From: an uncultured Alphaproteobacteria bacterium
Lineage (GTDB): Bacteria; Pseudomonadota; Alphaproteobacteria; UBA8366; GCA-2717185
Length of the DNA: 64,000 bases
Assembly (NCBI GenBank): GCA_943788635.1
Contig: CALSRA010000027.1
Coordinates: 124,001 to 188,000 of the forward strand
Direction: 5' to 3'
The position numbers and the translations under genes are program-made. Below are positions 1 to 64,000 of the stretch, one piece after another; positions within the stretch are counted from its first letter, which is position 1, and every line of letters begins with the position of its first letter. The notes beneath the pieces were generated by a model that ran no database searches, had not been told where the DNA came from, and was given only the letters and a program-made list of their open reading frames with translations.

Positions 1-2
1 CC

Positions 3-872
3 GCGGCGGCGCGGATCGCCTTCGCGCCGGTTGCCGAGCGGCTTGGTTTCAGCACGGAGAAAACGGCGCATGGCGTGCTGGGCATCGTCGCCGCCAATAT
101 GGTGCGGGCGATCCGCGCGGTCTCGGTTGAGCGCGGGCACGACCCGCGGGAATTTTCGCTGATGGCGTTTGGCGGTGCCGGGCCGCTGCATGCGGTCGAT
201 GTGGCGCGCGCGCTGGATATGCGCGAGGTAATTATCCCCCTGTCGCCAGGTATTTTATGCGCGCAGGGACTGGTCGTTTCCGATCTGAAGGAAGACTTCG
301 TCGCCAGTGCGCGTATCGTCGCCGCCGATGCTGGCATGGAAACAGCGGCGGCGGAAATCGCCGCGCTGCGGCAGCGGGCGGCGGACTGGTTTGCGGCTGA
401 AGACGTATCGGAAGACCGGCGCGACCTGATGCTTTCCCTCGATATGCGGTATGTCGGGCAGAATTTCGAACTTTCGGTCACGGTGGACGCGCAGGCGTTG
501 CGCTACCGGGCCGAAGATCTGAAAAAACGGTTCTTCGAAGCGCATGAAATGAACTACGGCTATTTCAATCCGGATGACCCGGTCGAGATCGTCAATTTCC
601 GGCTGACGGCGCTGGGTCGCCTGCCGCGTCCTGATCCCGCGGCCCTGGCTGAAAATGTGGCGATGCCTTCTGCGGTCGGCGAGCGCGCGGTTTATTTCGA
701 TGCTGAAACGCCGGTTGTGACGGCGTTGTATGACCGTGAGGCCCTGTTGCCCGGTATGCGAATTACCGGCCCGGCCGTGATCGATCAGCTCGATTCGACG
801 ACGCTGGTCTATCCCGGCGATACGGCGCGGGTTGACGGGGCGCGCAACCTGATAATCGAACTGGCGGGTTAG
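3..872 (+). CDS. hyuA: Hydantoinase A / 5-oxoprolinase family protein, C-terminal part
   Basis: Open from the window edge, so only about 290 C-terminal residues are present; the true start lies upstream. Motifs GGAGPLHA and the C-terminal ITGPAVIDQLDSTTLVYPG are typical of the ATP-dependent N-methylhydantoinase/oxoprolinase A subunit. By family knowledge it opens cyclic amides such as hydantoins, 5-oxoproline or related compounds together with subunit B, using ATP. The next gene starts 3 nt after the stop and encodes that B subunit, so the two form an operon. The substrate cannot be told from sequence; acetone carboxylase and caprolactamase share the same fold. Confidence 0.9.
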   Translation, partial: AAARIAFAPVAERLGFSTEKTAHGVLGIVAANMVRAIRAVSVERGHDPREFSLMAFGGAGPLHAVDVARALDMREVIIPLSPGILCAQGLVVSDLKEDFVASARIVAADAGMETAAAEIAALRQRAADWFAAEDVSEDRRDLMLSLDMRYVGQNFELSVTVDAQALRYRAEDLKKRFFEAHEMNYGYFNPDDPVEIVNFRLTALGRLPRPDPAALAENVAMPSAVGERAVYFDAETPVVTALYDREALLPGMRITGPAVIDQLDSTTLVYPGDTARVDGARNLIIELAG

Positions 873-875
873 GTC

Positions 876-2569
876 ATGACAGACAAAACGGAACTCGACC
901 CGATTACGCTGGAAATCCTGTTTAACGGATTGCGGTCAATAACCGATGAAACGTTTATCGCGCTGACCCGCAGCGCTTATTCGACCAATATCAAGGAACG
1001 CCGCGACCATTCCACCGCGATCTGCGACGCCGAAGGGATGCTTGTCGTTCAGGCGGAAAATTCGATCCCGATCCATCTGGCGTCGATGGTCGGGCTGATG
1101 CGGCACCTGCGGGAAAAATTCGGTCCGGACGATATTCATGAAGGCGACCTGTTCGTCGCCAATGACCCGCATGTCGCAGGCGGCACGCATCTGCCGGACA
1201 TCAATATGGCGCAACCCGTCTTCGTCGATGGGAAACTGGTCGCCTTTGTCTGCAATATCGCCCATCACGCCGATGTCGGTGGAATGGCGCCGGGCTCGAT
1301 GGCTGGCGGCATGTCGGAGATCTACCAGGAAGGGCTGCGTATCCCGGTGGTGAAACTGTTCCGCCAGGACAAATTACAGCAAGACCTGTTTGACATTCTT
1401 TTGTTGAATGTCCGCCTGCCGGAAGAACGGCGCGGCGACTATTACGCGCAGATTGCGGCCTGTCGGCTGGGGGCTCGCCGGTTACAGGAAGTCATCGAAA
1501 AGCATGGCCGGGACACCATACTTGCCAGTTTCGGCGAAATTGTATCACGGACCGAAAAGCGTATGCGCGACGGTATCCGCAGCATCCCGGATGGTGTCTA
1601 CCGGTTCGAGGATGTCATGGATGATGACGGGCTGGGGGCGGTCGATATTCCGATCCGGTTGCGGATCGATGTGGCCGGCGACCGTATAACCGCCGATTTC
1701 ACGGGAACGGCCCCACAGGTGCAGGGCAATATCAATGTGACGATGAACGCGACGCAGGCCGCTGTCGCGTATTGCCTGAAAGCCATGCTCGATCCGGAAA
1801 TCCCGAACAATCAGGGCGTGCTCGATGCCTGCCAGGTGATTGCGCCGGAAGGGTCGATGTTGAATTGCATCGCACCCGCACCGGTCGCCGCCCGCGCCAA
1901 TACCAGCCAGCGGATCATTGACGTGATTATCGGCGCGCTGGCCGATGCCTTGCCGCATGCCGCGGTTGGAGCGGCGAACGGGGCGAATACGACGGCGGTG
2001 TTTTCCGGCATCACCCCGAGACGGGACGGGGTTATCTTTATCTGGAAACGCTGGGCGGCGGGTTTGGCGGACGGGACGATCGTGACGGCAAGGACGGTGT
2101 GCAGGTCCATATCACCAATACGTCCAATCTGCCGGTGGAAGTCATCGAGACCGAATATCCGCTGCGGGTCACCAGTTACGGGCTGATTCCTGATTCCGGC
2201 GGCGCGGGACAGTTTCGCGGCGGCCTTGGAATCCGCCGGGTCATCGGCCCGGTTGGTCATGACTGCATTTTCAACGGTGCCGGGGAACGGTTCAGCAATC
2301 AGCCCTGGGGTATCTTTGGCGGAGAGGCCGGCGCATCGGGACAATTCACCCGGGTCGGCACGGATGGCACGGCGCAGCCGCTGGAGATCAAGCCGTCGGG
2401 AATCGCGCTTTCGGCCGGTGAACAGATCGTGGTTGAAACACCCGGCGCCGGCGGATACGGCCCGCCCGCTTCCCGCGCGGCGACGGCTATTGACGATGAC
2501 CGCCTGAGCGGCAAATTCAGTCCGGCATTTCTGCGCGACCATTACAGCGTCGTGGATGGCGACGAATGA
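876..2569 (+). pseudogene. hyuB: Hydantoinase B / 5-oxoprolinase family protein, one frameshift
   Basis: Partner subunit of the preceding gene, about 565 residues if read through. The first 385 or so codons are in one frame, including HPHVAGGTHLPDIN-like segments (NDPHVAGGTHLPDINMAQP) and an N-terminal ITLEIL start. At a run of four G (2028-2031) the frame is lost. Adding one G restores GGYLYLETLGGGFGGRD, then continuous family similarity to the stop at 2569. A single missing base in a G homopolymer is more likely a sequencing error than true decay. Start ATG at 876 is 3 nt after the hyuA stop. Confidence 0.85.
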
Positions 2570-2617
2570 TCGCACCGGCCTTGCCCGGAACGGGATGAAA
2601 CTGCTAGATGGACTGCT

Positions 2618-3620
2618 ATGTTCCGGCGCGGTGCCGGGCTTTCCCGAAACGATTCAGATTCGGCGCGCAGCACTGTGAAGCAAGGCATTTTTTTCGCTGT
2701 CAGAGCGATTGTTTCGGTCCTGTTGGTCTGGTGGCTTTTCAGTCGCATTGACCTGACGCCGGTTGCGGAAGCGGCCGGGCGAATGTCTGCTGGTCCCATG
2801 ATTGCCGCTTTTATCGTGACAGTTTTAGCAACGGTTGTGCTGGCGCTGCGTTGGTTGGCGGTCAGTCGTGTTTTGAAAATGCCGTTGGCCGCAGGCCGGG
2901 CGATGTGGCTGACCTTCGTTGGCCTTTTTTTCAGCCAGGTGCTTCCCTCGACGATTGGTGGCGATGTCGTGCGCGTGGCGATATTGCGTCGTGACGGTAT
3001 ATCCATCGAACAGGCAGCGGTTACGGTTATTCTCGACCGGCTGAGCGCGCTTGTGGCATTGCTGGTCGTTGTCGGGTTTTCGGTGCCGACGCTGTTCGCC
3101 TTGATTGACGACCCGGTTGCACGCTGGAGCATGCCTGCGGCCGTTTTGCTGGGGGCCGTGGGTATCGTCGTTCTGATCGCGCTCGGCAGCCGGTTGGGCG
3201 TGGTCGTCGGCCGCTGGCGGTTTTTACGACCCTTTGTCGCGCTGGGGGCGGGGAACCTACGACCTCGCCAGATCCGGAAGCCGGTTGCTGGTGGTGGGTT
3301 ACGCTGGGCATTGGCAATTCTCGCCGGCACGGTGCTGGTCATCTGGTTGATCGCGGAATCCATCGCTGCCGACCTGTCCCTGTTGCATTGTATCGTGCTG
3401 GTGCCGCCGGTAATCCTGATATCGATGAGTTCCCATATCGATTGCCGGCTGGGGTGTGCGGGAAGGGGCCATGGTCGTGGCGCTTGGGTTTGTTGATGTG
3501 CCGGCTGCAGATGCACTGGTTATATCGCCTCGCTTTCGGTATTCTGCTGATTGCCGCAGGATTGCCGGGGGGTGTTTTGTGGTTGCTTTCCGACAGCGTG
3601 TCCGGCCCGAGAACAGCTAA
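2618..3620 (+). pseudogene. UPF0104 / lysylphosphatidylglycerol-synthase-TM family membrane protein, frameshifted
   Basis: Polytopic membrane protein of about 330 residues. The signature LPSTIGGDVVRV (near residue 110) is characteristic of the AglD/YbhN/MprF-flippase-like family (PF03706). After about residue 270 the frame breaks near 3427; another frame continues as IAGWGVREGAMVVALGFVDV, and after a second break near 3531 as LAFGILLIAAGLPGGVLWLL, the usual family C-terminus. The stop is uncertain (3618-3629) because the last frame runs open into the next gene. It heads a cluster with a glycosyltransferase, suggesting a role in moving or using lipid-linked sugars; this is inference. Start ATG 2618 has only a weak Shine-Dalgarno. 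Confidence 0.75.
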
Positions 3621-3651
3621 ATTAGATAACCCGACGGAGAAGTTCCCCGAT

Positions 3652-5104
3652 ATGAGTGAATCAGGAAGGAAGCAGTCGCCGCGCAAGGAAAGCATGATTG
3701 CGTGGCTCGACCGCATCGCCGATACCCGAAATTCCTGGCTGCAGAAGAACAGCTATTTCCACCAGGAACACGAACGATACCTTAAATTCCTGGTTTCCAA
3801 GGGGTTGCGGGTGCTTGATGTGGGCTGCGGCACCGGACAGGTTCTTGCGTCGCTGGAACCCAGCCACGGTGTCGGCGTCGATTTCAGCCAGCGGATGGTC
3901 GAAATCGCGCGGGAAAACTATCCCGAACTACAGTTTGAACTCCGGCGATGCAGAAGACCCGGACCTGGCGGAGCGCCTTGGCGGACCCTTCGATGTGATC
4001 ATCCTGTCCGATACGGTTGGTTTCTTCGACGATTGTGAAACCGCGTTGCGGAATCTGCAGCCGCTGTGCACGCCGGACACGCGAATCATCATCGCGTATT
4101 ATTCGAAGTACTGGGAACCGATCCTGTCGATGGCGGAAATGTTCGGCATGAAGATGCGGCAGCCGCCGCTGAACTGGCTGTCATCCAGCGACATCGCCAA
4201 TCTTCTGCATCTGGCTGATTTCGACATTATCAAGCGGGACTGGCGGCAACTCCTGCCGCGTCGGCTTTTCGGGCTGGGGCCACTGGTCAATCGGTTCATT
4301 GGGGACGCTGCCGTTCTTCCGGCGGTTTTCACTGCGCAACTACGTTGTAGCCTGCCCCACACCAACGGAATCGCTGGGCGACCTGTCTGCGACGGTCATT
4401 ATTCCCTGCCGCAACGAGCGCGGTAATATCGAACCGGCGATTCAGAGGATGCCCCGTTTCGCAAAGGATATGGAAATCCTGTTCGGTCGAAGGGCATTCC
4501 AGCGACGGAACCTTTGAAGAATGTGAACGGGTCCGCGACGCCTATGCCGGGGAATGGGATATCAAGGCGGTGCAGCAGGACGGCAAGGGCAAGGGGGACG
4601 CCATGCGTAAGGGATATGACCTTGCGCGGGGCGATGTCCTGATGATTCTCGATTCCGATCTGACGATGCCGCCGGAGGACCTGCCCAAATTCTACGATGC
4701 GCTGGTGGAAGGCAAAGGTGAGTTCATCAACGGTTCGCGTCTGGTTTATCCCATGGAGCAGGAAGCTATGCGCTTTCTGAACTGGGTCGCCAACCAGATT
4801 TTCTCGTTACTGTTCAGCTGGCTGCTGAACCAGCGCTTTAACCGATACGCTTTGCGGGACCAAGGTCTTGCGCCGCCGCCATTACGACATGATCGCGGCC
4901 AACCGGTCGTATTTTGGCGATTTTGATCCGTTCGGCGATTTCGACCTGATCTTCGGGGCCACCAAGCTGAACCTCAAGGTGGTGGAAGTGCCGATCCGTT
5001 ATGCCAGCCGTCGATATGGCGAAACACAGATATCGCGATTTTCGCATGGCGTTCTGCTGTTGCGGATGGTTGTCTTTGCTTTTTTCCGCCTGAAGGCGTT
5101 CTGA
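3652..5104 (+). pseudogene. Bifunctional class I methyltransferase / family 2 glycosyltransferase, several frameshifts
   Basis: One long protein of about 480 residues split over four frames. N-terminal half: SAM-binding motif VLDVGCGTGQVL and the continuation GGPFDVIILSDTVG. C-terminal half: GT-A fold of the dolichyl-phosphate-mannose-synthase type, with ATVIIPCRNERGNIE, DSDLTMPPEDL (DxD metal site) and EVPIRYASRRYGETQIS. Breaks are near 3940, 4302, 4485 and 4841, and each is repaired by removing one base (for instance GGGG to GGG at 4301, TTTAACC to TTTACC at 4841). The methyltransferase-GT2 fusion is a known bacterial architecture. It probably makes a polyprenyl-phosphate-linked, possibly methylated sugar. 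It follows the UPF0104 gene and abuts the next methyltransferase. Confidence 0.8.
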
Positions 5105-5105
5105 C

Positions 5106-5840
5106 GTGGCATCCGCTGATCCAGCGGATTATCGCGACGTCTGGATGTCGAAACCGGTATTGCGCCGGATTTTACCAGAGCTGGTATCGGCAAATGGCCG
5201 ATGCCTGCCGTCCGGGCCGGTCGCTGGAAATCGGTGGCGGTTCGGGCAATTTCAAATCCTTTGCGCCGGATGTGGTATCCACGAGATATCCTGCCGGCCG
5301 CTTGGCTGGATTCGGTATGCGACGCACATTCCCTGCCGTTTGCCGATGCGTGTTTCGACAATATTGTGATGTTTGATGTTCTGCATCATTTGCAGCGGCC
5401 CGCACTTTTCTTCGCGGAAGCATCGCGCGTGCTGCGACCTGGCGGCCGGGTTGTGATGCTGGAACCCGCGATTACGCCCATCAGCCATGTCTTCTACGCC
5501 AAATTTCATCCTGAACCGGTTGATATGACCGAGGACCCGCTGTCTGAAGGGTCCATTGATCCGGATCGCGACCCCTACGATTCCAATCAGGGAATTCCGT
5601 CGCTGCTGTTTGGCAATGCTGCTCGACGGTCGGTGTTCGAAAGCAGGTTTCCGGAGTTTTCGATCATGACGACGCAACACCTTGCCCTGTTTGCCTACCC
5701 GTTATCGGGCGGTTTCCCGCCCCTGGTCGCTGATCCCCGACTGTCTCGTGGCGCCGGTTACGGCATTGGAAAATACCATTGCCCCGATGGTGGGGCGGGC
5801 CATGGGGTTTCGGTTGTTGACGGTTCTGGAACGACGCTAG
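5106..5840 (+). pseudogene. SAM-dependent methyltransferase, frameshifted
   Basis: About 240 residues. GTG start one base after the previous stop, so translationally linked. Methyltransf_11-type signature: SLEIGGGSGNFKSF (motif I), LPFADACFDNIVMFDVLHH and EASRVLRPGGRVVMLEP. Three one-base insertions break it: an extra T near 5171, an extra A near 5284 and an extra C near 5723. After the last one the correct frame reads LVAPVTALENTIAPMVGRAM and ends at TAG 5838-5840. It is probably the final gene of the surface-lipid cluster. The acceptor molecule is unknown. Confidence 0.75.
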
Positions 5841-5858
5841 CGCGTTCTCTGGCGCTGG

Positions 5859-6320
5859 TCAGGCAATTGCGTCGACACGGCGTGACAGGAAGACAATACC
5901 GGATGGTGAACGGGCCGGGCCGCCATTGGCGCGCTGATAGGCGGCAATCCCGGCTTCCTGGCGCCGGGCCGAAGCGGCATTGTTCGCAACCGATACACCG
6001 GCGCTTTGTTGCCCGATCAACTGGGTCAGGAATGGCGTGGATGGCCGGTTGGTCGGTCGGCGTTCCGGCTGGAAAAGGGGGGGGGGCGTGAAAGCTGTTC
6101 GGGTTGCCGTTCGCTGACCTGGCTGCGGCGAAGGGCGGAGGACGCGGGCGGAGTATCGGCCGCCGGCACGCCGGCCACTCCTGTTACCGGCAGCATCTCC
6201 CGATGCTGTCTGGACAGGTGGGCGCGGCAGCGGGTTCTCCGTTCTGGGAGCGCCGAACTGCTTCTGCAGGGTGCCGACCAACTCTACGATGTTCGGCGAT
6301 ATGACGGTTACTTCCGTCAT
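5859..6320 (-). CDS. Hypothetical proline-rich protein
   Basis: 153 residues from ATG at 6320 (MTEVTVISPNIVELV). The middle is low-complexity and rich in Pro, Arg and Ala. The C-terminal third carries a more ordered motif (PSTPFLTQLIGQQ followed by AAYQRA), a pattern I have seen in small uncharacterised alphaproteobacterial proteins, which is the main reason to keep it. No signal peptide, no transmembrane segment and no known domain. It converges with the methyltransferase gene 18 nt away and diverges from the GGDEF-EAL gene. Function unknown. A longer start at 6380 is possible but adds no recognisable sequence. Confidence 0.5.
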   Translation of the reverse strand: MTEVTVISPNIVELVGTLQKQFGAPRTENPLPRPPVQTASGDAAGNRSGRRAGGRYSARVLRPSPQPGQRTATRTAFTPPPLFQPERRPTNRPSTPFLTQLIGQQSAGVSVANNAASARRQEAGIAAYQRANGGPARSPSGIVFLSRRVDAIA

Positions 6321-6367
6321 GGCGAACCTTCCGTAATGACATACGAATTTTGCCCCCTGCACCCACG

Positions 6368-6392
6368 TTAACCATCCCACTTCATCCTTAAC
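6368..6392 (-). promoter_or_regulatory. CtrA-like half-site and TTAAC box
   Basis: The 8-mer TTAACCAT at 6368-6375 equals the CtrA half-site described in Caulobacter; a further TTAAC lies at 6388-6392. They sit in the 173-nt gap between two divergent genes, 100-125 nt upstream of the GGDEF-EAL start. The gap 6393-6493 is strikingly AT-rich. Binding by CtrA is inferred from motif identity only. Confidence 0.4.
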
Positions 6393-6493
6393 GGTTTGTT
6401 ACCGGAAAGCTTGGAAATCGATTTATTTTTGTTTTTTTGTTAAATTAGATAAAATTTTAGACGAATGCTGGAAATACTGATAAAGACTGGCTT

Positions 6494-8173
6494 ATGATTG
6501 ATTTGACCGGTGGGTCGGAAACACTGCTTGGCGCGTTGATGGCGGCGGGCGATACCGTCTATGTCTGGGACATCGAAAGTGACCGGATGACATTCATGGG
6601 CGATTCCGGTCCGCTTGTCGGACGGAGCCGCATCGTCGACGGGGCTGCGTATCAGGCGCATGTCAATGCCGAGGATCAGGCGCGCCGGCTGGAAACCCTA
6701 GCCAGGCATTTTTCGACAGGCGACCGGTTCGATTGCGAATATCGCCTGCGTCAGCCGGATGGCGCATTCTGCTGGGTGCATGATCGTGGTCAGGTCGAAA
6801 ACGGCGCGGAAGGGAAGCCGCGCTCCATGACCGGGACGCTGCGTGTTGTGACCGAGCGCAAGTCGGCTGAGGAAGGCCAGCGTGAGCGGGCGAGCTATGA
6901 CACGCTTACCGGTCATTACAATCAGTCCAGATTGCGGGATGCCCTGGAAAACACGCTGTCCTATGCCCGGCGCTATGGGGCTGAAGGCGGCTATCTGGTT
7001 GTCGGGCTTGACGGTGCGGCCGATATTGCGGCGACCTACAGTGACGCGGTCGTGGATCAGCTCGTCTTGACCGTTGGCCAGCGGCTGGAAGCCTGTCTTC
7101 GGACAGCAGATATGATCGGGCGGCTGGATACGCACTGTTTCGGCGTCGTGCTCAGTCATTGTCCCCAAGCCGGGCTTGCGGCGGCGGCGGCCAAGATTAT
7201 TGCCGCTGTTTCCAGCGAACCGGTGCCGACATCCGCGGGTGCGATCCCTGTCAGTGTTTCAATCGGTGGGATCCTCTTCCCGATCGCAGCCACGACAGCG
7301 GCAGGCGCGATGGTGAGCGCTGAAACGGCCCTTGAAGATGCCATGCGAAGCGGCGGGGGAGCCGCTGTCCTGTGCGGAACGGGCCCGGGACCAACCATTC
7401 CGGATACCACGCAAGAGGATATCGGCGAAGCCCTGCTGAACGCGATGAATGACGGGCGGGTTGCATTCGCTTACCAGCCGGTTGTGCATGGAAACAGTCG
7501 CGAGGTCGCCTATTACGAGACATTGCTGCGGATCGTGGATGACGACAAGGACCCGGTTCCCGCCTCGTTGTTCGTGCCGGTTGCCGAAAAGCTGGGCCAT
7601 TCGCAAAGGGTTGACCGCCATGTGCTGGACCTCGCCATGGTGGAACTTGAAACCCATGAATCATTGCATCTGGCGATAAACATTTCCGGGTTCACGGTCA
7701 CGGACCGCTCATGGCTGCGCCGCCTCAGCGGTCTGGTCGGTGGCCGTCCGGAAATTGCGCGGCGCCTGATTGTCGAAATAACGGAAACGGCGGCGCTCTA
7801 TGATTTCGAGGATTCGCTGCGTTTTGTTTCCGCTGTTCGTGCGCTGGGCTGCCGGGTATCGCTGGATGATTTCGGTGTTGGGTTTACGGGATTCCGGCAC
7901 CTGCAAACCTTTCCGGTCGATACCGTGAAAATCGACGGGTCGTTCGTTCGCGGCGTGGCGCAGAACGAGGCCAATCAGGAATTTATCGATACCCTTCTCG
8001 GCATGGCGCGGTCATTCGGAATGGAAACTGTCGCGGAATGCGTTGAAACGCAGGCGGATATGGATTTCCTGCTGGGCCGCGGCGTCACCTATCTGCAGGG
8101 CTGGGAACTGGGCGCCCCCGCTCTTGCGCATCCCGCTCTTGCGCATTCGGCCCTACCGGTTAACGCCGGCTAA
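6494..8173 (+). CDS. PAS - degenerate GGDEF - EAL cyclic-di-GMP protein
   Basis: 559 residues, no signal peptide or membrane span, so cytoplasmic. Order: PAS fold (about 12-130, ends in RVVTERK linker), GGDEF fold (about 135-300, begins YDTLTGHYNQSRL), EAL fold (about 310-550). The GGDEF signature is replaced by RLDTHCFGVVL, so cyclase activity should be absent. The phosphodiesterase residues look present: YETLLR at the EAL position, NIS, EITET, DDFGVG, VKIDG, AECVET and QGWELG. Likely role: c-di-GMP hydrolysis controlled through PAS and a regulatory GGDEF domain. Transcribed alone from an AT-rich promoter region; converges with phaR. Confidence 0.9.
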   Translation: MIDLTGGSETLLGALMAAGDTVYVWDIESDRMTFMGDSGPLVGRSRIVDGAAYQAHVNAEDQARRLETLARHFSTGDRFDCEYRLRQPDGAFCWVHDRGQVENGAEGKPRSMTGTLRVVTERKSAEEGQRERASYDTLTGHYNQSRLRDALENTLSYARRYGAEGGYLVVGLDGAADIAATYSDAVVDQLVLTVGQRLEACLRTADMIGRLDTHCFGVVLSHCPQAGLAAAAAKIIAAVSSEPVPTSAGAIPVSVSIGGILFPIAATTAAGAMVSAETALEDAMRSGGGAAVLCGTGPGPTIPDTTQEDIGEALLNAMNDGRVAFAYQPVVHGNSREVAYYETLLRIVDDDKDPVPASLFVPVAEKLGHSQRVDRHVLDLAMVELETHESLHLAINISGFTVTDRSWLRRLSGLVGGRPEIARRLIVEITETAALYDFEDSLRFVSAVRALGCRVSLDDFGVGFTGFRHLQTFPVDTVKIDGSFVRGVAQNEANQEFIDTLLGMARSFGMETVAECVETQADMDFLLGRGVTYLQGWELGAPALAHPALAHSALPVNAG

Positions 8174-8223
8174 GGCAGCGCGTCGCAGTCACGGTCGGGT
8201 CAGGTCGTGGGATTGCCTTTACG

Positions 8224-8838
8224 CTATTTCTGCTTTTGGGACATCGCGTCAATCTGCGCCTGGAGCGCGTCGAGTTTCTGCGTCAGGGCATCGATTTTGC
8301 CATCCGCAGGCGCTGCGGCGTCGGATGAGGGCGCTGCCTCTGACTCGTCCTGCGCCGCATCGCCGTTCGGCCCGGCAAAGGGTTTGAACATCCCGATTGC
8401 CTTTTCGAACATGTTCATGTTCTGGCGGCCGATATCTTCCAGCGATCCGATGGGAAAGACATTGCCGAATGAATCCCGCAGCGTTTCCTGCATCTTTGTC
8501 TGATTATGCATAAACGCCGCCATCGAGTGTTCCAGGTATCTTGGCAACAGGGTGGTTTGCATGGCGTCGCCGTAGCAGCCGATGACCTGCCGCAGAAAAT
8601 CGATTGGCAGCAGGTTCTGGCCCTTGGCTTCTTCCTCGACGATGATCTGGGTCAGGACCGAGCGCGTGATGTCCTCGCCTGACTTGGCGTCATAGACGAC
8701 AAAATCGATACCTTCCTTGACCATCTGACACAGATATTCAAGCGTGACGTAGCTGCTTGTGGACGTGTTGTAGAGCCGCCGGTTGGCATATTTCTTGATG
8801 GTTACCGGTGTATCGCCCGTGCTTTTCTTGTCCGCCAT
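8224..8838 (-). CDS. phaR: Polyhydroxyalkanoate synthesis repressor PhaR
   Basis: 204 residues. PHB/PHA accumulation regulator DNA-binding domain at the N-terminus (VTIKKYANRRLYNTSTSSYV), then the second PHB_acc domain (LLPIDFLRQVIGCYGDAMQ, LLPRYLEHSM). The C-terminus is an Ala/Asp-rich linker and a coiled coil (DALTQKLDALQAQIDAMSQ). The start at 8838 gives MADKKSTG with a GAGG just upstream; the open frame extends to 9033 without similarity. PhaR represses phasin and its own gene and is released by binding PHB. Divergent from phaA, with TGC-rich palindromes between them that fit its operators. Confidence 0.95.
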   Translation of the reverse strand: MADKKSTGDTPVTIKKYANRRLYNTSTSSYVTLEYLCQMVKEGIDFVVYDAKSGEDITRSVLTQIIVEEEAKGQNLLPIDFLRQVIGCYGDAMQTTLLPRYLEHSMAAFMHNQTKMQETLRDSFGNVFPIGSLEDIGRQNMNMFEKAIGMFKPFAGPNGDAAQDESEAAPSSDAAAPADGKIDALTQKLDALQAQIDAMSQKQK

Positions 8839-8914
8839 ATGGCCTCGCAGAGTTGATGCTGTATCGAATTCGACGCAACGAATAGCATTCTCTGCGCTTG
8901 CGATCAAAGGATTG

Positions 8915-8925
8915 CTGCACTGCAA
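8915..8925. promoter_or_regulatory. Candidate PhaR operator 1
   Basis: CTGC-ACT-GCAA inside the larger inverted repeat ATTGC-6-GCAAT (8911-8926). Close to the TGC-rich CTGC-N3-GCAG sites reported for PhaR in Paracoccus. About 77 nt upstream of the phaR start. Inference from motif and position. Confidence 0.45.
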
Positions 8926-8962
8926 TGCATGCGGGAATGTTCCGGTTGTCCGGTCGGTGCGA

Positions 8963-8993
8963 AAGCCGAAACAGGAATTCCCGGTTTCGGCTT
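8963..8993. repeat. Inverted repeat in the phaR-phaA gap
   Basis: Perfect 10-bp arms AAGCCGAAAC (8963-8972) and GTTTCGGCTT (8984-8993) around an 11-nt loop. It lies 103 nt upstream of phaA and could be a leader hairpin or a protein site. No T-tract of terminator quality follows. Confidence 0.5.
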
Positions 8994-9022
8994 CTTGATT
9001 TGCGTTGCGGCGGCGCGTTATG

Positions 9023-9033
9023 TTGCATTGCAA
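9023..9033. promoter_or_regulatory. Candidate PhaR operator 2
   Basis: Symmetric TTGC-ATT-GCAA, same geometry as the site at 8915, 63 nt upstream of the phaA start. It could place phaA under PhaR control. Confidence 0.45.
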
Positions 9034-9096
9034 AATCGCGCGTTGCCGGTCGCCTTCCGGCAGACGGGCCTGTTTTCCATCGAAAGGAGTTGCTTC

Positions 9097-10272
9097 ATGT
9101 CGGAAGTCGTTATCGCAAGCGCCGCGCGCACCCCGGTGGGTGCGTTCAGTGGTGGTCTCAGTACGGTGCCGGCCTCGTATCTGGGGTCCGTCGCCATCAG
9201 CGAGGCGATGAAGCGCGCCACGGTCGACCCCGGTGAGGTTGACGAAGTTATCATGGGCCAGATTCTGACAGCCGGTACGGGGCAGAACCCGGCCCGCCAG
9301 GCAGCGATTGATGCCGGCATTCCGGTCGAAAAGACGGCCTACCAGATCAATCAGCTATGCGGATCGGGGCTGCGTACAGTCGCGCTTGGCTATCAGTCCA
9401 TCCTGACGGGGGATTGCGATGTCGTCGTCGCCGGCGGACAGGAAAGCATGAGTATGTCACCGCATTGCGCGCATCTGCGCAACGGCCAGAAGATGGGTGA
9501 TCTGAGCTTCGTCGACACGATGCTGAAGGACGGCCTGTTTGACGCCTTCAATGGCTATCACATGGGCAATACGGCGGAAAACGTTGCGCGCCAGTGGCAG
9601 TTGACCCGCGAAGATCAGGACGTCTTTGCCGCCGCATCGCAGCAAAAGGCCGAAGCGGCGATGGCCGCCGGCAAGTTCGTGGACGAAATCGTTCCGGTCA
9701 CGATCAAGGGACGACGCGGTGATACGATCATCGACACCGACGAGCATCCCAAGTCCGGCACGACCGTTGAAACGCTGGGCAGGCTGCGGGCGGCCTTTGA
9801 AAAGGACGGTACGGTAACGGCCGGCAATGCGTCCGGCATCAATGACGGTGCGGCGGCAACCGTGCTGATGAGCGCGGACATGGCGGCAAAGCGTGGCATT
9901 ACCCCGCTGGCCCGGATCGTTTCCTGGGCAACAGCGGGGGTGGACCCGACCATCATGGGGACCGGCCCGATCCCGGCAAGCCGCCGGGCGCTGGAAAAAG
10001 CCGGCTGGAGCGTCGATGATCTTGACCTGATCGAAGCCAATGAAGCCTTCGCTGCACAGGCCTGCGCGGTTAACCGCGAACTCGGCTGGGACACTTCCAA
10101 AGTTAACGTGAATGGCGGTGCCATAGCACTTGGCCATCCGATCGGCGCCAGCGGCACCCGCGTGCTCTGCACGCTGCTGTTCGAAATGGCGCGACGTGAC
10201 GCGAAAAAGGGTCTCGCTACCCTGTGCATCGGTGGCGGCATGGGCATCGCCATGTGCGTCGAACGCGACTGA
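9097..10272 (+). CDS. phaA: Acetyl-CoA acetyltransferase (beta-ketothiolase)
   Basis: 391 residues, the usual length. Start ATG 9097 preceded by AAAGGAG at 9084-9090. Thiolase N-domain with active Cys in [14 protein letters not shown] (about residue 89); C-domain with [22 protein letters not shown] (catalytic His) and [13 protein letters not shown] (second Cys). It condenses two acetyl-CoA to acetoacetyl-CoA, the first step of polyhydroxybutyrate synthesis, and can work in reverse in degradation. The divergent phaR supports the biosynthetic thiolase name. No phaB or phaC is nearby. A hairpin terminator follows directly. Confidence 0.95.
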
Positions 10273-10285
10273 AACGTTTTACGTA

Positions 10286-10327
10286 AAATGCGCCGGGCCT
10301 GCTGATCTCAGCCTGCCCGGCGCATTT
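10286..10327 (+). terminator. Rho-independent terminator after phaA
   Basis: 13-bp perfect stem AAATGCGCCGGGC / GCCCGGCGCATTT (10286-10298 and 10315-10327), 16-nt loop, then CGTTTCTTC. Fourteen nt after the phaA stop. It may also serve the convergent lipoprotein gene. Confidence 0.75.
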
Positions 10328-10375
10328 CGTTTCTTCGGCTTTCCAGTATCCCGCGACCCTTAATTCGCGACCTTA

Positions 10376-12016
10376 TTATTGCTGCAGATTTTTCGGCGGG
10401 ACGAGTCGTTTCAGGTCAGCAGTCGCGAATTGCTTCATTATGTAGAGCCCCTTTTTTCGTTGTGGCGCGTCGATTGCTATCGTGGCGTTTTCCCAATCGA
10501 CCTGCACGTCGAAACACCCGCTATTGGGTCTCTCGAGCAACTCGAGGCCTTCCGTAACATCCATGCACAAACGATTGCTATCGACTTTCCATGTCCCGGC
10601 GCCTTCTGCACCACGCGAATCCATCGTTCCTATCCACTTGCCGGTGTGGTCGTATGAAACGGTCCAGGGAAAGGATGAATAGTGGCCGGGTATCGAGAAG
10701 TATTCCGCCGATTCCAGCCCCCTGAAGAGTGCATTGATTTCCTGTCCGTTGAGTTTCTTAAATCCCGGAGTCCGGAATTTTTCCGGCACAAAGGCGGCGA
10801 CGTAGGTTTGCTGCACAGTTGGCGCACTTTTTGAATCGTCAACAGATGGCGCGGCCGCTGCCATCAGGACACTGGATTGTTCCACTTCCTTGAAAGTGCA
10901 GCCGTCAGCAATATCGCCACCCGCCGCGCTATTGTCAGATTCGATTGATGCAGACCCACATTTATTCGAGAGAAGGCTGAGCCGTTCATTCCGCTCCAAT
11001 GCCGCTGCCGCCTTCAATTTTGGGCATGTCAGTGTTTCTGTGGGCTGGTCGCAGGCTGTTATGATCTTTCGGATATTCTGCGGCCATTCGAGAGACATGG
11101 TTTCGACGCGTTTGCGAAACCAGGCGTTCCGTTCCGCGATGCTTGGAAACGTCTTGGCCTCTGTCTCGACCGTTTCGGTTTTGGTGGCAACGAGCTGCGC
11201 CTGTACTTCGCTGCCAGGGTCAGTCAGGGCTTTGTGGATTTTCGCCGTCGCGAACAGCATCGCCTCATGCAGCGCCTCCTTTATCTTCTGGCCATCGTTT
11301 TCGGACCAGTAAATTGCATTCACTGCTTCCGAACCCCGATGTTCAAACGGAATACCAATAACCCAGCTTTGTTCCGTTCGAAAAAACGGCGTCGTGGAAA
11401 TACTGTCGGTGCCGACGGACTGCCTTGCTTTCGCGGATGCTGCATACATCGCGTAGCGCAGGGTGATGGCGAATTCCGACAAGTTCTGGCTGAAATGATA
11501 ATGCGGTATCACGGCGACAACAGCGTCGGCGGTACTTTGCTCGATCGTCTCTGCGATGGCTTCCGCCCGATGGGCATCGTCCAGGGTAACCGGACGATTT
11601 TGAAACCATTCAATGTTGTCGAAATTTGCCTCGATAACCCGGCGAAGCCCGTCTTCGATATCAACATTCTTCATATTATTTGCGATCATCGAAAGTTTGC
11701 CATCGATCTCGCGCTGCTTGGAACCTTGAATGCTGCCATAGGCGATGCCGCCAACAAGGCCTGTGAGGAGCATGATAGCGACCATTTCGCCGCCAATCAG
11801 GCTTGGTGCACTGGTGTATGCGGGGACCGGTATCGTTGTGGGGTTGGCCGCAATATACATCTGTGGCTGCGACTTCAGTACGACGATATCCGCTGTCTTC
11901 AGGGCATCGGCGGTCGTCGACGATATTTGCAGGGTCGATGTGCTGACGCAGCCGCTGACGTAAATCGGTACGATAACCGCAGCGATACAGCGCAAAAAAC
12001 GATGAGGATCTAGCAT
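10376..12016 (-). CDS. Large putative lipoprotein of unknown function
   Basis: 546 residues. N-terminal basic stretch and hydrophobic segment ending in a lipobox VSGC (Cys near residue 23), so probably a lipid-anchored envelope protein. A glycine-rich hydrophobic stretch (about 74-95, VAIMLLTGLVGGIAYGSIQG) resembles glycine-zipper segments. The middle region is alpha-helical. The C-terminal 130 residues look like a separate beta-rich domain (LNGQEINALFRGLE, GTWKVDSNRLCMDV, GCFDVQVDWE), with 'agent adds when product cools'-like heme or ligand folds unproven. I do not recognise the family. It stands alone, convergent with phaA, and is somewhat less GC-rich than its neighbours. Confidence 0.75.
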   Translation of the reverse strand: MLDPHRFLRCIAAVIVPIYVSGCVSTSTLQISSTTADALKTADIVVLKSQPQMYIAANPTTIPVPAYTSAPSLIGGEMVAIMLLTGLVGGIAYGSIQGSKQREIDGKLSMIANNMKNVDIEDGLRRVIEANFDNIEWFQNRPVTLDDAHRAEAIAETIEQSTADAVVAVIPHYHFSQNLSEFAITLRYAMYAASAKARQSVGTDSISTTPFFRTEQSWVIGIPFEHRGSEAVNAIYWSENDGQKIKEALHEAMLFATAKIHKALTDPGSEVQAQLVATKTETVETEAKTFPSIAERNAWFRKRVETMSLEWPQNIRKIITACDQPTETLTCPKLKAAAALERNERLSLLSNKCGSASIESDNSAAGGDIADGCTFKEVEQSSVLMAAAAPSVDDSKSAPTVQQTYVAAFVPEKFRTPGFKKLNGQEINALFRGLESAEYFSIPGHYSSFPWTVSYDHTGKWIGTMDSRGAEGAGTWKVDSNRLCMDVTEGLELLERPNSGCFDVQVDWENATIAIDAPQRKKGLYIMKQFATADLKRLVPPKNLQQ

Positions 12017-12157
12017 TTCAGTTCCATGTAATATTCCAATGGGCCACTACATGGTTATGCCTCAACAGGCAGCAGGTTTAAATGGTTTTCGCTTTCTCGC
12101 GCTATCATAAGTGGCGGTTCGGCGGAGCTGGATTCGTTTTATCACTCCGTTTTGCCG

Positions 12158-13357
12158 CTACGCCTCGCGCTTTTCCAGTTCGCGGCGTGCCAGGGCGACC
12201 CAGTAGGACACGCCGTTGGCGGTGATGTCGTCGTTGAAGTCGTAGCGTGGGGCGTGGATGAACTCGTCCGACCGCGTCAGCCCGTTGCCGATGAAGGCAT
12301 AACAGCCGGGCACCTTTTCCAGCATGAAGGCGAAATCCTCGCCCCCGGGCAGCGGGTTCAGGTTGGGATCGACATTCGCAGCGCCGATGGCGTCCTGCGC
12401 CGCCGCAATGGCGATGTCGGTCTGTTCGTCCCAGTTGACGGTTGCCGGATAACCGTGGGTATAGGTAGATTCCACCGTGCAGTTATGGACGCTGGCAATG
12501 GCATCGGCCATTTCCGCCAGGCGCTTTTCCAGCAGGTCGCGTACCTGCGGGACGAAGCTGCGGGCCGTGCCGCCGATGAAGACCTCTGACGGAATGATGT
12601 TCAGCGACCCGGGGTCGCCGGCCGAAATATTGCCCAGGCTGATAACACCGGTTTGCAGCGGATTGACGTTGCGGCTGACGATGGTTTGCAGCGCCATGGT
12701 GAACTGGGCGGCCGGCATGGTCGGGTCCGTTCCCGTATGCGGCATGGAACCATGCCCGCCCGTGCCGCTGAAGGTTGCGGTCCAGCGATCGCTCGCGGCG
12801 AGTGTCGGTCCGTGCCGCAGCCCGATATGGCCCTTCTCGATACCGGGCATGTTGTGCAGTCCGTAGACCGCGTCGCAGGGAAATTTTTCGAACAGGCCGT
12901 CATCCATCATCGCCTTTGCACCGGCTTCGCCTTCTTCCGCCGGCTGAAAGATGAAATGCAAGGTGCCGTTGAATTCATCCGATTCCGCCAGGTAGCGCGC
13001 CGCGCCCAGCAGCATCGTCGTATGGCCGTCATGGCCGCAGGCATGCATCTGGCCTTCATGGACCGACTTGTGATCGAAGGTGTTCTTTTCGTGGATATAC
13101 AAGGCGTCCATATCGGCGCGCAGTCCGATGGCGCGATTTGAATCGCCCCGCCGCAGGGTGCCGACCACGCCGGTTTTGCCAAGGCCGCGATCAACCTCCA
13201 GCCCCCATGATTCCAGGTTTTTTGCGACGATATCCGCCGTCCGGTTTTCCGCGTAGGCCATTTCCGGATGCTTGTGGATATCGCGCCGGATCGCCGTCAG
13301 TTCGGCAACATAGGATTCGATTGTGGCGCGGCGCTGTTCTGAATCGGGATCGGTCAT
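12158..13357 (-). CDS. M20 family amidohydrolase (hippurate-hydrolase type)
   Basis: 399 residues from ATG 13357, which has AGGAGAG 5-6 nt upstream; the frame is open to 13447 but without similarity. M20D signatures: RRDIHKHPEMAY, ACGHDGHT (metal ligands), FQPAEEGEAGA (catalytic Glu pair), GGHGSMPHTGTDP in the lid domain and LPGGEDFAFM near the end. It hydrolyses N-acyl amino acids or related amides using a two-metal centre. Exact substrate unknown (hippurate, N-acetyl or indole-acetyl amino acids are all possible). It lies 25 nt downstream of the next gene on the same strand, so both may share a transcript. Confidence 0.9.
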   Translation of the reverse strand: MTDPDSEQRRATIESYVAELTAIRRDIHKHPEMAYAENRTADIVAKNLESWGLEVDRGLGKTGVVGTLRRGDSNRAIGLRADMDALYIHEKNTFDHKSVHEGQMHACGHDGHTTMLLGAARYLAESDEFNGTLHFIFQPAEEGEAGAKAMMDDGLFEKFPCDAVYGLHNMPGIEKGHIGLRHGPTLAASDRWTATFSGTGGHGSMPHTGTDPTMPAAQFTMALQTIVSRNVNPLQTGVISLGNISAGDPGSLNIIPSEVFIGGTARSFVPQVRDLLEKRLAEMADAIASVHNCTVESTYTHGYPATVNWDEQTDIAIAAAQDAIGAANVDPNLNPLPGGEDFAFMLEKVPGCYAFIGNGLTRSDEFIHAPRYDFNDDITANGVSYWVALARRELEKREA

Positions 13358-13382
13358 ATCGGCTCTCCTGCAGGGGGTCGTG

Positions 13383-14180
13383 TTACTGCCAGCTTCGTTC
13401 GCCGGGGGCCGGCGGGGTGTGTGGCGGTCCGGCATAGCATTGTGCAATCGCCATCCAGCGGATGGCGGTGTCCCCGGTGACCTTTAACGCGGTATCGGCG
13501 ATATTCCGGCCCTGGGTGACCACATGACAGAATTCGGCGGCGCTGCCTTCGACACGGTCGCTTGTGCCTGCCGCGCCGGGAAAATCCCAGACCGCGCCCG
13601 ACGGCGCCGTCAGCGTGACATGGGGCATGTCCCCCGGAACCGGTTCGCCGCGGTTTCGGAAGGTCCAGCCAAAGGTTTTCACGCCCAGCACCGCAATGTT
13701 TTTCAGCCGGTCGGTTGGAACGCGGGGCCGTTTCATCAGGTCGAAAATGTCCTGTCCATGCGCCCAGGTTTCCATCTGTCGGGCCGTTGCCGCCATCCGG
13801 ATGCTCATGTCCGGCCCGGACCACTGGATACGGGCCTTGGGGTCGGCGGCGCCGGTTTGCAGGCACATTTCCTGGAAATACTCATACCATTGCGCCATCA
13901 GGCGACTGCCGCTTTCCAACTCCGGGCCCAGCCGGTTGCGCGCGGCTTCATCGCCCCGGTCGCGGGCTTCCTGCCGCGCCTGCTTGAACACGGCATAGGC
14001 GGCGGGGTCGCTCATCGACAGGATTACCGCCCAGTCACCACCATGCAGATGGCCGATGACATCATTCACCGTCCAGCCCTTGAACGGGGTCGGTCGCTCC
14101 CAGTCGCTTTCGTCCAGGGAACGAAGAAGTCCGAAAAGCTCTTCGCCTTCCGCGCGAAGGTCATCCGCCAGTTGCTGCAT
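13383..14180 (-). CDS. DinB-like metal-binding protein, TIGR03084 family
   Basis: 265 residues. N-terminal mycothiol-maleylpyruvate-isomerase/DinB four-helix fold: LLRSLDESDWERPTPFKGWTV and VIGHLHGGDW with a metal-binding His, plus METWAHGQDIFD. The C-terminal part (AGTSDRVEGSAAEFCHVVTQGRN) matches the wHTH-like tail of this family. ATG at 14180 is preferred; a TTG two codons upstream is also possible. By family knowledge these are uncharacterised thiol- or metal-dependent enzymes. Upstream of the amidohydrolase on the same strand, so possibly one operon. Confidence 0.75.
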   Translation of the reverse strand: MQQLADDLRAEGEELFGLLRSLDESDWERPTPFKGWTVNDVIGHLHGGDWAVILSMSDPAAYAVFKQARQEARDRGDEAARNRLGPELESGSRLMAQWYEYFQEMCLQTGAADPKARIQWSGPDMSIRMAATARQMETWAHGQDIFDLMKRPRVPTDRLKNIAVLGVKTFGWTFRNRGEPVPGDMPHVTLTAPSGAVWDFPGAAGTSDRVEGSAAEFCHVVTQGRNIADTALKVTGDTAIRWMAIAQCYAGPPHTPPAPGERSWQ

Positions 14181-14436
14181 CGTCAAATCCTGTCATCGTC
14201 AAGGCCGCCGATGACACCATGCAGCATGGGCGTTGTCCAGTCGTCGACCGGTCTTTTCTGCCACGTTTGCGACCGTCGCTGTCGGGATATGTGCCACATC
14301 ATTGCGCAAGGTGAAGAAAGTGTGATTTGATTACCGTGGTAGTGAGTGGCGCTGGCTTGTCTGACAGCCCGCTGCGAATCGAATCACAGGAGAGACGCAC
14401 AGAAAACCGCAAAGAACGGATTGGGAGGTAGTTGAA

Positions 14437-15681
14437 ATGTTATTGTCCCATTTTCTCAAGCGCATGATTCGCGTCGGTACGCTGAACGTTATCGACGCCA
14501 ACGGACGCCTGCACTGCTTTGCCGGCGAACCGGGTCCCGAAGCCACAATCAGGCTTCACGATAAATCCCTGTATTACAAACTTTTCTTCAATCCTGACCT
14601 CTATCTGGGCGAAGCCTATATGGACGGGACCCTGACGGTTGAGGATTGCAGCTTGCGGGACTTCCTGCGGGTGGTGATCGGCAATCATGCCTTCGCGCGT
14701 GACCATCCGATGTATGCATTTGCCACGAACCTCAGTCGCGCAATACGGTGGATGCATCAGTACAACCCGGTGTCGCGGTCGAAGGAACATGTCGCACATC
14801 ACTATGATCTGGCAGTCAATTTCTATGACCTTTTCCTGGACCGGGACAGACAGTATTCCTGCGGGTATTTTCGTGAACCCGACGAAACGCTTGAGCAGGC
14901 GCAACTGGACAAGCGCCTGCATATCGCTGCCAAGTTGCTGCTCGCGCCGGGCCAGAAACTGCTTGATATCGGTTCTGGGTGGGGCGGTTTGTCGACCTAT
15001 CTGGCGAAGACATGCGATGTGCAGGTATCCGGCCTGACGCTGTCCACCGAACAGCTGCAGGTCGCAAGACGCATCGTGGCGGAGGAAGGGCTGGACGACC
15101 GGGTGGATTTTCACCTGCGCGATTACCGGGAGGAAACCGGTGCCTATGACCGGATTGTTTCCGTCGGCATGTTCGAACATGTCGGTGTCCGCTACTACAA
15201 GGACTACTTCGGCAAGATCCGCGAGCTCCTCGCCGATGACGGGGTGTGCCTGCTCCATTCGATCGGCCGCATGTCCGGGCCGGCTTCGACGGCGGGCTGG
15301 GTCCGGAAATATATTTTCCCCGGGGGATATTCGCCGGCGCTGTCGGAAGTCATGGCGGCAATCGAGAAGGCGGGCCTCTGGGTTACGGATATCGAAGTGC
15401 TGCGCCTGCACTATGCCGAAACGCTGCTGGCCTGGCAGGGGAGGTTTCAAGCGAACCGCCACAAGGCCGCCGCAATATATGACGAGCGGTTTTGCCGGAT
15501 GTGGGAATTCTACCTTGCCATCAGCGAGGCCGTATTCCGGTATGGCGACCATTTCGTCTTTCAGATCCAGATCACAAAACAACGCGATGCGGTGCCGCTG
15601 ACCCGTGACTACATCACCGACTGGGAAGGTGATCACGGTGCCGAGGCCGAGCCTGTGCGATTGCGGCCGCACGCGCGCTGA
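14437..15681 (+). CDS. cfa: Cyclopropane-fatty-acyl-phospholipid synthase
   Basis: 414 residues, full length. ATG 14437 follows GGGAGGTAG. SAM-binding motif LLDIGSGWGGLSTYLA (about 172-187), family motifs HYDLAVNFYDLFLD, YSCGYF, GLTLSTEQ, SVGMFEHVGVRYY and the C-terminal HYAETLLAW. It methylenates cis double bonds of membrane phospholipid acyl chains using SAM, usually in stationary phase or stress. About 250 nt of upstream sequence with no gene (14187-14436) should hold its promoter. An SDR gene follows after 71 nt. Confidence 0.95.
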   Translation: MLLSHFLKRMIRVGTLNVIDANGRLHCFAGEPGPEATIRLHDKSLYYKLFFNPDLYLGEAYMDGTLTVEDCSLRDFLRVVIGNHAFARDHPMYAFATNLSRAIRWMHQYNPVSRSKEHVAHHYDLAVNFYDLFLDRDRQYSCGYFREPDETLEQAQLDKRLHIAAKLLLAPGQKLLDIGSGWGGLSTYLAKTCDVQVSGLTLSTEQLQVARRIVAEEGLDDRVDFHLRDYREETGAYDRIVSVGMFEHVGVRYYKDYFGKIRELLADDGVCLLHSIGRMSGPASTAGWVRKYIFPGGYSPALSEVMAAIEKAGLWVTDIEVLRLHYAETLLAWQGRFQANRHKAAAIYDERFCRMWEFYLAISEAVFRYGDHFVFQIQITKQRDAVPLTRDYITDWEGDHGAEAEPVRLRPHAR

Positions 15682-15752
15682 AGCACTCGACCATATGGTG
15701 CGACCGGTCTATCTTCGCGGCCCTGTGATCGGATGTACGGGAAGGACAGGCA

Positions 15753-16511
15753 ATGGATCTGCAACTGGCGGACAAAGTCGCGCTGGTGACCGGCGCTAGC
15801 CGGGGGATCGGCATGGGGGCGGCGAAGGTCCTGGCGGCGGAAGGGTGCCGCGTTGCGATCTGCGCTCGGCGGGAGAACCTGTTGCTTGGCGTGGCCGATG
15901 AAATCGAAGCGGCCGGCCATCAACGTCCGTTCCTGATAGTCGAGGACGTTCTGCCGAAGGATGCGGGCGCCCGGATACGGGACAGGTTGATGACCGAATT
16001 CGACCGCTGCGACATTCTGATCAATTCGGCGGGCGGGTCGCGGTCCATTCCCTGGGATGCCGAAGACGACGTCTGGGATGAAGGCATGCTGCTCAACTTC
16101 GATGCGGTGCGGCGGCTGACCAACGCCATTGTCCCATCCATGATCGCCAACGGTTATGGCCGGGTCATGACGATGACCGGAATCATGGAGCCGCCCGGCG
16201 TCAATGTCGCGATCGCGGCCAAGGCGGCGATTCACGCCTGGTCGAAGGGTATGTCCCGGGTCCATGCGAAGGCGGGTATTACCTTCAATTGCCTGCCGCC
16301 CGGCCGGATCAAGAGTGAACAGATTATGGACCGGCTGCATGCCGATCCGGTGGCGCGTGAACGCTATATCGAAGAGAATATTCCCGTCGGCTACTTTGGC
16401 GAACCGGAAGATATGGGCTACCTGATCGCCTTCCTGGCCTCGCCGCGGGCCCGTTACATCACCGGCGAGATCATTCATGTCGATGGCGGCATGCACCGCT
16501 ACGCGTTTTAG
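15753..16511 (+). CDS. SDR-family oxidoreductase lacking the catalytic Tyr
   Basis: 252 residues. Rossmann start VALVTGASRGIGMGA, NSAG motif in CDILINSAGGS and the C-terminal YITGEIIHVDGG that is classical for 3-oxoacyl-ACP-reductase-like SDRs. In the active-site segment (GRVMTMTGIMEPPG, then VNVAIAAKAAI) the YxxxK motif reads AxxxK and the Ser position is Thr or Gly. Lys is kept. Normal proton transfer should therefore be impaired, so it may be a non-catalytic or altered SDR. It follows cfa on the same strand. Annotating it as FabG would be unsafe. Confidence 0.85.
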   Translation: MDLQLADKVALVTGASRGIGMGAAKVLAAEGCRVAICARRENLLLGVADEIEAAGHQRPFLIVEDVLPKDAGARIRDRLMTEFDRCDILINSAGGSRSIPWDAEDDVWDEGMLLNFDAVRRLTNAIVPSMIANGYGRVMTMTGIMEPPGVNVAIAAKAAIHAWSKGMSRVHAKAGITFNCLPPGRIKSEQIMDRLHADPVARERYIEENIPVGYFGEPEDMGYLIAFLASPRARYITGEIIHVDGGMHRYAF

Positions 16512-16630
16512 TGTCGAGCGTAAATCCCGGGCAGATTGATTAAATCTGCGACGACGGTTTGCGGAAAACATCATAAATCCATAGCCAGCTTCGAGAGCCA
16601 GGTTCGAGCGGACTCGATTGAATTCGGCCT

Positions 16631-17830
16631 CTAGAGGCGGCGCAAGGCCGGAACGATCAGCACCGTCAGCAGGCCAATTGCAACCAGCATCGCGCCATTG
16701 GCCAGCAGCGCGTTGTCAACGCCGGCCCATTCTGCGAAGGCGCCCATCTGCAGGTGTCCCAGCGGTGCGACACCGATGGCCAGAACCCAGACACCCATGG
16801 CCCGCCCACGCAGGTGGTTGGCAACGCTCAACTGCATCATGCTCTGGGTCAGGATATCGGAAGAGGTCGCCATCGTGGTGACCAGGAAGATAGCGGCCAG
16901 CGTTAACAGCAGCGGGCTTGGTATGGACAGCAGCATGATGCTTGTTCCGAACCCGATGACGACAAACAGGAACGCGATGCCGCGTCGCTGCAGGGTGCCG
17001 GCCATGGAAAATGCGGCCCCGGCGGCGATTCCGCCCGAGGCCCGCGCCGCGTGCATCAGCCCCAGCCCGTCAGCGCCCAGTGTTGTGCGCGTGACGGCGA
17101 GTTCGGGTAACGCGGTGGCGAATGAAAATCCAAATATTTCGGTTGATGCGGTGACGGCGATCAGCATCAGCAGAATGCGGTTATGGCGCAGTTCGACGGT
17201 GTATTCGCGCAGGTTTTGCCGGATCGATACGCGTTCCTTTGCTGCGGCGATACCGGCTTCCTGAAGTCGCGAAAACAGCAGGAACGCGATGGCGTGCCCG
17301 CCCGCCACCGCAATCAGGGCTTCGGGTGCACCGAGCCGGTGCATGATCGCGCCGGACGCCAGCGCCCCGAATAATTGCCCGGTTCGCGAGGCCAGATTGA
17401 TCAACCCTATCCCGGCGACGGCCTGCTTGGCGCCGACAATGTCATAGGCGTAGCTGACCCGAACCGGTTGATGCATCGCGCGCAGGCTGCCACTGACCAG
17501 GGTGAAACACAGCAGCAGCCATAATGCCGTGAATTCGAACCACAGGCAGAGTGCGAATGTCAGCAGATTGGCAACGATCAGCAATTCGATGCGGCGCAGC
17601 AATGTCCGCCGGTCGATCTGATCGGCGACGGCGCCGGACACCATGCCGAAAACGAAGAAGGGGACGAAATAGACCGCAAGCGTGATCCCGACCCAGGCGA
17701 TGGAGCCCGTAATCTGCAGCACCAGCAAGCCTATGACGACGTGCTCGCCGGTCATACCCTGCTGGTTGAACGCCGCACCCGACAACAGCCGGCGGAAATC
17801 AGCGTCGCGAAAGAACAGCAATGGGCTCAT
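16631..17830 (-). CDS. MFS transporter (MFS_3 / EntS-like)
   Basis: 399 residues, about 12 hydrophobic segments. Short N-terminus LLFFRDADFRRLLSG, then the loop 2-3 motif SGAVADQIDRRTLL typical of MFS antiporters, and a matching region in the second half. Resembles the enterobactin-exporter-like DUF894 group of drug or metabolite exporters. Start ATG 17830. Substrate not predictable. Monocistronic in appearance: the nearest upstream gene on this strand ends 192 nt away. Confidence 0.85.
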   Translation of the reverse strand: MSPLLFFRDADFRRLLSGAAFNQQGMTGEHVVIGLLVLQITGSIAWVGITLAVYFVPFFVFGMVSGAVADQIDRRTLLRRIELLIVANLLTFALCLWFEFTALWLLLCFTLVSGSLRAMHQPVRVSYAYDIVGAKQAVAGIGLINLASRTGQLFGALASGAIMHRLGAPEALIAVAGGHAIAFLLFSRLQEAGIAAAKERVSIRQNLREYTVELRHNRILLMLIAVTASTEIFGFSFATALPELAVTRTTLGADGLGLMHAARASGGIAAGAAFSMAGTLQRRGIAFLFVVIGFGTSIMLLSIPSPLLLTLAAIFLVTTMATSSDILTQSMMQLSVANHLRGRAMGVWVLAIGVAPLGHLQMGAFAEWAGVDNALLANGAMLVAIGLLTVLIVPALRRL

Positions 17831-18022
17831 CGATTCAGGGCGTTACTGCGCGCCGGAGGGGTTTCATGACCCGCCAATCACAGCGCTCATTCACGTGGCA
17901 GGGAACGAGTATGTCCGCGCGCTCTGAAAGGGTCTGCGTCGCGGTCATGAAGCATGCTCCTTCGTGCCAGGCAACCCGTGTGCGCCCGTTTCGATTCAGG
18001 CTATGGCGTGTGGCAATGTCCG

Positions 18023-18877
18023 TCAATCAAAGGCGGATACGTCAACCGGGGGAACGGTAAATAGCTGGCGATACAGTGATGCCGACAGCCCGGCGATGAT
18101 CGTAACGGTCACATAATTTTCAAATACGAAGCTTGCTAACGACAAGGCCGTTTCGGCGCTGGTGAATTGCTTGCCGCGCCAGATATCGAATACGTCCCAA
18201 TAAAGAAGCACGTAGGCAGATGAAAAAAATGTATTCAGAAATAGCCAAACCAGGGCCGATACAACGGCCAGTGTCAGAAATTTTCCAAACTGCCCTGCTG
18301 TCAGGGTCCACGCCTCTTTCAGCCGGGGTTGCTTACCCATTGCGCCCATCGCAGGAAGAACAAGAAGCCTGCATGCGGCCGTCAGAATAACAATGCTCGC
18401 TGGAACAACGGCGAACCCGTATTTCCAGGGTCCCAATGAAGAAATATAGCCATTGGAAAACATAAAGCCGGTTGAAACCAGAAAGACACCCAGCAAGGCG
18501 ACTGGGATCGTCAGGATCAAAAACCCGATCCCACAGAGAAAGTCCGCACGTCCAAGTCGAAACCCCTCTCTGTCGGGGTTTTCGGGTTCGGACAGCAACA
18601 CAACCCGGATTACGACGGCGAGTAAAAGGACATTCAGTATATACCGAACAAGATCGATGGCGGCGTTCACGGGGCCGGAATAGAGTGCATCCATGTCATC
18701 GTGTGACAACGGCTGGGTCAGATCGTTCAGGTGCATCCGGCCCCACGGACTGTCGATCCAGCCCAGCGCAACAATCGCCAGAAGTATGGGCCAGCCATTG
18801 TTCATAACGGGCCGGAATGCATGCACCGGCAGCTTCAACGCTTCGGCGGCAGTCGATCCGATGTTCAGTGGTCGCAT
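18023..18877 (-). CDS. Hypothetical multi-pass membrane protein
   Basis: 284 residues with about six hydrophobic segments (including WPILLAIVALGWI, YILNVLLLAVVIRVVLL, FLILTIPVALLGVFLV and FLTLAVVSALVWLFL). An amphipathic loop carries PRLKEAWTLTAGQFGKFL, a pattern seen in 'DUF4013/YIP1-like' bacterial membrane proteins, but I cannot assign a family with certainty. ATG 18877 gives MRPLNIGSTAAEALKLPV, a plausible cytosolic N-terminus. It stands alone. Base composition is slightly AT-richer than the core genes. Confidence 0.75.
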   Translation of the reverse strand: MRPLNIGSTAAEALKLPVHAFRPVMNNGWPILLAIVALGWIDSPWGRMHLNDLTQPLSHDDMDALYSGPVNAAIDLVRYILNVLLLAVVIRVVLLSEPENPDREGFRLGRADFLCGIGFLILTIPVALLGVFLVSTGFMFSNGYISSLGPWKYGFAVVPASIVILTAACRLLVLPAMGAMGKQPRLKEAWTLTAGQFGKFLTLAVVSALVWLFLNTFFSSAYVLLYWDVFDIWRGKQFTSAETALSLASFVFENYVTVTIIAGLSASLYRQLFTVPPVDVSAFD

Positions 18878-19204
18878 GGTTTCTGGCGGGTCCGTTGCCT
18901 GGTGGCCGTAAAGGCGCGATATGAAATATTTCCAGATTACATCATTCTGGATGGTAGTTTGTGAAAATATTTCCCGCTATGGAAGAAAATTTCCTGGCGC
19001 AACTTTGTAACGTCGGGGGTTACGTTTCGTTAATGGTATCGCCTGTTTATACTCTTTATGGAAAGTACAATGCGCTGCAACTGTTCGCCGCTTCTCAAGG
19101 CGGGCAAATAGGTGTAATCACTGTGTCATCTTAGCAACATAGTTAATTCGGACTGCGCCATGGCGGCGCGAGAGGTCCGAGTTTCCAGAGGAGGGGACCC
19201 GCCC
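18878..19204. other. Intergenic region between membrane protein and aconitase gene
   Basis: 327 nt without a convincing gene. AT-rich around 18920-19080, with TATACT at about 19048 as a possible -10 element for acnA. It should contain divergent promoters for both neighbours. A Shine-Dalgarno GAGGAGGGG at 19188-19196 serves the GTG at 19205. Confidence 0.5.
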
Positions 19205-21862
<2,658 letters not shown>

Positions 21863-21926
21863 CTCTCGAAGCTCTCACCGACATGTGATTCGGCATGGCG
21901 CAACAGGTGGTTATATCCTGTGCGCC

Positions 21927-22667
21927 ATGCTGAAACTGACACATTTCACAATAGCCTTCGCGGCGCTGGTTCTGGCTTTTGCCGGCACAGCGCCCGAAGC
22001 GTCTGCCGGCGACGGGAAATCCCCGATCGTCGTTGAGCTGTTCACCAGTCAGGGCTGTTCGTCCTGCCCGCCGGCGGAAGCCTATCTGGGCGAACTTGCC
22101 AAGCGGTCCGATGTCCTCGCGCTCGAACTGCACGTCGATTACTGGGATTATATCGGCTGGAAAGATCCGTTCGCGGATCGCAATAACGTCGAACGGCAGC
22201 GGCTGTACGGCGGCAAACTCGGCAGCCGTTATGTCTATACCCCGCAGATGGTTATCAATGGCCGGGTCGATGCGGTCGGTTCCGACCGCGACAAGGTGGA
22301 AGATGCCATCAAGGCGGTCGGCGACATTCCCCCCAGGGGGCCGCAGGTGACGCTGTCCCGGGATGGCGATACCGTGCGGGTCAAAATCGGCGGGACAGAC
22401 CGGACCGGTGTCTATGATGTGTTTTTCGTCACCTATGATGCAGAGCATTCAACGGAAATCATGCGCGGCGAAAACCGGGGCAAGACGCTGGTGAATACGA
22501 ATATCGTCCGCAACATGAAGAATATCGGCCACTGGGTCGGCAAGCCGACAGAGATCGACGTCTCCATTGCGGGTTTGAAGGGCGATGGCGGCTGCGCCGT
22601 GCTCATCCAGCAGCAGGGGGCCGGTCCCATCCTGGCTGCGGCATCGCTGCCATTTTCGGGCAACTGA
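21927..22667 (+). CDS. DUF1223 thioredoxin-like exported protein
   Basis: 246 residues. Start ATG 21927 gives a signal peptide (MLKLTHFTIAFAALVLAFAG, cleavage near ASA-GDG). The mature protein begins with VVELFTSQGCSSCPPAEAYL, a CxxC in a thioredoxin-like fold, followed by LHVDYWDYIGWKDPFA and YTPQMVINGRVDAVGS, all typical of DUF1223. The C-terminal half is a beta-rich domain. Family function is unknown; it is probably a periplasmic thiol protein. The upstream frame to 21852 overlaps the acnA end and is not needed. Confidence 0.85.
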   Translation: MLKLTHFTIAFAALVLAFAGTAPEASAGDGKSPIVVELFTSQGCSSCPPAEAYLGELAKRSDVLALELHVDYWDYIGWKDPFADRNNVERQRLYGGKLGSRYVYTPQMVINGRVDAVGSDRDKVEDAIKAVGDIPPRGPQVTLSRDGDTVRVKIGGTDRTGVYDVFFVTYDAEHSTEIMRGENRGKTLVNTNIVRNMKNIGHWVGKPTEIDVSIAGLKGDGGCAVLIQQQGAGPILAAASLPFSGN

Positions 22668-22777
22668 CGGCTCCGTTTCCGTTCCCCATACTTGCTATTT
22701 CGGGCTCCGGTTCTTAGGAAGGGCGTTCCTACGCCGGATCTTCCGAACCGGTTTTCCCTGACCAAGCGAGTATTGCC

Positions 22778-23272
22778 GTGCCGACCCAATCCGATATCTC
22801 GACTCCATTCGATTTACCCAGCGCCGTCGTCATTCCCGAATGGATCGACCATAACGGCCATATGAATGTCGCGAATTATCTGCGCGCGTTCGATACCGCT
22901 GCCGACGCGCTTGGCACCTATGTTGGCCTGTCGCGGGAATACAAGAAGCAGGCCAATGTCGCGACCTTCGTCGGCGATGTCCACATCACCTATAAACGCG
23001 AAGTGAAGGAAGGCGACCCGCTGCGGTTCAGTGGCCGGATTATCGCCTGCGATGCCAAACGGGTGCATTACTGGCTGGAAATGTACCATGCCGACGAGGG
23101 CTACCTGTCGGCGACGGCGGAATTTCTCGACCTTCATGTCGATATGGCGACCCGGCGTGTCGCGCCGATGGCGCCCGAAATGCTGGCCCGTATCCAGGCC
23201 GTCCGCGATGCGCACGCGACCCTGCCACGGCCTGAAGGACTGGGCCGTGTCATCAATGTGCCAGGAAGCTGA
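22778..23272 (+). CDS. Hotdog-fold acyl-CoA thioesterase
   Basis: 164 residues. GTG start at 22778. The 4-hydroxybenzoyl-CoA-thioesterase-like signature EWIDHNGHMNVANYL sits near residue 25, followed by FVGDVHITYKREVKEGDPL and a C-terminal LDLHVDMATRRV. It hydrolyses an acyl-CoA thioester in the cytoplasm; the chain is not predictable. Related hotdog proteins occur with carnitine or betaine catabolism, but those partners are absent here. Followed after 87 nt by an esterase gene, suggesting a small acyl-metabolism operon. Confidence 0.85.
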   Translation: MPTQSDISTPFDLPSAVVIPEWIDHNGHMNVANYLRAFDTAADALGTYVGLSREYKKQANVATFVGDVHITYKREVKEGDPLRFSGRIIACDAKRVHYWLEMYHADEGYLSATAEFLDLHVDMATRRVAPMAPEMLARIQAVRDAHATLPRPEGLGRVINVPGS

Positions 23273-23359
23273 TCCGCCGTTGCCGGAACGTGCGTGGCGG
23301 ATTATGGATAAGGAAAGCAAGTCAACAAACAAGCGATCTGACAGACGGGAGAACACGAT

Positions 23360-24250
23360 ATGGCCAGTGCTGAACTGCAAAAAGTAATCGCCGCAAGGCG
23401 CGCCAACGGCTATGCGCCGGAAAAGACAATCGATGAATTGCGCGCCGATTCAGAAGTGCGGGCCAGTGTACCCCTGCTGGATGGGACGACAAATGAACAA
23501 CTCAGCGCCAATGGCGTGCCGGGCGAATGGGTTGATGCGCCGGGTGCCGCGTCGGACCGGGTCTTCCTGTTTTTTCATGGCGGTGGTTACTACCGTGGCT
23601 CGTCGATGGCGTCGCGGTCGACTTCGGCCCGCTTCTCGGCCGCCTGCGGCGCGCGGGTATTCTCCCTCGACTACCGGCTGGCACCGGAAGACCCGTTCCC
23701 TGCGGCGGTGGACGATGCGCTGGCGGCTTATCGCTGGCTGCTTGATCAGGGGATTGATGCGGGGAAAATCGGCGTTGGCGGTATTTCCGCCGGCGGCGGT
23801 CTTACCCTGTCATTATTGCTGAAGCTGAAAGAGGCCGGATTGCCCCAGCCGGCAATGGCCGCACCGATGAGCGCCTGGACCGACCTGACCCAGAGCGGCG
23901 ATACATTTGTTTCCCGCGCAGAGGCTGACCCCGTGATCAGCAAGGCGTATCTGGATCGTATGGCAGGCCTGTATCTTGGAGATACCGATCCGACGACGCC
24001 GCTGGCCTCGCCACTATACGGTGACCTGACTGGCCTGCCACCCATGCTGATTCATGTCGGCGATGCGGAAACGCTTCTGGATGACAGCCGGTTGTTCGCG
24101 GAACGGGCGAAGGCAGCCGGTGTTGATGTGACCTATAAGGCCTGGGACGAAATGATCCATGGCTGGCACGGGTTCGGCGATATGCTGCCCGAAGCACGCG
24201 AGGCGATCGAGGCGATCGGCGCATTCTTCCGCCAGAAAGCTGGCGCGTGA
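23360..24250 (+). CDS. Alpha/beta hydrolase, HSL (family IV) esterase
   Basis: 296 residues. ATG 23360. Oxyanion motif FFHGGGYYRG (about 72-81), nucleophile elbow GGISAGGG (Ser near 147), catalytic Asp in HVGDAETLLDD and His in EMIHGWHGF. This is the hormone-sensitive-lipase family, usually acting on short acyl esters in the cytoplasm. No signal peptide. Its stop overlaps the GTG of purC (GTGA), so the two are translationally coupled, an odd pairing. Confidence 0.9.
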   Translation: MASAELQKVIAARRANGYAPEKTIDELRADSEVRASVPLLDGTTNEQLSANGVPGEWVDAPGAASDRVFLFFHGGGYYRGSSMASRSTSARFSAACGARVFSLDYRLAPEDPFPAAVDDALAAYRWLLDQGIDAGKIGVGGISAGGGLTLSLLLKLKEAGLPQPAMAAPMSAWTDLTQSGDTFVSRAEADPVISKAYLDRMAGLYLGDTDPTTPLASPLYGDLTGLPPMLIHVGDAETLLDDSRLFAERAKAAGVDVTYKAWDEMIHGWHGFGDMLPEAREAIEAIGAFFRQKAGA

Positions 24251-25236
24251 TCGATCCCGATTTCGAAACGGCGCTGCGCAACCGGCTGACCGACGCGAAA
24301 TTTCCGCAACTGCCGAATTTCGAGCGTGGCAAGGTTCGCGATTCCTATGATCTGCCCGATGGCCGCCGGGTCATGATCGCGACCGACCGCCAGTCGGCGT
24401 TCGATCTGGTGCTGGCGGCGGTGCCCTATAAGGGGCAAGTGCTGAACCAGACCGCGCAATTCTGGTTCGAACAGACCGCCGACCTGTGCCCGAATCATGT
24501 GATTGAATACCCGGACCCGAACGTCATCATCGGTCGCAAACTGACCATGCTGCGGGTGGAAATGGTGGTGCGCGCCTATCTGACAGGGTCCACCAGCACC
24601 AGCATATGGCCGATGTATGAACGTGGCGAACGCACGGTTTATGGCCACACGCTGGCGGATGGGATGGTCAAAAACCAGCCGCTGGCGAAAACGATCATCA
24701 CGCCGTCGACCAAGGGGATTGGTGATGTGCATGACGTGGCGACTACGGCGGATGAATTGCTGGCCAATAACATCGTGACCCCGGCGCAGTGGGAAGAACT
24801 GTGCGCCCGCAGCTTCGCCGTCTTTGCGCGGGGGCAGGAAGTTGCCGCGCGCCACGGGCTGATCCTGGTCGATACCAAGTATGAATTCGGGATCGACGAG
24901 AATGGTACGATCACGTTGGCCGACGAAGTGCATACGCCGGATTCCAGCCGTTACTGGATTGCCGAAAGCTATGAATCCCGCCTGGCTGCCGGTGGCGAGC
25001 CGGACAGCCTGGACAAGGAATTCCTGCGGCTGTGGATCAATGCGCGCTGCGATCCGTATAACGATCCGATCCCGGATATACCGGCGGAAACATTGCAGGA
25101 TTTCAGCGGCCGCTATATCCGTCTGTACGAACAGGTCACCGGCCGGCAGTTTGCGCGCCCGCTTCCCGGCGTTTCCGTCCGTGACCGGATCGAAGGCAAC
25201 CTGCGCAAGGCTCTGCCGGGATTTTTCACCGATTGA
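24247..25236 (+). CDS. purC: Phosphoribosylaminoimidazole-succinocarboxamide synthase
   Basis: 329 residues, the longer (yeast-like) SAICAR synthetase type. GTG start at 24247 inside the previous stop. Motifs GKVRDSYDLPDGRRVMIATD, RAYLTGSTSTSIW (family: VVRGYLTGS), LILVDTKYEFGIDENG and ITLADEVHTPDSSRYW. It joins CAIR and aspartate with ATP in purine synthesis. Many alphaproteobacteria keep a shorter purC next to purS/purQ; this longer form is isolated from other pur genes, so the genome could carry two. Confidence 0.95.
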   Translation: MIDPDFETALRNRLTDAKFPQLPNFERGKVRDSYDLPDGRRVMIATDRQSAFDLVLAAVPYKGQVLNQTAQFWFEQTADLCPNHVIEYPDPNVIIGRKLTMLRVEMVVRAYLTGSTSTSIWPMYERGERTVYGHTLADGMVKNQPLAKTIITPSTKGIGDVHDVATTADELLANNIVTPAQWEELCARSFAVFARGQEVAARHGLILVDTKYEFGIDENGTITLADEVHTPDSSRYWIAESYESRLAAGGEPDSLDKEFLRLWINARCDPYNDPIPDIPAETLQDFSGRYIRLYEQVTGRQFARPLPGVSVRDRIEGNLRKALPGFFTD

Positions 25237-25343
25237 TCCGTTACCGCGCGGGCAATCCGGATTGACAGCGCCGCACCTGTGGCGTTGAGTCTGGACAATT
25301 GTGCACGGCATTCGCGCAGAACAAACAGGCGGGGGAACGGGAC

Positions 25344-26945
25344 ATGGATGAGTTCGATTTTGTTATTGTCGGCGCGGGATCTGCGGGTTGTGTGCTGGCC
25401 AATCGCCTGACCGAAGACCCGAAGGTCAGGGTCCTGCTGCTTGAAGCCGGCCCGAAGGACACCAACCCGTTCATCCATATCCCCGCCGGGTTCTTCAAGA
25501 CGCTGTATGACAAGAAGGTCAATTGGTGCTTCAGCACCGAAAAGGAAGACGGCTGGGGCAATCGGTCGATCCACTGGCCGCGCGGCAAGGTGCTTGGCGG
25601 GTCTTCCTCGATCAACGGTCACCTGATCGTGCGGGGTCAGCCCGATGATTACAACGGCTGGGCGCAGCTTGGTGCGCGTGGCTGGGCATTCGACGATATC
25701 GCGGACTACTTCAAGAAATTTGAAAATTCACAGGTTGGTGACCCGACGGTGCGCGGCAAGGGCGGGCCGATCAATGTGCGCGAACCTGTCGAAAAACATA
25801 CGCTGACCGAAAGCTTTATCGAGGCTTGTGTTGAAGCCGGGATCAAGCGCAACAGCGATTACAACGGCGTGGCGCAGGAAGGCGTCGGCTATTTTCAGCA
25901 TGCGATCCTGAAGGGCCGCCGCCAGAGCACGGCGCAGACATTCCTGAAACTGGCCCGTGGCCGTCCGAATCTTCGCATTGAAACCGAAGCAATGACCCGC
26001 CGCATCGTGGTCGAGAACGGGCGCGTCACCGTTGTCGAATACGAACAGGGCGGACAGAAAAAGCATGCCAAGGCGGGGCGTGAAGTCCTGTTGTCGTCGG
26101 GTTCCATCGGGTCGCCGCAGGTCTTGGAACTGTCCGGTATCGGCGATGGAGAACGGCTGAAGGCGCTGGGTATCGACGTGGTGCATCACCTGCCCGGCGT
26201 CGGCGAGAACCTGCAGGATCACTACCTTGCCCGCATGTCCTTCAGGGTAAAGGGCGCCGGGACCTATAATGAACGATCACGCGGTATCCGCCTTGGTATG
26301 GAAATCGCCAAATATGCGTTGACCCGTACCGGCATGCTGACGGCCGCGCCCGGCAATGCCAGCGCCTCCGTCAAGGTGATGCCAGGCGTCGACAATCCCG
26401 ATGTTCAGTTTACCTTTGCGCCCGCAAGCTATGTTGACGGGTTGATCGGCGTCCTGAACGACTTTCCGGGCATGACCTGCGGTTTCTGGCAGCACCGTCC
26501 GGCCAGCACCGGATCGCTGCACTGTGTATCGAAGGACCCGATGGTTCAGCCCAGTATCCGGCCGAATTATCTGGGCGAACAGATCGATCGCGATACGGCG
26601 GTGGAAGCGGCCAAGATGGTGCGGCGCATTTTCCAGCAGCCAGCGCTGGCCCAATATGTCGATGCCGAATTCTTCCCCGGCGCGGATGTGCAGAGTGACG
26701 ATGAAATACTGGATTATGTCCGGAACAGTGGTGCCACCGTTTATCATCCGATCGGAACCTGCCGGATGGGCGGCGAGGGCGATCAGGCGGCGGTTGTTGA
26801 TCCGCAGCTTCGTATGCACGGCTTGCCGGGCCTGCGCGTCATTGATGCCTCGGTCATGCCGCGCATGGTTTCGGCCAATACCAACGCCGCGACCCTGATG
26901 ATTGCCGAAAAGGGTGCGGATATGATCAAGGCCAGTATCCAGTAG
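25344..26945 (+). CDS. GMC-family FAD-dependent oxidoreductase
   Basis: 533 residues from ATG 25344 (GGGGGAACGGG upstream). FAD-binding FDFVIVGAGSAGCVLANRL, GMC signature 1 around WPRGKVLGGSSSINGHLIVR and signature 2 GSIGSPQVLELSGIG. The C-domain has VYHPIGTCRMGGEGD with the active-site His and VSANTNAATLMIAEKGAD. It resembles choline dehydrogenase or the AlkJ-type alcohol dehydrogenase group. It oxidises a primary or polyol alcohol; the acceptor is probably quinone. The substrate-binding-fold gene follows after 51 nt on the same strand. Confidence 0.92.
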   Translation: MDEFDFVIVGAGSAGCVLANRLTEDPKVRVLLLEAGPKDTNPFIHIPAGFFKTLYDKKVNWCFSTEKEDGWGNRSIHWPRGKVLGGSSSINGHLIVRGQPDDYNGWAQLGARGWAFDDIADYFKKFENSQVGDPTVRGKGGPINVREPVEKHTLTESFIEACVEAGIKRNSDYNGVAQEGVGYFQHAILKGRRQSTAQTFLKLARGRPNLRIETEAMTRRIVVENGRVTVVEYEQGGQKKHAKAGREVLLSSGSIGSPQVLELSGIGDGERLKALGIDVVHHLPGVGENLQDHYLARMSFRVKGAGTYNERSRGIRLGMEIAKYALTRTGMLTAAPGNASASVKVMPGVDNPDVQFTFAPASYVDGLIGVLNDFPGMTCGFWQHRPASTGSLHCVSKDPMVQPSIRPNYLGEQIDRDTAVEAAKMVRRIFQQPALAQYVDAEFFPGADVQSDDEILDYVRNSGATVYHPIGTCRMGGEGDQAAVVDPQLRMHGLPGLRVIDASVMPRMVSANTNAATLMIAEKGADMIKASIQ

Positions 26946-26996
26946 CGGCCCCATTCAACAGATAAACACTTCAACAGATACAGGGATATACCAATC

Positions 26997-27725
26997 ATGA
27001 CTTCAGACGTCGTTGCCCAGCTCGCGCCGACCGGCACCCTTCGTGCCGCGATCAATATGTCCAACTTCCTGCTTGTCACCAGCAAAACCGATGACGGCCT
27101 GCCCGTCGGCGTTTCGGCTTCGGTGGCGCAGGCTATCGCCGACAAGCTGGGCGTGAAGCTGCAGCTCCTCCCCTATAAGACACCGGGCGAGGTTTCTGAC
27201 GACGCGGGCACCGGCAAGTGGGATATCGGCAATATCGGCGCCGAACCGCAGCGTGCTATGAAAATGGATTTCACGGCTGCTTATGCCGAAATCCAGTCAA
27301 CCTACATGGTCCCCCCGGGTTCGCCGATCCAGGCCATCGCGGATGTCGACAAGGCAGGTAACCGCATCTCGGTTTCCGGCCGCAGCGCCTATGGCCTCTG
27401 GCTTGAAAATAATATCAAGCACGCGACCCTGATGCCGACCGAAGGGCTGGACGGTTCCTTTGACCAGTTCGTCGACCAGAAGCTGGAAGTGCTCGCCGGG
27501 CTGCGCCCGCGCCTGATCGAGGACGTTTTGAAGATGCCGGGTGCCCGCATTCTCGATGGTCAGTTCAGCGCCGTGCAACAGGCCGTGGGCTGCAACAAGG
27601 GCAATGATGCGGCTGCCCGGTTCCTCAGTGAATATGTCGAGGAATTGAAGAGCTCCGGCTTTATCGGCGAGATGATTAAAAAATTCGGCGTCGAAGGCCG
27701 CCTTTCGGTCGCCCCGCCGGCGTAA
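26997..27725 (+). CDS. Solute-binding protein family 3 fold, no signal peptide
   Basis: 242 residues. ATG 26997. Bacterial extracellular solute-binding fold of the amino-acid type: LAPTGTLRAAINMSN, GVSASVAQAIADKLGVKLQLLPY, DIGNIGAEPQRAMKMDFTAAY, and SGFIGEMIKKFGVEG at the end. The N-terminus (MTSDVVAQLAPTG) has no hydrophobic signal core and no alternative upstream start restores one. It may therefore act in the cytoplasm as a ligand sensor or be exported in another way. No permease or ATPase genes adjoin it. It probably shares a transcript with the GMC oxidoreductase. Confidence 0.85.
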   Translation: MTSDVVAQLAPTGTLRAAINMSNFLLVTSKTDDGLPVGVSASVAQAIADKLGVKLQLLPYKTPGEVSDDAGTGKWDIGNIGAEPQRAMKMDFTAAYAEIQSTYMVPPGSPIQAIADVDKAGNRISVSGRSAYGLWLENNIKHATLMPTEGLDGSFDQFVDQKLEVLAGLRPRLIEDVLKMPGARILDGQFSAVQQAVGCNKGNDAAARFLSEYVEELKSSGFIGEMIKKFGVEGRLSVAPPA

Positions 27726-27748
27726 CAGGTTTCGGCCGTTCCACGATC

Positions 27749-27775
27749 CTGCCCTCTCCCGATGGGGGAGGGCAG
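27749..27775. terminator. GC-rich hairpin between convergent genes
   Basis: 12-bp stem CTGCCCTCTCCC / GGGGGAGGGCAG with one G-T pair and a 3-nt loop (GAT). It resembles the dispersed 'CCCTCTCCC' palindromes of proteobacterial genomes and may act as a bidirectional terminator. There is no T-tract. Confidence 0.55.
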
Positions 27776-27827
27776 TGGGAAATATCCGCCGAAACCCCTT
27801 CGAGCCGCGATATGGCCTGAAAATGGA

Positions 27828-29984
27828 TTACTGCAGCATGTCGCGGAGCGTCCGGGCCAGAAGGTCGCGCTCGAAGGGCTTGTTGAGCAATACCTGGTCG
27901 GAATGCAGCAAACCGTTGCGCCGACCGGAGTCGGCCGGGTAGCCGGACATGAAGACGACCTTCAGTTTCGGGTTATCCGCAAGGGCGTTTCTGACGAATG
28001 CCGGGCCGCTGACTCCGCCGGGCAGAATCACATCAACGAGCAACAGGTCAACCGGCCGCTCCGCTGTCAGTACGGCTTTTGCCTCCACGGCGTAGCTGGT
28101 GGCGATGGTTCGGTATCCAAGGCTGTGCAGCATGCCGACCGCGAGCTTGCAGACGTCGGGATCGTCTTCGACAACCAGAATGGTTTCGCCGTTTCCCTGG
28201 GGGATGTCATCGTGTTGGCGCACGATGTCTTCCCGTTCGGCGGTCAGGGCACCCCGTGGCAGATAAAGCCTGACTGTCGTGCCCTTGCCCGGTTCGCTGT
28301 GGATTGCCGTATGTCCGCCTGATTGCCGGGCGAAACCATACACCATCGACAGGCCCAAGCCGCTTCCTTCGCCAACATCCTTGGTTGTGAAGAACGGTTC
28401 AAAAGCCTGTGTGCGGATTTCTGCCGTCATGCCGACCCCGTCGTCGCTGACGGTCAGGACAACATAGTCGCCGGGGATCGCCTCCGGGTCATCCGCTGTG
28501 TCGGAGTCGCTGAGCCGTGCATTCGTGCACTCGATTTTCAGCGTTCCGCCGTCGGGCATTGCATCCCGCGCGTTCAGGCAAAGGTTTAGCAGGGCGTTCT
28601 CAACCTGGCCGGAATCCGCCGTGGCCTGCCAGAGGTCCGGCGATGCGCTGGTCTGAATCTAGACCGTTGCGCCGAGGGTTCGGGACAGCAAATCCGACAT
28701 GCCCCTTGTCAGCGCGCCAAGATCGATTGCCTGTGGCCGCAGGGGTTGTCGGCGCGAAAAGGCCAGAAGCCGTTGGGTCAGTTCACCACCGCGCCGGGAT
28801 GCGCGATAAATTGCTGTCAGCGATTCGTTGTCCCTGCCCAACTGGTCTTCCAGCATCTGCGCATTGCCCATGATGATCATGAGCAGATTGTTGAAATCAT
28901 GCGCTACCCCACCGGTCAGTTGCCCGATCGCTTCCATTTTTTGAGCCTGATGCAGCCGCTCCTGCGTCGTTTTCAGCTCGGTGTCGTCACGGCAAATCAG
29001 CACCATCGCCGCGACACTGCCGTCATCCCGCGATACGGCAAACCGGCTGGCGGTGACGGACCGGGTTACCCCGTCAGCAGTCGTGATTTCGGATTCGTAT
29101 AGCCGAAGCGCCGGCGACCGGGTCGTTTCGTGGTCTTTGGCGGAAAAGTTATCTGCAACGTCTCTTGGAAAATACGCATGGTTTGTCTTGCCGATCGCTT
29201 CTTTCCGCGTTGTCATGCACCACGCTTCAAACACTTCGTTGACGAACAGGTAGCGCCCGTCCGTATCCTTGACACAGATGAAATCAGGCATGCCGTCCAT
29301 GACGGATTGCAGCAGGTTATCGTTGCTGCGCCGTAGTTCGATTTGCTGTTGCCTGATGACCTTGTCGGCGCGCCGGACGACCTGAAACAGGATGACATAA
29401 AGCAGGACCAGGGCCGTGAGGAGCGCGATGAAGACATGCGTTACGTGTTTGTCGATATTGGCCAGGACCGGGGCCAGATCGGAATCTATTTCCAAAACCC
29501 CGATGACCCTTCCGGTGCTCTCGCGAAGAGGAACAAAACTGGACAGGGTTTCGCTGGCACTGGAAGGGCGTCTCCGGGAGTTGGAGTTGCCGTCGCGGGC
29601 TATTTTGAACGCGGCATCCTCCGCCCTGCTGCGCCCGTTTTTTTCAGTCGTGGACGAGGCAATGACGCGGCCTTCAAGATTCAGGATACTGATCCGCAGC
29701 ACCGGCAAGCCGGCGATCTGTTGTGACAGGCTGTTGGATACAGCTGTCGCGGCCATTTCCCTTTCAGGGGGCTTGCCATCAAGGCGGGCAAAAACATTTT
29801 GAAGTGTACCGAATTGCGACCGGAGGTGATTTTCGACGGCCTGCCCTACAATCTTATTCTGACTTTCGCCCAGATGGATCATGTCTTCGATGGAAAGATG
29901 CCGGAGAAAAAGCATCAACACAGCCATCATCACAATGATGGCGCAGGCGCTTATTATCGAAAAATGACGCAGAAGTTTGGACAC
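27828..29984 (-). pseudogene. Hybrid sensor histidine kinase with one internal amber codon
   Basis: 718 codons in a single frame, interrupted only by TAG at 28661-28659. Order: TM1 (about 10-28), extracytoplasmic sensor (about 30-185, including RISILNLEGRVIAS), TM2 (about 190-210), PAS (ISVKDTDGRYLFVNE-like, about 245-350), HisKA with phosphoacceptor LTGGVAHDFNNLL, HATPase (NLCLNARDAMPDGGTL, GEGSGLGLSMVYGFARQ), receiver domain (ILVVEDDPDV, phospho-Asp in LLLVDVILPGG, NKPF). The stop lies between HisKA and HATPase where E/Q would fit (TV-stop-IQTSAS). As written, no active kinase would be made. No response regulator gene adjoins. Confidence 0.85.
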
Positions 29985-30220
29985 TGCCTTCGGTCTACTC
30001 CAAAAATTGTGCTTGCCCTAAAGGTGCCCTATGTCTGAAGACGGTGAAAGCATAGCGCCTTGCCGCCACACGGATAAAACCGTCGGCAAGTGACCTGAAT
30101 TTTCGACTTCGCTTTACCTTACAGGAATTCCGACGCCTGTGACATGTTCAGGTTCGGTTTATTTGAAAACGCACCTGAACCGGCTTGTCTGTTGTTTGCC
30201 GGGTAACTTAAGGTCGTGGC

Positions 30221-31774
30221 GTGCAGATGGTCATAGATTTCATGTCGGGCAGAGCGACACATAGTGGCAGATATGTCGTATTTGGTGTGTTTGTCTGCCT
30301 GTATTTTTTCGTGGCCCTGGTGGTGTCGGATGGTCGCCAGGGTTGGGGCGATGACTTTGCATTTTACATCGCGCAAGCGCGGGCTATTGTCGAAAGCGGA
30401 TCGCTGACGGACCCGGACTATGTGTTTAACCCCGATGCACTGGGGTATAGCCCCCTGGCTTATCCTCCGGGGTTGCCCGTCATGCTGGCGGCCGGTTACG
30501 CCATGTTCGGTCTGGATATTCAGAGCCTGAAGGTTCTGGTGATCCTGTCTGCCTGCCTTGGTTTTATCGCAGTATATCTGCTGTTCAATCGCATGCATTC
30601 GCCTGGCATGGCGTTCGCTGTGGTGTTGATCTTCGCCCTGAATCCCTATGTCTGGTCATATCAGCAGTACATTTTGTCGGAATTTCCCTATATCATGGGA
30701 TCGTTTTGCGCCCTATATTTTGTGCACCTTGCATATGAGAAGGAGGCGCGCGCCCGACTGTTATGTTGCCTGATCGCCGGTGCGCTGATCTTTGCTGCGG
30801 TCATGACCCGAACGGTAGGGCTGACGTTATTGCTGGCCTGTATTACCTACGGAATCCTGAATTTCAGCAGCCGACCGAAACGAAACGCGTCGTTGCTCAT
30901 TGTTGCCACTTTCTGCCTGCTGTATCTGCTCTTTGATATTTCAACGGAATATGCGACGCATGACGAAGACGTCGTCTGGTTATGCGCTTCCTGCCTGCCG
31001 ATGAATCTTTATTTCTATTATCAGGGACTGATCGATTTTCTGTCAGCAGGCGGGGCGCTCCCCGGGGTTGGCATGTACCGCGATGTTATCTGTATCAGCG
31101 GCATACTCCTCACATTGTCGGGCCTTGGGCTTGTCGTCCGCCGCGCATATCAGAAACGTCTGCACACCGAGCCTGTTTGGCAGCGGTTCCTGGCATCGTT
31201 TTCGCCGGTAGATATTTATTTTTGTGGCACGATACTGCTGATTTTTCTGTTGCCGGTACATTCCGCACCCCGGTTTCTTCTGCCGCTCCTGCCCATTGCG
31301 CTTTTTTACATTCTGGTTTCTCTTCTTAAGGTCGCATCTGGCACAAGGGGGCGGGAATGGGCGTTGAGTGGTGCTGCAATGGGATTTCTCTGCCTTTACG
31401 CTGCGGTTTACGCCACCTATTTGGTTTCCCCGGATCGTCAACAATCCGAAGCTTCCGTTACGTCGCCGGATGCTCAGGCGTTGTTTGAATTCATTACGAA
31501 TAATATTGAGGATACCGACCTCATTATCGCGCCGAAACCGAGGGCACTGGTGCTGTTTACGCGTCGACGCGCAACGGTTTTCGATGGGAATGTCGGCCCG
31601 GAAAACCTGATGGCAGATATTGAAGAACGCGGTGTGACCCATCTTGTGTTTGGGAAAACGAAGCGCGGTGGCATGTATGCATCGGACTGGATTCTGACTC
31701 ATCCGGTGATCGCCACCAACTTCGTCACGGTATTCGAAAACGCGCAATTCCGAGTGTTGGAAACAGCGCGATAA
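30221..31774 (+). CDS. GT39-like integral membrane glycosyltransferase
   Basis: 517 residues with about 11 hydrophobic segments. The N-terminal periplasmic loop has DDFAFYIAQARAIVES, with the acidic pair typical of the dolichyl-phosphate-mannose protein mannosyltransferase/ArnT fold, followed by PDALGYSPLAYPPGLPVMLA. The C-terminal soluble domain (about 430-517) is short. It likely transfers a sugar from a polyprenyl-phosphate donor on the outer face of the membrane. The lipid-linked sugar cluster at 2.6-5.8 kb could supply such donors (inference). GTG 30221 has AAGG 7 nt upstream; ATG 30227 or 30242 are alternatives. Confidence 0.8.
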   Translation: MQMVIDFMSGRATHSGRYVVFGVFVCLYFFVALVVSDGRQGWGDDFAFYIAQARAIVESGSLTDPDYVFNPDALGYSPLAYPPGLPVMLAAGYAMFGLDIQSLKVLVILSACLGFIAVYLLFNRMHSPGMAFAVVLIFALNPYVWSYQQYILSEFPYIMGSFCALYFVHLAYEKEARARLLCCLIAGALIFAAVMTRTVGLTLLLACITYGILNFSSRPKRNASLLIVATFCLLYLLFDISTEYATHDEDVVWLCASCLPMNLYFYYQGLIDFLSAGGALPGVGMYRDVICISGILLTLSGLGLVVRRAYQKRLHTEPVWQRFLASFSPVDIYFCGTILLIFLLPVHSAPRFLLPLLPIALFYILVSLLKVASGTRGREWALSGAAMGFLCLYAAVYATYLVSPDRQQSEASVTSPDAQALFEFITNNIEDTDLIIAPKPRALVLFTRRRATVFDGNVGPENLMADIEERGVTHLVFGKTKRGGMYASDWILTHPVIATNFVTVFENAQFRVLETAR

Positions 31775-31802
31775 ACCTCGCTCTACTGCGGGCTTTTATG
31801 AG

Positions 31803-33101
31803 TCATCCAAGCGCGCAGGTCCGGAAGCCGGCCAGCACATCCCGACGGTCCGGACCGAAATAATTACGGTAAGTGGAATCGATCACGCGGGACCGGGTTG
31901 CCCAGGCGCCGCCGCGCAGGACCATCGTGTCGTCGAACAGGGGTTCGGAATATTCCTTGTAATCATCGGGGGAAAACCCGGGATAGGGGCCAAAGGTCGT
32001 GTCGGTCCATTCCCACACGTTGCCGATCATCTGGCGCAGCCCGTGGATGCTGTCGCCCGCCGCGCGCGCCGCGACGTCGATCACGCCCAATGCGCGGCCG
32101 TCCAGGTTGGCGCGGGTGATGTCCGGCTCGGTCTCGCCCCAGGGATAGGCGCGTTTGTTGTCTTCGCCTGCCGGGCCCGCGGTTGCCGCGCATTCCCATT
32201 CGGCCTCGCTTGGCAGGCGGCGTCCCGCCCATCGGCACCAGGCCTGTGCTTCGTGCCAGCAGACATGGATGACCGGTTGGTTTGGCGGCAGCGAAACCGT
32301 TTTGTCGAAGCGGCGCAGGGTCCAGCCGCCGGCGCCATCGGGCTGCCAGTAGACCGGGTGCGTGGCGTTGGCTTTCTGCCGCCATTGCCAGCCGTCGTCG
32401 TCCCAGAATTCATGCCGGTGGTAGCCGCCGGCCTCGACGAAGGCGGCAAATTCCGAATTGGTCACCGGCGCGCGGGCCATGCGGAACGGGGCGACCGTCA
32501 CGGGATGCGCCCATTTTTCATTGTCGAAGACGAAGGGCGCGCCTTCTGGACTGCCGAGCATCAGCGTGCCGCCGGGAATATCCGCGTCGCCCGGCAATGG
32601 CCCGGCAGTATCATCTTCAGCCAAAGCCAGCGCATTGGCGAAGACCGGCGTGGAATAGGCAAGTGTCTGCCGCGCCCAGGTATAGGCCTCGGTATGCATG
32701 TCCTCGTGGAAGGTGGTGAACTGGTACAGGTAGCTGTCCTGCTCACTTGCTTCGCCCGTGCCAAGCCGGTCCAGCAGCGCATTCTGGACGCGGGCCATGT
32801 AGTCCAGCGTGTCGGCCATCGAATACAGCGGCAGGTCCCAGCGCTGATGATGCTGGATGCCGATTGAATCGTAAAGCTGGTCGCCGCGCGCCAGCAGGGG
32901 TTCGTGACCGTAGCGGCGGCGCAGGATGAAATATTCGTGGAACCAGGCGACATGCCCGATTTCCCAGTGCAGCGGGTTGACGATGGGCATCTGCGGCCCG
33001 ATAAGTTGGGTCTCGCAGAGTCCGTTCAGGAGTTCGAGGCTGCGTGACCGTGCGTCGCGCATGATATCCTGAAGACGGATGGTGGATACGGGATGGGTCA
33101 T
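31803..33101 (-). CDS. senA: EgtB-like selenoneine synthase (SenA type)
   Basis: 432 residues. N-terminal DinB-like domain with three His matching the EgtB iron triad: His50 (HWEIGHVAWFHEYF), His132 and His136 (FHEDMHTEA). C-terminal formylglycine-generating-enzyme-like domain (about 165-430): GGTLMLGSPEG, RAPVTNSEFAAFVEAGGY, RLPSEAEWECAA, GNVWEWTDTTFGPYPGF and RGGAWATRSR. EgtB links hercynine to gamma-Glu-Cys or Cys; the SenA branch uses a selenosugar. The assignment to SenA rather than EgtB rests on adjacency to a TIGR04348 glycosyltransferase and SelD, the combination described for selenoneine synthesis. ATG 33101 has CAGG upstream. Its first base is also the first base of senB. Confidence 0.85.
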   Translation of the reverse strand: MTHPVSTIRLQDIMRDARSRSLELLNGLCETQLIGPQMPIVNPLHWEIGHVAWFHEYFILRRRYGHEPLLARGDQLYDSIGIQHHQRWDLPLYSMADTLDYMARVQNALLDRLGTGEASEQDSYLYQFTTFHEDMHTEAYTWARQTLAYSTPVFANALALAEDDTAGPLPGDADIPGGTLMLGSPEGAPFVFDNEKWAHPVTVAPFRMARAPVTNSEFAAFVEAGGYHRHEFWDDDGWQWRQKANATHPVYWQPDGAGGWTLRRFDKTVSLPPNQPVIHVCWHEAQAWCRWAGRRLPSEAEWECAATAGPAGEDNKRAYPWGETEPDITRANLDGRALGVIDVAARAAGDSIHGLRQMIGNVWEWTDTTFGPYPGFSPDDYKEYSEPLFDDTMVLRGGAWATRSRVIDSTYRNYFGPDRRDVLAGFRTCALG

Positions 33102-34090
33102 TGACGCGCCTGCACGAAACTCATGGATGCCGGATTGTTCTTATAACGCCGGCGGCGCGGCGGTCCAAATCCGGAAACCGCAAGACCGCCAATCGCTGGG
33201 CGCGGATTCTGCGCGGTATTGGCCATCATGTACATGTTGCTGAAGAATATGATGCCGAGGATGCCGATCTGATGGTGGCGCTGCATGCCTGGCGCAGCGC
33301 TGAATCGATTGTTGCCTTCCGGGCGAAATTTCCCGGCCGCCCCGTCATTGTCGCGCTGACCGGCACCGATATCTACGCCTTCCAGTACAGCCACCCCGAA
33401 ACAACGCTGGAATCGATGCGGGTGGCGGACGGGCTGGTCTGCCTGCATGACCGGGTGGCGATGGATATCCCGGTGGAGTTCGGCGCCAAGCTGACCGCGA
33501 TCCCGCAATCCGCCCCGCCCTTGCCCGGGCCGCGTGTGCCCGCGAAACAGCATTTTGACGTTTGCGTGGTCGGCCATCTGCGGGCTGAGAAGGATTCGCT
33601 GCGCGCGGCTTATGCGGTGCGGGACCTGCCGCCGCAATCGCGGCTGCGGGTGATCCATCTGGGCAAGGCGTATAACGCGGAATGGGCGGAAATGGCGCAG
33701 GACGAGATGGCCCGAAATCCGCGCTATATCTGGCATGGCGAGGTGCCGGGCTGGCGCGTGCGCCGCGAATACGGGCACACGCATGCGGTGGTGATGAGTT
33801 CGATCATGGAAGGCGGCGCGAATGTGGTGTCGGAAGCCATTGTGGCGGGGGTGCCGGTGCTGGCGTCCGATATTTCGGGGAATATCGGCATGCTGGGTGA
33901 AGACTATCCGGGTTATTACAAATGTGAGGATACGGACGCCTTGCGGGCGCTGCTGATCCGCGCGGAATCGGAACCGGCATTCCTCGAAGACCTGACGCGA
34001 CGCTGCAAGGCGCTGGCCCCGCACTATACGCTCGAGGTTGAGGCGGCAGGCTGGCGCGATGTGATCGCGCGCGTTACAGCAACAGCGTAA
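33101..34090 (+). CDS. senB: Selenosugar synthase (SenB type, TIGR04348 glycosyltransferase)
   Basis: 329 residues. Family hallmarks: NRKTANRWARILRGIGH near the N-terminus, VALHAWRSAESI, IVALTGTDIYAF, VADGLVCLHD, and in the C-domain VVGHLRAEKDSLRAAYAVR and MEGGANVVSEAIVAGVPVLAS, a GT-B fold. SenB is known to form a selenosugar from a UDP-sugar and selenophosphate, the selenium donor for SenA. The only in-frame start is TTG 33101; no ATG or GTG exists upstream before a stop, and similarity begins by residue 11. It lies on the opposite strand to senA and selD. Its last 17 nt overlap the selD 3' end. Confidence 0.88.
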   Translation: MTRLHETHGCRIVLITPAARRSKSGNRKTANRWARILRGIGHHVHVAEEYDAEDADLMVALHAWRSAESIVAFRAKFPGRPVIVALTGTDIYAFQYSHPETTLESMRVADGLVCLHDRVAMDIPVEFGAKLTAIPQSAPPLPGPRVPAKQHFDVCVVGHLRAEKDSLRAAYAVRDLPPQSRLRVIHLGKAYNAEWAEMAQDEMARNPRYIWHGEVPGWRVRREYGHTHAVVMSSIMEGGANVVSEAIVAGVPVLASDISGNIGMLGEDYPGYYKCEDTDALRALLIRAESEPAFLEDLTRRCKALAPHYTLEVEAAGWRDVIARVTATA

Positions 34091-36341
34091 CCGGTTCCAG
34101 GGCGTCGCCTTCGGGCGTGATCGTGCCGATGATCGCCGTGCGCTCGTAACCCAGATTTTTCAGTTCTTCGACGCAGGCTTCCGCCTGATCTGCCGGTACG
34201 CTGGCCAGCAACCCGCCGGCGGTCTGCGGATCGAACAGCAGCGGGTAGCGCGGGTCCTTGCCGACCTTGTCGAGATCCTTGATGGCGCGGCGCAGGCGCA
34301 CGTTCTGTGGCTGCAGCGAGCTGACGATCCCTGCTTTCACGGTGTCCAGGGCGCCATCCATCATCGGGATGGCGTTCAGGTCGAGTTCGACATCGACGCC
34401 GGACGGCTTGGTCATTTCCACAAGGTGGCCCAGAAGGCCAAAGCCGGTGACGTCGGTGCAGGCGGTGGCGCCGTGCCGGAACAGGGATTCCGCCCCGGCC
34501 CGGTTCGATTTCAGCATCGATTCCAGCGCCGCCGCGATCCAGCGACCCTTTGCCTTCAGCCGCATATCGGCGGCGAACAGCGTGCCGGTGCCGATTGCCT
34601 TGGTAACGATCAGTTTGTCGCCGACGTTCATGCCGCCCTTGCGCATGATCTTGTCGCGTTCGACCAGCCCGTTGACCGCGAAACCGAGCGACAGCTCCGC
34701 CCCCTCACTGGTATGACCGCCGACCAGCGCGCAATTGGCGTCTTTCAGCACCAGCATCGCGCCGCTCATCATCTGGGTCAGGTCGTCCTCGACCTTGGCC
34801 TCTATTCCGTAGGGCAGGGTGGCGATGGCCAGCGCGGTTGTCGGGTCGCCGCCCATCGCAAAGATATCGCCGAGGCTGTGATTGGCCGAAATCTGGCCGA
34901 AGGTATAGGGGTCATCGATCATCGCGCGGAAGGAATCGACCGTATGGACCACGACCTTTTCGGCACCGACATCGACCACCGCCGCATCGTCCGGCGCATG
35001 CAGTCCGATCAGCACCTCTGGCCGGTCGACCGGCTCCAGCAGGCTCAGCGCCCGGGTCAGCACCGTCGCGCCAACCTTCGCACCACAGCCGCCGCAGCGC
35101 ATGGCGATGGCGGAAATTTCCTTGATCGTGGCCGCATCGGCGATGCCACTGGCGATATTGACCTTCTCGTCGGTCTTCATCTCCGGCAGTTCGTTGTACT
35201 TGCGCATGAAGCGCCGGTCGATCCAGTCCTTCCAGCGCCATAACAGCTTGCCTTCGCGGGCCCAGTTACCGCGCGAGGCGACGGCGTATTTGTTGCCTGT
35301 GCTGATCAGGCCGAGGAAATCCTTCTGCGGGGTGAAGGGTTTCAACCGTCGGCTTTGCAGGCGGCGGCGCAGGTTCTCGGTCAGTGGTGCTCCCTGGCGC
35401 ACGGCAAAGACACCGGATTTCGGGCGTGGGTGGTTCAGAACCGCCGCGATGTCGCCGGCGGCGAAAATATCGGGATGTGAGGTCGATTGCAGGAAATCGT
35501 TGACCGCGACAAAGCCGTTCTCATCCACATCCAGCCCGGATTCCTTCAGCCAGGGTGCGGCCCCGGCGGAAGTCACCCACAGGATTTCATCGAGCTCGAA
35601 GCTTGAACCATCATCGCAATGCAGTCGGCCCGGTTCGACGTTGGAAACCGCGTGACCGGTATGGACGACGACACCGCGCTCCGCCAGAACCCGCGCGAAG
35701 ATGGCGCTGACCTTCTCGTTATGGGTATGCAGCACCGCATTCTGGTTGGTGAACAGATGGAATTCCAGATGGTCCGCTGTGCGGCCCTGTTGTTGCAACA
35801 TGGTTTGCAGCCGGTACTGGACCGACAGCAGCAGTTCCACCCCGCCGGCGCCGCCGCCGACCACGCCGATCCGCGCGGGTTCGGTTCGGTTCAGCATGCG
35901 GTCGCGCATGGCTTCCCAATGGGCGAAAAAGCGGGCGATGGGTTTTACGGGGACTGAATTTTCCGTGGCGCCGGATACAAGATGCGTTGCCGGTGCAGAG
36001 CCGATATTGACGCTCAGCAGGTCATAGGGGACCGGCGGGCGGTTGTCGCACAGCACCCGTTTGTTGACCGTATCGATGCGGGTGACGTCGCTGTGATAGA
36101 AGCGTGCATGGGCGAATTGCGATAGTGGACCCAGGTCGATATGCGCGTCGTCATAGCTGTAATGCCCGGCGATCATGCCCGGCAGCATGCCGGAATAGGG
36201 TGTGTGCACGTCCCGGCAGATCACGGTCAGTCGCACGCCTGGCAAGGGTTTCATGCCGAATTTTCGCAAGACGGACACATGGCTGTGCCCGCCGCCGACG
36301 AGGACGAGGTCTTTTACGATCGGGGTGCCGGAATCCATCAT
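34074..36341 (-). CDS. selD: Selenophosphate synthetase fused to FAD/NAD(P) oxidoreductase (SenC role)
   Basis: 755 residues. N-terminal half is an NDH-2-like oxidoreductase: DLVLVGGGHSHVSVLRKFG, second Rossmann IGVVGGGAGGVELLLSV and HPDIFAAGDIAAVLN. C-terminal half from about 410 is SelD: MRCGGCGAKVG with Cys416, Cys419 and Lys422 (Cys419/Lys422 aligning with the catalytic Cys17/Lys20 of E. coli), HAPDDAAVV, GDIFAMGGDPTTALA, ALVGGHTSEGAELSLGF, DVTGFGLLGHL and DPQTAGGLL. It makes selenophosphate from selenide and ATP; the fused domain may reduce a selenium precursor (inference). Cys is used, not Sec. It starts 19 nt after the permease gene on the same strand, so it is probably the last gene of the transporter operon. 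Confidence 0.95.
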   Translation of the reverse strand: MMDSGTPIVKDLVLVGGGHSHVSVLRKFGMKPLPGVRLTVICRDVHTPYSGMLPGMIAGHYSYDDAHIDLGPLSQFAHARFYHSDVTRIDTVNKRVLCDNRPPVPYDLLSVNIGSAPATHLVSGATENSVPVKPIARFFAHWEAMRDRMLNRTEPARIGVVGGGAGGVELLLSVQYRLQTMLQQQGRTADHLEFHLFTNQNAVLHTHNEKVSAIFARVLAERGVVVHTGHAVSNVEPGRLHCDDGSSFELDEILWVTSAGAAPWLKESGLDVDENGFVAVNDFLQSTSHPDIFAAGDIAAVLNHPRPKSGVFAVRQGAPLTENLRRRLQSRRLKPFTPQKDFLGLISTGNKYAVASRGNWAREGKLLWRWKDWIDRRFMRKYNELPEMKTDEKVNIASGIADAATIKEISAIAMRCGGCGAKVGATVLTRALSLLEPVDRPEVLIGLHAPDDAAVVDVGAEKVVVHTVDSFRAMIDDPYTFGQISANHSLGDIFAMGGDPTTALAIATLPYGIEAKVEDDLTQMMSGAMLVLKDANCALVGGHTSEGAELSLGFAVNGLVERDKIMRKGGMNVGDKLIVTKAIGTGTLFAADMRLKAKGRWIAAALESMLKSNRAGAESLFRHGATACTDVTGFGLLGHLVEMTKPSGVDVELDLNAIPMMDGALDTVKAGIVSSLQPQNVRLRRAIKDLDKVGKDPRYPLLFDPQTAGGLLASVPADQAEACVEELKNLGYERTAIIGTITPEGDALEPVTLLL

Positions 36342-36360
36342 GCCCTTTTATCCGTAAATT

Positions 36361-37881
36361 TCATTCGTGGTCCAATGTGGTCTTTAACCGCAGCCGCGCG
36401 CGGATCATCCGTGACAGTGTGTCCACCGCGATGTTCAGCAGCGCGGTGATCAGGATGAGCAACAGGGCCCGATCATAGCGGATATCGGCGAAAGCGCTGT
36501 CGACGAAAAATCCCAGTGTCGGTATCCCCAGAATGCCGAGGATCGCGGTTTCCCGCAAAATCACTTCCCAGCGGTAGAACAAGAAGGCGAGAAACTGCGG
36601 GTAAACGCGCGGCAGGGCCTCCCAGAAATACAGGTTCAACCCTTTGGCGCTGTCTGCCCGCAGGGGCAGGGTTTCGGTATGGCGGCCGATCAGGTGGCCG
36701 ATGATCGCCGCGTTGTGCAGCGACAGCGCGACGATGGCCGGCGCCATGGACGGTCCCCAGAGCTGCAGGAAGACATAGGCGAGGATGTATTCCGGCGTGG
36801 AGCGCAGCACGACGAGGAAGACATGTCCGGCGGTGCGTCCCTTCGGGCCGAAAAATTTTGGCGATATCAGCGGGAAGAAGATCAATGTGCCGATCCCCGC
36901 CCCGACCAGCGCGATCATGGTCAGCACGAGCGTGTTGGCGATACCGGGCAGGGCCTGCGTCGTGAACAGTTCGGTGAGCCAATGCCAGAATGCCGTCAGC
37001 GCTGCGGTATCGATTGTCTCGGCCGTGCGCAGCGGATGCGGGACAATATCGCTGGTCAGGAAGCGGATGATGTTGTCGAGCGAGAAGCCCGCGCTGGACG
37101 GCAGCGCGAACAGCGCGCCGATCAGGTAGAGCGGCAGCAACTTGCGATGCATCCAGCGGCGCAGGGTCGCGATGATGATGTAGAACAGGATCAGCAGCGC
37201 CGAGACTTCGGAGTAGTGCCCCTGCCGGAAGGCGGATTCGAGATGATAGCCCAGGGTCGGCAGGCCGACAAAGCCCAATACCGCACTGGAACGCAGTCCG
37301 CATTCCAGCCGGTACAGTGAATAATTCTTGAAATGGGCGAAGGCTTCGGGAAGCCGGGCGAACAGGAATGTGGAAATGTTGCCGGTACCGGCCGGAATCA
37401 CCCGCAGCGGGGATTGATCCGCCTCTTCCATGATCTCCGAATAGACCTTGGCGATGATGCCGGAATAGGGAATGGCGATGGCCAGCACGCCGGTCAGTGG
37501 CGACAACCCGAATATCTGCAGGAAGATCAGCGCCCAGAACAACTCATGGATCGCCCGGATGAAGGCGCAGCCGACGCGAACGACGCGGTAGTGGAAGGCA
37601 AGCGCCAGCATGAAGCCGAAGACATTGGCCAGTGCCACTCCGACCAGCGCGAAGGCAAGGGTCATCAGGATGGCTTCGAACAGGGATTCCGTCGCCGTGA
37701 AATCCGGGGTGACGACGCCCAGCGCCATGCGGCCGAATTCGGTCCACGGATCGGAGGTACTGATTTCGATGTCGGCGACGAACAGCAATACGACGGCGAG
37801 GGCGAGGAAGCCCAGACTTGTCCGTGCCATTGGCGAGGCGCCGCCCCGCTCTATGGCGCGATCAACCGCGGTAGAGGTCAT
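36361..37881 (-). CDS. PhnE-like ABC permease, two permease domains fused (putative selenium uptake)
   Basis: 506 residues, about twice the length of one PhnE. Each half has the cytoplasmic EAA-type loop: LPEAFAHFKNYSLYRLECGLRSS... reads as LPEAFAHFKNYSLYR then VLGFVGLPTLGYHLESAF in the first, LPRVYPQFLAFLFYRWE then ILGIPTLGFFVDSAF in the second. About ten membrane segments in total. A fused dimer would form the whole channel with the ATPase encoded upstream. It overlaps the end of the ATPase gene by 20 nt and is followed by selD. Although it is close to phosphonate permeases, the selD context supports selenate or selenite transport; phosphonate remains possible. Confidence 0.85.
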   Translation of the reverse strand: MTSTAVDRAIERGGASPMARTSLGFLALAVVLLFVADIEISTSDPWTEFGRMALGVVTPDFTATESLFEAILMTLAFALVGVALANVFGFMLALAFHYRVVRVGCAFIRAIHELFWALIFLQIFGLSPLTGVLAIAIPYSGIIAKVYSEIMEEADQSPLRVIPAGTGNISTFLFARLPEAFAHFKNYSLYRLECGLRSSAVLGFVGLPTLGYHLESAFRQGHYSEVSALLILFYIIIATLRRWMHRKLLPLYLIGALFALPSSAGFSLDNIIRFLTSDIVPHPLRTAETIDTAALTAFWHWLTELFTTQALPGIANTLVLTMIALVGAGIGTLIFFPLISPKFFGPKGRTAGHVFLVVLRSTPEYILAYVFLQLWGPSMAPAIVALSLHNAAIIGHLIGRHTETLPLRADSAKGLNLYFWEALPRVYPQFLAFLFYRWEVILRETAILGILGIPTLGFFVDSAFADIRYDRALLLILITALLNIAVDTLSRMIRARLRLKTTLDHE

Positions 37882-38530
37882 CGAGATCGGACGGGGTCAT
37901 TCCCGCCGTCGGCTGGTCCAGGACGATCCGCCCGCCGCGCAATCCGATAATTCGGTCGGTGTATTCGATCGCCAGCGCGGTGTCGTGCATGGCAATGATG
38001 ACGGTTGGACAGCAATCGTTGATTGCCTGCAGGACGATGCGCGACTGGTGATCATCCACGGCTGAAACGGGTTCGTCGCCAATCAGGACCTTGGCGCCCT
38101 GATGCAGCGCGCGGGCGACGGCGGTGCGTTGTTGCTGCCCGCCGGATAACTGGCCCACGGGCGCGAAAAGTTTTTCGCCGATGCCCAGACGTTCTGCCAT
38201 CGCGCGTACGGGCGTAACCTCCTTCGCCATCGGGCGGATCAGATTGACGAGGTTGTACCAGGCGGAATGGCGGTTCAGCCGGCCCATATAAATATTGTGA
38301 AAGACGGACAGCACCCGCACGAGGCCGAGTTCCTGCGGTAGCAGGGCGGCCTCGGCGGCGCGCTGTTCGTAAAGCAGCTTCAGCAGCGTCGATTTTCCAG
38401 CGCCGCTGCGGCCGACCAGCGCGACGCGTTCGCCCTCGGCGATATGTAACGAGATATCGCTGAGGACGGCGCGCCCGTCGTAACGGGCGCTCGCCTCGCG
38501 CAGGTCAAACAGTGCTGTAGGCTGGGTCAG
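37862..38530 (-). CDS. PhnC-like ABC ATPase, apparent CTG start
   Basis: 222 residues if started at CTG 38530, which overlaps the stop of the binding-protein gene (CTGA). Walker A GRSGAGKST (about 40-48), Q-loop region LLPQELGLVRVLSVFHNIYMG, signature LSGGQQQR, Walker B VLIGDEPVSAVD, and H-loop IIAMHD. No ATG, GTG or TTG exists in frame upstream of Walker A; the first is GTG 38320, which would delete the P-loop. Either CTG is used or the start codon is misread. It energises the fused permease. Slightly shorter than PhnC (about 250). Confidence 0.85.
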   Translation of the reverse strand: MTQPTALFDLREASARYDGRAVLSDISLHIAEGERVALVGRSGAGKSTLLKLLYEQRAAEAALLPQELGLVRVLSVFHNIYMGRLNRHSAWYNLVNLIRPMAKEVTPVRAMAERLGIGEKLFAPVGQLSGGQQQRTAVARALHQGAKVLIGDEPVSAVDDHQSRIVLQAINDCCPTVIIAMHDTALAIEYTDRIIGLRGGRIVLDQPTAGMTPSDLDDLYRG

Positions 38531-39384
38531 TCGATCAGCCCGATCGATTTGCCCGTATCAACGATTGGCTGGTAATCCGCATTGGATGCGGGCACGAAGC
38601 TTTTGCGCGGGAACGATGCCAGCAGGTCCTTGTCATTCATGCCGAGCAGCGCCTGCGTTACCTTTTCGGTGAAACCCGCGCCGAATTTCTTTTCAACATC
38701 GCCGCGAATTGTCCACTGGTAATCGGGATAGGCCGGGGTCTTCCAGATGACCTTGACCTTGGACGGATCGATCTTGCCCGCCTTCACTTCGTTTTCCCAC
38801 ACGGCGTAATTGGTGGCGCCGACTTCATAGGCGCCGGACTGTACCAGTGCGATTGTGCGCGAATGGTCGCCGCTGAAGCCGACCCGGCCGAACACTTTGT
38901 CGGGTGCGCCGCCCAGTTCCTTGCGGATGTGGAATTCCGGCATCAGCCGACCGGAGGTTGAACCCTTGGACCCGAAGGTAAAGGTCTTGTCCTTGATCCC
39001 CATCGGGAAGCCCTTGCTTTCATTCAGGCCCGTGCTGGCATTGGCGATGAAATAGGTGACGAAGAACTGGTCCTCGTAACCCTGCGCGATGGCCTTGGAA
39101 CCATCGACCAGTCGCCGTGCCCGTACGCCGGACAAGCCGCCGAACCAGGCGAGCTGCACCTGGTCGTTACGGAAGGCGGTGACTGCCGCATCATAGGACT
39201 TTACCGGAATGAACTTCACGTCCACGCCCAGCGTTTTGGTCAGATAGGTTGCGACTTTCTGGAATCGTGTCTGCAACCGGCTTTCGTCTTCGTCTGGAAT
39301 AGCGGTGAAAACAAACGTGTCTGCATGTGCCGCGGCGCTAAGCCCCAGCAGCATTGCCGCTGTCATGAAAATATTTCGAAACAT
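38527..39384 (-). CDS. PhnD-like periplasmic binding protein, putative selenate/selenite type
   Basis: 285 residues from ATG 39384. Signal peptide FMTAAMLLGLSAAAHA-DT. Mature motifs: FTAIPDEDESRLQTRFQKVA, VDVKFIPVKSYDAAVTAF, VQLAWFGGLSGVRAR, GFSGDHSRTIALVQSG and TPAYPDYQWTIRGD. This matches the PhnD-related group I recall as TIGR04553 ('putative selenate ABC transporter periplasmic binding protein'), found beside SelD and TIGR04348 genes. Ligand specificity has not been inferred from residues here; it rests on family and neighbourhood. First gene of the operon binding protein - ATPase - permease - selD. Confidence 0.87.
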   Translation of the reverse strand: MFRNIFMTAAMLLGLSAAAHADTFVFTAIPDEDESRLQTRFQKVATYLTKTLGVDVKFIPVKSYDAAVTAFRNDQVQLAWFGGLSGVRARRLVDGSKAIAQGYEDQFFVTYFIANASTGLNESKGFPMGIKDKTFTFGSKGSTSGRLMPEFHIRKELGGAPDKVFGRVGFSGDHSRTIALVQSGAYEVGATNYAVWENEVKAGKIDPSKVKVIWKTPAYPDYQWTIRGDVEKKFGAGFTEKVTQALLGMNDKDLLASFPRKSFVPASNADYQPIVDTGKSIGLID

Positions 39385-39607
39385 CGTATACCCCTGTGTT
39401 GGATTATCGTTGTCGGGCCGTGACCCAGTCTCCTGATCGCCACGTATAACGAGGTGCTTGCCTGTCGGATAGTACGCCAGGGTCACTATATTGTCAGCAG
39501 CTGTAGTGCCTCATCGAAAAAATGTATGAACACGTATTCCCGTTGATACTGTAACAATGGTATCCGGGTCCGTCTCATATCCTATCTGCACTTGTTACCG
39601 AGAGCCA

Positions 39608-41403
39608 ATGTACGAAATATTCCGGAAATACCGCCTGTGCGCCCTGTGTTTTTTAGGCGGTGGACTTGCTGTCGGAATTTTGGCTTTCGTTGTGCAGGGG
39701 CAGGCCTTCGGTTTTGAGAATGTCCCGATTTTCGCGGTTCTGCCCTTGTTTTTTGTGGGGGCGGTTGCGGCCGCGGTTATTTTTGAACTGATCTCCCGGA
39801 ACCGGAATGCCCTGATGGAGCGCCGGTTGGCCGAGCAGGAATTACTGCGGCGGCACGAGACGGAAGAGCTGGAACGCCGGCGTGTGGCCGCGACGCAGCG
39901 GGAAATCGAGGAACGGTTCCGGAATCTCGCGCGGATCGCGCCGGTCGGCATTTTTGAAACGGATGCGGATGGCGCCTGTGTCCACGTTAATCGGCAATGG
40001 TCCGACATAACCGGGGTCAGCGAGGCATCGGCCCGACGCGGTGGCTGGGTCGGTGCCATTCATATCGACGACCGGGAAAGAGTGGCCAGCGAATGGCGTG
40101 CCGCCGTGCAGAACAATTCCGAATTCGTGCAGGAATACCGGTTCATGCATGCGGATGGCGAAGTGTTCTGGGTTCTGGGCCAGGCGGTGGCGAATAGGGA
40201 CGCGGAAGGGGTTGTGACCGGTTACGTGGGCACGGCAACGGATATTACGCGGCACCGCGAAACCGAACACCGGCAGCGCCAGACACACAGAATGGAAGCG
40301 GTGGGCCAGTTAACCGGCGGTGTCGCGCATGATTTCAACAATCTGCTCGCGGTCATCATGAGCAACGCTGAACTGCTGCAACTTCGTCCCAAGGATGGCG
40401 ACCGGATGATCAATGCGATTATCCGGGCTGTCACAAGAGGTGCGGAGCTGACACAGCGATTGCTGGCCTTTTCACGGCGACAGCCGCTGAAGCCGCAGGC
40501 GCTGGATGTCGGCAAGCTGGTTTCGGGACTCTCCAATCTTCTGGTTCGGACACTGGGGGAGACAGTTTCCGTCGAGATCAAGGGCGTGCACGGGCTGTGG
40601 CCCGCGCTGGCCGATCCGGGCCAGGTCGAGAACGCATTGCTGAATCTGGCGCTCAATGCCCGCGATGCGATGCCGGGCGGCGGTACACTGAAGATTTCAT
40701 CCCGGAATGCGCGTCTCAATGCGGCTGATGTTGCTGACTTTGAGGAAATGCAGCCGGGTGAATACGTCGAACTATCCGTGCGTGATACCGGTGATGGTAT
40801 GCCCGGTGACGTGCGAATGCGTGCGTTCGAACCGTTTTTCACGCGACCAAGGAAGTTGGTCAGGGAAGCGGGCTGGGCCTGTCCATGGTCTATGGCTTCG
40901 CGAAGCAGTCCGGCGGCCATGCGGTCATCCGCAGCGAAGAGGGCCAGGGAACGACCGTCACGCTATATCTGCCCCGGGGGACTGCCGCGCCCGTGACCGC
41001 GTATACGGAAAGTTCGGCCGACGTGCCGCCCGGCAGGGGCGAGGCCATTATGGTTATTGAAGACAGCGAGGAAGTCCGCGATCTCGCGGCGAAACTGTTG
41101 ACCGGTCTGGATTATCTGGTGACGGCGGTTCCCGATGTCGCCGACGCGCGGCGGATACTGGCGGATGGCGCTGTCCTGGACCTGGTGCTGTCGGATGTCA
41201 TTCTGCCCGGCGGCATGAGCGGCCCTGAATTCGCGCGGGAAATCCGCGCAAGCCATCCGGACCTGAAGGTTATTTTCATGTCGGGCTTCGCAACAGAGGC
41301 GGATACCAGTGACGGCTTCCCCGAAGCAAGCCAGGTTCTGATCCGCAAGCCCTTTCAGCGCCTGGCGCTGGCAACGGCCCTGCGAGACGCGCTGGACGAC
41401 TGA
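39608..41403 (+). pseudogene. Hybrid sensor histidine kinase, 2-base insertion
   Basis: About 598 residues. Two N-terminal membrane segments (LCALCFLGGGLAVGILAFVV and VPIFAVLPLFFVGAVAAAVI), coiled linker, PAS (about 120-240, NLARIAPVGIFETDADG), HisKA QLTGGVAHDFNNLL, HATPase NLALNARDAMPGGGTL. At 40842-40847 the sequence ACGCGACC should read ACGACC (extra CG); the other frame then gives GSGLGLSMVYGFAKQSGGHA and a receiver domain with VIEDSEEVRD, LVLSDVILPGGMSG and IRKPFQ. Paralogue of the kinases at 27.8 and 44.7 kb. Start ATG 39608 preferred; 39557 is in frame. It diverges from the selenium transporter operon. Confidence 0.82.
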
Positions 41404-41448
41404 CGCCCGGCCGGCATGACAGGTTCCCTCGGCCGGTATTGCCGGGCG
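41404..41448. terminator. Hairpin between convergent kinase and dctM genes
   Basis: 8-bp arms CGCCCGGC (41404-41411) and GCCGGGCG (41441-41448), with a further CCGG/CCGG pairing possible inside. It starts right after the kinase stop and ends next to the dctM stop, so it may terminate both. Confidence 0.55.
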
Positions 41449-41449
41449 C

Positions 41450-42751
41450 CTAGATGAATTTCGCCATCAACATTTTCGGCAGCGCCAGGATGAGGTCCGG
41501 GAAAAAGATGACGATCAGAAGAACAACCAGCATCGGCATCAGGACAATCGCAACGTCACGCAACGCCTGTTTGACCTCGATATCGCCGACCTTGCAGGCG
41601 ATCAGCAGGCACAGCCCGTAGGGCGGCGTTACCAGACCGAATGCCAGCGAAATGACGCCGATGATCGCGAAATGGATCGGGTGCATCTGCGATACTTCCG
41701 CCAGCGGCCACAGAACCGTGCCAAGAATGATGATGGCCGGGATCGCGTCGATGAACATGCCGATCAACAGGAACGATGCGGCGACGATCAGCCCGGTGGT
41801 TACCGGCCCGGTGCCGAAAGGCTCCAGCACCTGGACAACGGCCAGCGGAATCTTGAAATAGGCCAAAATCCAACCGAATGCCGACGCCGTCCCGATACAG
41901 AACAGTGACATGGCGGCGAACTTCGCCGAGTTGTACAGGATCGAGGGCACGTTATGGAGCCCGATCGTGCGGTAGAAAACCGCCCCGAGGACGACAGAAT
42001 AGAGCACGGCAATGACGGATGCTTCCGTCGGCGTGAAGAAGCCCGCGACGATCCCGCCAACAATAATCAGAGGCGTCATCAGCGGCGGCAAGGCGTGGAT
42101 CAGCGCAATCGCAAACTCCTTGAGCGAGGTGCGCGTGTAGATCGGGTAATTGTAGACCTTGGCGAATATATACACGGCCAGCATCTGTGAGCCCGCGATC
42201 AGGATGCCCGGAACAACGCCGGCCAGGAACAGCCCGCCAATGGATACAGACATCAACCCGCCCCAGACGACCATCAGGATGCTGGGGGGTATGACCACGC
42301 CCATGACGGACGAACAGGCCGTGATGGCGACCGAAAAGCTGCTCGAATATCCCTGTTTTTTCATCTGCGGGATCAGCAGTGACCCGATGCCGGCGGCATC
42401 CGCCGTGGACGATCCGGAAATGCCGGCGAACAGCATGCTGACGACCACGTTGACGTGACCCAACCCGCCCGGCAGATGGCCGACCATGGACCGGGACAAG
42501 CGGATCAACCGGTCCGTGATGCCGGCCGCGTTCATGATATTGGCGGCAAGAAGAAAGAACGGCACCGCCAGCAACAAGAAAGCGTTATAGGATTTGAACA
42601 TCTCGTTCATGAGCAGGAATGGCGTCAGCCGTTCCTCGATCAGGAAAACAGGAATGCAGGCCAGCCCCAGTGCGACGGCGACAGGCACGCGCAGGACGAC
42701 AAGGAGGATGAAAAGCGGAAACATGATGGCCGCGACTTCCCAGGGCATCAT
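41450..42751 (-). CDS. dctM: TRAP transporter large permease DctM
   Basis: 433 residues with about 12 membrane segments, standard for the DctM family. Motifs VPFFLLAANIMNAAGIT, FAGISGSSTADAAGIG, PPSILMVVWGG, GGIVAGFFTPTEASVIAVLY and FGLVTPPYGLCLL. It is the Na+-driven translocating subunit that takes solute from DctP. ATG 42751 overlaps the dctQ stop by 4 nt, showing translational coupling. The substrate is probably an organic acid but is set by DctP. Confidence 0.93.
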   Translation of the reverse strand: MMPWEVAAIMFPLFILLVVLRVPVAVALGLACIPVFLIEERLTPFLLMNEMFKSYNAFLLLAVPFFLLAANIMNAAGITDRLIRLSRSMVGHLPGGLGHVNVVVSMLFAGISGSSTADAAGIGSLLIPQMKKQGYSSSFSVAITACSSVMGVVIPPSILMVVWGGLMSVSIGGLFLAGVVPGILIAGSQMLAVYIFAKVYNYPIYTRTSLKEFAIALIHALPPLMTPLIIVGGIVAGFFTPTEASVIAVLYSVVLGAVFYRTIGLHNVPSILYNSAKFAAMSLFCIGTASAFGWILAYFKIPLAVVQVLEPFGTGPVTTGLIVAASFLLIGMFIDAIPAIIILGTVLWPLAEVSQMHPIHFAIIGVISLAFGLVTPPYGLCLLIACKVGDIEVKQALRDVAIVLMPMLVVLLIVIFFPDLILALPKMLMAKFI

Positions 42752-43230
42752 GGCCGATCACTCCGGTATAATTTGATATGATCGACGACCCGTTCGGCCA
42801 GAAAAAGGATCCAGGTGGCTCCTGTCAGCGGCCAGGCCATGTAGATAAAAACCATCGGTAATTCCGCCATTTCGGAGGTTTGCAGCAGGCCGAATTCAAC
42901 CAGCGGCCAGCCCCAGATGACGAATATAGCGGCCATGATGAAGGTCATGGCATCGACGAATATCAGCGCGATGGCCTTGCCCTTGTTGGTCTTCGGCGTC
43001 GGCAGCAGGTCAACGGTGAAATGATCGCCCTCGCGCACGGCGATCATGGCGCCGACCAGGATAATCCAGATGAAACAGAAGCGCGCCAGTTCTTCGGTCC
43101 AGATATACCGGGGAATGAAATCGATATAGCGGGCAAAAATCTGCATCGTGACGGGGATGATCAGAACACCCATCAGGACGGTCAGGGCGACCTTGAGAAA
43201 CGAATAATATCCGTTGAGAATAATTTTCAT
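42748..43230 (-). CDS. dctQ: TRAP transporter small permease DctQ
   Basis: 160 residues, four membrane segments. Family motif ARYIDFIPRYIWTEELARFCFIWIILVGA... seen here as RYIWTEELARFCFIWIIL, followed by REGDHFTVDLL. It scaffolds DctM in the inner membrane. It overlaps dctM by 4 nt and lies 115 nt downstream of dctP, with a terminator-like hairpin in that gap that would lower its expression relative to the binding protein. Confidence 0.92.
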   Translation of the reverse strand: MKIILNGYYSFLKVALTVLMGVLIIPVTMQIFARYIDFIPRYIWTEELARFCFIWIILVGAMIAVREGDHFTVDLLPTPKTNKGKAIALIFVDAMTFIMAAIFVIWGWPLVEFGLLQTSEMAELPMVFIYMAWPLTGATWILFLAERVVDHIKLYRSDRP

Positions 43231-43270
43231 GGCTTTGGGTGGCTTGTAAAATTGTCAAAGGCGCATCGTG

Positions 43271-43310
43271 CGAAATAAAAGGGCCGGCGACCCGTGCGAC
43301 CGCCGACCCT
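43271..43310 (-). terminator. Attenuator-like terminator between dctP and dctQ
   Basis: On the minus strand: AGGGTCGGCG (43310-43301), 11-nt loop, CGCCGGCCCT (43289-43280), then TTTTATTTCG. Nine of ten stem pairs with a U-rich tail is a classic intrinsic terminator. Its position inside the operon suggests partial read-through. Confidence 0.7.
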
Positions 43311-43345
43311 GATATTCCGTTAACCGTTCGTGCGAACCGCCAGGC

Positions 43346-44353
43346 TTATTTGATTGCCTGGATCTGGTCGTAAAGATCGGCCGCGCCGACATCCTTGAAG
43401 TATTCCTTCAGGACCGGCACCGCGGCATCGATCAGCTTCTGGCGTTCGGTGAACATGACGGTCTTCAGCTTACCGCTGCCTTCCATCTCGTTCATGATGC
43501 CCTGGCCTTCGCTGAGTTCGATGACCCGGCCGTAGGTTCCGGCATCCTTGCCTGCCTGAATGATCGCGCTTTGCAGATCTTCGGGCAGCCGGCGCAGGGT
43601 CTTGCCGCTGAACGCCAGCGGACGAACCGTGATCGAATGCGCCGTCAGCGAAATATTCGGGCCGACTTCATAGAATTTCATCTGCCGGATACCGGCAGCT
43701 TCGTTCTCGGCCGCGTCGATGACGCCGGTCTGGATGGCGTTATAGACTTCCGAATAGGCGATGACGTTCGGCGTCATGCCGAAAGCGTTGAACAGCTTCG
43801 TCTGAATCGGGGCGCCCATCACGCGGATCGGGACATTCTTGATTTCCGACATGTTGGAAACCGGCTTGTTGACGATCAGGTGACGGATGCCACCGCCGCC
43901 ATAGCCGAGCAGCAGGATGTCGGCACGTTTGTAAATATCGTCGACAACAGGCTTCAGCACATCGCTGGCGAGGACCTTGCTCCAGTGTCCGGCATCCCGG
44001 TACAGCATCGGCGGGTCAAGCACGGTTGCCAGCTTCGAGAATGTCGACATATGCGATGGCGAGGCGACGGCATAATCAACCGACAGGCCCTGGTTCATAT
44101 AGGCGACATAGTCTTTTTCGAGACCCAGTTCGCTGTTCAGATGCATGACGAATTCAAGTTCGGCGTCGCCGCTGTAGTAAAGCCGGGTCAGCTGTTCGAA
44201 CTTGCGCATCAGCCGGGTGAATGCGTGTTTTTCGTCAAACTGGCTTGCACCATGCAGCGTGATTTTTTCCGCATGCGCGGTAGAACCCATCGTAAAGCCG
44301 GTCAGTGCGACGACCAGTGCGGGTCGCAGCAGTTTTGAAATCAAAGGATGCAT
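43346..44353 (-). CDS. dctP: TRAP transporter substrate-binding protein DctP
   Basis: 335 residues from ATG 44353, preceded by an excellent GGGAGGAAG. Signal peptide LLRPALVVALTGFTMGSTAHA. Mature protein has the DctP fold: HLNSELGLEKDYVAYMNQGL, NVPIRVMGAPIQTKLFNAFG with the conserved Arg that binds the ligand carboxylate, VIAYSEVYNAIQTGVIDAAEN. It delivers a carboxylated solute to DctQM. First gene of the operon. The solute cannot be identified from sequence; no catabolic genes adjoin. Confidence 0.93.
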   Translation of the reverse strand: MHPLISKLLRPALVVALTGFTMGSTAHAEKITLHGASQFDEKHAFTRLMRKFEQLTRLYYSGDAELEFVMHLNSELGLEKDYVAYMNQGLSVDYAVASPSHMSTFSKLATVLDPPMLYRDAGHWSKVLASDVLKPVVDDIYKRADILLLGYGGGGIRHLIVNKPVSNMSEIKNVPIRVMGAPIQTKLFNAFGMTPNVIAYSEVYNAIQTGVIDAAENEAAGIRQMKFYEVGPNISLTAHSITVRPLAFSGKTLRRLPEDLQSAIIQAGKDAGTYGRVIELSEGQGIMNEMEGSGKLKTVMFTERQKLIDAAVPVLKEYFKDVGAADLYDQIQAIK

Positions 44354-44686
44354 GTTTCTTCCTCCCATATTTATCGTTTTATTGAACCCGTATCGAACGT
44401 CGCTACAGGTCATTAACCACAATATTGGCCAGCGTCTTTATGCCACAAAACACCCGGCACGATGATAGCTAATTTTACATTTTTTGAAATCTATTAATGA
44501 ATTGAAAAATATGAATGAATCACCATTATTCAGGTAAATTCGAAGATCGGAAGGACATACCATTGATATATGGTGCCGGTTCAGACACAATTTTTGTGAA
44601 TAGTGCCCGATGGTGAATTGCACCGCTGAAACCGCTTTGGTCAGAATTGGCCGATCCGGCGATATCACGCACCGGCGCGGCGGCGG
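44354..44686. promoter_or_regulatory. Upstream region of the dctPQM operon with two small palindromes
   Basis: 333 nt without a gene, markedly AT-rich at 44460-44540. Contains inverted repeats ACCAT-6-ATGGT (44559-44574) and CACAA-3-TTGTG (44586-44598), possible regulator sites for dctP. No tRNA or small gene recognised. Confidence 0.4.
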
Positions 44687-47326
44687 TTAGTGCACCAGTA
44701 TTTGGGTGTCGAGCAGGTCGCGCAGCCGGGCGGCAACCTCTGCTGTTTTGAACGGTTTTCGGACAATGGGTATCTGATCGCCCAGTGCGTTCTGGCGCGC
44801 GACCATGTCGCGTGGATATCCGGACATGTACAGATATTTGATATCCGGCCGACGTGCGCAGATTTTTGATGCGACCTGGGGACCGCTCATGCCGCCCGGT
44901 AGCACCACATCGGAAAGGACCAGGTCGATCGTGTTCGTATCGTTCGCGATCTTCAGGGCGGTTTCTCCATTCCCGGCCTGCAGGACGTTGTATCCCAGGC
45001 CACCGACTATTCGCGCATAGAGCGGTCGGAGCACGGGGTCATCCTCGATTAACAGGATCGTCTCGCCCCGGCCCCTGGGTGTCGAGACTTTTGGCTTGCT
45101 GGCGACCTGAATCGTGCGCCGGGCACGCGGCAAATAGACCGAAACGGTCGTTCCAACGCCCGGGCTGCTATCGAGCATGACAAGGCCGCCGGCCTGCTTG
45201 GCGAATCCGAATACCATCGACAGGCCAAGCCCTGTACCCGCCCCTGCGTCCTTGGTCGTAAAGAATGGTTCAAAGGCGCGTTGCTGGCTGTCCTCGTCCA
45301 TACCCGCACCGGTATCTGACAGCGTCACCACGATATAATCGCCCGGCGTCATTTGTCCCTGCAGGACGACATGTCCGCTGTCGAGCTGTTGATTGGCGGT
45401 TGCGATCATCAGCGTGCCGCCGTCGGGCATGGCGTCGCGCGCGTTGACTGCGAGGTTCAACAGCGCCGTTTCCAGCAGCGCCGGATCCACATCGACGGTC
45501 CACAACTCTTCTGAAAGGTTTGCGTTGATCGTGATGGTTTCGCCCAGTGTCCGACGCAACATACCCAATATGCTGGTGATATGATCGTTCGGATTCATGA
45601 CGACCGGGGACAGGGATTGTTGGCGGGAAAAGGCGAGGAGCCGGTCGTTCAGCTTGCCGCCGTGCATGGCCGCGGTCGTCGATTCCCGGATCAGAACCTG
45701 TAAGGGGTCGTCCTCGCTCATCATTGCGGCCATGAGGTCCAGGTTGCCGATGATGACGGCCAACAGATTATTGAAGTCATGTGCGACGCCGCCGGTAAGC
45801 TGGCCGACGACTTCCATTTTCTGTGACTGACGAAGCTGATCTTTGGCGCGCTGCTGTTCGGTTGTATCGATGCTGATCACAAGGACGCCCAGGTTCCGGC
45901 CATCCTGTTCGACAATCGGCGCCCCCAGAACCCACTGGGTTCTGCCGGGGTGCAAGGTGGACTTGTACCGTGGAACCGAGACGAGCTTGCCTGTTTCGCG
46001 GATGTCGTCGATAAACCGGTCGTATTGTTCGGGGTATGGCCCGCCATGAATTTCCCGCAGCGTCTTGCCTTGCAGTTCACCGACGGGTTTTGCATGCAGA
46101 TCGCTGAACAGCTTGTTTGCGAAGAGCATCCGGTTGTCGTTGTCGAGAATTGAAATGCGGCCCGGAACCGTATCCAGAATTGTTTGCAGCAGCGCTGATT
46201 TTTCGGACAATTCTGCGTCGCGTTGTTTCAGCGTGGAGATATCGACGCCGATACTGCCAATACTGGTCAGTTGACCATCGGCATCGTAAACGGGGAACTT
46301 GGTGCTCAGAATATTGTGAATTGTGCCATCCGCGAAGGGGACTTCGGTCTCGCGGGTGACCGACTGACGTGTCCTCTCTACCTCAGCGTCGTGAGACCGG
46401 AATTCGCTTGCTTTTTCCTCGGTGAAAAAATCGAACACGTTTTTTCCGACAAGTTGTTCCGGCGTCGTGTCGAATTGTTCCGCAAAGCGCCGGGTGGCGA
46501 AAAGGAACGTTCCGTCAGTATTCTTCAGATTAATGCTTGCGGGGGTATGTTCGACGATGCCCCGGAACAGCGCCTCGCTTTCCGCAAGCCGGATTTCGGC
46601 CTGCTTCGTCATCGTGGTGTCACTGGACGAGCCGCGATAGCCTTTGAATTCCCCGTCCGGGCTGAAAAACGGAACGGCGCTGGCACGGCAAAATTTGATA
46701 CTGCCGTCGTCGCCCCGGTAGGCGTAATCGAAATTTCGGACCGGAAGCCGGGCGGTAAGCGTTGCCAATAGTTCGTCAATCGCCTCTGCGCTGCAAATGG
46801 TGCTCGAATGGCCAAGCACTTCCCGGGGCGATTTTCCGATTCTGGTGCTTCCGCTCAGCTGCATATCATTGAAAAAACGGTCCGACACATAGGTGAATTT
46901 CAGATCCGGCCCCAATTCCCAGAACCAGTCGGACGACGCAATGGCGAAGTCCTGGAACCGGCTCTCGCTGTGCCGGAAACTTTCAAACATGCTGCGGAAT
47001 ACCCGGGCGTTCAGGTGAAGCCCGACCATAATGGCACCAATCGCCAGCGGCAGGGCAAACCATATATATTCCAGGTGGAGCTCGCGCATGAATCCCATTA
47101 ATGCTGTATCGCTGGTGAAATGGGGCAACACGTGCATTGCCATCAGGTCCAGACTGTAAAGCAGCCCGAAGACGGCCAATCCCGCATGAATCGCCCAGGA
47201 CATCCGCGGCATCGATTGCGGCTGCAAAAGATTTCGGACCCTGGAAACAAGCACGAAGCCGTACGCGATCATTGCGATGACAGCCAGGTCGATGACCGTC
47301 ATTAACGGAATTGACTGAAAGAACAC
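44687..47326 (-). CDS. Hybrid sensor histidine kinase with three PAS domains
   Basis: 879 residues from GTG 47326 (AGGAGAG 9 nt upstream). Three membrane segments within the first 135 residues (MTVIDLAVIAMIAYGFVLV, SWAIHAGLAVFGLLYSLDL, YIWFALPLAIGAIMVGLHL). PAS domains at about 150-270 (FAIASSDWFWELGPDLKFTY), 275-395 (IVEHTPASINLKNTDGTFLF) and 400-520 (ILDTVPGRISILDNDNRMLF). HisKA GQLTGGVAHDFNNLL, HATPase NLAVNARDAMPDGGTL and GAGTGLGLSMVFGFAKQ, receiver with LIEDDPVLRP, LVLSDVVLPGGMSG and VRKPFK. The only intact one of three related kinases here. It probably signals through a separate phosphotransferase. It lies downstream of its own promoter with CtrA-like boxes. Confidence 0.92.
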   Translation of the reverse strand: MFFQSIPLMTVIDLAVIAMIAYGFVLVSRVRNLLQPQSMPRMSWAIHAGLAVFGLLYSLDLMAMHVLPHFTSDTALMGFMRELHLEYIWFALPLAIGAIMVGLHLNARVFRSMFESFRHSESRFQDFAIASSDWFWELGPDLKFTYVSDRFFNDMQLSGSTRIGKSPREVLGHSSTICSAEAIDELLATLTARLPVRNFDYAYRGDDGSIKFCRASAVPFFSPDGEFKGYRGSSSDTTMTKQAEIRLAESEALFRGIVEHTPASINLKNTDGTFLFATRRFAEQFDTTPEQLVGKNVFDFFTEEKASEFRSHDAEVERTRQSVTRETEVPFADGTIHNILSTKFPVYDADGQLTSIGSIGVDISTLKQRDAELSEKSALLQTILDTVPGRISILDNDNRMLFANKLFSDLHAKPVGELQGKTLREIHGGPYPEQYDRFIDDIRETGKLVSVPRYKSTLHPGRTQWVLGAPIVEQDGRNLGVLVISIDTTEQQRAKDQLRQSQKMEVVGQLTGGVAHDFNNLLAVIIGNLDLMAAMMSEDDPLQVLIRESTTAAMHGGKLNDRLLAFSRQQSLSPVVMNPNDHITSILGMLRRTLGETITINANLSEELWTVDVDPALLETALLNLAVNARDAMPDGGTLMIATANQQLDSGHVVLQGQMTPGDYIVVTLSDTGAGMDEDSQQRAFEPFFTTKDAGAGTGLGLSMVFGFAKQAGGLVMLDSSPGVGTTVSVYLPRARRTIQVASKPKVSTPRGRGETILLIEDDPVLRPLYARIVGGLGYNVLQAGNGETALKIANDTNTIDLVLSDVVLPGGMSGPQVASKICARRPDIKYLYMSGYPRDMVARQNALGDQIPIVRKPFKTAEVAARLRDLLDTQILVH

Positions 47327-47627
47327 TCTGACGGCTCTCCTGTCCCTGCCTTGCCGTGGCCGGGCCCCCGAATGTGAGGCCTGGGTCTTTTGTCGATGAC
47401 GACAACGCGCGATCCGGGTCGAAATCATGGCCGGACGTTATCTATGCTCGGTGCATTTTCTTCTTAGTGCCCGCGTGGAGTGTATGGGTATAATGGTTAA
47501 TGAAAGAACAGAAACTATGGTTAATAAAAGGTTAGCAAGCCGGGATGATGCCAGATGATGAACGTCGTTTACCTGCTGGCAACGAAGGAACGTCGATACG
47601 CTTGCACCCGGTAAATCCGGATCCGTC
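47327..47627. other. Intergenic region upstream of the triple-PAS kinase
   Basis: 301 nt between mscS and the kinase, both on the minus strand. The proximal part is GC-rich and could encode the extended N-terminus if a start at 47428 were used. The distal part (47450-47540) is AT-rich and carries two CtrA-like boxes. No RNA gene recognised. Confidence 0.45.
47493..47524 (-). promoter_or_regulatory. Two tandem CtrA-like half-sites
   Basis: TTAACCAT occurs on the minus strand at 47500-47493 and 47524-47517, as part of a 14-nt direct repeat (ATGGTTAATGAAAG / ATGGTTAATAAAAG) with 24-nt period. About 170-200 nt upstream of the kinase start. The 8-mer equals the Caulobacter CtrA half-site; binding is inferred. 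Confidence 0.4.
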
Positions 47628-48922
47628 CTAGTCGTCGCGCAACAGTTTGATTTCGCGTTGCGGGAAGGGGATTTCGACACCATTGGTCTGCAACGCGGTC
47701 CAGATCATCAGGTTCAGGTCGCCCCCGACACGGTTTTCACCGTCGTCGATACCTTCCATCCAGAATTCGATCAGGATATCGATGCCGGAATCGCCGAATT
47801 TTTCGATTTCGGCATCCGGGCGTTCCTCGATTGGCAGGTCGTCCCCGCTGAGCACCTTGGGATGGCTGGCCACGACGCTGCGGAGGATATCAAACAGTTT
47901 CTCCAGATCGGTATCGTAAGCCACCTGAATATGCAGCGAATAGCGCTGCTTGCGGTTGTTATGGGTCCAGTTGGTGAAGGCGGTGGTGATGAACCGTTCG
48001 TTCGGCACCATGATGTCCTTGCCGTCGAAGGTTTCCAGCGTCGCGGAACGCATGGTCAGTTCGCGCAGTCTGCCGGTGCGGCCATCCTCCAGTTCGATAT
48101 AGTCGCCAATGGTGATGGTCCGGTCGAGCAGGATGATGATGCCGGATATGAAGTTCGAGGCAATCTGTTGCAACCCGAAACCAAGGCCGACGCCCAGCGC
48201 GCCGCCGAACACGGCCAGCGCCGTCAGATCGATACCCATCACATTCATGAGCAGCAGGAAGATCAGCATGAAGATGCCGATCTCGAACAGCTTGGCGACG
48301 ACTTCGCGCGTGCCGGCATCCAATGCATTGCGGTTGCGGATCACGCGCTGGCCGGTGGCATTCGATACGCGGCCAAGCCAGAACAGGACAATGCCGAAAA
48401 TGAACGTGCGCAGGATGGCATAGAGCGAAACCCGGATATTGCCGATTTCGATCGAAATGCTTTCCAGATGTCCGGTGACATCGTCCAGCCAGCCAAAGGT
48501 ATAAAGGAGCGCGACAGGGACACCGATCCATTTCAGGATGAACAGGATCGTTGTGTTCTGCACGAAATGGTTGGCCAGGCTGTAGACCATGAAAATGAAG
48601 GCCATGCCCTGCGCTGCCCGGACCAGCCAGGCTTGTCCGGTCACGTCGGCGCTGATCTGTGTCGCGATTCCGAGCATGATGGCGGCAAGGACCGGCAACA
48701 ACAGTTCATGCGTGCCGTGCAGCTCAGACGCAGGTCAAACAGGGCGCCTGGCTTGGGTTCCTCGCGGAAGATCCTGACGCGCGATATCAGCAGGGCCGAG
48801 AGTGCCCAGGCGAGTATCAGTGCGCCTGCGACAATACCGATCTGGACATAAAATTCAGTACTGGCGAGGGAAGCTGTCGCCTCCTGCCAGATCGCATCGG
48901 TCCGTTCGGTCAGCCATTGCAT
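47628..48922 (-). pseudogene. MscS-family mechanosensitive channel, one frameshift
   Basis: About 430 residues. N-terminal part from ATG 48922 (MQWLTERTDAIWQEA, TM YVQIGIVAGALILAWALSAL) is one frame; near 48721-48727 a base is missing and the rest continues as LLLPVLAAIMLGIATQISAD. The core MscS region is complete: AVFGGALGVGLGFGLQQIASNFISG pore helix (shown in part), LLDRTITIGDYIELEDGRTG and VPNERFITTAFTNWTHNN in the beta domain, then the cytoplasmic alpha/beta domain ending PFPQREIKLLRDD. It opens on membrane tension to release solutes under hypo-osmotic shock. One missing base suggests an error rather than decay. Confidence 0.88.
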
Positions 48923-49041
48923 GATGCATTCGCCCTAATGGAATTACAGGGTCCGAATCTACCCTATTCCCGCGGCCGCTGAAACGATATCGCACAACCG
49001 TGGCGGAACTCTGCAAGACGGCAGGGCTGTCCCGAGACCGC

Positions 49042-50202
49042 CTAGTCCCGGATCACATGCGGCAGGAAGCGGGAACTGTCCTTGGTGATGGGGGAGTCAT
49101 CCTCGCGGATACCGATGCCGCAGGGTTGGCTGGCGATCAGCCAGGAGCCGATTACCGTATGGTTGCCCTCGAACACCGGCAGCGGGTGCAGCGCCTGCAC
49201 GATAAAGCCTTCGGCGCCATAGGGGCCGTCGACCGATAGCGGTTGTTCGCCCGGCCGGACCATCTCCACATTGGCGCCTTCGCGAGACAGCAGCGGTTTG
49301 CGCACATGGCCGCCTTCCAGTGTGGCGGCGCGCGGATCGTCTGCAAAATAGGCGGGCAGCAGATTGGGGTGCCCCTCGAACATTTCCCACAACAGCGGCA
49401 ACAGCCCCTTGTTGGACAGGATCGCCTTCCAGGCCGGTTCGATGAAGGTGACGCCGGAATCCGGGATCGACGCCCCGAATTCGTCGGACATCATCCATTC
49501 CCATGGATACAGCTTGAACAGGGTAGTGATGATATTGTCATCAATGTCCGTGAAACGGCTGGCCGGGTCGATACCGATATCTTCCATATTCAGGAAAATG
49601 GTTTCGATCCCGGCCTGTGCGGCGCATTCCTCGACATAGCGCACAGTGCCTTCATCTTCGGCGCTGCCACTGCCGGATGCCAGATGCAGCGCACCGGGGA
49701 TGCCGAAAACGCCGAATGCTTCGGTCATGCGTTCATGGATCGAATTGAACTGGTCGCAGCCGGGCGGGATGATGCCGCGTTCCATCGCCTGTTCCAGCCA
49801 CAGCCACTGAAAGGCCCCGGTTTCGTATAGCGATGTCGGCGTGTCGGCGTTGTATTCCAGCAGCTTCGCCGGGCCGGTGCCGTCATAGGACAGGTCCAGC
49901 CGGCCGTAGAGGTTCTTTTCGCCGTTACGCCAGCTCGTGCGGATGTAATCCCAGAAGGCTTCCGGGATCGCGAGGCGTTGCATGACCTCTTCGCTGTCGA
50001 CGGCACGCCGGACCACATCGAAGCACATTTTCTCGATTTCCCCGCTGGGGTCCTCGATATCGTCCTCGATCTGCTGCAGGGTGAATCGATAGCACGCGGA
50101 TTCGTCCCAGTACGGGGCGCCGTCTATGGTGTGAAAGGTGAAGCCGAGCGAATCCGCCTGGGCTTTCCAATCGCCCCGTTCCTCGATCGCGATGCGTTTC
50201 AT
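49042..50202 (-). CDS. Glutathionylspermidine-synthase-family ATP-grasp protein (YgiC/YjfC-like)
   Basis: 386 residues from ATG 50202 (MKRIAIEERGDWKAQADS). Family motifs: FHTIDGAPYWDESACYRF, NLYGRLDLSYDGTGPAKLLEYNADTPTSL (seen as YGRLDLSYDG and LLEYNADTPTSLYE), FIEPAWKAILSNKGLLPLLW, KPLLSREGANV and SWLIASQPCGIGIRED. The ATP-grasp fold forms an amide bond between a carboxylate and an amine; the YgiC branch lacks the amidase domain of Gss and its substrate is not known. The frame extends upstream to 50442 without similarity. It follows a YgiB-like gene by 22 nt, as in E. coli ygiB-ygiC. Confidence 0.9.
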   Translation of the reverse strand: MKRIAIEERGDWKAQADSLGFTFHTIDGAPYWDESACYRFTLQQIEDDIEDPSGEIEKMCFDVVRRAVDSEEVMQRLAIPEAFWDYIRTSWRNGEKNLYGRLDLSYDGTGPAKLLEYNADTPTSLYETGAFQWLWLEQAMERGIIPPGCDQFNSIHERMTEAFGVFGIPGALHLASGSGSAEDEGTVRYVEECAAQAGIETIFLNMEDIGIDPASRFTDIDDNIITTLFKLYPWEWMMSDEFGASIPDSGVTFIEPAWKAILSNKGLLPLLWEMFEGHPNLLPAYFADDPRAATLEGGHVRKPLLSREGANVEMVRPGEQPLSVDGPYGAEGFIVQALHPLPVFEGNHTVIGSWLIASQPCGIGIREDDSPITKDSSRFLPHVIRD

Positions 50203-50224
50203 GGCCGGGCCGGATGGGCTGCCA

Positions 50225-50773
50225 TCAGCCGCCGTAACTGCGGGAACGGCTTGTCGAGCGTGCGGATGAGCCGAAGCCGTTGCGCCTGACCGTCGATGTC
50301 TTGGTGCTCGGCGCCTTTGCGACCTGGGCCGGAACCTTGGTGACGCCGGTCTTGCTGCCAACCTTCTGGTTGTCGCCGGTGCGGAAATTCTTCGGGTCGT
50401 CCTTGGAGCGGTAGAGGGGCTGTGTTGCGGCACGTGAGCCATTCGACAGCATGCTGCCCATCATGTAGCCCATCATCAGCGGCATGAAGACGGAACCGCC
50501 GCTCTGCGTTTTCTGCGGGGCGGTTTCACATTGCGCTGCGCCGAAATCCGCTTCGCAATCCTCGGCGGAGGTGTATTTGGGCGCCACGCGAACATGTTCC
50601 TGCTTGGCTTGCTCGAAATTGGCGATGCAGGCATCGCGGTCGAACCCGACCTCGTTTTCGCACTGCAGGACATCCTTGAAGATCGCCACATCCTGCGGCG
50701 CTTCTTCGCATGCCGACAGTGTCAGGGCGGATGCGCCCATAAGGGCCAGCTTCAGTGATCGGGAGCGTTTCAT
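50225..50773 (-). CDS. DUF1190 (YgiB-like) lipoprotein
   Basis: 182 residues from ATG 50773. Lipobox TLSAC near residue 21 suggests a lipid-anchored protein. DUF1190 features: VAIFKDVLQCENEVG, DRDACIANFEQAKQEH, YTSAEDCEADFGAAQCE, then a Gly/Met patch (PLMMGYMMGSML) and a Ser/Arg-rich tail (SSARSTSRSRSYGG), like the E. coli YgiB C-terminus. Function unknown. Co-transcribed with the YgiC-like gene. Confidence 0.85.
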   Translation of the reverse strand: MKRSRSLKLALMGASALTLSACEEAPQDVAIFKDVLQCENEVGFDRDACIANFEQAKQEHVRVAPKYTSAEDCEADFGAAQCETAPQKTQSGGSVFMPLMMGYMMGSMLSNGSRAATQPLYRSKDDPKNFRTGDNQKVGSKTGVTKVPAQVAKAPSTKTSTVRRNGFGSSARSTSRSRSYGG

Positions 50774-50994
50774 GATGTCATGCCCGGTTGTTCCATTTGG
50801 TGAACACAATGTAATCGGCAAAACCGCCGGGGCAAGCGGTATCTCCAATTTTTCATGCCAAATCGCAAGGCGATCCGGCGAAAAACAAGGGGTTTATTGC
50901 TTCGGTTTCGACCAAACCATCGCCTGCCGCATTGCCGGTAGGTTGCCAGATATCGTAATCGTCCCGGAGAACGGAAATGTCGGCCCTGTCACCG

Positions 50995-51900
50995 CTACCC
51001 GCTTATCTGCGCCACTTCCTCCAGCAACCAGTTGCGGAAGGCGGCGATCTTCGGTTCGTCCGCCCGGGATTCGGGACAGACCAGATAATAGGCCCAGTCG
51101 ACCTTCATCGAAAATTCGAACGGCGCGACCAGCCGTCCCGCCGCGATGTCATCATCGGCCAGCGGGCGTAACGCCAAGCGCCACCCCCTGGCCGACAATG
51201 GCTGCCTGATAACTGACATGGGCATGGCTGAAGTTCGGCCCGTGCGACGAAATCAACGCCTTCGACCCCGGCCGCGCGCAGCCACATGCCCCAGTCGAAG
51301 GCCTTCACGTCCTCGTGCAGCAGCGTGTGGTATTTCAGGTCTTCCGGCCGGCGCAGGGGATGCGGTCCTTCCTCGATAAGTTTCGGGCTGCATATGGGGA
51401 AGACCTCCTGTTCCATCAGTCGCGTGGCGTGCAGCCCCAGTCGCCCGCTGTCGCGGCTGTAGCGAATACCGCTGTCGACATCCTCGCGCGCGAAATCGAC
51501 GCTCCGGTCCTCGGCCGTAAAACGGACCTCGATTTCCGGATGGCGATGCGCAAAACGGGCCAGGCGCGACACCAGCCATTTCGCGCCAAAGGACGGGGAT
51601 CACGCTGATCGTCAGCAGGTTGTCCGGGCGGACGGAGACAACCTGCCGGGTCGCGCTGTCGATCTGATCCAGCGCGTCGCGGATGGCGATGAGATAACGC
51701 TGCCCCGTTTCCGTCAGCAGCAGCGCCCGGTTGAGCCGCCGGAACAGCGGCGCTTCCAGCCAGGATTCGAGCGATTTTATCTGGTGGCTGACCGCGGCCT
51801 GGGTGACGTGCAGTTCATCCGCGGCCTTGGTGAAACTAAGGTGCCGCCCCGCGGCTTCGAAGGTGCGCAGGGCATTCAACGGCGGCAGGCGATAGGCCAT
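50995..51900 (-). pseudogene. LysR-family regulator (GcvA type), three indels
   Basis: About 300 residues. N-terminal helix-turn-helix intact: LPPLNALRTFEAAGRHLSF, AADELHVTQAAVSHQIKSLE. The effector domain is spread over three frames with breaks near 51596 (CCCC for CCC), 51238 and 51180. The pieces read WLVSRLARFAHRHPEIEVRF, IRYSRDSGRLGLHATRLMEQ, then PLADDDIAAGRLVAPFEFSM and the stop at 50995. It is divergent from the DUF1127 gene and may control it. The GcvA-like subgroup is inferred from the LPPLNALRTFEAAGRH start. Confidence 0.8.
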
Positions 51901-52050
51901 CCGGTATGCCTTTCGGATTAATTATTCTAATCCATAGCATGAATATTGATCGTTTGTGAACCATTGAAAACCCTCCTAAATACCGTGTTCCGGACGATTG
52001 GAAAACCTGCTCCGGGGCGTTTAACCGATAAAAGGATAAGGACCGAAAAA

Positions 52051-52290
52051 ATGAGCCCCAACGACTCCATATGCACCCAGCCGGGCCTGCTGACCACGCA
52101 GCCCATCCTTGGCATTGACGGTCATACAGACAGCATGTTCGCGCGTGTTGTCATGATCCTGTCCGTCTGGCGCAAGCGCGCCAAACAGCGCCGCGCGCTG
52201 GGTCATCTGGACGCGCATCTGCTGATGGATATCGGGGTTGACCGGGTGATGGCGAAACAGGAAGCCGACAAACCCTTCTGGCGCGTCTGA
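52051..52290 (+). CDS. DUF1127 domain protein
   Basis: 79 residues. ATG 52051 with AAAGGATAAGG upstream. The C-terminal DUF1127 helix pair: RALGHLDAHLLMDIGVDRV, preceded by a basic WRKRAKQRR stretch. Small DUF1127 proteins in alphaproteobacteria are linked to RNA turnover, phosphate and carbon metabolism and stress. It is 150 nt from the divergent LysR gene, whose gap (51901-52050) is AT-rich and should hold both promoters. Confidence 0.85.
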   Translation: MSPNDSICTQPGLLTTQPILGIDGHTDSMFARVVMILSVWRKRAKQRRALGHLDAHLLMDIGVDRVMAKQEADKPFWRV

Positions 52291-52306
52291 ACCTTCGCGC
52301 TACAGC

Positions 52307-53281
52307 CTAGCGGACCGTAATAACAACCTTGCCTGTCGCCTGTCGTGTCGTCAGCATCGTCAGGGCCTCCGCGGCACGTTCCAGCGGGAAGCTGTGTCCG
52401 ACCTTCGGATGCAGTTTGCCCGCGGCGAACCACTCTCCCAGTTTTGTAAAGGTCTGTCCGGTTACTTCCGGATGCGTGCGCCGGTATCCACCGACTGAAA
52501 CACCGACGGCTGAAAGGTTCTTCACCAGCAGGTAATTTGCGGGGATCTGCGGGATCGTACCGCCGGCAAAGCCGATGATGGCGATCCGCCCGTCGACATT
52601 CAGGCTGCGCAGCGATTGGGCAAAGGCATCGCCGCCGACGGGATCGAACACGACATCTGCGCCCCCGGTCAATTCCTTCACCCTGTCGCGGATATTTTCG
52701 GTGGTGTAATCGATGGCGTGGTCGGCGCCGTATTCCCGTGCCATTGCCGCCTTGGCCGCACCGCCGACCGCCGCGATGACGGTCGCGCCCATGGCCTTGC
52801 CAATATCGACCGCGGCCAGTCCCGCGCCGCCGGTTGCACCGTTGACCAGCAATACTTCACCCGCTTCAAGATGAATTTGCCGGTGGTTCAGCGTGACAAC
52901 AGCGGTGGAATAGGTGATCGGGAAGCCGGCGGCGGTGACATAATCCATGCCATCGGGAATCGGCATCGTATTGGCAGCCTCGGCGACTGCTTCTTCCGCA
53001 AAACCGCCCAGCCTGGTCCAGGACATCACCCGGTCGCCCGGTTTGAATCCGGTCACACCTTCACCCGAATCGATGATCGTGCCGGCAACTTCCAGCCCAG
53101 GCGCGAACGGCAATTCCGGCTTGTACTGGTAATGCCCGCTGATCATCAGCGTATCGGCAAAATTGCAGCCGGCGGCATGGACGGCAACGCGCACTTCTCC
53201 CGGTCCAGGGGGCGGTGAGGCCGTCTCCGTAAGGGTCAGGGTGTCGGGTTTCCCGAGTTCGTTGACGAGCATGGCCCGCAT
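52307..53281 (-). CDS. NADPH:quinone oxidoreductase family protein
   Basis: 324 residues, medium-chain dehydrogenase fold without the zinc ligands, typical of QOR/zeta-crystallin. Motifs: VHAAGCNFADTLMISGHYQ, FAPGLEVAGTIIDSGEGV, NADP-binding LLVNGATGGAGLAAVDIGKA, and DVVFDPVGGDAF. It probably reduces quinones or enoyl substrates with NADPH in the cytoplasm. Starts at ATG 53281; convergent with the DUF1127 gene, 16 nt between stops. Confidence 0.9.
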   Translation of the reverse strand: MRAMLVNELGKPDTLTLTETASPPPGPGEVRVAVHAAGCNFADTLMISGHYQYKPELPFAPGLEVAGTIIDSGEGVTGFKPGDRVMSWTRLGGFAEEAVAEAANTMPIPDGMDYVTAAGFPITYSTAVVTLNHRQIHLEAGEVLLVNGATGGAGLAAVDIGKAMGATVIAAVGGAAKAAMAREYGADHAIDYTTENIRDRVKELTGGADVVFDPVGGDAFAQSLRSLNVDGRIAIIGFAGGTIPQIPANYLLVKNLSAVGVSVGGYRRTHPEVTGQTFTKLGEWFAAGKLHPKVGHSFPLERAAEALTMLTTRQATGKVVITVR

Positions 53282-53397
53282 GTGGCCTTCCCAGATTTGT
53301 TAAGGTGCCGAAACAATTATCGGCGCAATGGCCCTGCGGCGGTGGAATGTAATTACCAGCTTGCCCCGGACCGGGCGTCCATGCAAGGTTCCGCCGC

Positions 53398-53928
53398 ATG
53401 CGGGGTTTCTTCGGAATCGGCGTCGAGAATATCTCGAAGCCAATGAATGTCGGCAGTCTGTTTCGGTCGGCGCATGCCTTCGGTGCGAGTTTCGTTTTCG
53501 TGATCGCGCCGGTGTTTGACGTGCGCGCGGCCTATCGCGCCGATACCTCGTCGACCGCCAAGCATGTGCCGCTGTACCAGTTCGATTCGCTGGAGGATTT
53601 CAAGCTGCCGCATGAATGCCGGCTGGTCGGGGTTGAACTGATGGATGACGCGGTGGAGCTGCCAAGTTTCACCCATCCGGACCGGGCGGCCTATGTGCTG
53701 GGACCGGAACGGGGATCCCTGTCGCCGGGGCTGGTTGACCGTTGTGATTTCACCGTCAAAATTCCGACTAATTTCTGTGTGAATGTCGGAATCGCCGGCG
53801 CAATCCTGATGTATGACCGGCACATAACCAAGGGGCGATACCCGCCGCGACCGACCGGGGCGGGTGGCCCTGTCGAAGGCTTGCAGCCGCATGTGCACGG
53901 GGGACGGATCTCGCGACGGGGGTTGTAA
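53398..53928 (+). CDS. SpoU/TrmH-family RNA 2'-O-methyltransferase
   Basis: 176 residues. Family motif 1 ENISKPMNVGSLFRSAHAFG, motif 2 YVLGPERGSLSPGL and motif 3 VKIPTNFCVNVGIAGAILMYD, the SPOUT knot that binds SAM. No N-terminal substrate-binding extension, so it resembles the short TrmH/TrmL-like forms. The target (tRNA or rRNA) is not decided by sequence. ATG 53398. The IalB gene follows after 29 nt on the same strand. Confidence 0.9.
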   Translation: MRGFFGIGVENISKPMNVGSLFRSAHAFGASFVFVIAPVFDVRAAYRADTSSTAKHVPLYQFDSLEDFKLPHECRLVGVELMDDAVELPSFTHPDRAAYVLGPERGSLSPGLVDRCDFTVKIPTNFCVNVGIAGAILMYDRHITKGRYPPRPTGAGGPVEGLQPHVHGGRISRRGL

Positions 53929-53957
53929 GGTCGGGGCTGTAAGGCAAGGAGTAGAAC

Positions 53958-54482
53958 GTGCGTTTTCCATCCATTATTCGAATTTCTCTGGCGGCATTGG
54001 GGCTCGTGCTGACCGCCGGCATGGCGCAGGCCGACGAGGTGTCGCTGGGTACCTTCAAGGACTGGCAGGCCTATTCCTTCAAGGAAGGCGACAAGAATGT
54101 CTGCGTCGTCTGGGGGAAGCCCGCGAAGGAAGCGGGCAAGTATACCAAGCGGGGCGAGGTTCGGGTCTTCATCGCGCACCGTCCCTGGACCCGGCCGAAA
54201 CGGGTCAACGAGATCAGTTTCGAAGCCGGGTACGGGTTTCGGAAGGACAGTGAAGCCGCCGCCACGATCGATGGCCGGAAGTTTGCGCTGTTTACCGATG
54301 GCGACACAGCCTGGAACCGGTCGGCGAAGGATGATGCGGCGATGGTCAAAGCCATGCGCATCGGCAAGAAGATGGTCGTGAACGGCGTATCCGGCCGTGG
54401 CACGAAAACGACTGATACCTATTCCCTGCTGGGCTTTACCGCGGCCCATAACGCTATCAACAAGGCGTGCAAGGTGAAGTGA
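53958..54482 (+). CDS. Invasion-associated locus B (IalB) family protein
   Basis: 174 residues. GTG 53958 with AAGGAG 7 nt upstream. Signal peptide IIRISLAALGLVLTAGMAQA-DE. The mature part has the IalB fold: FKDWQAYSFKEGDKNVCVVW, PKRVNEISFEAGYGF, AMVKAMRIGKKMVVNGVSG and TDTYSLLGFTAAHNAINKAC. Alphaproteobacterial IalB proteins are periplasmic and of unclear biochemical role; the name comes from Bartonella. Probably co-transcribed with the SpoU gene. Confidence 0.88.
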   Translation: MRFPSIIRISLAALGLVLTAGMAQADEVSLGTFKDWQAYSFKEGDKNVCVVWGKPAKEAGKYTKRGEVRVFIAHRPWTRPKRVNEISFEAGYGFRKDSEAAATIDGRKFALFTDGDTAWNRSAKDDAAMVKAMRIGKKMVVNGVSGRGTKTTDTYSLLGFTAAHNAINKACKVK

Positions 54483-54535
54483 GCGACAGGCCATGAGGGC
54501 CTCTCTGCCTCCGGAATGAGCGGGAGATGCTGTCC

Positions 54536-54598
54536 ATGAACATCTTTCTTACCGGCGCAACCGGCTATATCGGGGGCGGCTGTTACGCAGCGGCCTGA
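54536..54598 (+). pseudogene. Remnant: first codons of an NAD(P)-dependent epimerase-like gene
   Basis: ATG 54536 with CGGGAGATG upstream starts MNIFLTGATGYIGGG, the classic Rossmann start of extended SDR/NmrA-type proteins, and then runs into the 75-bp repeat and stops at TGA 54596. The rest of the gene is missing. The break coincides with the repeat boundary at 54582, so it marks a recombination or integration junction. Confidence 0.75.
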
Positions 54599-54656
54599 AT
54601 TGCCGGTTCCACCGCAAGGGCCGATTGCGGCACGAAAACCTGTCCGCTGGAAATCG
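54582..54656 (-). repeat. 75-bp direct repeat, copy A (displaced 3' end of prpF-family gene)
   Basis: 71 of 75 bases equal to 55645-55719, same orientation. On the minus strand it reads ISSGQVFVPQSALAVEPAIQ followed by AAA and the stop codon, the same C-terminus as the intact gene. Two of the four differences are synonymous third positions (TCG/TCA, GTG/GTA). It begins one base beyond the stop codon. Confidence 0.9.
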
Positions 54657-55644
54657 AAACGCAAAAAACTAAAAAGAACGTTTAGGTTGAGTTCATAGTC
54701 TTGAACGTTACAATACTCTTTTTCGAGTTATTGCCATTTTTCAATTTTCTAAGGGTTAGTTGATAAGGTCGAAAGATAAATTTTCGAAGCGGAATAGAAT
54801 TGCTGTAGGGGTACTGCCGCAGGGATGATGTTTACTCCCTTGTCAAAATTGATTCTGGTATACTTCAATAATGAGAAACGTTTGTAAAATGTGCGACGAG
54901 CGATCTGACTTCGTAGATGCGCATATTGTTCCTCGTAGCTTCTATCCTGAGAGGGGGCGCGGACGAGAAGCGTTGATCGTTATGACTATGAACAAAAATA
55001 TACGAAACGGGCGTTCTCGGATCGGAATATATGATAAATACCTTGTGTGTGAAGGATGCGAAAAAAAATTTGACCCATTTGACGATTATGCTGCCAAACT
55101 TTTATTGGTTAATAGAGAAAGGCATAAAGTTATAGAAAACCATGGCGATCTGGTTGGATATCTTATTGATACTTTTGATTATAAAAAACTGAAACTTTTC
55201 GGGTTATCCTTGCTATGGAGATCTGCTTTTACAAGTCGTATTGAGTTTTCAAATGTAAAGCTAGGACTATTTCAGGGTATCCTTACGCAGTTGTTGAAAA
55301 ATGAAGACCCTGAGTGCCCTGAAGTGTTTAGTTGCCAATTAACTCGATTCAGCGACGTAAAAGATTGGCAATCAGGTTTTTTGTCTCCCTTTCGTGAAAA
55401 GTATGAAGGAATAAATTTTTATAGATTTTTGCTGGGCAGCTATGCCCTTTACGTTAAGGTTGACAGAAGGCCAACTCCGAAATTTATGTCTCCGTTTATA
55501 ATGCGACCAAACGCTCCGCTAATATTAGATTCTAGGGAATTTCGCGGTGGCCCAGAGTACCGAGCGTTCTATCGAACTGCCAACATGATAAGGGAATAAT
55601 ACTTAAAATTGCAGCGATAGTTGGAGTAAGGATTAACAGTTCAG
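54657..55644. mobile_element. AT-rich inserted cassette between direct repeats
   Basis: 988 nt whose base composition is very unlike its surroundings (about 35% GC in three counted lines, against over 60% around it). Bounded exactly by the two 75-bp repeats. Contains one gene (54871-55599) and no integrase or transposase. Best read as a small integrated element or its remnant, inserted at the 3' end of the prpF-family gene. 54657-54870 is AT-rich leader with no second gene. Confidence 0.7.
54871..55599 (+). CDS. Orphan Cys-rich HNH/zinc-finger-like protein in the AT-rich cassette
   Basis: 242 residues. Two CxxC pairs and a His segment: CKMCDERSDFVDAHIVPRSF and YLVCEGCEKKFDPFDDYAA. This C..C-HxxPR-C..C layout resembles HNH-type zinc folds, but the last His/Asn of HNH nucleases is not evident. 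The rest (about 90-242) has no family I recognise. Codon use is AT-rich throughout and unlike all other genes in the window, a strong sign of transfer. ATG 54871 lacks a strong Shine-Dalgarno. Defence or mobile-element function is a guess. Confidence 0.75.
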   Translation: MRNVCKMCDERSDFVDAHIVPRSFYPERGRGREALIVMTMNKNIRNGRSRIGIYDKYLVCEGCEKKFDPFDDYAAKLLLVNRERHKVIENHGDLVGYLIDTFDYKKLKLFGLSLLWRSAFTSRIEFSNVKLGLFQGILTQLLKNEDPECPEVFSCQLTRFSDVKDWQSGFLSPFREKYEGINFYRFLLGSYALYVKVDRRPTPKFMSPFIMRPNAPLILDSREFRGGPEYRAFYRTANMIRE

Positions 55645-55719
55645 GTTACGCAGCGGCCTGAATTGCCGGTTCTACCGCAAGGGCTGATTGCGGCACGAAA
55701 ACCTGTCCGCTGAAGATCG
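55645..55719 (-). repeat. 75-bp direct repeat, copy B (current 3' end of prpF-family gene)
   Basis: Forms the last 24 codons and stop of the intact prpF-family gene. Mismatches to copy A at four positions. If the cassette inserted site-specifically, this copy was brought in with it and copy A is the original end. Confidence 0.9.
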
Positions 55720-56749
55720 GCCGGGCGGTGCGGGTCAGGAAAGCGGCGTCGATGCCGGTCGCTGCGCCAAAGCCCTTGGTGACGATGCCAATTTCGATGG
55801 CACCCCCGGGGTGTTCGACCCGGATTTCCGAGTCATCTGTCCCGTTCGCCAGGGCATGAGCAATCGTGCCGTTGATCCGGGTCGCGCCCGCGACGCAGAT
55901 GGCACCGGTTGCGGCATGGGCCGCGTGGCAACGGCCTGGGGTGAAATAGCGTGATGAAATGCCGCTGTCGCCGCGCGACTTGGCCAGTATCGCGATCTTC
56001 GGGATGACGGAATTCGATACATCACCCAGTCCCATCAGCCGACCTGCGGCCCGGCGGATCGTTTCCAGCCGGTCCAGCAGATCCGCATCGGCATCCAACT
56101 CGGCTTTGCTTTCATAGCCGGTTCGGCCCAGGCTTTCGGCGGCGACCAGCACCATCGGCATCGCCAGGTCCACACAGGAAACATCGACGCCGCAGACCCG
56201 GTCGCGCGCCTTGCCCGTGGGTAGCAATCGGCCGGTCTTGCCGCCGGCGATCTGCCGAAACTCAAGCCGGATCGGCGCGGATGTGCCGGGAACGCCGTCG
56301 ACGGATGTATCGCCTTCATAGGTCACCTGATGGTTCGGCGTCTGCACGACGCAGTCGATCATCGCGCCGGTATTGACGTTGCGGACACGAACCGTCGTTT
56401 CACCATCCTGGGCCGCGACATACCCGTTTTCGATAGCGAAGGGGCCGACCCCGGCGAGAATATTGCCGCAGGACGGTGCGGTGTCGACACTGGGCTTGTC
56501 CACGCCGACCTGGGCGAACAGGTAATCCACATCCGCATCTTTATGGGTTGACGGGGAAACAATTGCGACCTTGCTGGTCACGCTCGTCGCACCCCCGGCG
56601 CCGTCGATCTGGGTCGGATCGGTGGCACCCATTGCCGCCAGCAACACCGCATCGCGCGCGGCCCTGTCCAAGGGCAGGTCGGCAGCCCGGAAATACAAAC
56701 CGCGGGATGTGCCGCCGCGCATCATGACGCATGGGATCGAGTGCTGCAT
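55646..56749 (-). CDS. PrpF-family isomerase (4-oxalomesaconate-tautomerase-like)
   Basis: 367 residues from ATG 56749 (GGAG 9 nt upstream; ATG 56764 is an alternative). Diaminopimelate-epimerase-like fold: IPCVMMRGGTSRGLYF, IDGAGGATSVTSKVAIVSPS, DTAPSCGNILAGVGPFA (active-site Cys), GDVSNSVIPKIAIL and a Cys in ICVAGATRINGT. Closest in feel to GalD/4-oxalomesaconate tautomerase; methylaconitate isomerase PrpF is the other option. No prpBCD genes are near. Divergent LysR gene 89 nt away probably regulates it. Its 3' end is the integration point of the AT-rich cassette. Confidence 0.87.
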   Translation of the reverse strand: MQHSIPCVMMRGGTSRGLYFRAADLPLDRAARDAVLLAAMGATDPTQIDGAGGATSVTSKVAIVSPSTHKDADVDYLFAQVGVDKPSVDTAPSCGNILAGVGPFAIENGYVAAQDGETTVRVRNVNTGAMIDCVVQTPNHQVTYEGDTSVDGVPGTSAPIRLEFRQIAGGKTGRLLPTGKARDRVCGVDVSCVDLAMPMVLVAAESLGRTGYESKAELDADADLLDRLETIRRAAGRLMGLGDVSNSVIPKIAILAKSRGDSGISSRYFTPGRCHAAHAATGAICVAGATRINGTIAHALANGTDDSEIRVEHPGGAIEIGIVTKGFGAATGIDAAFLTRTARPIFSGQVFVPQSALAVEPAIQAAA

Positions 56750-56838
56750 TGTCGGTGTCTCCATTGTTCGAAGACACCTTGCCTGCATCGCATTGATATG
56801 AGAAATTCAATTAAATCAAATATTGATGCAAAAAACAG

Positions 56839-57750
56839 ATGAATGTGAGCCTTGAGGATATCCGGGCCTTCCTGGTGATTGCCGAACTGGAAAGCTTCAG
56901 CCAGGCGGCGGACCGTCTTTCGGTATCGCAATCCGCCCTGTCCCGGCGGATCGTGAAGATCGAGGACCATCTGGGCGCCCGCCTGTTTGACCGATCCACC
57001 CGCCATGTGGCGCTGACGGCAATTGGCCGGGAGTTTCTGCCGCTGGCGCATCGAATGCTGGGCGAATTCGAACGATCACTGGACCGGATCGGCGACGTTA
57101 TCCTCAAACGCGGGGGGGTGGTGACGATTGCCAGCCTGATGACCGTGGCGTTCGGGGTGCTGCCGCCGGTGGCGGCGCGGTTCGGGGCAGCGCATCCCGA
57201 TGTCCGGTTGCGGATTCTCGATGCCACCGGCCCCGAAATTGCCGCGCATGTCCGGTCAGGTGAGGCTGAATTCGGGATCGATATGGAAGCCGAACCCGAT
57301 GCGGAAATCGCCTTCGAACCGCTGGCTGTGGAACATTACGTGCTGGCCTGCCGGCCGGGCCATCCGCTGGCCGGTGATACACCGCTGGATTGGTCCGCAG
57401 TGCATGGGCACCGCTGTATCGTGCTGGGACCGGATAGCGGTATCGGCCGCCAGCTTCGCGCCGCCGTGCCCCATATCGACTGGCAATGCGAGGTACAGCA
57501 TCTCAGCACCGTGCTGGGGTTTCTGGCGGCGGGCATCGGGGTCGCGGCGATCCCGGCACTGGCGCTGGGATCGATGAACGCCGCCGACCTGGTGTATCGC
57601 AGGCTCACCGGGCCGGAGGTGACGCGCCGTATCGGCATCATCCGGCGCCGGGGGGCGGCGCTTTCGCCTGCCGCGTTGAGCCTGCGCGACAGCGTTACGG
57701 CTGAATTCGCAGCACTTCGCGACGGCCAGAACGCGCAGGCGGCCCGATAA
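56839..57750 (+). CDS. LysR-family transcriptional regulator
   Basis: 303 residues. N-terminal wHTH: LEDIRAFLVIAELESFSQAA and LSVSQSALSRRIVKIEDHLG. Effector-binding domain: VVTIASLMTVAFGVLPPVAA, FGIDMEAEPDAEIAFEPLA and STVLGFLAAGIGVAAIPALA. Divergent from the prpF-family gene, the usual arrangement for a LysR activator and its target. The 89-nt gap is AT-rich and should contain the shared operator. Confidence 0.93.
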   Translation: MNVSLEDIRAFLVIAELESFSQAADRLSVSQSALSRRIVKIEDHLGARLFDRSTRHVALTAIGREFLPLAHRMLGEFERSLDRIGDVILKRGGVVTIASLMTVAFGVLPPVAARFGAAHPDVRLRILDATGPEIAAHVRSGEAEFGIDMEAEPDAEIAFEPLAVEHYVLACRPGHPLAGDTPLDWSAVHGHRCIVLGPDSGIGRQLRAAVPHIDWQCEVQHLSTVLGFLAAGIGVAAIPALALGSMNAADLVYRRLTGPEVTRRIGIIRRRGAALSPAALSLRDSVTAEFAALRDGQNAQAAR

Positions 57751-57758
57751 CAGCCCTA

Positions 57759-58637
57759 TCAGTCCCCGGAGGGCACTGTCCGGACAATGTAACCGCCGGA
57801 GCGGTCGTCCAGTTCCAGTTCCAGCAGGCCCAGGTCTTCTGCTTCCTCCAGTACTTCGCTGAATGACCGGAAGCCGTAGAAGCTTTCGTTGAAGCCGGGC
57901 TTGCGGCGTTTCAGGGTCTGTTTGACCATCGAACTCCAGACCTGTCCGCCGCGTTCGGCGATCAGCTCCTCGGCCAGTTTCACGACCATGTCGATGGCTT
58001 CGGCTTCCTTGGCCTCCAGCGCGGCATTGTCTTCGGCCGATGCCGGTTTCGCAGCAGGCGCCTTTGCCGCGACGGCGGGTTTCTCCACGGCCGGTTTTTC
58101 CGTCGCGACAGCCGGTTTCTTCGGCGCGGGCGGTTTCCGGCGCGGTGTGGGGGCGGCGATGGCGCGGGCGAGGTCGTCGTAATAGATGAACTCGTCGCAA
58201 TTGTTCATCAGCAGGTCGGATGTGCTGTTCTTCACGCCGACGCCAATCACGGTTTTTGCATTTTCGCGCAGCTTGCTGACCAGCGGCGAAAAATCGGAAT
58301 CGCCGCTGATAATCACAAAGGTATCAATATGTTCCTTGGTGTAGCAAAGGTCGAGCGCGTCCACGACCATGCGGATATCGGCGGAATTCTTGCCGGACAT
58401 GCGGGTATGGGGAATCTCGATCAGCTCGAAGGCGACTTCATGCATGGAGCCCTTGAACTCCTTGTACCGGTCCCAGTCGCAATAGGCCTTCTTGACCACG
58501 ATGCTGCCCTTCAGCAGCAGCCGTTCGAGCACCAGCTTCATATCGAATTTTGGAATCTTCGCGTCGCGCACACCAAGCGCCACATTCTCGAAATCGCAGA
58601 ACAGGGCCATGGTGTATTCGGAATCACTTGTCGTCAT
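57759..58637 (-). CDS. NYN-domain protein with C-terminal OST-HTH/LOTUS-like domain
   Basis: 292 residues. NYN (PIN-like) domain about 10-165: MALFCDFENVALGVRD, KNSADIRMVVDALDLCY, DTFVIISGDSDFSPLVSKL, with the conserved Asp residues of the nuclease site. Then a Lys/Pro/Ala-rich linker (about 170-205, repeated KPAV). C-terminal about 215-285 resembles OST-HTH/LOTUS RNA-binding domains (VWSSMVKQTLKRRKPGFNES, FRSFSEVLEEAEDLGL). Likely acts on RNA. Converges with the LysR gene, 8 nt between stops. Confidence 0.9.
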   Translation of the reverse strand: MTTSDSEYTMALFCDFENVALGVRDAKIPKFDMKLVLERLLLKGSIVVKKAYCDWDRYKEFKGSMHEVAFELIEIPHTRMSGKNSADIRMVVDALDLCYTKEHIDTFVIISGDSDFSPLVSKLRENAKTVIGVGVKNSTSDLLMNNCDEFIYYDDLARAIAAPTPRRKPPAPKKPAVATEKPAVEKPAVAAKAPAAKPASAEDNAALEAKEAEAIDMVVKLAEELIAERGGQVWSSMVKQTLKRRKPGFNESFYGFRSFSEVLEEAEDLGLLELELDDRSGGYIVRTVPSGD

Positions 58638-58733
58638 TTCGGTCTTTCATATGGGGGCGCCGCATGATGGTCATGCGGGACTATGTCTGCAGTATGCGCC
58701 TGTTTTTGTCGCGACACACGCTTTGCCATGCGG

Positions 58734-59519
58734 CTAGCGCGGTTTTGTCGCCAGGTACAATTCGCTCTGGTAGGGGATGGTGACGCTGCCATCGGCATTG
58801 CCGTGGCGCGCTGCCATGACCCGAAGGGCGGTTTCGACGAACATTTCGCCCCGGTTGGCGACGGCGGGCTTCATGGTGCGGCGGGACAGCATCATGCCGG
58901 TAAAACGGTCGACGGATATTTTCATCGACCAGTCATGGGTCAGCAGTTCCGCGGCGTTTGCCCAATCGAGCGCCTGAAACTCGGCCTGCAGGTCGATGTC
59001 GCGGTAATGGCGGGAATAGCCCGGCGCGTTTTCTTCAACGAAGGTTTCATGGGCGTCCAGCAAGGACGAACCCTCCCAGACCCGGTTGTTCTGGATCACC
59101 GCCAGGACGCCGCCGGGGGTGAGGGCGTGGTCGCATTCGGCATAGAAAACCGGCCGGTCAAAAAACTGGATTGCCTGCGCGGCGGTGATCAGCCCCAGCG
59201 AGGCATCGCCGCAGGGCAGGATTTCCGCGTCGCCCTCCCGGTAGGTGATATTGTCGTCGGGGGCGGTTGATTCATCCGCCTGCCGCCGCATATCCGCGCC
59301 GGGCTCGATACCTTCAATGAGCCAGCCCGGTCCCAGCGTGACGCGCAGCGCACGGGTCAGGATGCCGGTGCCGGCCCCCACATCGGCGGCGCGTTTTACG
59401 ATAGACGGCCCGGCCACACGGTCGCCAAGCTCTGCCAGCAAGGCTTCGGGGTAGTGCGGCCGGTTTGCCTGATACCGCCCGGCCAGCCCGTCGAAGGGGT
59501 TATCCGCCATATCCGCCAT
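58734..59519 (-). CDS. Class I SAM-dependent methyltransferase
   Basis: 261 residues. DGLAGRYQANRPHYPEALL start, SAM motif AADVGAGTGILTRAL, IEPGADMRRQAD, GDAEILPCGDASLGLITAAQ (post-motif region) and ALTPGGVLAVIQNN. It belongs to the Methyltransf_11/25 group. The substrate is unknown. ATG 59519 overlaps the stop of the small upstream gene (TGATG), so they are translationally coupled. Confidence 0.88.
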   Translation of the reverse strand: MADMADNPFDGLAGRYQANRPHYPEALLAELGDRVAGPSIVKRAADVGAGTGILTRALRVTLGPGWLIEGIEPGADMRRQADESTAPDDNITYREGDAEILPCGDASLGLITAAQAIQFFDRPVFYAECDHALTPGGVLAVIQNNRVWEGSSLLDAHETFVEENAPGYSRHYRDIDLQAEFQALDWANAAELLTHDWSMKISVDRFTGMMLSRRTMKPAVANRGEMFVETALRVMAARHGNADGSVTIPYQSELYLATKPR

Positions 59520-59719
59520 CAGTCCTTGAGGTCGGCCTCGAATTCAGCGCCCAGTTCCTGTTCAAGCCGGACGAGATCTTCCGGTAACGGCAGGCCTTCG
59601 GCGCGCATGGTCGAAAGCATCTGCTGTATTCGCATGAAAATTTCATGGCGGTCACCCTGATCGCCCTCCATTTCGTCAACCAACAGGGATATCGCTGCTT
59701 CGATATCGTTCAGATCCAT
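59519..59719 (-). CDS. Small acidic hypothetical protein
   Basis: 66 residues: MDLNDIEAAISLLVDEMEGD..., predicted helical throughout and strongly acidic, with IFMRIQQMLSTMRAEGLPLP in the middle. Kept because it overlaps the methyltransferase start by one base, has good coding character and its own start beside an AT-rich promoter-like region. I know no characterised family. It could be a regulator or chaperone for its neighbour, but nothing shows that. Confidence 0.7.
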   Translation of the reverse strand: MDLNDIEAAISLLVDEMEGDQGDRHEIFMRIQQMLSTMRAEGLPLPEDLVRLEQELGAEFEADLKD

Positions 59720-59852
59720 AATTATTCCTTAATGTTGGTACCTGCCAGTATAGCACAACATCCGCGATAGCCGGGATATGACATGCGTCAATCGCGGCCC
59801 GAGGGTGAAAAGCGAGTTGTCCGGCACCGCCAAAAGTCTATATCTAGGCGCT

Positions 59853-60968
59853 ATGGAACAGATACAAGCCCCCGCCGCAGCCACCACCGCCGATTCCCGA
59901 ACGGATCTGGTTGGGCTGAACAGCGATGAAATCACCGCGCTTACCAACGAAATGGGCCTTCCCGCCTATCGCGGCAAGCAGATATACCAATGGATCTACC
60001 AGCACGGGCTGACCGACTTCAACGACATGCTGAACCTGTCGAAGAAGCTGCGCGAGCAACTGACCGAACAGTTCAGAATCGGCCGGCCGACGGTGAATAC
60101 GGAACTGACTTCAACGGACGGCACGCGCAAATGGGTGCTGGGCTTCGGTGATCACAACGAAGCCGAGATGGTCTCGATTCCCGAAGAAACCCGCGGCACG
60201 CTGTGCGTTTCCAGCCAGGTTGGCTGCACGCTGACATGTTCTTTCTGCCATACGGGAACACAGCGTCTGGTGCGCAACCTGACAATCGGTGAAGTCGTCG
60301 GCCAGGTGATGCTGGCGCGCGATTCCTACGCGCTGTGGCCGGCGTCGAAGGATAATTCCCGGCTGACCAACATCGTCATGATGGGCATGGGCGAACCGTT
60401 GTACAATTTCGAAAACGTCGCCAAGGCGCTGAGGATCGTCATGGATGGTGACGGGCTGGCCATGTCGCGCCGCCGGGTGACGCTGTCCACGTCCGGCGTG
60501 GTGCCGGGTATCAAGCGCTGTGGCGATGAACTGGGCGTGATGCTGGCGATTTCCCTGCATGCGGTGCGCGACGACCTGCGCAACGAACTGGTGCCGATCA
60601 ACAAGAAATACCCGATCGCCGAACTGCTGGATGCCTGCCGCGAATATGCGACCGTATCCAATTCGCGGCGCATTACCTTCGAATACGTGATGCTGAAGGA
60701 TGTGAACGATTCCGTGGCGGACGCGCGCGAACTGGTGCGGCTGGTGAAGGATATCCCGTCAAAGGTCAATCTGATCCCGTTCAACCCGTGGCCGGGCGTC
60801 GAATACGAATGTTCCAGTGGCAATGCGATCCGGCGCTTTGCCGACACCATCAGTGAAGGGGGGATGACGGCAACCGTGCGCGCGCCGCGCGGACGCGATA
60901 TCCTCGCCGCCTGCGGGCAGCTAAAATCGGAAAGCGTGCGGCAGCGCCGGGTGGCGACAGCGGGATAG
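59853..60968 (+). CDS. rlmN: Dual-specificity 23S rRNA/tRNA adenine-C2 methyltransferase RlmN
   Basis: 371 residues from ATG 59853 (the frame opens at 59778 without similarity). Radical-SAM CxxxCxxC in [64 protein letters not shown] and [12 protein letters not shown]. The C-terminal Cys used as methyl carrier is in ILAACGQL. It methylates A2503 of 23S rRNA and A37 of some tRNAs. Downstream SDR starts 26 nt later. Confidence 0.96.
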
Positions 60969-60994
60969 AATTCGACGACAGGGAGGAAATTGTT

Positions 60995-61702
60995 ATGGCA
61001 GAGCAGGAAACAGCGCTGATCATCGGCGCGGGTCGGGGGCTCAGCGCCTCACTGACACGGTTGTTGGCAGCGGAAGGCATGGCGGTGGCCATCGCCGCGC
61101 GTAACACCGACAAGCTGGACAAGCTGGTCGCGGATACCGGCGCGAAAGCCTATCAGTGCGATGCGTCCGACCCGGCCTCGGTCGATGCGCTGTTCGCTTC
61201 GGTAACCACCGATATCGGTACGCCGAACCTTGTTGTCTATAACGCCAGCAATCGCGGTGGCCGTGGGCCGATCACCGAACTGGACGCCGAAGCAGTGCGC
61301 AACGCGCTGATGATTACGGCGTTTGGCGGTTTCCTGGTCGCGCAGGCGGCGGCGAAACAGATGATCCCGGCCGGTGGCGGCACGATCCTGCTGACCGGCG
61401 CATCGGCCAGCGTGAAGGGCTACCCGAATTCATCCTCATTCGCGCTGGGCAAGTTCGGGCTGCGTGGATTGGCGCAGAGCCTCGCTCGTGAATTGCAGCC
61501 GCAGAACATCCATGTCGGCCATTTCATCATCGATGGCGGCATTCTGTTGCTCGACGGCGAGGACAAACGCGCCGAACGCCTTGGCGAAGACGGTACCTTG
61601 AACCCGGACGAGATCGCAAAATCCTATTTGCAGGTCCACCGCCAGCACCGCAGCGCCTGGACCTGGGAAATGGAACTTCGCCCCTGGGTGGAGAAATTCT
61701 AG
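60995..61702 (+). CDS. SDR-family protein with Phe at the catalytic Tyr position
   Basis: 235 residues. ATG 60995 with GGGAGG upstream. Rossmann start ALIIGAGRGLSASLTRLLA (atypical glycine pattern), YNASN in place of NNAG, Ser in ILLTGASASVKGYP, and the catalytic motif reads FALGK, so Tyr is Phe while Lys is kept. The tail (SAWTWEMELRPWVEKF) matches a subgroup of SDRs annotated as glucose/ribitol dehydrogenases. Activity is doubtful. Possibly co-transcribed with rlmN. Confidence 0.85.
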   Translation: MAEQETALIIGAGRGLSASLTRLLAAEGMAVAIAARNTDKLDKLVADTGAKAYQCDASDPASVDALFASVTTDIGTPNLVVYNASNRGGRGPITELDAEAVRNALMITAFGGFLVAQAAAKQMIPAGGGTILLTGASASVKGYPNSSSFALGKFGLRGLAQSLARELQPQNIHVGHFIIDGGILLLDGEDKRAERLGEDGTLNPDEIAKSYLQVHRQHRSAWTWEMELRPWVEKF

Positions 61703-61745
61703 CCGGTATCAAGCACCGTTATTGCCGGGCCGGGTTTTACGCGGC

Positions 61746-62441
61746 TCAGTGATATTCGGCGGATTTCGCCAGCGCGGCCTTTACCGACTCGATTCCCGCG
61801 TCCGGCGCATTGCAGGCGGCGAGCACGATGGCTTCGCGGTTCTGGATCTGCTTGGCCGCCTTTGGCACTTCCCGCGCAACCTCGATCGGAATGACCACCG
61901 CGCCATGCTGGTCGGCATGGATCAGGTCGCCGGACTGCACGTCCATGCCGTGGATATGCACGGGCTTGCCGTAATCGACGATATGCACATGCGCATGCGA
62001 CGGGCCGACCCGGTCGGCGAGAAGCTGGAAGCCTTCGGCGCAATCGGGCAGATCGCGGATGCTGCCGGTGGTGATCACGCCCAGGCAGCCGATGGCCTTG
62101 TGGATCGCGGTGTTAACTTCGCCCCAGAACGCGCCGTAGCCCGGATGGTCGTCGATATCCTGGATGCAGGTGATGGTCGGGCCGGTGCCGGCGGCGACAT
62201 ATTCGTAATAGGCAACCCGGTTGACGACGTCGGGCGCGGCCGGCTTCATCGACCGCAGGGTGGCCGTGCGGGCGAAACCGACCATTGGCGGCAGTTCCGG
62301 TCGGGGGCATACCAGCGGTGTGGTGGTGAAGCCCATCGCGCGGCGTTCCGGCGAGGTGATTTCCAGTGCATTGCAGACGGTCGGCGTGTCCAGCGCGCGC
62401 AGCGCCGCAAAGTCTTCTTCAGTCAGGATGATGTCACTCAT
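61746..62441 (-). CDS. RraA-family protein (HMG/CHA aldolase-like)
   Basis: 231 residues. RraA/dimethylmenaquinone-methyltransferase-like fold: LDTPTVCNALEI near the N-terminus, GEVNTAIHKAIGCLGVITTGSIRDL with the GxxxxxxAxxxGxxGxxxxGxxRD signature whose Arg and Asp bind substrate and metal, and GDLIHADQHGAVVIP. Family members are 4-hydroxy-4-methyl-2-oxoglutarate or oxaloacetate aldolases/decarboxylases; the RNase E inhibitor role is restricted to a subset. Longer than RraA of E. coli (161). Convergent with the SDR gene and divergent from argG. Confidence 0.88.
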   Translation of the reverse strand: MSDIILTEEDFAALRALDTPTVCNALEITSPERRAMGFTTTPLVCPRPELPPMVGFARTATLRSMKPAAPDVVNRVAYYEYVAAGTGPTITCIQDIDDHPGYGAFWGEVNTAIHKAIGCLGVITTGSIRDLPDCAEGFQLLADRVGPSHAHVHIVDYGKPVHIHGMDVQSGDLIHADQHGAVVIPIEVAREVPKAAKQIQNREAIVLAACNAPDAGIESVKAALAKSAEYH

Positions 62442-62577
62442 CGGTCATTTCCCCCCGTGTCACATTTAATTTGGATTGCGCCGACAATCGGATGTTTTGC
62501 CGCAGGACGCAAGGGCCGCTTGCGGGGCTTTCCGCAATGCCTATACTGCGCCGCCGCAACCAACCGGGGCCGCCGAT

Positions 62578-63789
62578 ATGTCGATTCAGAACGTGAAAAA
62601 AGTCGTCCTTGCCTATTCAGGCGGACTTGATACCTCCGTTATCCTGCGCTGGCTGCAGGATACCTATCAGTGTGAGGTCGTAACCTTCACCGCCGACCTG
62701 GGCCAGGGCGAGGAAATCGAACCCGCCCGCGCCAAGGCGGAAATGATGGGCGTGAAGGAAATCTACATCGAGGATTTGCGCGAGGTTTTCGTGCGCGATT
62801 ATGTCTTCCCGATGTTCCGCGCCAATGCGGTGTATGAAGGGACCTACCTGTTGGGCACCTCCATCGCGCGGCCATTGATCGCCAAACGACAGATCGAAAT
62901 CGCCCGGGAAACCGGCGCTGACGCCGTCGCCCATGGCGCGACCGGCAAGGGTAATGACCAGGTGCGGTTCGAGCTTGGCTATTACGGGCTGAACCCGGAT
63001 ATCAAGGTCATCTCGCCGTGGCGCGAATGGGACCTGACCAGCCGCACACGGCTGATCGAATATGCCGAAGAGCATCAGATCCCGGTGCCGAAGGACAAGC
63101 GCGGCGAAGCGCCGTTCTCTGTTGATGCGAACCTGCTGCATATTTCCGCTGAAGGGAAAGTGCTGGAAGACCCGAACGAGGAAGCGCCGGAATACATCTA
63201 TTCGCGCAGCGTTTCGCCGGAAGCGGCACCCGATGTGGCGACCGTGGTCGAAGTCGGTTTCGCCAAGGGCGACCCGGTTTCCATCGATGGCGCGGCGATG
63301 TCACCGGCAACCCTGCTGACGAAGCTGAACGAACTGGGCGGGGCCAATGGAATCGGGCGGCTTGACCTGGTGGAAAACCGCTTCGTCGGCATGAAGTCGC
63401 GCGGCGTTTACGAAACACCGGGCGGCACGATCCTGCTGGCGGCGCATCGGGCCATGGAATCGATCACGCTGGATCGCGAGGCCATGCATCTCAAGGACGA
63501 GATCATGCCGCGCTACGCCAAGCTGATCTATAACGGGTTCTGGTTCGCGCCGGAACGCGAGATGCTGCAGGCGCTGATCGACAAAAGCCAGGAACGGGTT
63601 AACGGCACCGTGCGGTTGAAGCTGTACAAGGGCGGCGTCCATGTGATCGGCCGTGCCTCGCCGGACAGCCTGTATTCGCTGGCGCATGTGACGTTCGAGG
63701 AAGATGACGTTTATGACCAGCACGACGCCGAAGGCTTCATCAAGCTGAATGCCCTGCGCCTGCGGTTGGCGAAGCGCCGCGAAGGTTAG
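62578..63789 (+). CDS. argG: Argininosuccinate synthase
   Basis: 403 residues from ATG 62578. P-loop of the N-type ATP pyrophosphatase [70 protein letters not shown], and [18 protein letters not shown]. It joins citrulline and aspartate in arginine synthesis. The frame opens at 62476 but similarity begins at the chosen ATG. An IS element begins directly at the stop codon, so any native terminator is displaced. Confidence 0.97.
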
Positions 63790-64000
63790 AGTCTGACTCG
63801 AAATGATATCCATGTTTTCATGCTCTTGCCAATCGTCGGGCGAGCAGTTGAATGCTGGCGATCAGGAGCCATGCCTCCGCGCTTTCGATGGTTTCCTCGA
63901 AATCTTTGGCGAGACGGCGGTTACGACCGAGCCAAGCGAAGGTGCGCTCAACCACCCAGCGGCGGGGCAACAATACGAACCCCTTGGCGGCGTCGGAGCG
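63790..64000. mobile_element. IS5-family insertion sequence, one end (continues beyond the window)
   Basis: The region after the argG stop carries the end of a transposase gene and, outside it, about 30 nt (GAGTCTGACTCGAAATGAT at 63789-63807) that probably contain the terminal inverted repeat. The other end and the target duplication lie outside the window, so exact boundaries cannot be set. Confidence 0.75.
63819..64000 (-). CDS. IS5-family transposase, C-terminal part
   Basis: 60 C-terminal residues, open to the window edge. The minus strand reads [54 protein letters not shown] and stop at 63821-63819. The [18 protein letters not shown](F/Y)E block with the final DDE Glu is diagnostic for IS5-group (IS427-like) DDE transposases. 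Whether the element is intact cannot be told here. Confidence 0.88.

Follow-up and report, generated by a model that had tools for sequence, protein, structure and literature searches.

The sen gene cluster for selenoneine, senABC, was described by Kayrouz et al. (2022, Nature; known to us via PMC9814287, in which we found no statement on the orientation of its genes). Among the papers searched, none combined "selenoneine" with "divergently transcribed", and further listings contained no title on sen genes. In the bidirectional promoters of Escherichia coli, the two divergent transcription starts are located either on both sides of a shared -10 element or inside it, most often 18 bp apart and also 10 and 23 bp apart (Warman et al. 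2026, PMC12825309, in the excerpts consulted). For the Staphylococcus aureus noncontiguous operon menE-menC-MW1733-ytkD-MW1731, transcriptome data revealed co-transcription across an antisense gene, and an excludon is characterized by a long antisense transcript that lowers expression of the neighboring gene (both as given in the consulted sections of PMC7154746).

We analyzed a stretch of 64,000 nucleotides from an uncultured alphaproteobacterium (the window) in which senA and senB lie next to a gene for selenophosphate synthetase, predicting a selenoneine biosynthesis cluster from its genes. Like senABC, this locus encodes SenA, SenB and a SelD together. It differs from senABC, as described in PMC9814287, in having SelD fused to a TIGR03169 domain and in carrying a transporter of the TIGR04553 type. 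The features of the locus are as follows:

31803..33101, minus strand: senA, selenoneine synthase (NF041186, 495 bits, cut-off 420)
33099..33103, both strands: CATTG junction of the senA and senB starts
33101..34090, plus strand: senB, selenosugar synthase (Se-glycosyltransferase), with a TTG start (TIGR04348, 391 bits, cut-off 300)
33140..33145, minus strand: candidate senA -10, TATAAG, equivalent to senB codons CTT ATA (codons invariant in 7/7 family-clade loci)
33163..33168, minus strand: candidate senA -35, TTGGAC, with a 17-nt spacer, a weak match (promoter scoring with a codon-shuffle null)
34074..34090, both strands: tail-to-tail overlap of senB and selD, 17 nt (from the sequence)
34074..36341, minus strand: selD fusion, TIGR03169 oxidoreductase plus selenide,water dikinase (profile matches)
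36361..37881, minus strand: PhnE-type permease of a putative selenium-oxyanion ABC transporter (TIGR01097, 228 bits)
37862..38530, minus strand: PhnC-type ATPase, with CTG as its apparent start, across the stop codon of the binding-protein gene (from the sequence)
38527..39486, minus strand: periplasmic binding protein of a putative selenate ABC transporter (TIGR04553, 383 bits, cut-off 250)
39469..39497, minus strand: promoter-like site heading the phnD-C-E-selD run, CTGACA-17-TACTAT (consensus scan only)

The SelD domain of the fusion matched TIGR00476 at 291 bits (cut-off 125). The N-terminus of the PhnC-type ATPase is covered by no ATG, GTG or TTG start (38500-38530, minus strand), and its start is likely the CTG within the CTGA that lies over the binding-protein stop; several relatives have ATG, and a congener has GTG, a few codons further in. 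PAS histidine kinases are encoded on either side of the selenium genes, at 28659-29984 (minus strand) and 39557-40996 (plus strand). The region with the promoter-like site at 39469..39497 contained two such sites, compared with 3.1 expected in shuffled sequence. An Rfam scan of window positions 30000-40000 with E values up to 0.1 returned no RNA family matches.

Apart from senB, all selenium genes of the locus up to 39486 (senA, the selD fusion and the phnE-, phnC- and phnD-like genes) are on the minus strand. The senA ATG is the complement of 33099-33101 and the senB TTG occupies 33101-33103, with base 33101 common to both. Since there is no intergenic DNA between the two genes, any senB promoter in this genome must lie within senA. 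The initial annotation had already pointed to the opposite-strand placement of senB, the shared base, the consequence for the senB promoter and the 17-nt overlap of the senB and selD tails, and all four agree with our reading of the sequence. The SenA N-terminus, M-T-x-P-V, is kept from the ATG at 33101 in many relatives, and the TTG at 33101-33103 is the sole ATG, GTG or TTG start ahead of the conserved SenB N-terminus.

The shared base would be an accident of annotation if senB of this genus began elsewhere, at the in-frame CTG at 33110 or at a non-standard codon. This CTG is preserved in each of the three locus-bearing species of the genus, and for this reason the exact senB start is one that we infer; in addition, the match to the TIGR04348 model opens only at SenB residue 12. 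However, the TTG and the common base recur in the same three species (L016, the window's own locus, L009 and L013), where TTG is the only common start codon kept in all, and a GGTG lies within 18 nt upstream in two of the three. Even a CTG start would leave only 8 nt between the senA and senB starts. We consider a misread start improbable.

We compared 110 senB loci: 18 from relatives, 80 from named genome contigs and 12 others from a phylum sample, with some duplicates among them. Counting the window's genome, senB exceeded the cut-off in 18 of the 59 relatives searched. All 18 of these loci have senA head-to-head with senB, and in 17 the nearest selenium gene beyond senB is convergent with it (the contig of L007 shows none). 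Across the full set, a divergent senA lies within 450 nt of senB in 87/110 loci, three of the other 23 being at a contig edge, and the head-to-head arrangement is present in 39 of 47 clusters formed at 70% identity. In 71 loci the next selenium gene past senB is convergent, in 8 it is co-directional, and in 31 none was found within 1.1 kb. The pair is still head-to-head in loci with selD on the far side of senA (e.g., L086, L089, L094, L105 and L114) or co-directional with senB (L117-L120 and L125). Hence the order of senA and senB is kept, whereas the position of selD varies, and an antisense senB is found outside minus-strand operons as well. What stays constant across these loci is the head-to-head pair, and we dropped the selD-senB-senA antisense arrangement as a conserved unit.

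Some loci depart from this pattern. L053, L054, L055 and L060 (upstream of 5001) are senB-selD-phn clusters without senA; their senB starts at TTG behind a clear Shine-Dalgarno sequence. In L054, senB is preceded by a same-strand gene, and the adjoining genes encode a large protein that by eye resembles a molybdenum hydroxylase and an amidohydrolase. In L068 and L074, from Vreelandella utahensis, an organism linked to ovoselenol, senB is co-directional with a distant senA-like gene (40% identity). A permease gene is directly convergent with senB in L008, L011, L057, L088, L096 and L112. In L010 and L038 and, across a gap of about 0.9 kb, in L004 and L005, a TIGR03169-like oxidoreductase without a SelD domain occupies the place of the selD fusion.

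The close packing of senA and senB is not due to chance. A rough gene call over 240 kb of the same contig yielded 222 genes, with 42 divergent and 43 convergent pairs. The senA/senB gap is -1 nt, and the other 41 divergent gaps are all at least 74 nt. Overlapping tails occurred in 4 of the 43 convergent pairs, senB/selD included, so on this contig the tail overlap is less odd than the divergent gap of -1.

The start-to-start gap was measured in the 86 loci in which both starts could be placed. It is mostly 14-38 nt in alphaproteobacteria, reaches 193 nt in gammaproteobacteria, and is -1 in all three species of the window's genus that have the locus; starts are unsure in L091, L115, L117 and L123 (gaps of -49, -2, -6 and -2). 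At gaps of -1 to 38 nt, the genes are adjacent and divergent with too little room for separate promoters between them, as in divergent overlapping promoters. On a SenB tree of 49 rows, the three genus members form one clade nested among loci with gaps of 19-24 nt, and a single origin of the shared base is the simplest explanation. Where relatives begin senB with ATG AAG ATT, the ancestral ATG position reads TGC CGG or CGC CGG in this genus, and the reading frame opens upstream at the TTG. As judged from this tree, the sharing of exactly one base is a derived condition confined to a single genus, and a late extreme of a conserved pair.

We looked for promoter signals within the coding sequences. 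A minus-strand TAnnnT facing senA falls within senB codons 2-7 in 39 of 53 tight pairs, compared with 5 of 20 wide-gap pairs (gap over 40 nt) and 11 of 23 senB genes without an adjacent senA. An ATC at the isoleucine codon 3 of senB would spoil the opposite-strand -10, and in tight loci ATC was seen 8 times versus 29.1 expected (n = 47). The controls were close to expectation, at 8 versus 9.1 for wide-gap loci (n = 17) and 10 versus 11.0 for senB without an adjacent senA (n = 22). AT-rich gene starts were set aside as a cause of the codon-3 bias, since it is absent from both control groups. The cluster-weighted z score for ATC avoidance was -6.6, -4.0 and -2.4 at 80%, 70% and 65% identity, respectively; the loci are related, the signals weaken at the coarsest clustering, and the patterns were partly picked post hoc. 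With codons permuted within the first 30, the senA-directed promoter score had a mean z of 0.68 (54 loci) and an SE of 0.12 that is too small because the loci are related; the score matrix was written after the sigma-70 consensus and untrained. The strongest lone codon signal was AGC at senB codon 4, with a z of 6.4 that is inflated, as serine codons seldom change between the AGY and TCN types. Collectively, senB codons 2-7 appear to contain a senA -10 in tight pairs.

In the window's genus, this candidate -10 is displaced relative to its position in relatives, and none of the three species has a TAnnnT facing senA in codons 2-7. The candidate at 33140..33145 corresponds to CTT ATA, the sole codon-invariant neighboring pair among the first 40 senB columns in the family clade (7 loci). 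ATA is rare in this clade, and the isoleucine column of this pair is the only one of 16 (8 in senB, 8 in senA) that is ATA throughout. Of the residue-invariant senB columns in the window's family, 15/166 are also codon-invariant.

For senB, we counted hexamers upstream of the start in 49 tight loci (L115, L123 and the three loci of the window's genus were left out). The last base of a TAnnnT is placed exactly 6 nt ahead of the senB start in 11/49, or 5 of 28 clusters, compared with a mean of 0.84 and a maximum of 5 in 5,000 gap shuffles. A -10 at this position would put the RNA start on the senB ATG, which suggests that the senB mRNA is leaderless in these relatives. They are a minority of the tight loci, and the position is absent from the window's genus with its TTG start. 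Tight-pair senB genes start with ATG (44) or GTG (5) in 49/52 loci. A Shine-Dalgarno match of at least 5 precedes senB in 6 of 52 tight pairs, 1 of 20 wide pairs and 6 of 20 loci without a divergent senA. Its scarcity is thus not specific to tight pairs, as wide divergent pairs are also poor. Among the same 20 loci without a divergent senA, senB has a TTG start in 8, and 6 of these 8 have a Shine-Dalgarno match of at least 5.

Within senA, senB-directed promoters showed no clear enrichment (mean z of 0.66 with resampled codons). For the window's genus, the search inside senA yielded only a weak best site and no clear senB promoter. The 5' codons of senA likewise showed no excess synonymous conservation and no outstanding column in 44 loci (ten of the 54, from other lineages, were left out), and synonymous conservation as a general mark of embedded promoters failed for this gene.

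The initial annotation had likened the locus to a noncontiguous operon or excludon. Under this explanation, the phnD-C-E-selD transcript would continue antisense through senB into senA, and the senB mRNA would act as both message and antisense RNA, giving reciprocal control. The likeness holds insofar as senB lies opposite and between same-strand pathway genes, ordered phnDCE-selD-(senB)-senA in the window, as does one gene within the S. aureus pathway run, and neighboring transcripts could overlap in antisense as in an excludon. The locus differs in that the arrangement is not conserved across sen loci, and the co-transcription across the antisense gene and the long antisense transcript that mark the S. 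aureus operon and the excludon (as presented in the consulted sections of PMC7154746) are here possibilities. A scan limited to intrinsic terminators, which neither shows nor excludes read-through, found none between selD and senA or at the senB/selD junction and no excess over shuffles. Read-through from selD is therefore possible, and it could act together with promoters at the junction. Tails overlap in 29 of the 71 loci with a convergent selenium gene and come within 19 nt in 48; the overlap is exactly 17 nt in 15/71, several of them distant relatives. However, the head-to-head pair is kept with selD beyond senA or co-directional with senB, so it does not depend on an upstream minus-strand operon, and the promoter-like constraint facing senA within senB suggests that senA has a start of its own. 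What is seen in relatives favors promoters where senA and senB meet head-to-head over a noncontiguous operon as the sole source of senA mRNA. We regard the operon or excludon explanation as doubtful; interpenetrating promoters are better supported, with the former possible.

Alternatively, the genes may simply be packed: an old divergent pair whose spacer eroded without regulatory meaning, leaving promoters wherever they fell. The range of gaps, from about -1 to 193 nt, the lack of synonymous constraint on the senA 5' codons and the loss of the relatives' -10 positions in the window's genus are consistent with this view. Drift would not be expected to produce the exact 6-nt placement of TAnnnT, the avoidance of ATC in tight pairs only or the invariant CTT ATA, and neighboring divergent pairs on the contig are not packed. 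Erosion without function is thus unlikely in our estimation, if slightly less so than a misread start. Our own proposal, to which we would give an even chance, is that the promoters of senA and senB interpenetrate and that the two genes are a conserved divergent pair.

In the alphaproteobacterial form of such a pair, the senB -35 would lie over the first senA codons and its -10 in the short gap, and senB RNA would start at or near its own ATG. The senA -10 and -35 would fall inside the first ~16 senB codons, giving senA RNA a leader of ~20-35 nt. Both -10 candidates were seen in 13 of 54 loci, and assuming that RNA starts 7 nt past the -10, the spacing of predicted starts is 2-4 bp in 10/13 and -5 in 3/13. 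At 2-4 bp, one RNA polymerase would exclude the other, and a single switch would serve senA and senB alternately, unlike an operon. The window's genus has lost the older senB ATG, and its senB has been extended upstream to the TTG, which has one base in common with the senA ATG; the senB promoter must then lie inside senA, and the two 5' ends would overlap by ~30 nt. Our more tentative suggestion, held at somewhat less than even confidence, is a metabolic switch: with promoters fully interpenetrating in each other's coding start, RNA starts a few base pairs apart, leaderless senB and mutually exclusive polymerase binding, competition at one site would set the ratio of the selenosugar maker, SenB, to the selenosugar user, SenA, and alternation would balance the two. 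If this is true, regulatory elements for selenoneine are written in the coding sequence of both enzymes, promoter competition sets the SenA/SenB balance, and codon choice at the start of a gene serves its opposite-strand neighbor.

Like the bidirectional promoters of E. coli, the sen pair would produce divergent RNAs (here predicted) from a short stretch of DNA, with polymerase competition possible. Unlike those promoters, in which the part of PMC12825309 consulted describes a shared -10, the sen candidates are separate in 13/13 loci having both, with no shared symmetric -10. Each candidate -10 lies beyond the other's predicted start, the predicted starts are 2-4 bp apart and the elements would be inside coding sequence. 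The senA/senB arrangement belongs with the divergent promoter arrangements already known, as a variant of them.

Follow-up and report, generated by a model that had tools for sequence, protein, structure and literature searches.

How does the end of a bacterial gene come to stand twice on a chromosome, with a kilobase of compositionally deviant DNA between the two copies? The question is raised by a galD-type gene in the 64,000-nucleotide stretch of alphaproteobacterial DNA analysed here (hereafter the window), where two 75-bp direct repeats enclose an AT-rich segment. Our analysis supports a real, small insertion that restored the end of the gene behind which it lies and that carries one uncharacterised mobile gene; it is a solitary event, of a broadly known type and ordinary in kind. 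The features concerned are the following:

54536-54581, + strand: apparent start, cut short, of a gene for an NAD-dependent epimerase (MNIFLTGATGYIGG), read directly from the sequence and assigned to its family by motif only
54582-54656, - strand: repeat copy A, the displaced galD 3′ end including the stop codon, with the F-to-S change
54657-55644: AT-rich insert, 988 bp, 39% GC
54657-54870, + strand: leader of the cargo gene, 214 bp, 35% GC
54871-55599, + strand: cargo gene, 242 aa, CxxC-AHIVPRS-CxxCE, with an HNH_5-like N-terminus
55645-55719, - strand: repeat copy B, the present functional galD 3′ end
55646-56788, - strand: galD-type 4-oxalomesaconate tautomerase (PrpF family), 380 aa
56839-57750, + strand: LysR-type regulator, divergent from galD

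The repeats (71 of 75 positions identical, BLAST E 9e-27, spacing 1063) are present in exactly two copies in the whole 3.98-Mb draft genome and, read in the galD frame, both of them end in the C-terminus SGQVFVPQSALAVEPAIQAAA followed by a stop codon. Only residues 356-380 of galD (25 codons) are duplicated; unbroken identical stretches reach 28 bp at most, and on one side the identity extends a single base past the stop codon. No clear microhomology is visible at the junction of copy A with the insert. The four differences consist of transitions only: two silent ones in the tail, a silent one in an Ile codon and a Phe-to-Ser replacement in copy A. Since this replacement falls on a position that is hydrophobic in the relatives, copy B is the working galD end, and copy A, released from that role, looks like a displaced and decaying one. 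The two copies also differ in their codons, B having GTA (6%) and TCA (12%) at the positions where A has GTG (40%) and TCG (20%). The GC content is 39% over the 988 bp of the insert, against about 60% in the surroundings. The first-pass annotation had described this arrangement correctly, both in the extent and deviant composition of the segment and in taking copy B for the present gene end and copy A for the same C-terminus and stop with mainly silent differences (three of the four are silent); it was equally right that no integrase is present, none being found inside or beside the insert. Nothing in the insert matches Rfam, the window contains no tRNA, promoter and terminator signals do not exceed those of shuffled sequences, and the plasmid and phage records contain no DNA match to the locus.

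The host gene had been assigned to the prpF family, and the family assignment stands, while the gene is not PrpF proper: it scores 212 bits against the prpF model TIGR02334, below the cut-off of 440.55, and 483 bits against NCBIfam NF033377 (4-oxalomesaconate tautomerase, cut-off 440). Judged by its sequence, it is better named a 4-oxalomesaconate tautomerase of the galD type. The divergent LysR-galD pair is also present in one genome of the same genus (G002), in which galD is 75% identical overall, has a different C-terminal tail and is followed by another gene. In a second same-genus genome (G001), the interval between the IalB-like and NYN genes (L057, 6877-8460) holds two other genes and lacks galD; given this different gene content, the interval 54483-57758 of the window must be considered a variable locus. 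The insert is absent from the same-genus genomes, which diverge strongly at this locus. On the far side of copy A, the 14 epimerase-like codons, which the first-pass annotation did not mention, break off at the start of the repeat, only a few bases away from the stop codon of galD, so that two junctions with no relation to each other, this break and the galD stop, coincide almost to the base.

Most of the insert is occupied by its single open reading frame, which is convergent to galD and was absent from the first-pass annotation. The 242-aa cargo protein has no match in Pfam, NCBIfam or PADLOC; it does match two phage protein families of unknown function, PHROG 19960 (E 3e-17) and PHROG 7075 (E 2e-14). 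Most of the 25 aligned family members share the motifs CxxC, H-I-[IV]-P, G-x-[YF]-D, a second CxxC and FFLSLLWRA. Weak matches to HNH_5 were obtained for six of the 25 (best E 0.009), and the hhalign comparison of the family profile with HNH_5 aligns just the first CxxC and HIIPR (20 columns, probability 79-90%). The CxxC zinc ligands and the first His of the HNH motif are accordingly found in most members, and the catalytic Asn and final His are without a conserved equivalent among the 25 aligned sequences. The predicted structure is a confident one (pLDDT 92.6). Sequence and fold searches of the PDB gave no credible match to a solved structure, and the sole strong fold match of the predicted model, which extends over its whole length, is to an uncharacterised myovirus protein. 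The function is probably directed at nucleic acids and is perhaps anti-phage. On the reading preferred below, the protein is a passenger of the insertion and not its mobiliser.

The family to which this passenger belongs is a scattered one. Single-sequence searches of the genome and viral contigs returned no close relative of the cargo protein; with alignment-based patterns, the genome collection gave 45 loci and the viral contigs 25 entries, and about 62 loci with cargo relatives entered our locus comparisons. Relatives occur in 9 of the 385 genomes of the class and in 2 of the 43 of the order, counting this genome, the other member of the order having a single distant relative. They are found on plasmids and in an Acinetobacter phage, and at six loci (L045, L046, L049, L052, L084 and L107) they adjoin serine or tyrosine recombinases. 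In Xanthomonas they are integron cassettes lying between attC sites (L098, with sites at 4892-4941 and 5812-5861, and L103, with several sites), and the Desulfoluna relative, between attC-like sequences (L079, 4943-4984 and 5719-5758), is probably another such cassette. Elsewhere they stand beside genes that match PADLOC models (HmaA/HmaB, an ATPase-Toprim protein, AbiGi). At L047 (3376-7004), the relative lies downstream of Tgt-like, glycosylase-like, QueC-like and TIR-domain genes in an operon-like run, a probable defence operon. These integron, plasmid, phage and defence-island contexts imply that the cargo gene is mobile cargo that has been taken up by many different carriers; the family is mobile, patchy, defence-associated and uncharacterised.

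Two of these loci have repeats that deserve description. In Mesorhizobium sp. YC-39 (L116), a 157-bp direct duplication of the comEC/gltX intergenic region (2690-2845 and 5909-6065, 94% identical) encloses a 3.1-kb insert of lower GC content (53% as compared with 65%), in which a cargo relative and a gene for an OLD-like ATPase are found. In a Bacteroidia MAG (L084, JAUHYD010000031.1), a large serine recombinase gene (6037-7614, - strand) has its 3′ end repeated twice further on (repeats at 3768-3910, 4805-4844 and 6019-6161). Small cassettes lie between these repeats, one of them with a cargo relative, and FRTL[DN]WQKI is the peptide encoded by the core that the repeats have in common; possibly the recombinase has a cassette array at its own 3′ end. 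Nearby direct repeats bracket 7 of 52 cargo relatives and 3 of 79 neighbouring genes (Fisher p = 0.05). Duplicated gene 3′ ends around a cargo relative were seen at L084 alone among the roughly 62 loci, so that the family as a whole cannot be said to duplicate gene ends.

Is there, then, an enzyme or an attachment site that would account for the insertion behind galD? The tyrosine recombinases of the genome (eight matches) and its single resolvase-type protein are all encoded on other contigs. None of the viral contigs contains either 20-mer of the repeat, and behind the 37 galD/PrpF-family genes of relatives, scanned up to about 1.5 kb, there is no duplicated end, no other cargo and no detectable recombinase. 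An element using the same site was thus found neither in the genome nor in the viral contigs nor behind these 37 genes, and 463 kb of the same genome contain no second insert of the kind. At L176 (G000:C12), 556-bp repeats (1876-2429 and 9017-9572, 99% identical) surround 6.6 kb of 45% GC, near a match to a 495-aa tyrosine recombinase. The locus was also considered as an integron cassette and rejected: no R″/R′ pair of an attC site was detected at 54480-55800 by a scan of low sensitivity (of five control attC sites, known or probable, it recognised one), and the integron integrase TIGR02249 stays below its cut-off in this 84%-complete genome.

These searches bear directly on the first-pass proposal that site-specific integration had supplied a replacement 3′ end. 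The replacement itself holds, for B works, A has decayed, the identity ends at the stop and genomes of the same genus are without the insert. The site-specific part found no counterpart, be it an integrase, a further att copy, a virus with the 20-mers or another occupied end among the 37 genes. The suggested searches for other cargo at the prpF 3′ ends of relatives (0 of 37) and for an integrase using the 75-bp att elsewhere came back empty as well. A class of tiny non-autonomous elements, which had also been suggested, finds no support, with no second example in the same 463 kb and a single case, L084, among the cargo-relative loci. It is thus the single event that is well supported, and not a class.

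The mechanism we infer, and with it the involvement of an integrase and the question of which copy is original. The reading that we slightly prefer, with a probability of roughly 0.4, is that a foreign one-gene segment entered right behind galD by recombination within the last ~75 bp of the gene. From then on galD would have ended in copy B, and its former end, copy A, would have been shifted by 1,063 bp and left to decay. The likeliest route would be site-specific integration at the galD 3′ end by an integrase encoded outside the segment, either lost by the element or acting in trans, and what remains would be an att-flanked, integrase-less remnant. Several observations are consistent with this: a gene-end repeat that keeps the reading frame intact and whose identity extends just one base beyond the gene's stop, an amino-acid change within a conserved stretch that is confined to copy A, the low GC content of the insert, and a cargo gene that is rare in the order and class and has relatives in mobile contexts. 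A restored gene accompanied by a displaced fragment is the published mark of islands made by integrases (PMC4383910). L084 offers a possible analogue, with a cargo relative between duplicated serine recombinase 3′ ends, and the rarer codons of B faintly suggest arrival together with AT-rich DNA. Against it stand the lack of an integrase in the insert, with the recombinases of the genome on other contigs, and the lack of a further repeat copy, of a virus with the repeat and of another occupied galD/PrpF end. Moreover, the C-terminal tail is lineage-specific, so that an element of broad host range would have needed a host-specific gene end. Finally, apart from the L084 analogy, all the support also fits homology-facilitated illegitimate recombination. 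That process, a realistic competitor, would have brought in DNA of a close relative in which the cargo already lay behind galD, by homologous pairing within galD on one side and, on the other, an illegitimate joint in the end of the recipient's galD; the donor would have supplied gene end B, and A would be the left-over end of the recipient. It needs no enzyme; since A and B have the same lineage-specific tail, the donor would have been very close, and the 5% divergence, mainly silent, suits two alleles. It is known from naturally competent bacteria and, at low efficiency, from E. coli conjugation (PMC3240628); for the displaced genes and gene ends of Vibrio T6SS and Rhs loci it has been suggested (PMC5361080). 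However, the process is rare, chance would have had to place its illegitimate joint 75 bp ahead of the stop codon, and it shifts the first insertion to the donor and leaves it unexplained there. Our slight preference for site-specific integration comes from the rarer B codons in a GC-rich gene and from the L084 case.

The other explanations are weaker. Breakage or template switching at the end of galD could have copied 75 bp around captured foreign DNA, the two copies then drifting apart; the exclusive occurrence of transitions, silent in the functional copy as under selection, and the lack of other repeat copies in the genome would agree with such an in-place duplication, yet it leaves unexplained why the identity breaks off one base after the stop codon and how a single complete gene was captured, and we consider it unlikely. 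It is quite improbable that the cargo is a self-moving endonuclease element, a bacterial counterpart of the fungal mitochondrial mORFs in which an HNH-like protein would cut the galD 3′ end and bring a resistant replacement end without any integrase. The anatomy would be that of the mORFs, in which a host gene has a replaced C-terminus next to an endonuclease-like ORF and its native C-terminus lies about 1 kb away (PMC3630166), and the N-terminus of the cargo protein is HNH_5-like; but no HNH Asn or last His can be made out in the family, the duplicated gene 3′ end is missing at all but one of the related loci, and the ORF is convergent to galD instead of in line with it. An assembly artefact, conceivable in a draft of 57 contigs that is 84% complete, is highly improbable when the copies differ at four sites, share no identical run longer than 28 bp and lie well inside a 254-kb contig. 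Least probable of all is a tandem duplication of galD followed by the loss of most of one copy: it would give two gene ends in direct orientation, but residues 356-380 alone are duplicated, the intervening DNA is foreign in composition, and the insert contains no further galD remnant, which disfavours this origin.

Whatever the route, the locus is a clean, small example of how a single foreign gene settles behind a housekeeping gene without harm, and the insert exposes an uncharacterised mobile, defence-associated protein family without a solved structural relative. A mechanism driven by an endonuclease or working without an integrase would, if demonstrated, be a new route for the spreading of single genes.

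Among known systems, integrase-less, att-flanked remnants of integrative elements have been described as CIMEs (PMC5704250). As in these, the end of a gene is repeated on both sides and the gene is restored; the 75-bp repeats, whose att role is putative, contain the last codons of galD and its stop, and the insert, with a single ORF lacking any Pfam match, has no integrase or transfer genes. It differs in being about 1 kb long with a single gene, in having no known parent element or integrase for the site, and in the putative nature of its att activity. The Islander-type islands made by tyrosine integrases likewise have a gene end regenerated on one side and a displaced fragment on the other (PMC4383910), but here the target is a protein gene instead of a tRNA or tmRNA gene, there is no integrase and the example is a single one. 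In the Vibrio T6SS and Rhs loci, a new gene end and its cargo are similarly placed before the remnant of the old one (PMC5361080), whereas our case concerns a housekeeping catabolic gene and a single unrelated cargo without an array. Integron gene cassettes resemble the insert in that relatives of the cargo are cassettes in Xanthomonas and probably in Desulfoluna; they differ from it by the attC-like site and the integron integrase above cut-off that were not detected here. The closest anatomical match is with the fungal mitochondrial mORFs, endonuclease ORFs that duplicate the C-termini of Allomyces atp6 and of Glomus atp6, atp9, cox2 and nad3 (PMC3630166): both anatomy and size are almost identical, although the present insert lies on a bacterial chromosome and its cargo, convergent to the host gene, is without a recognisable complete HNH motif.
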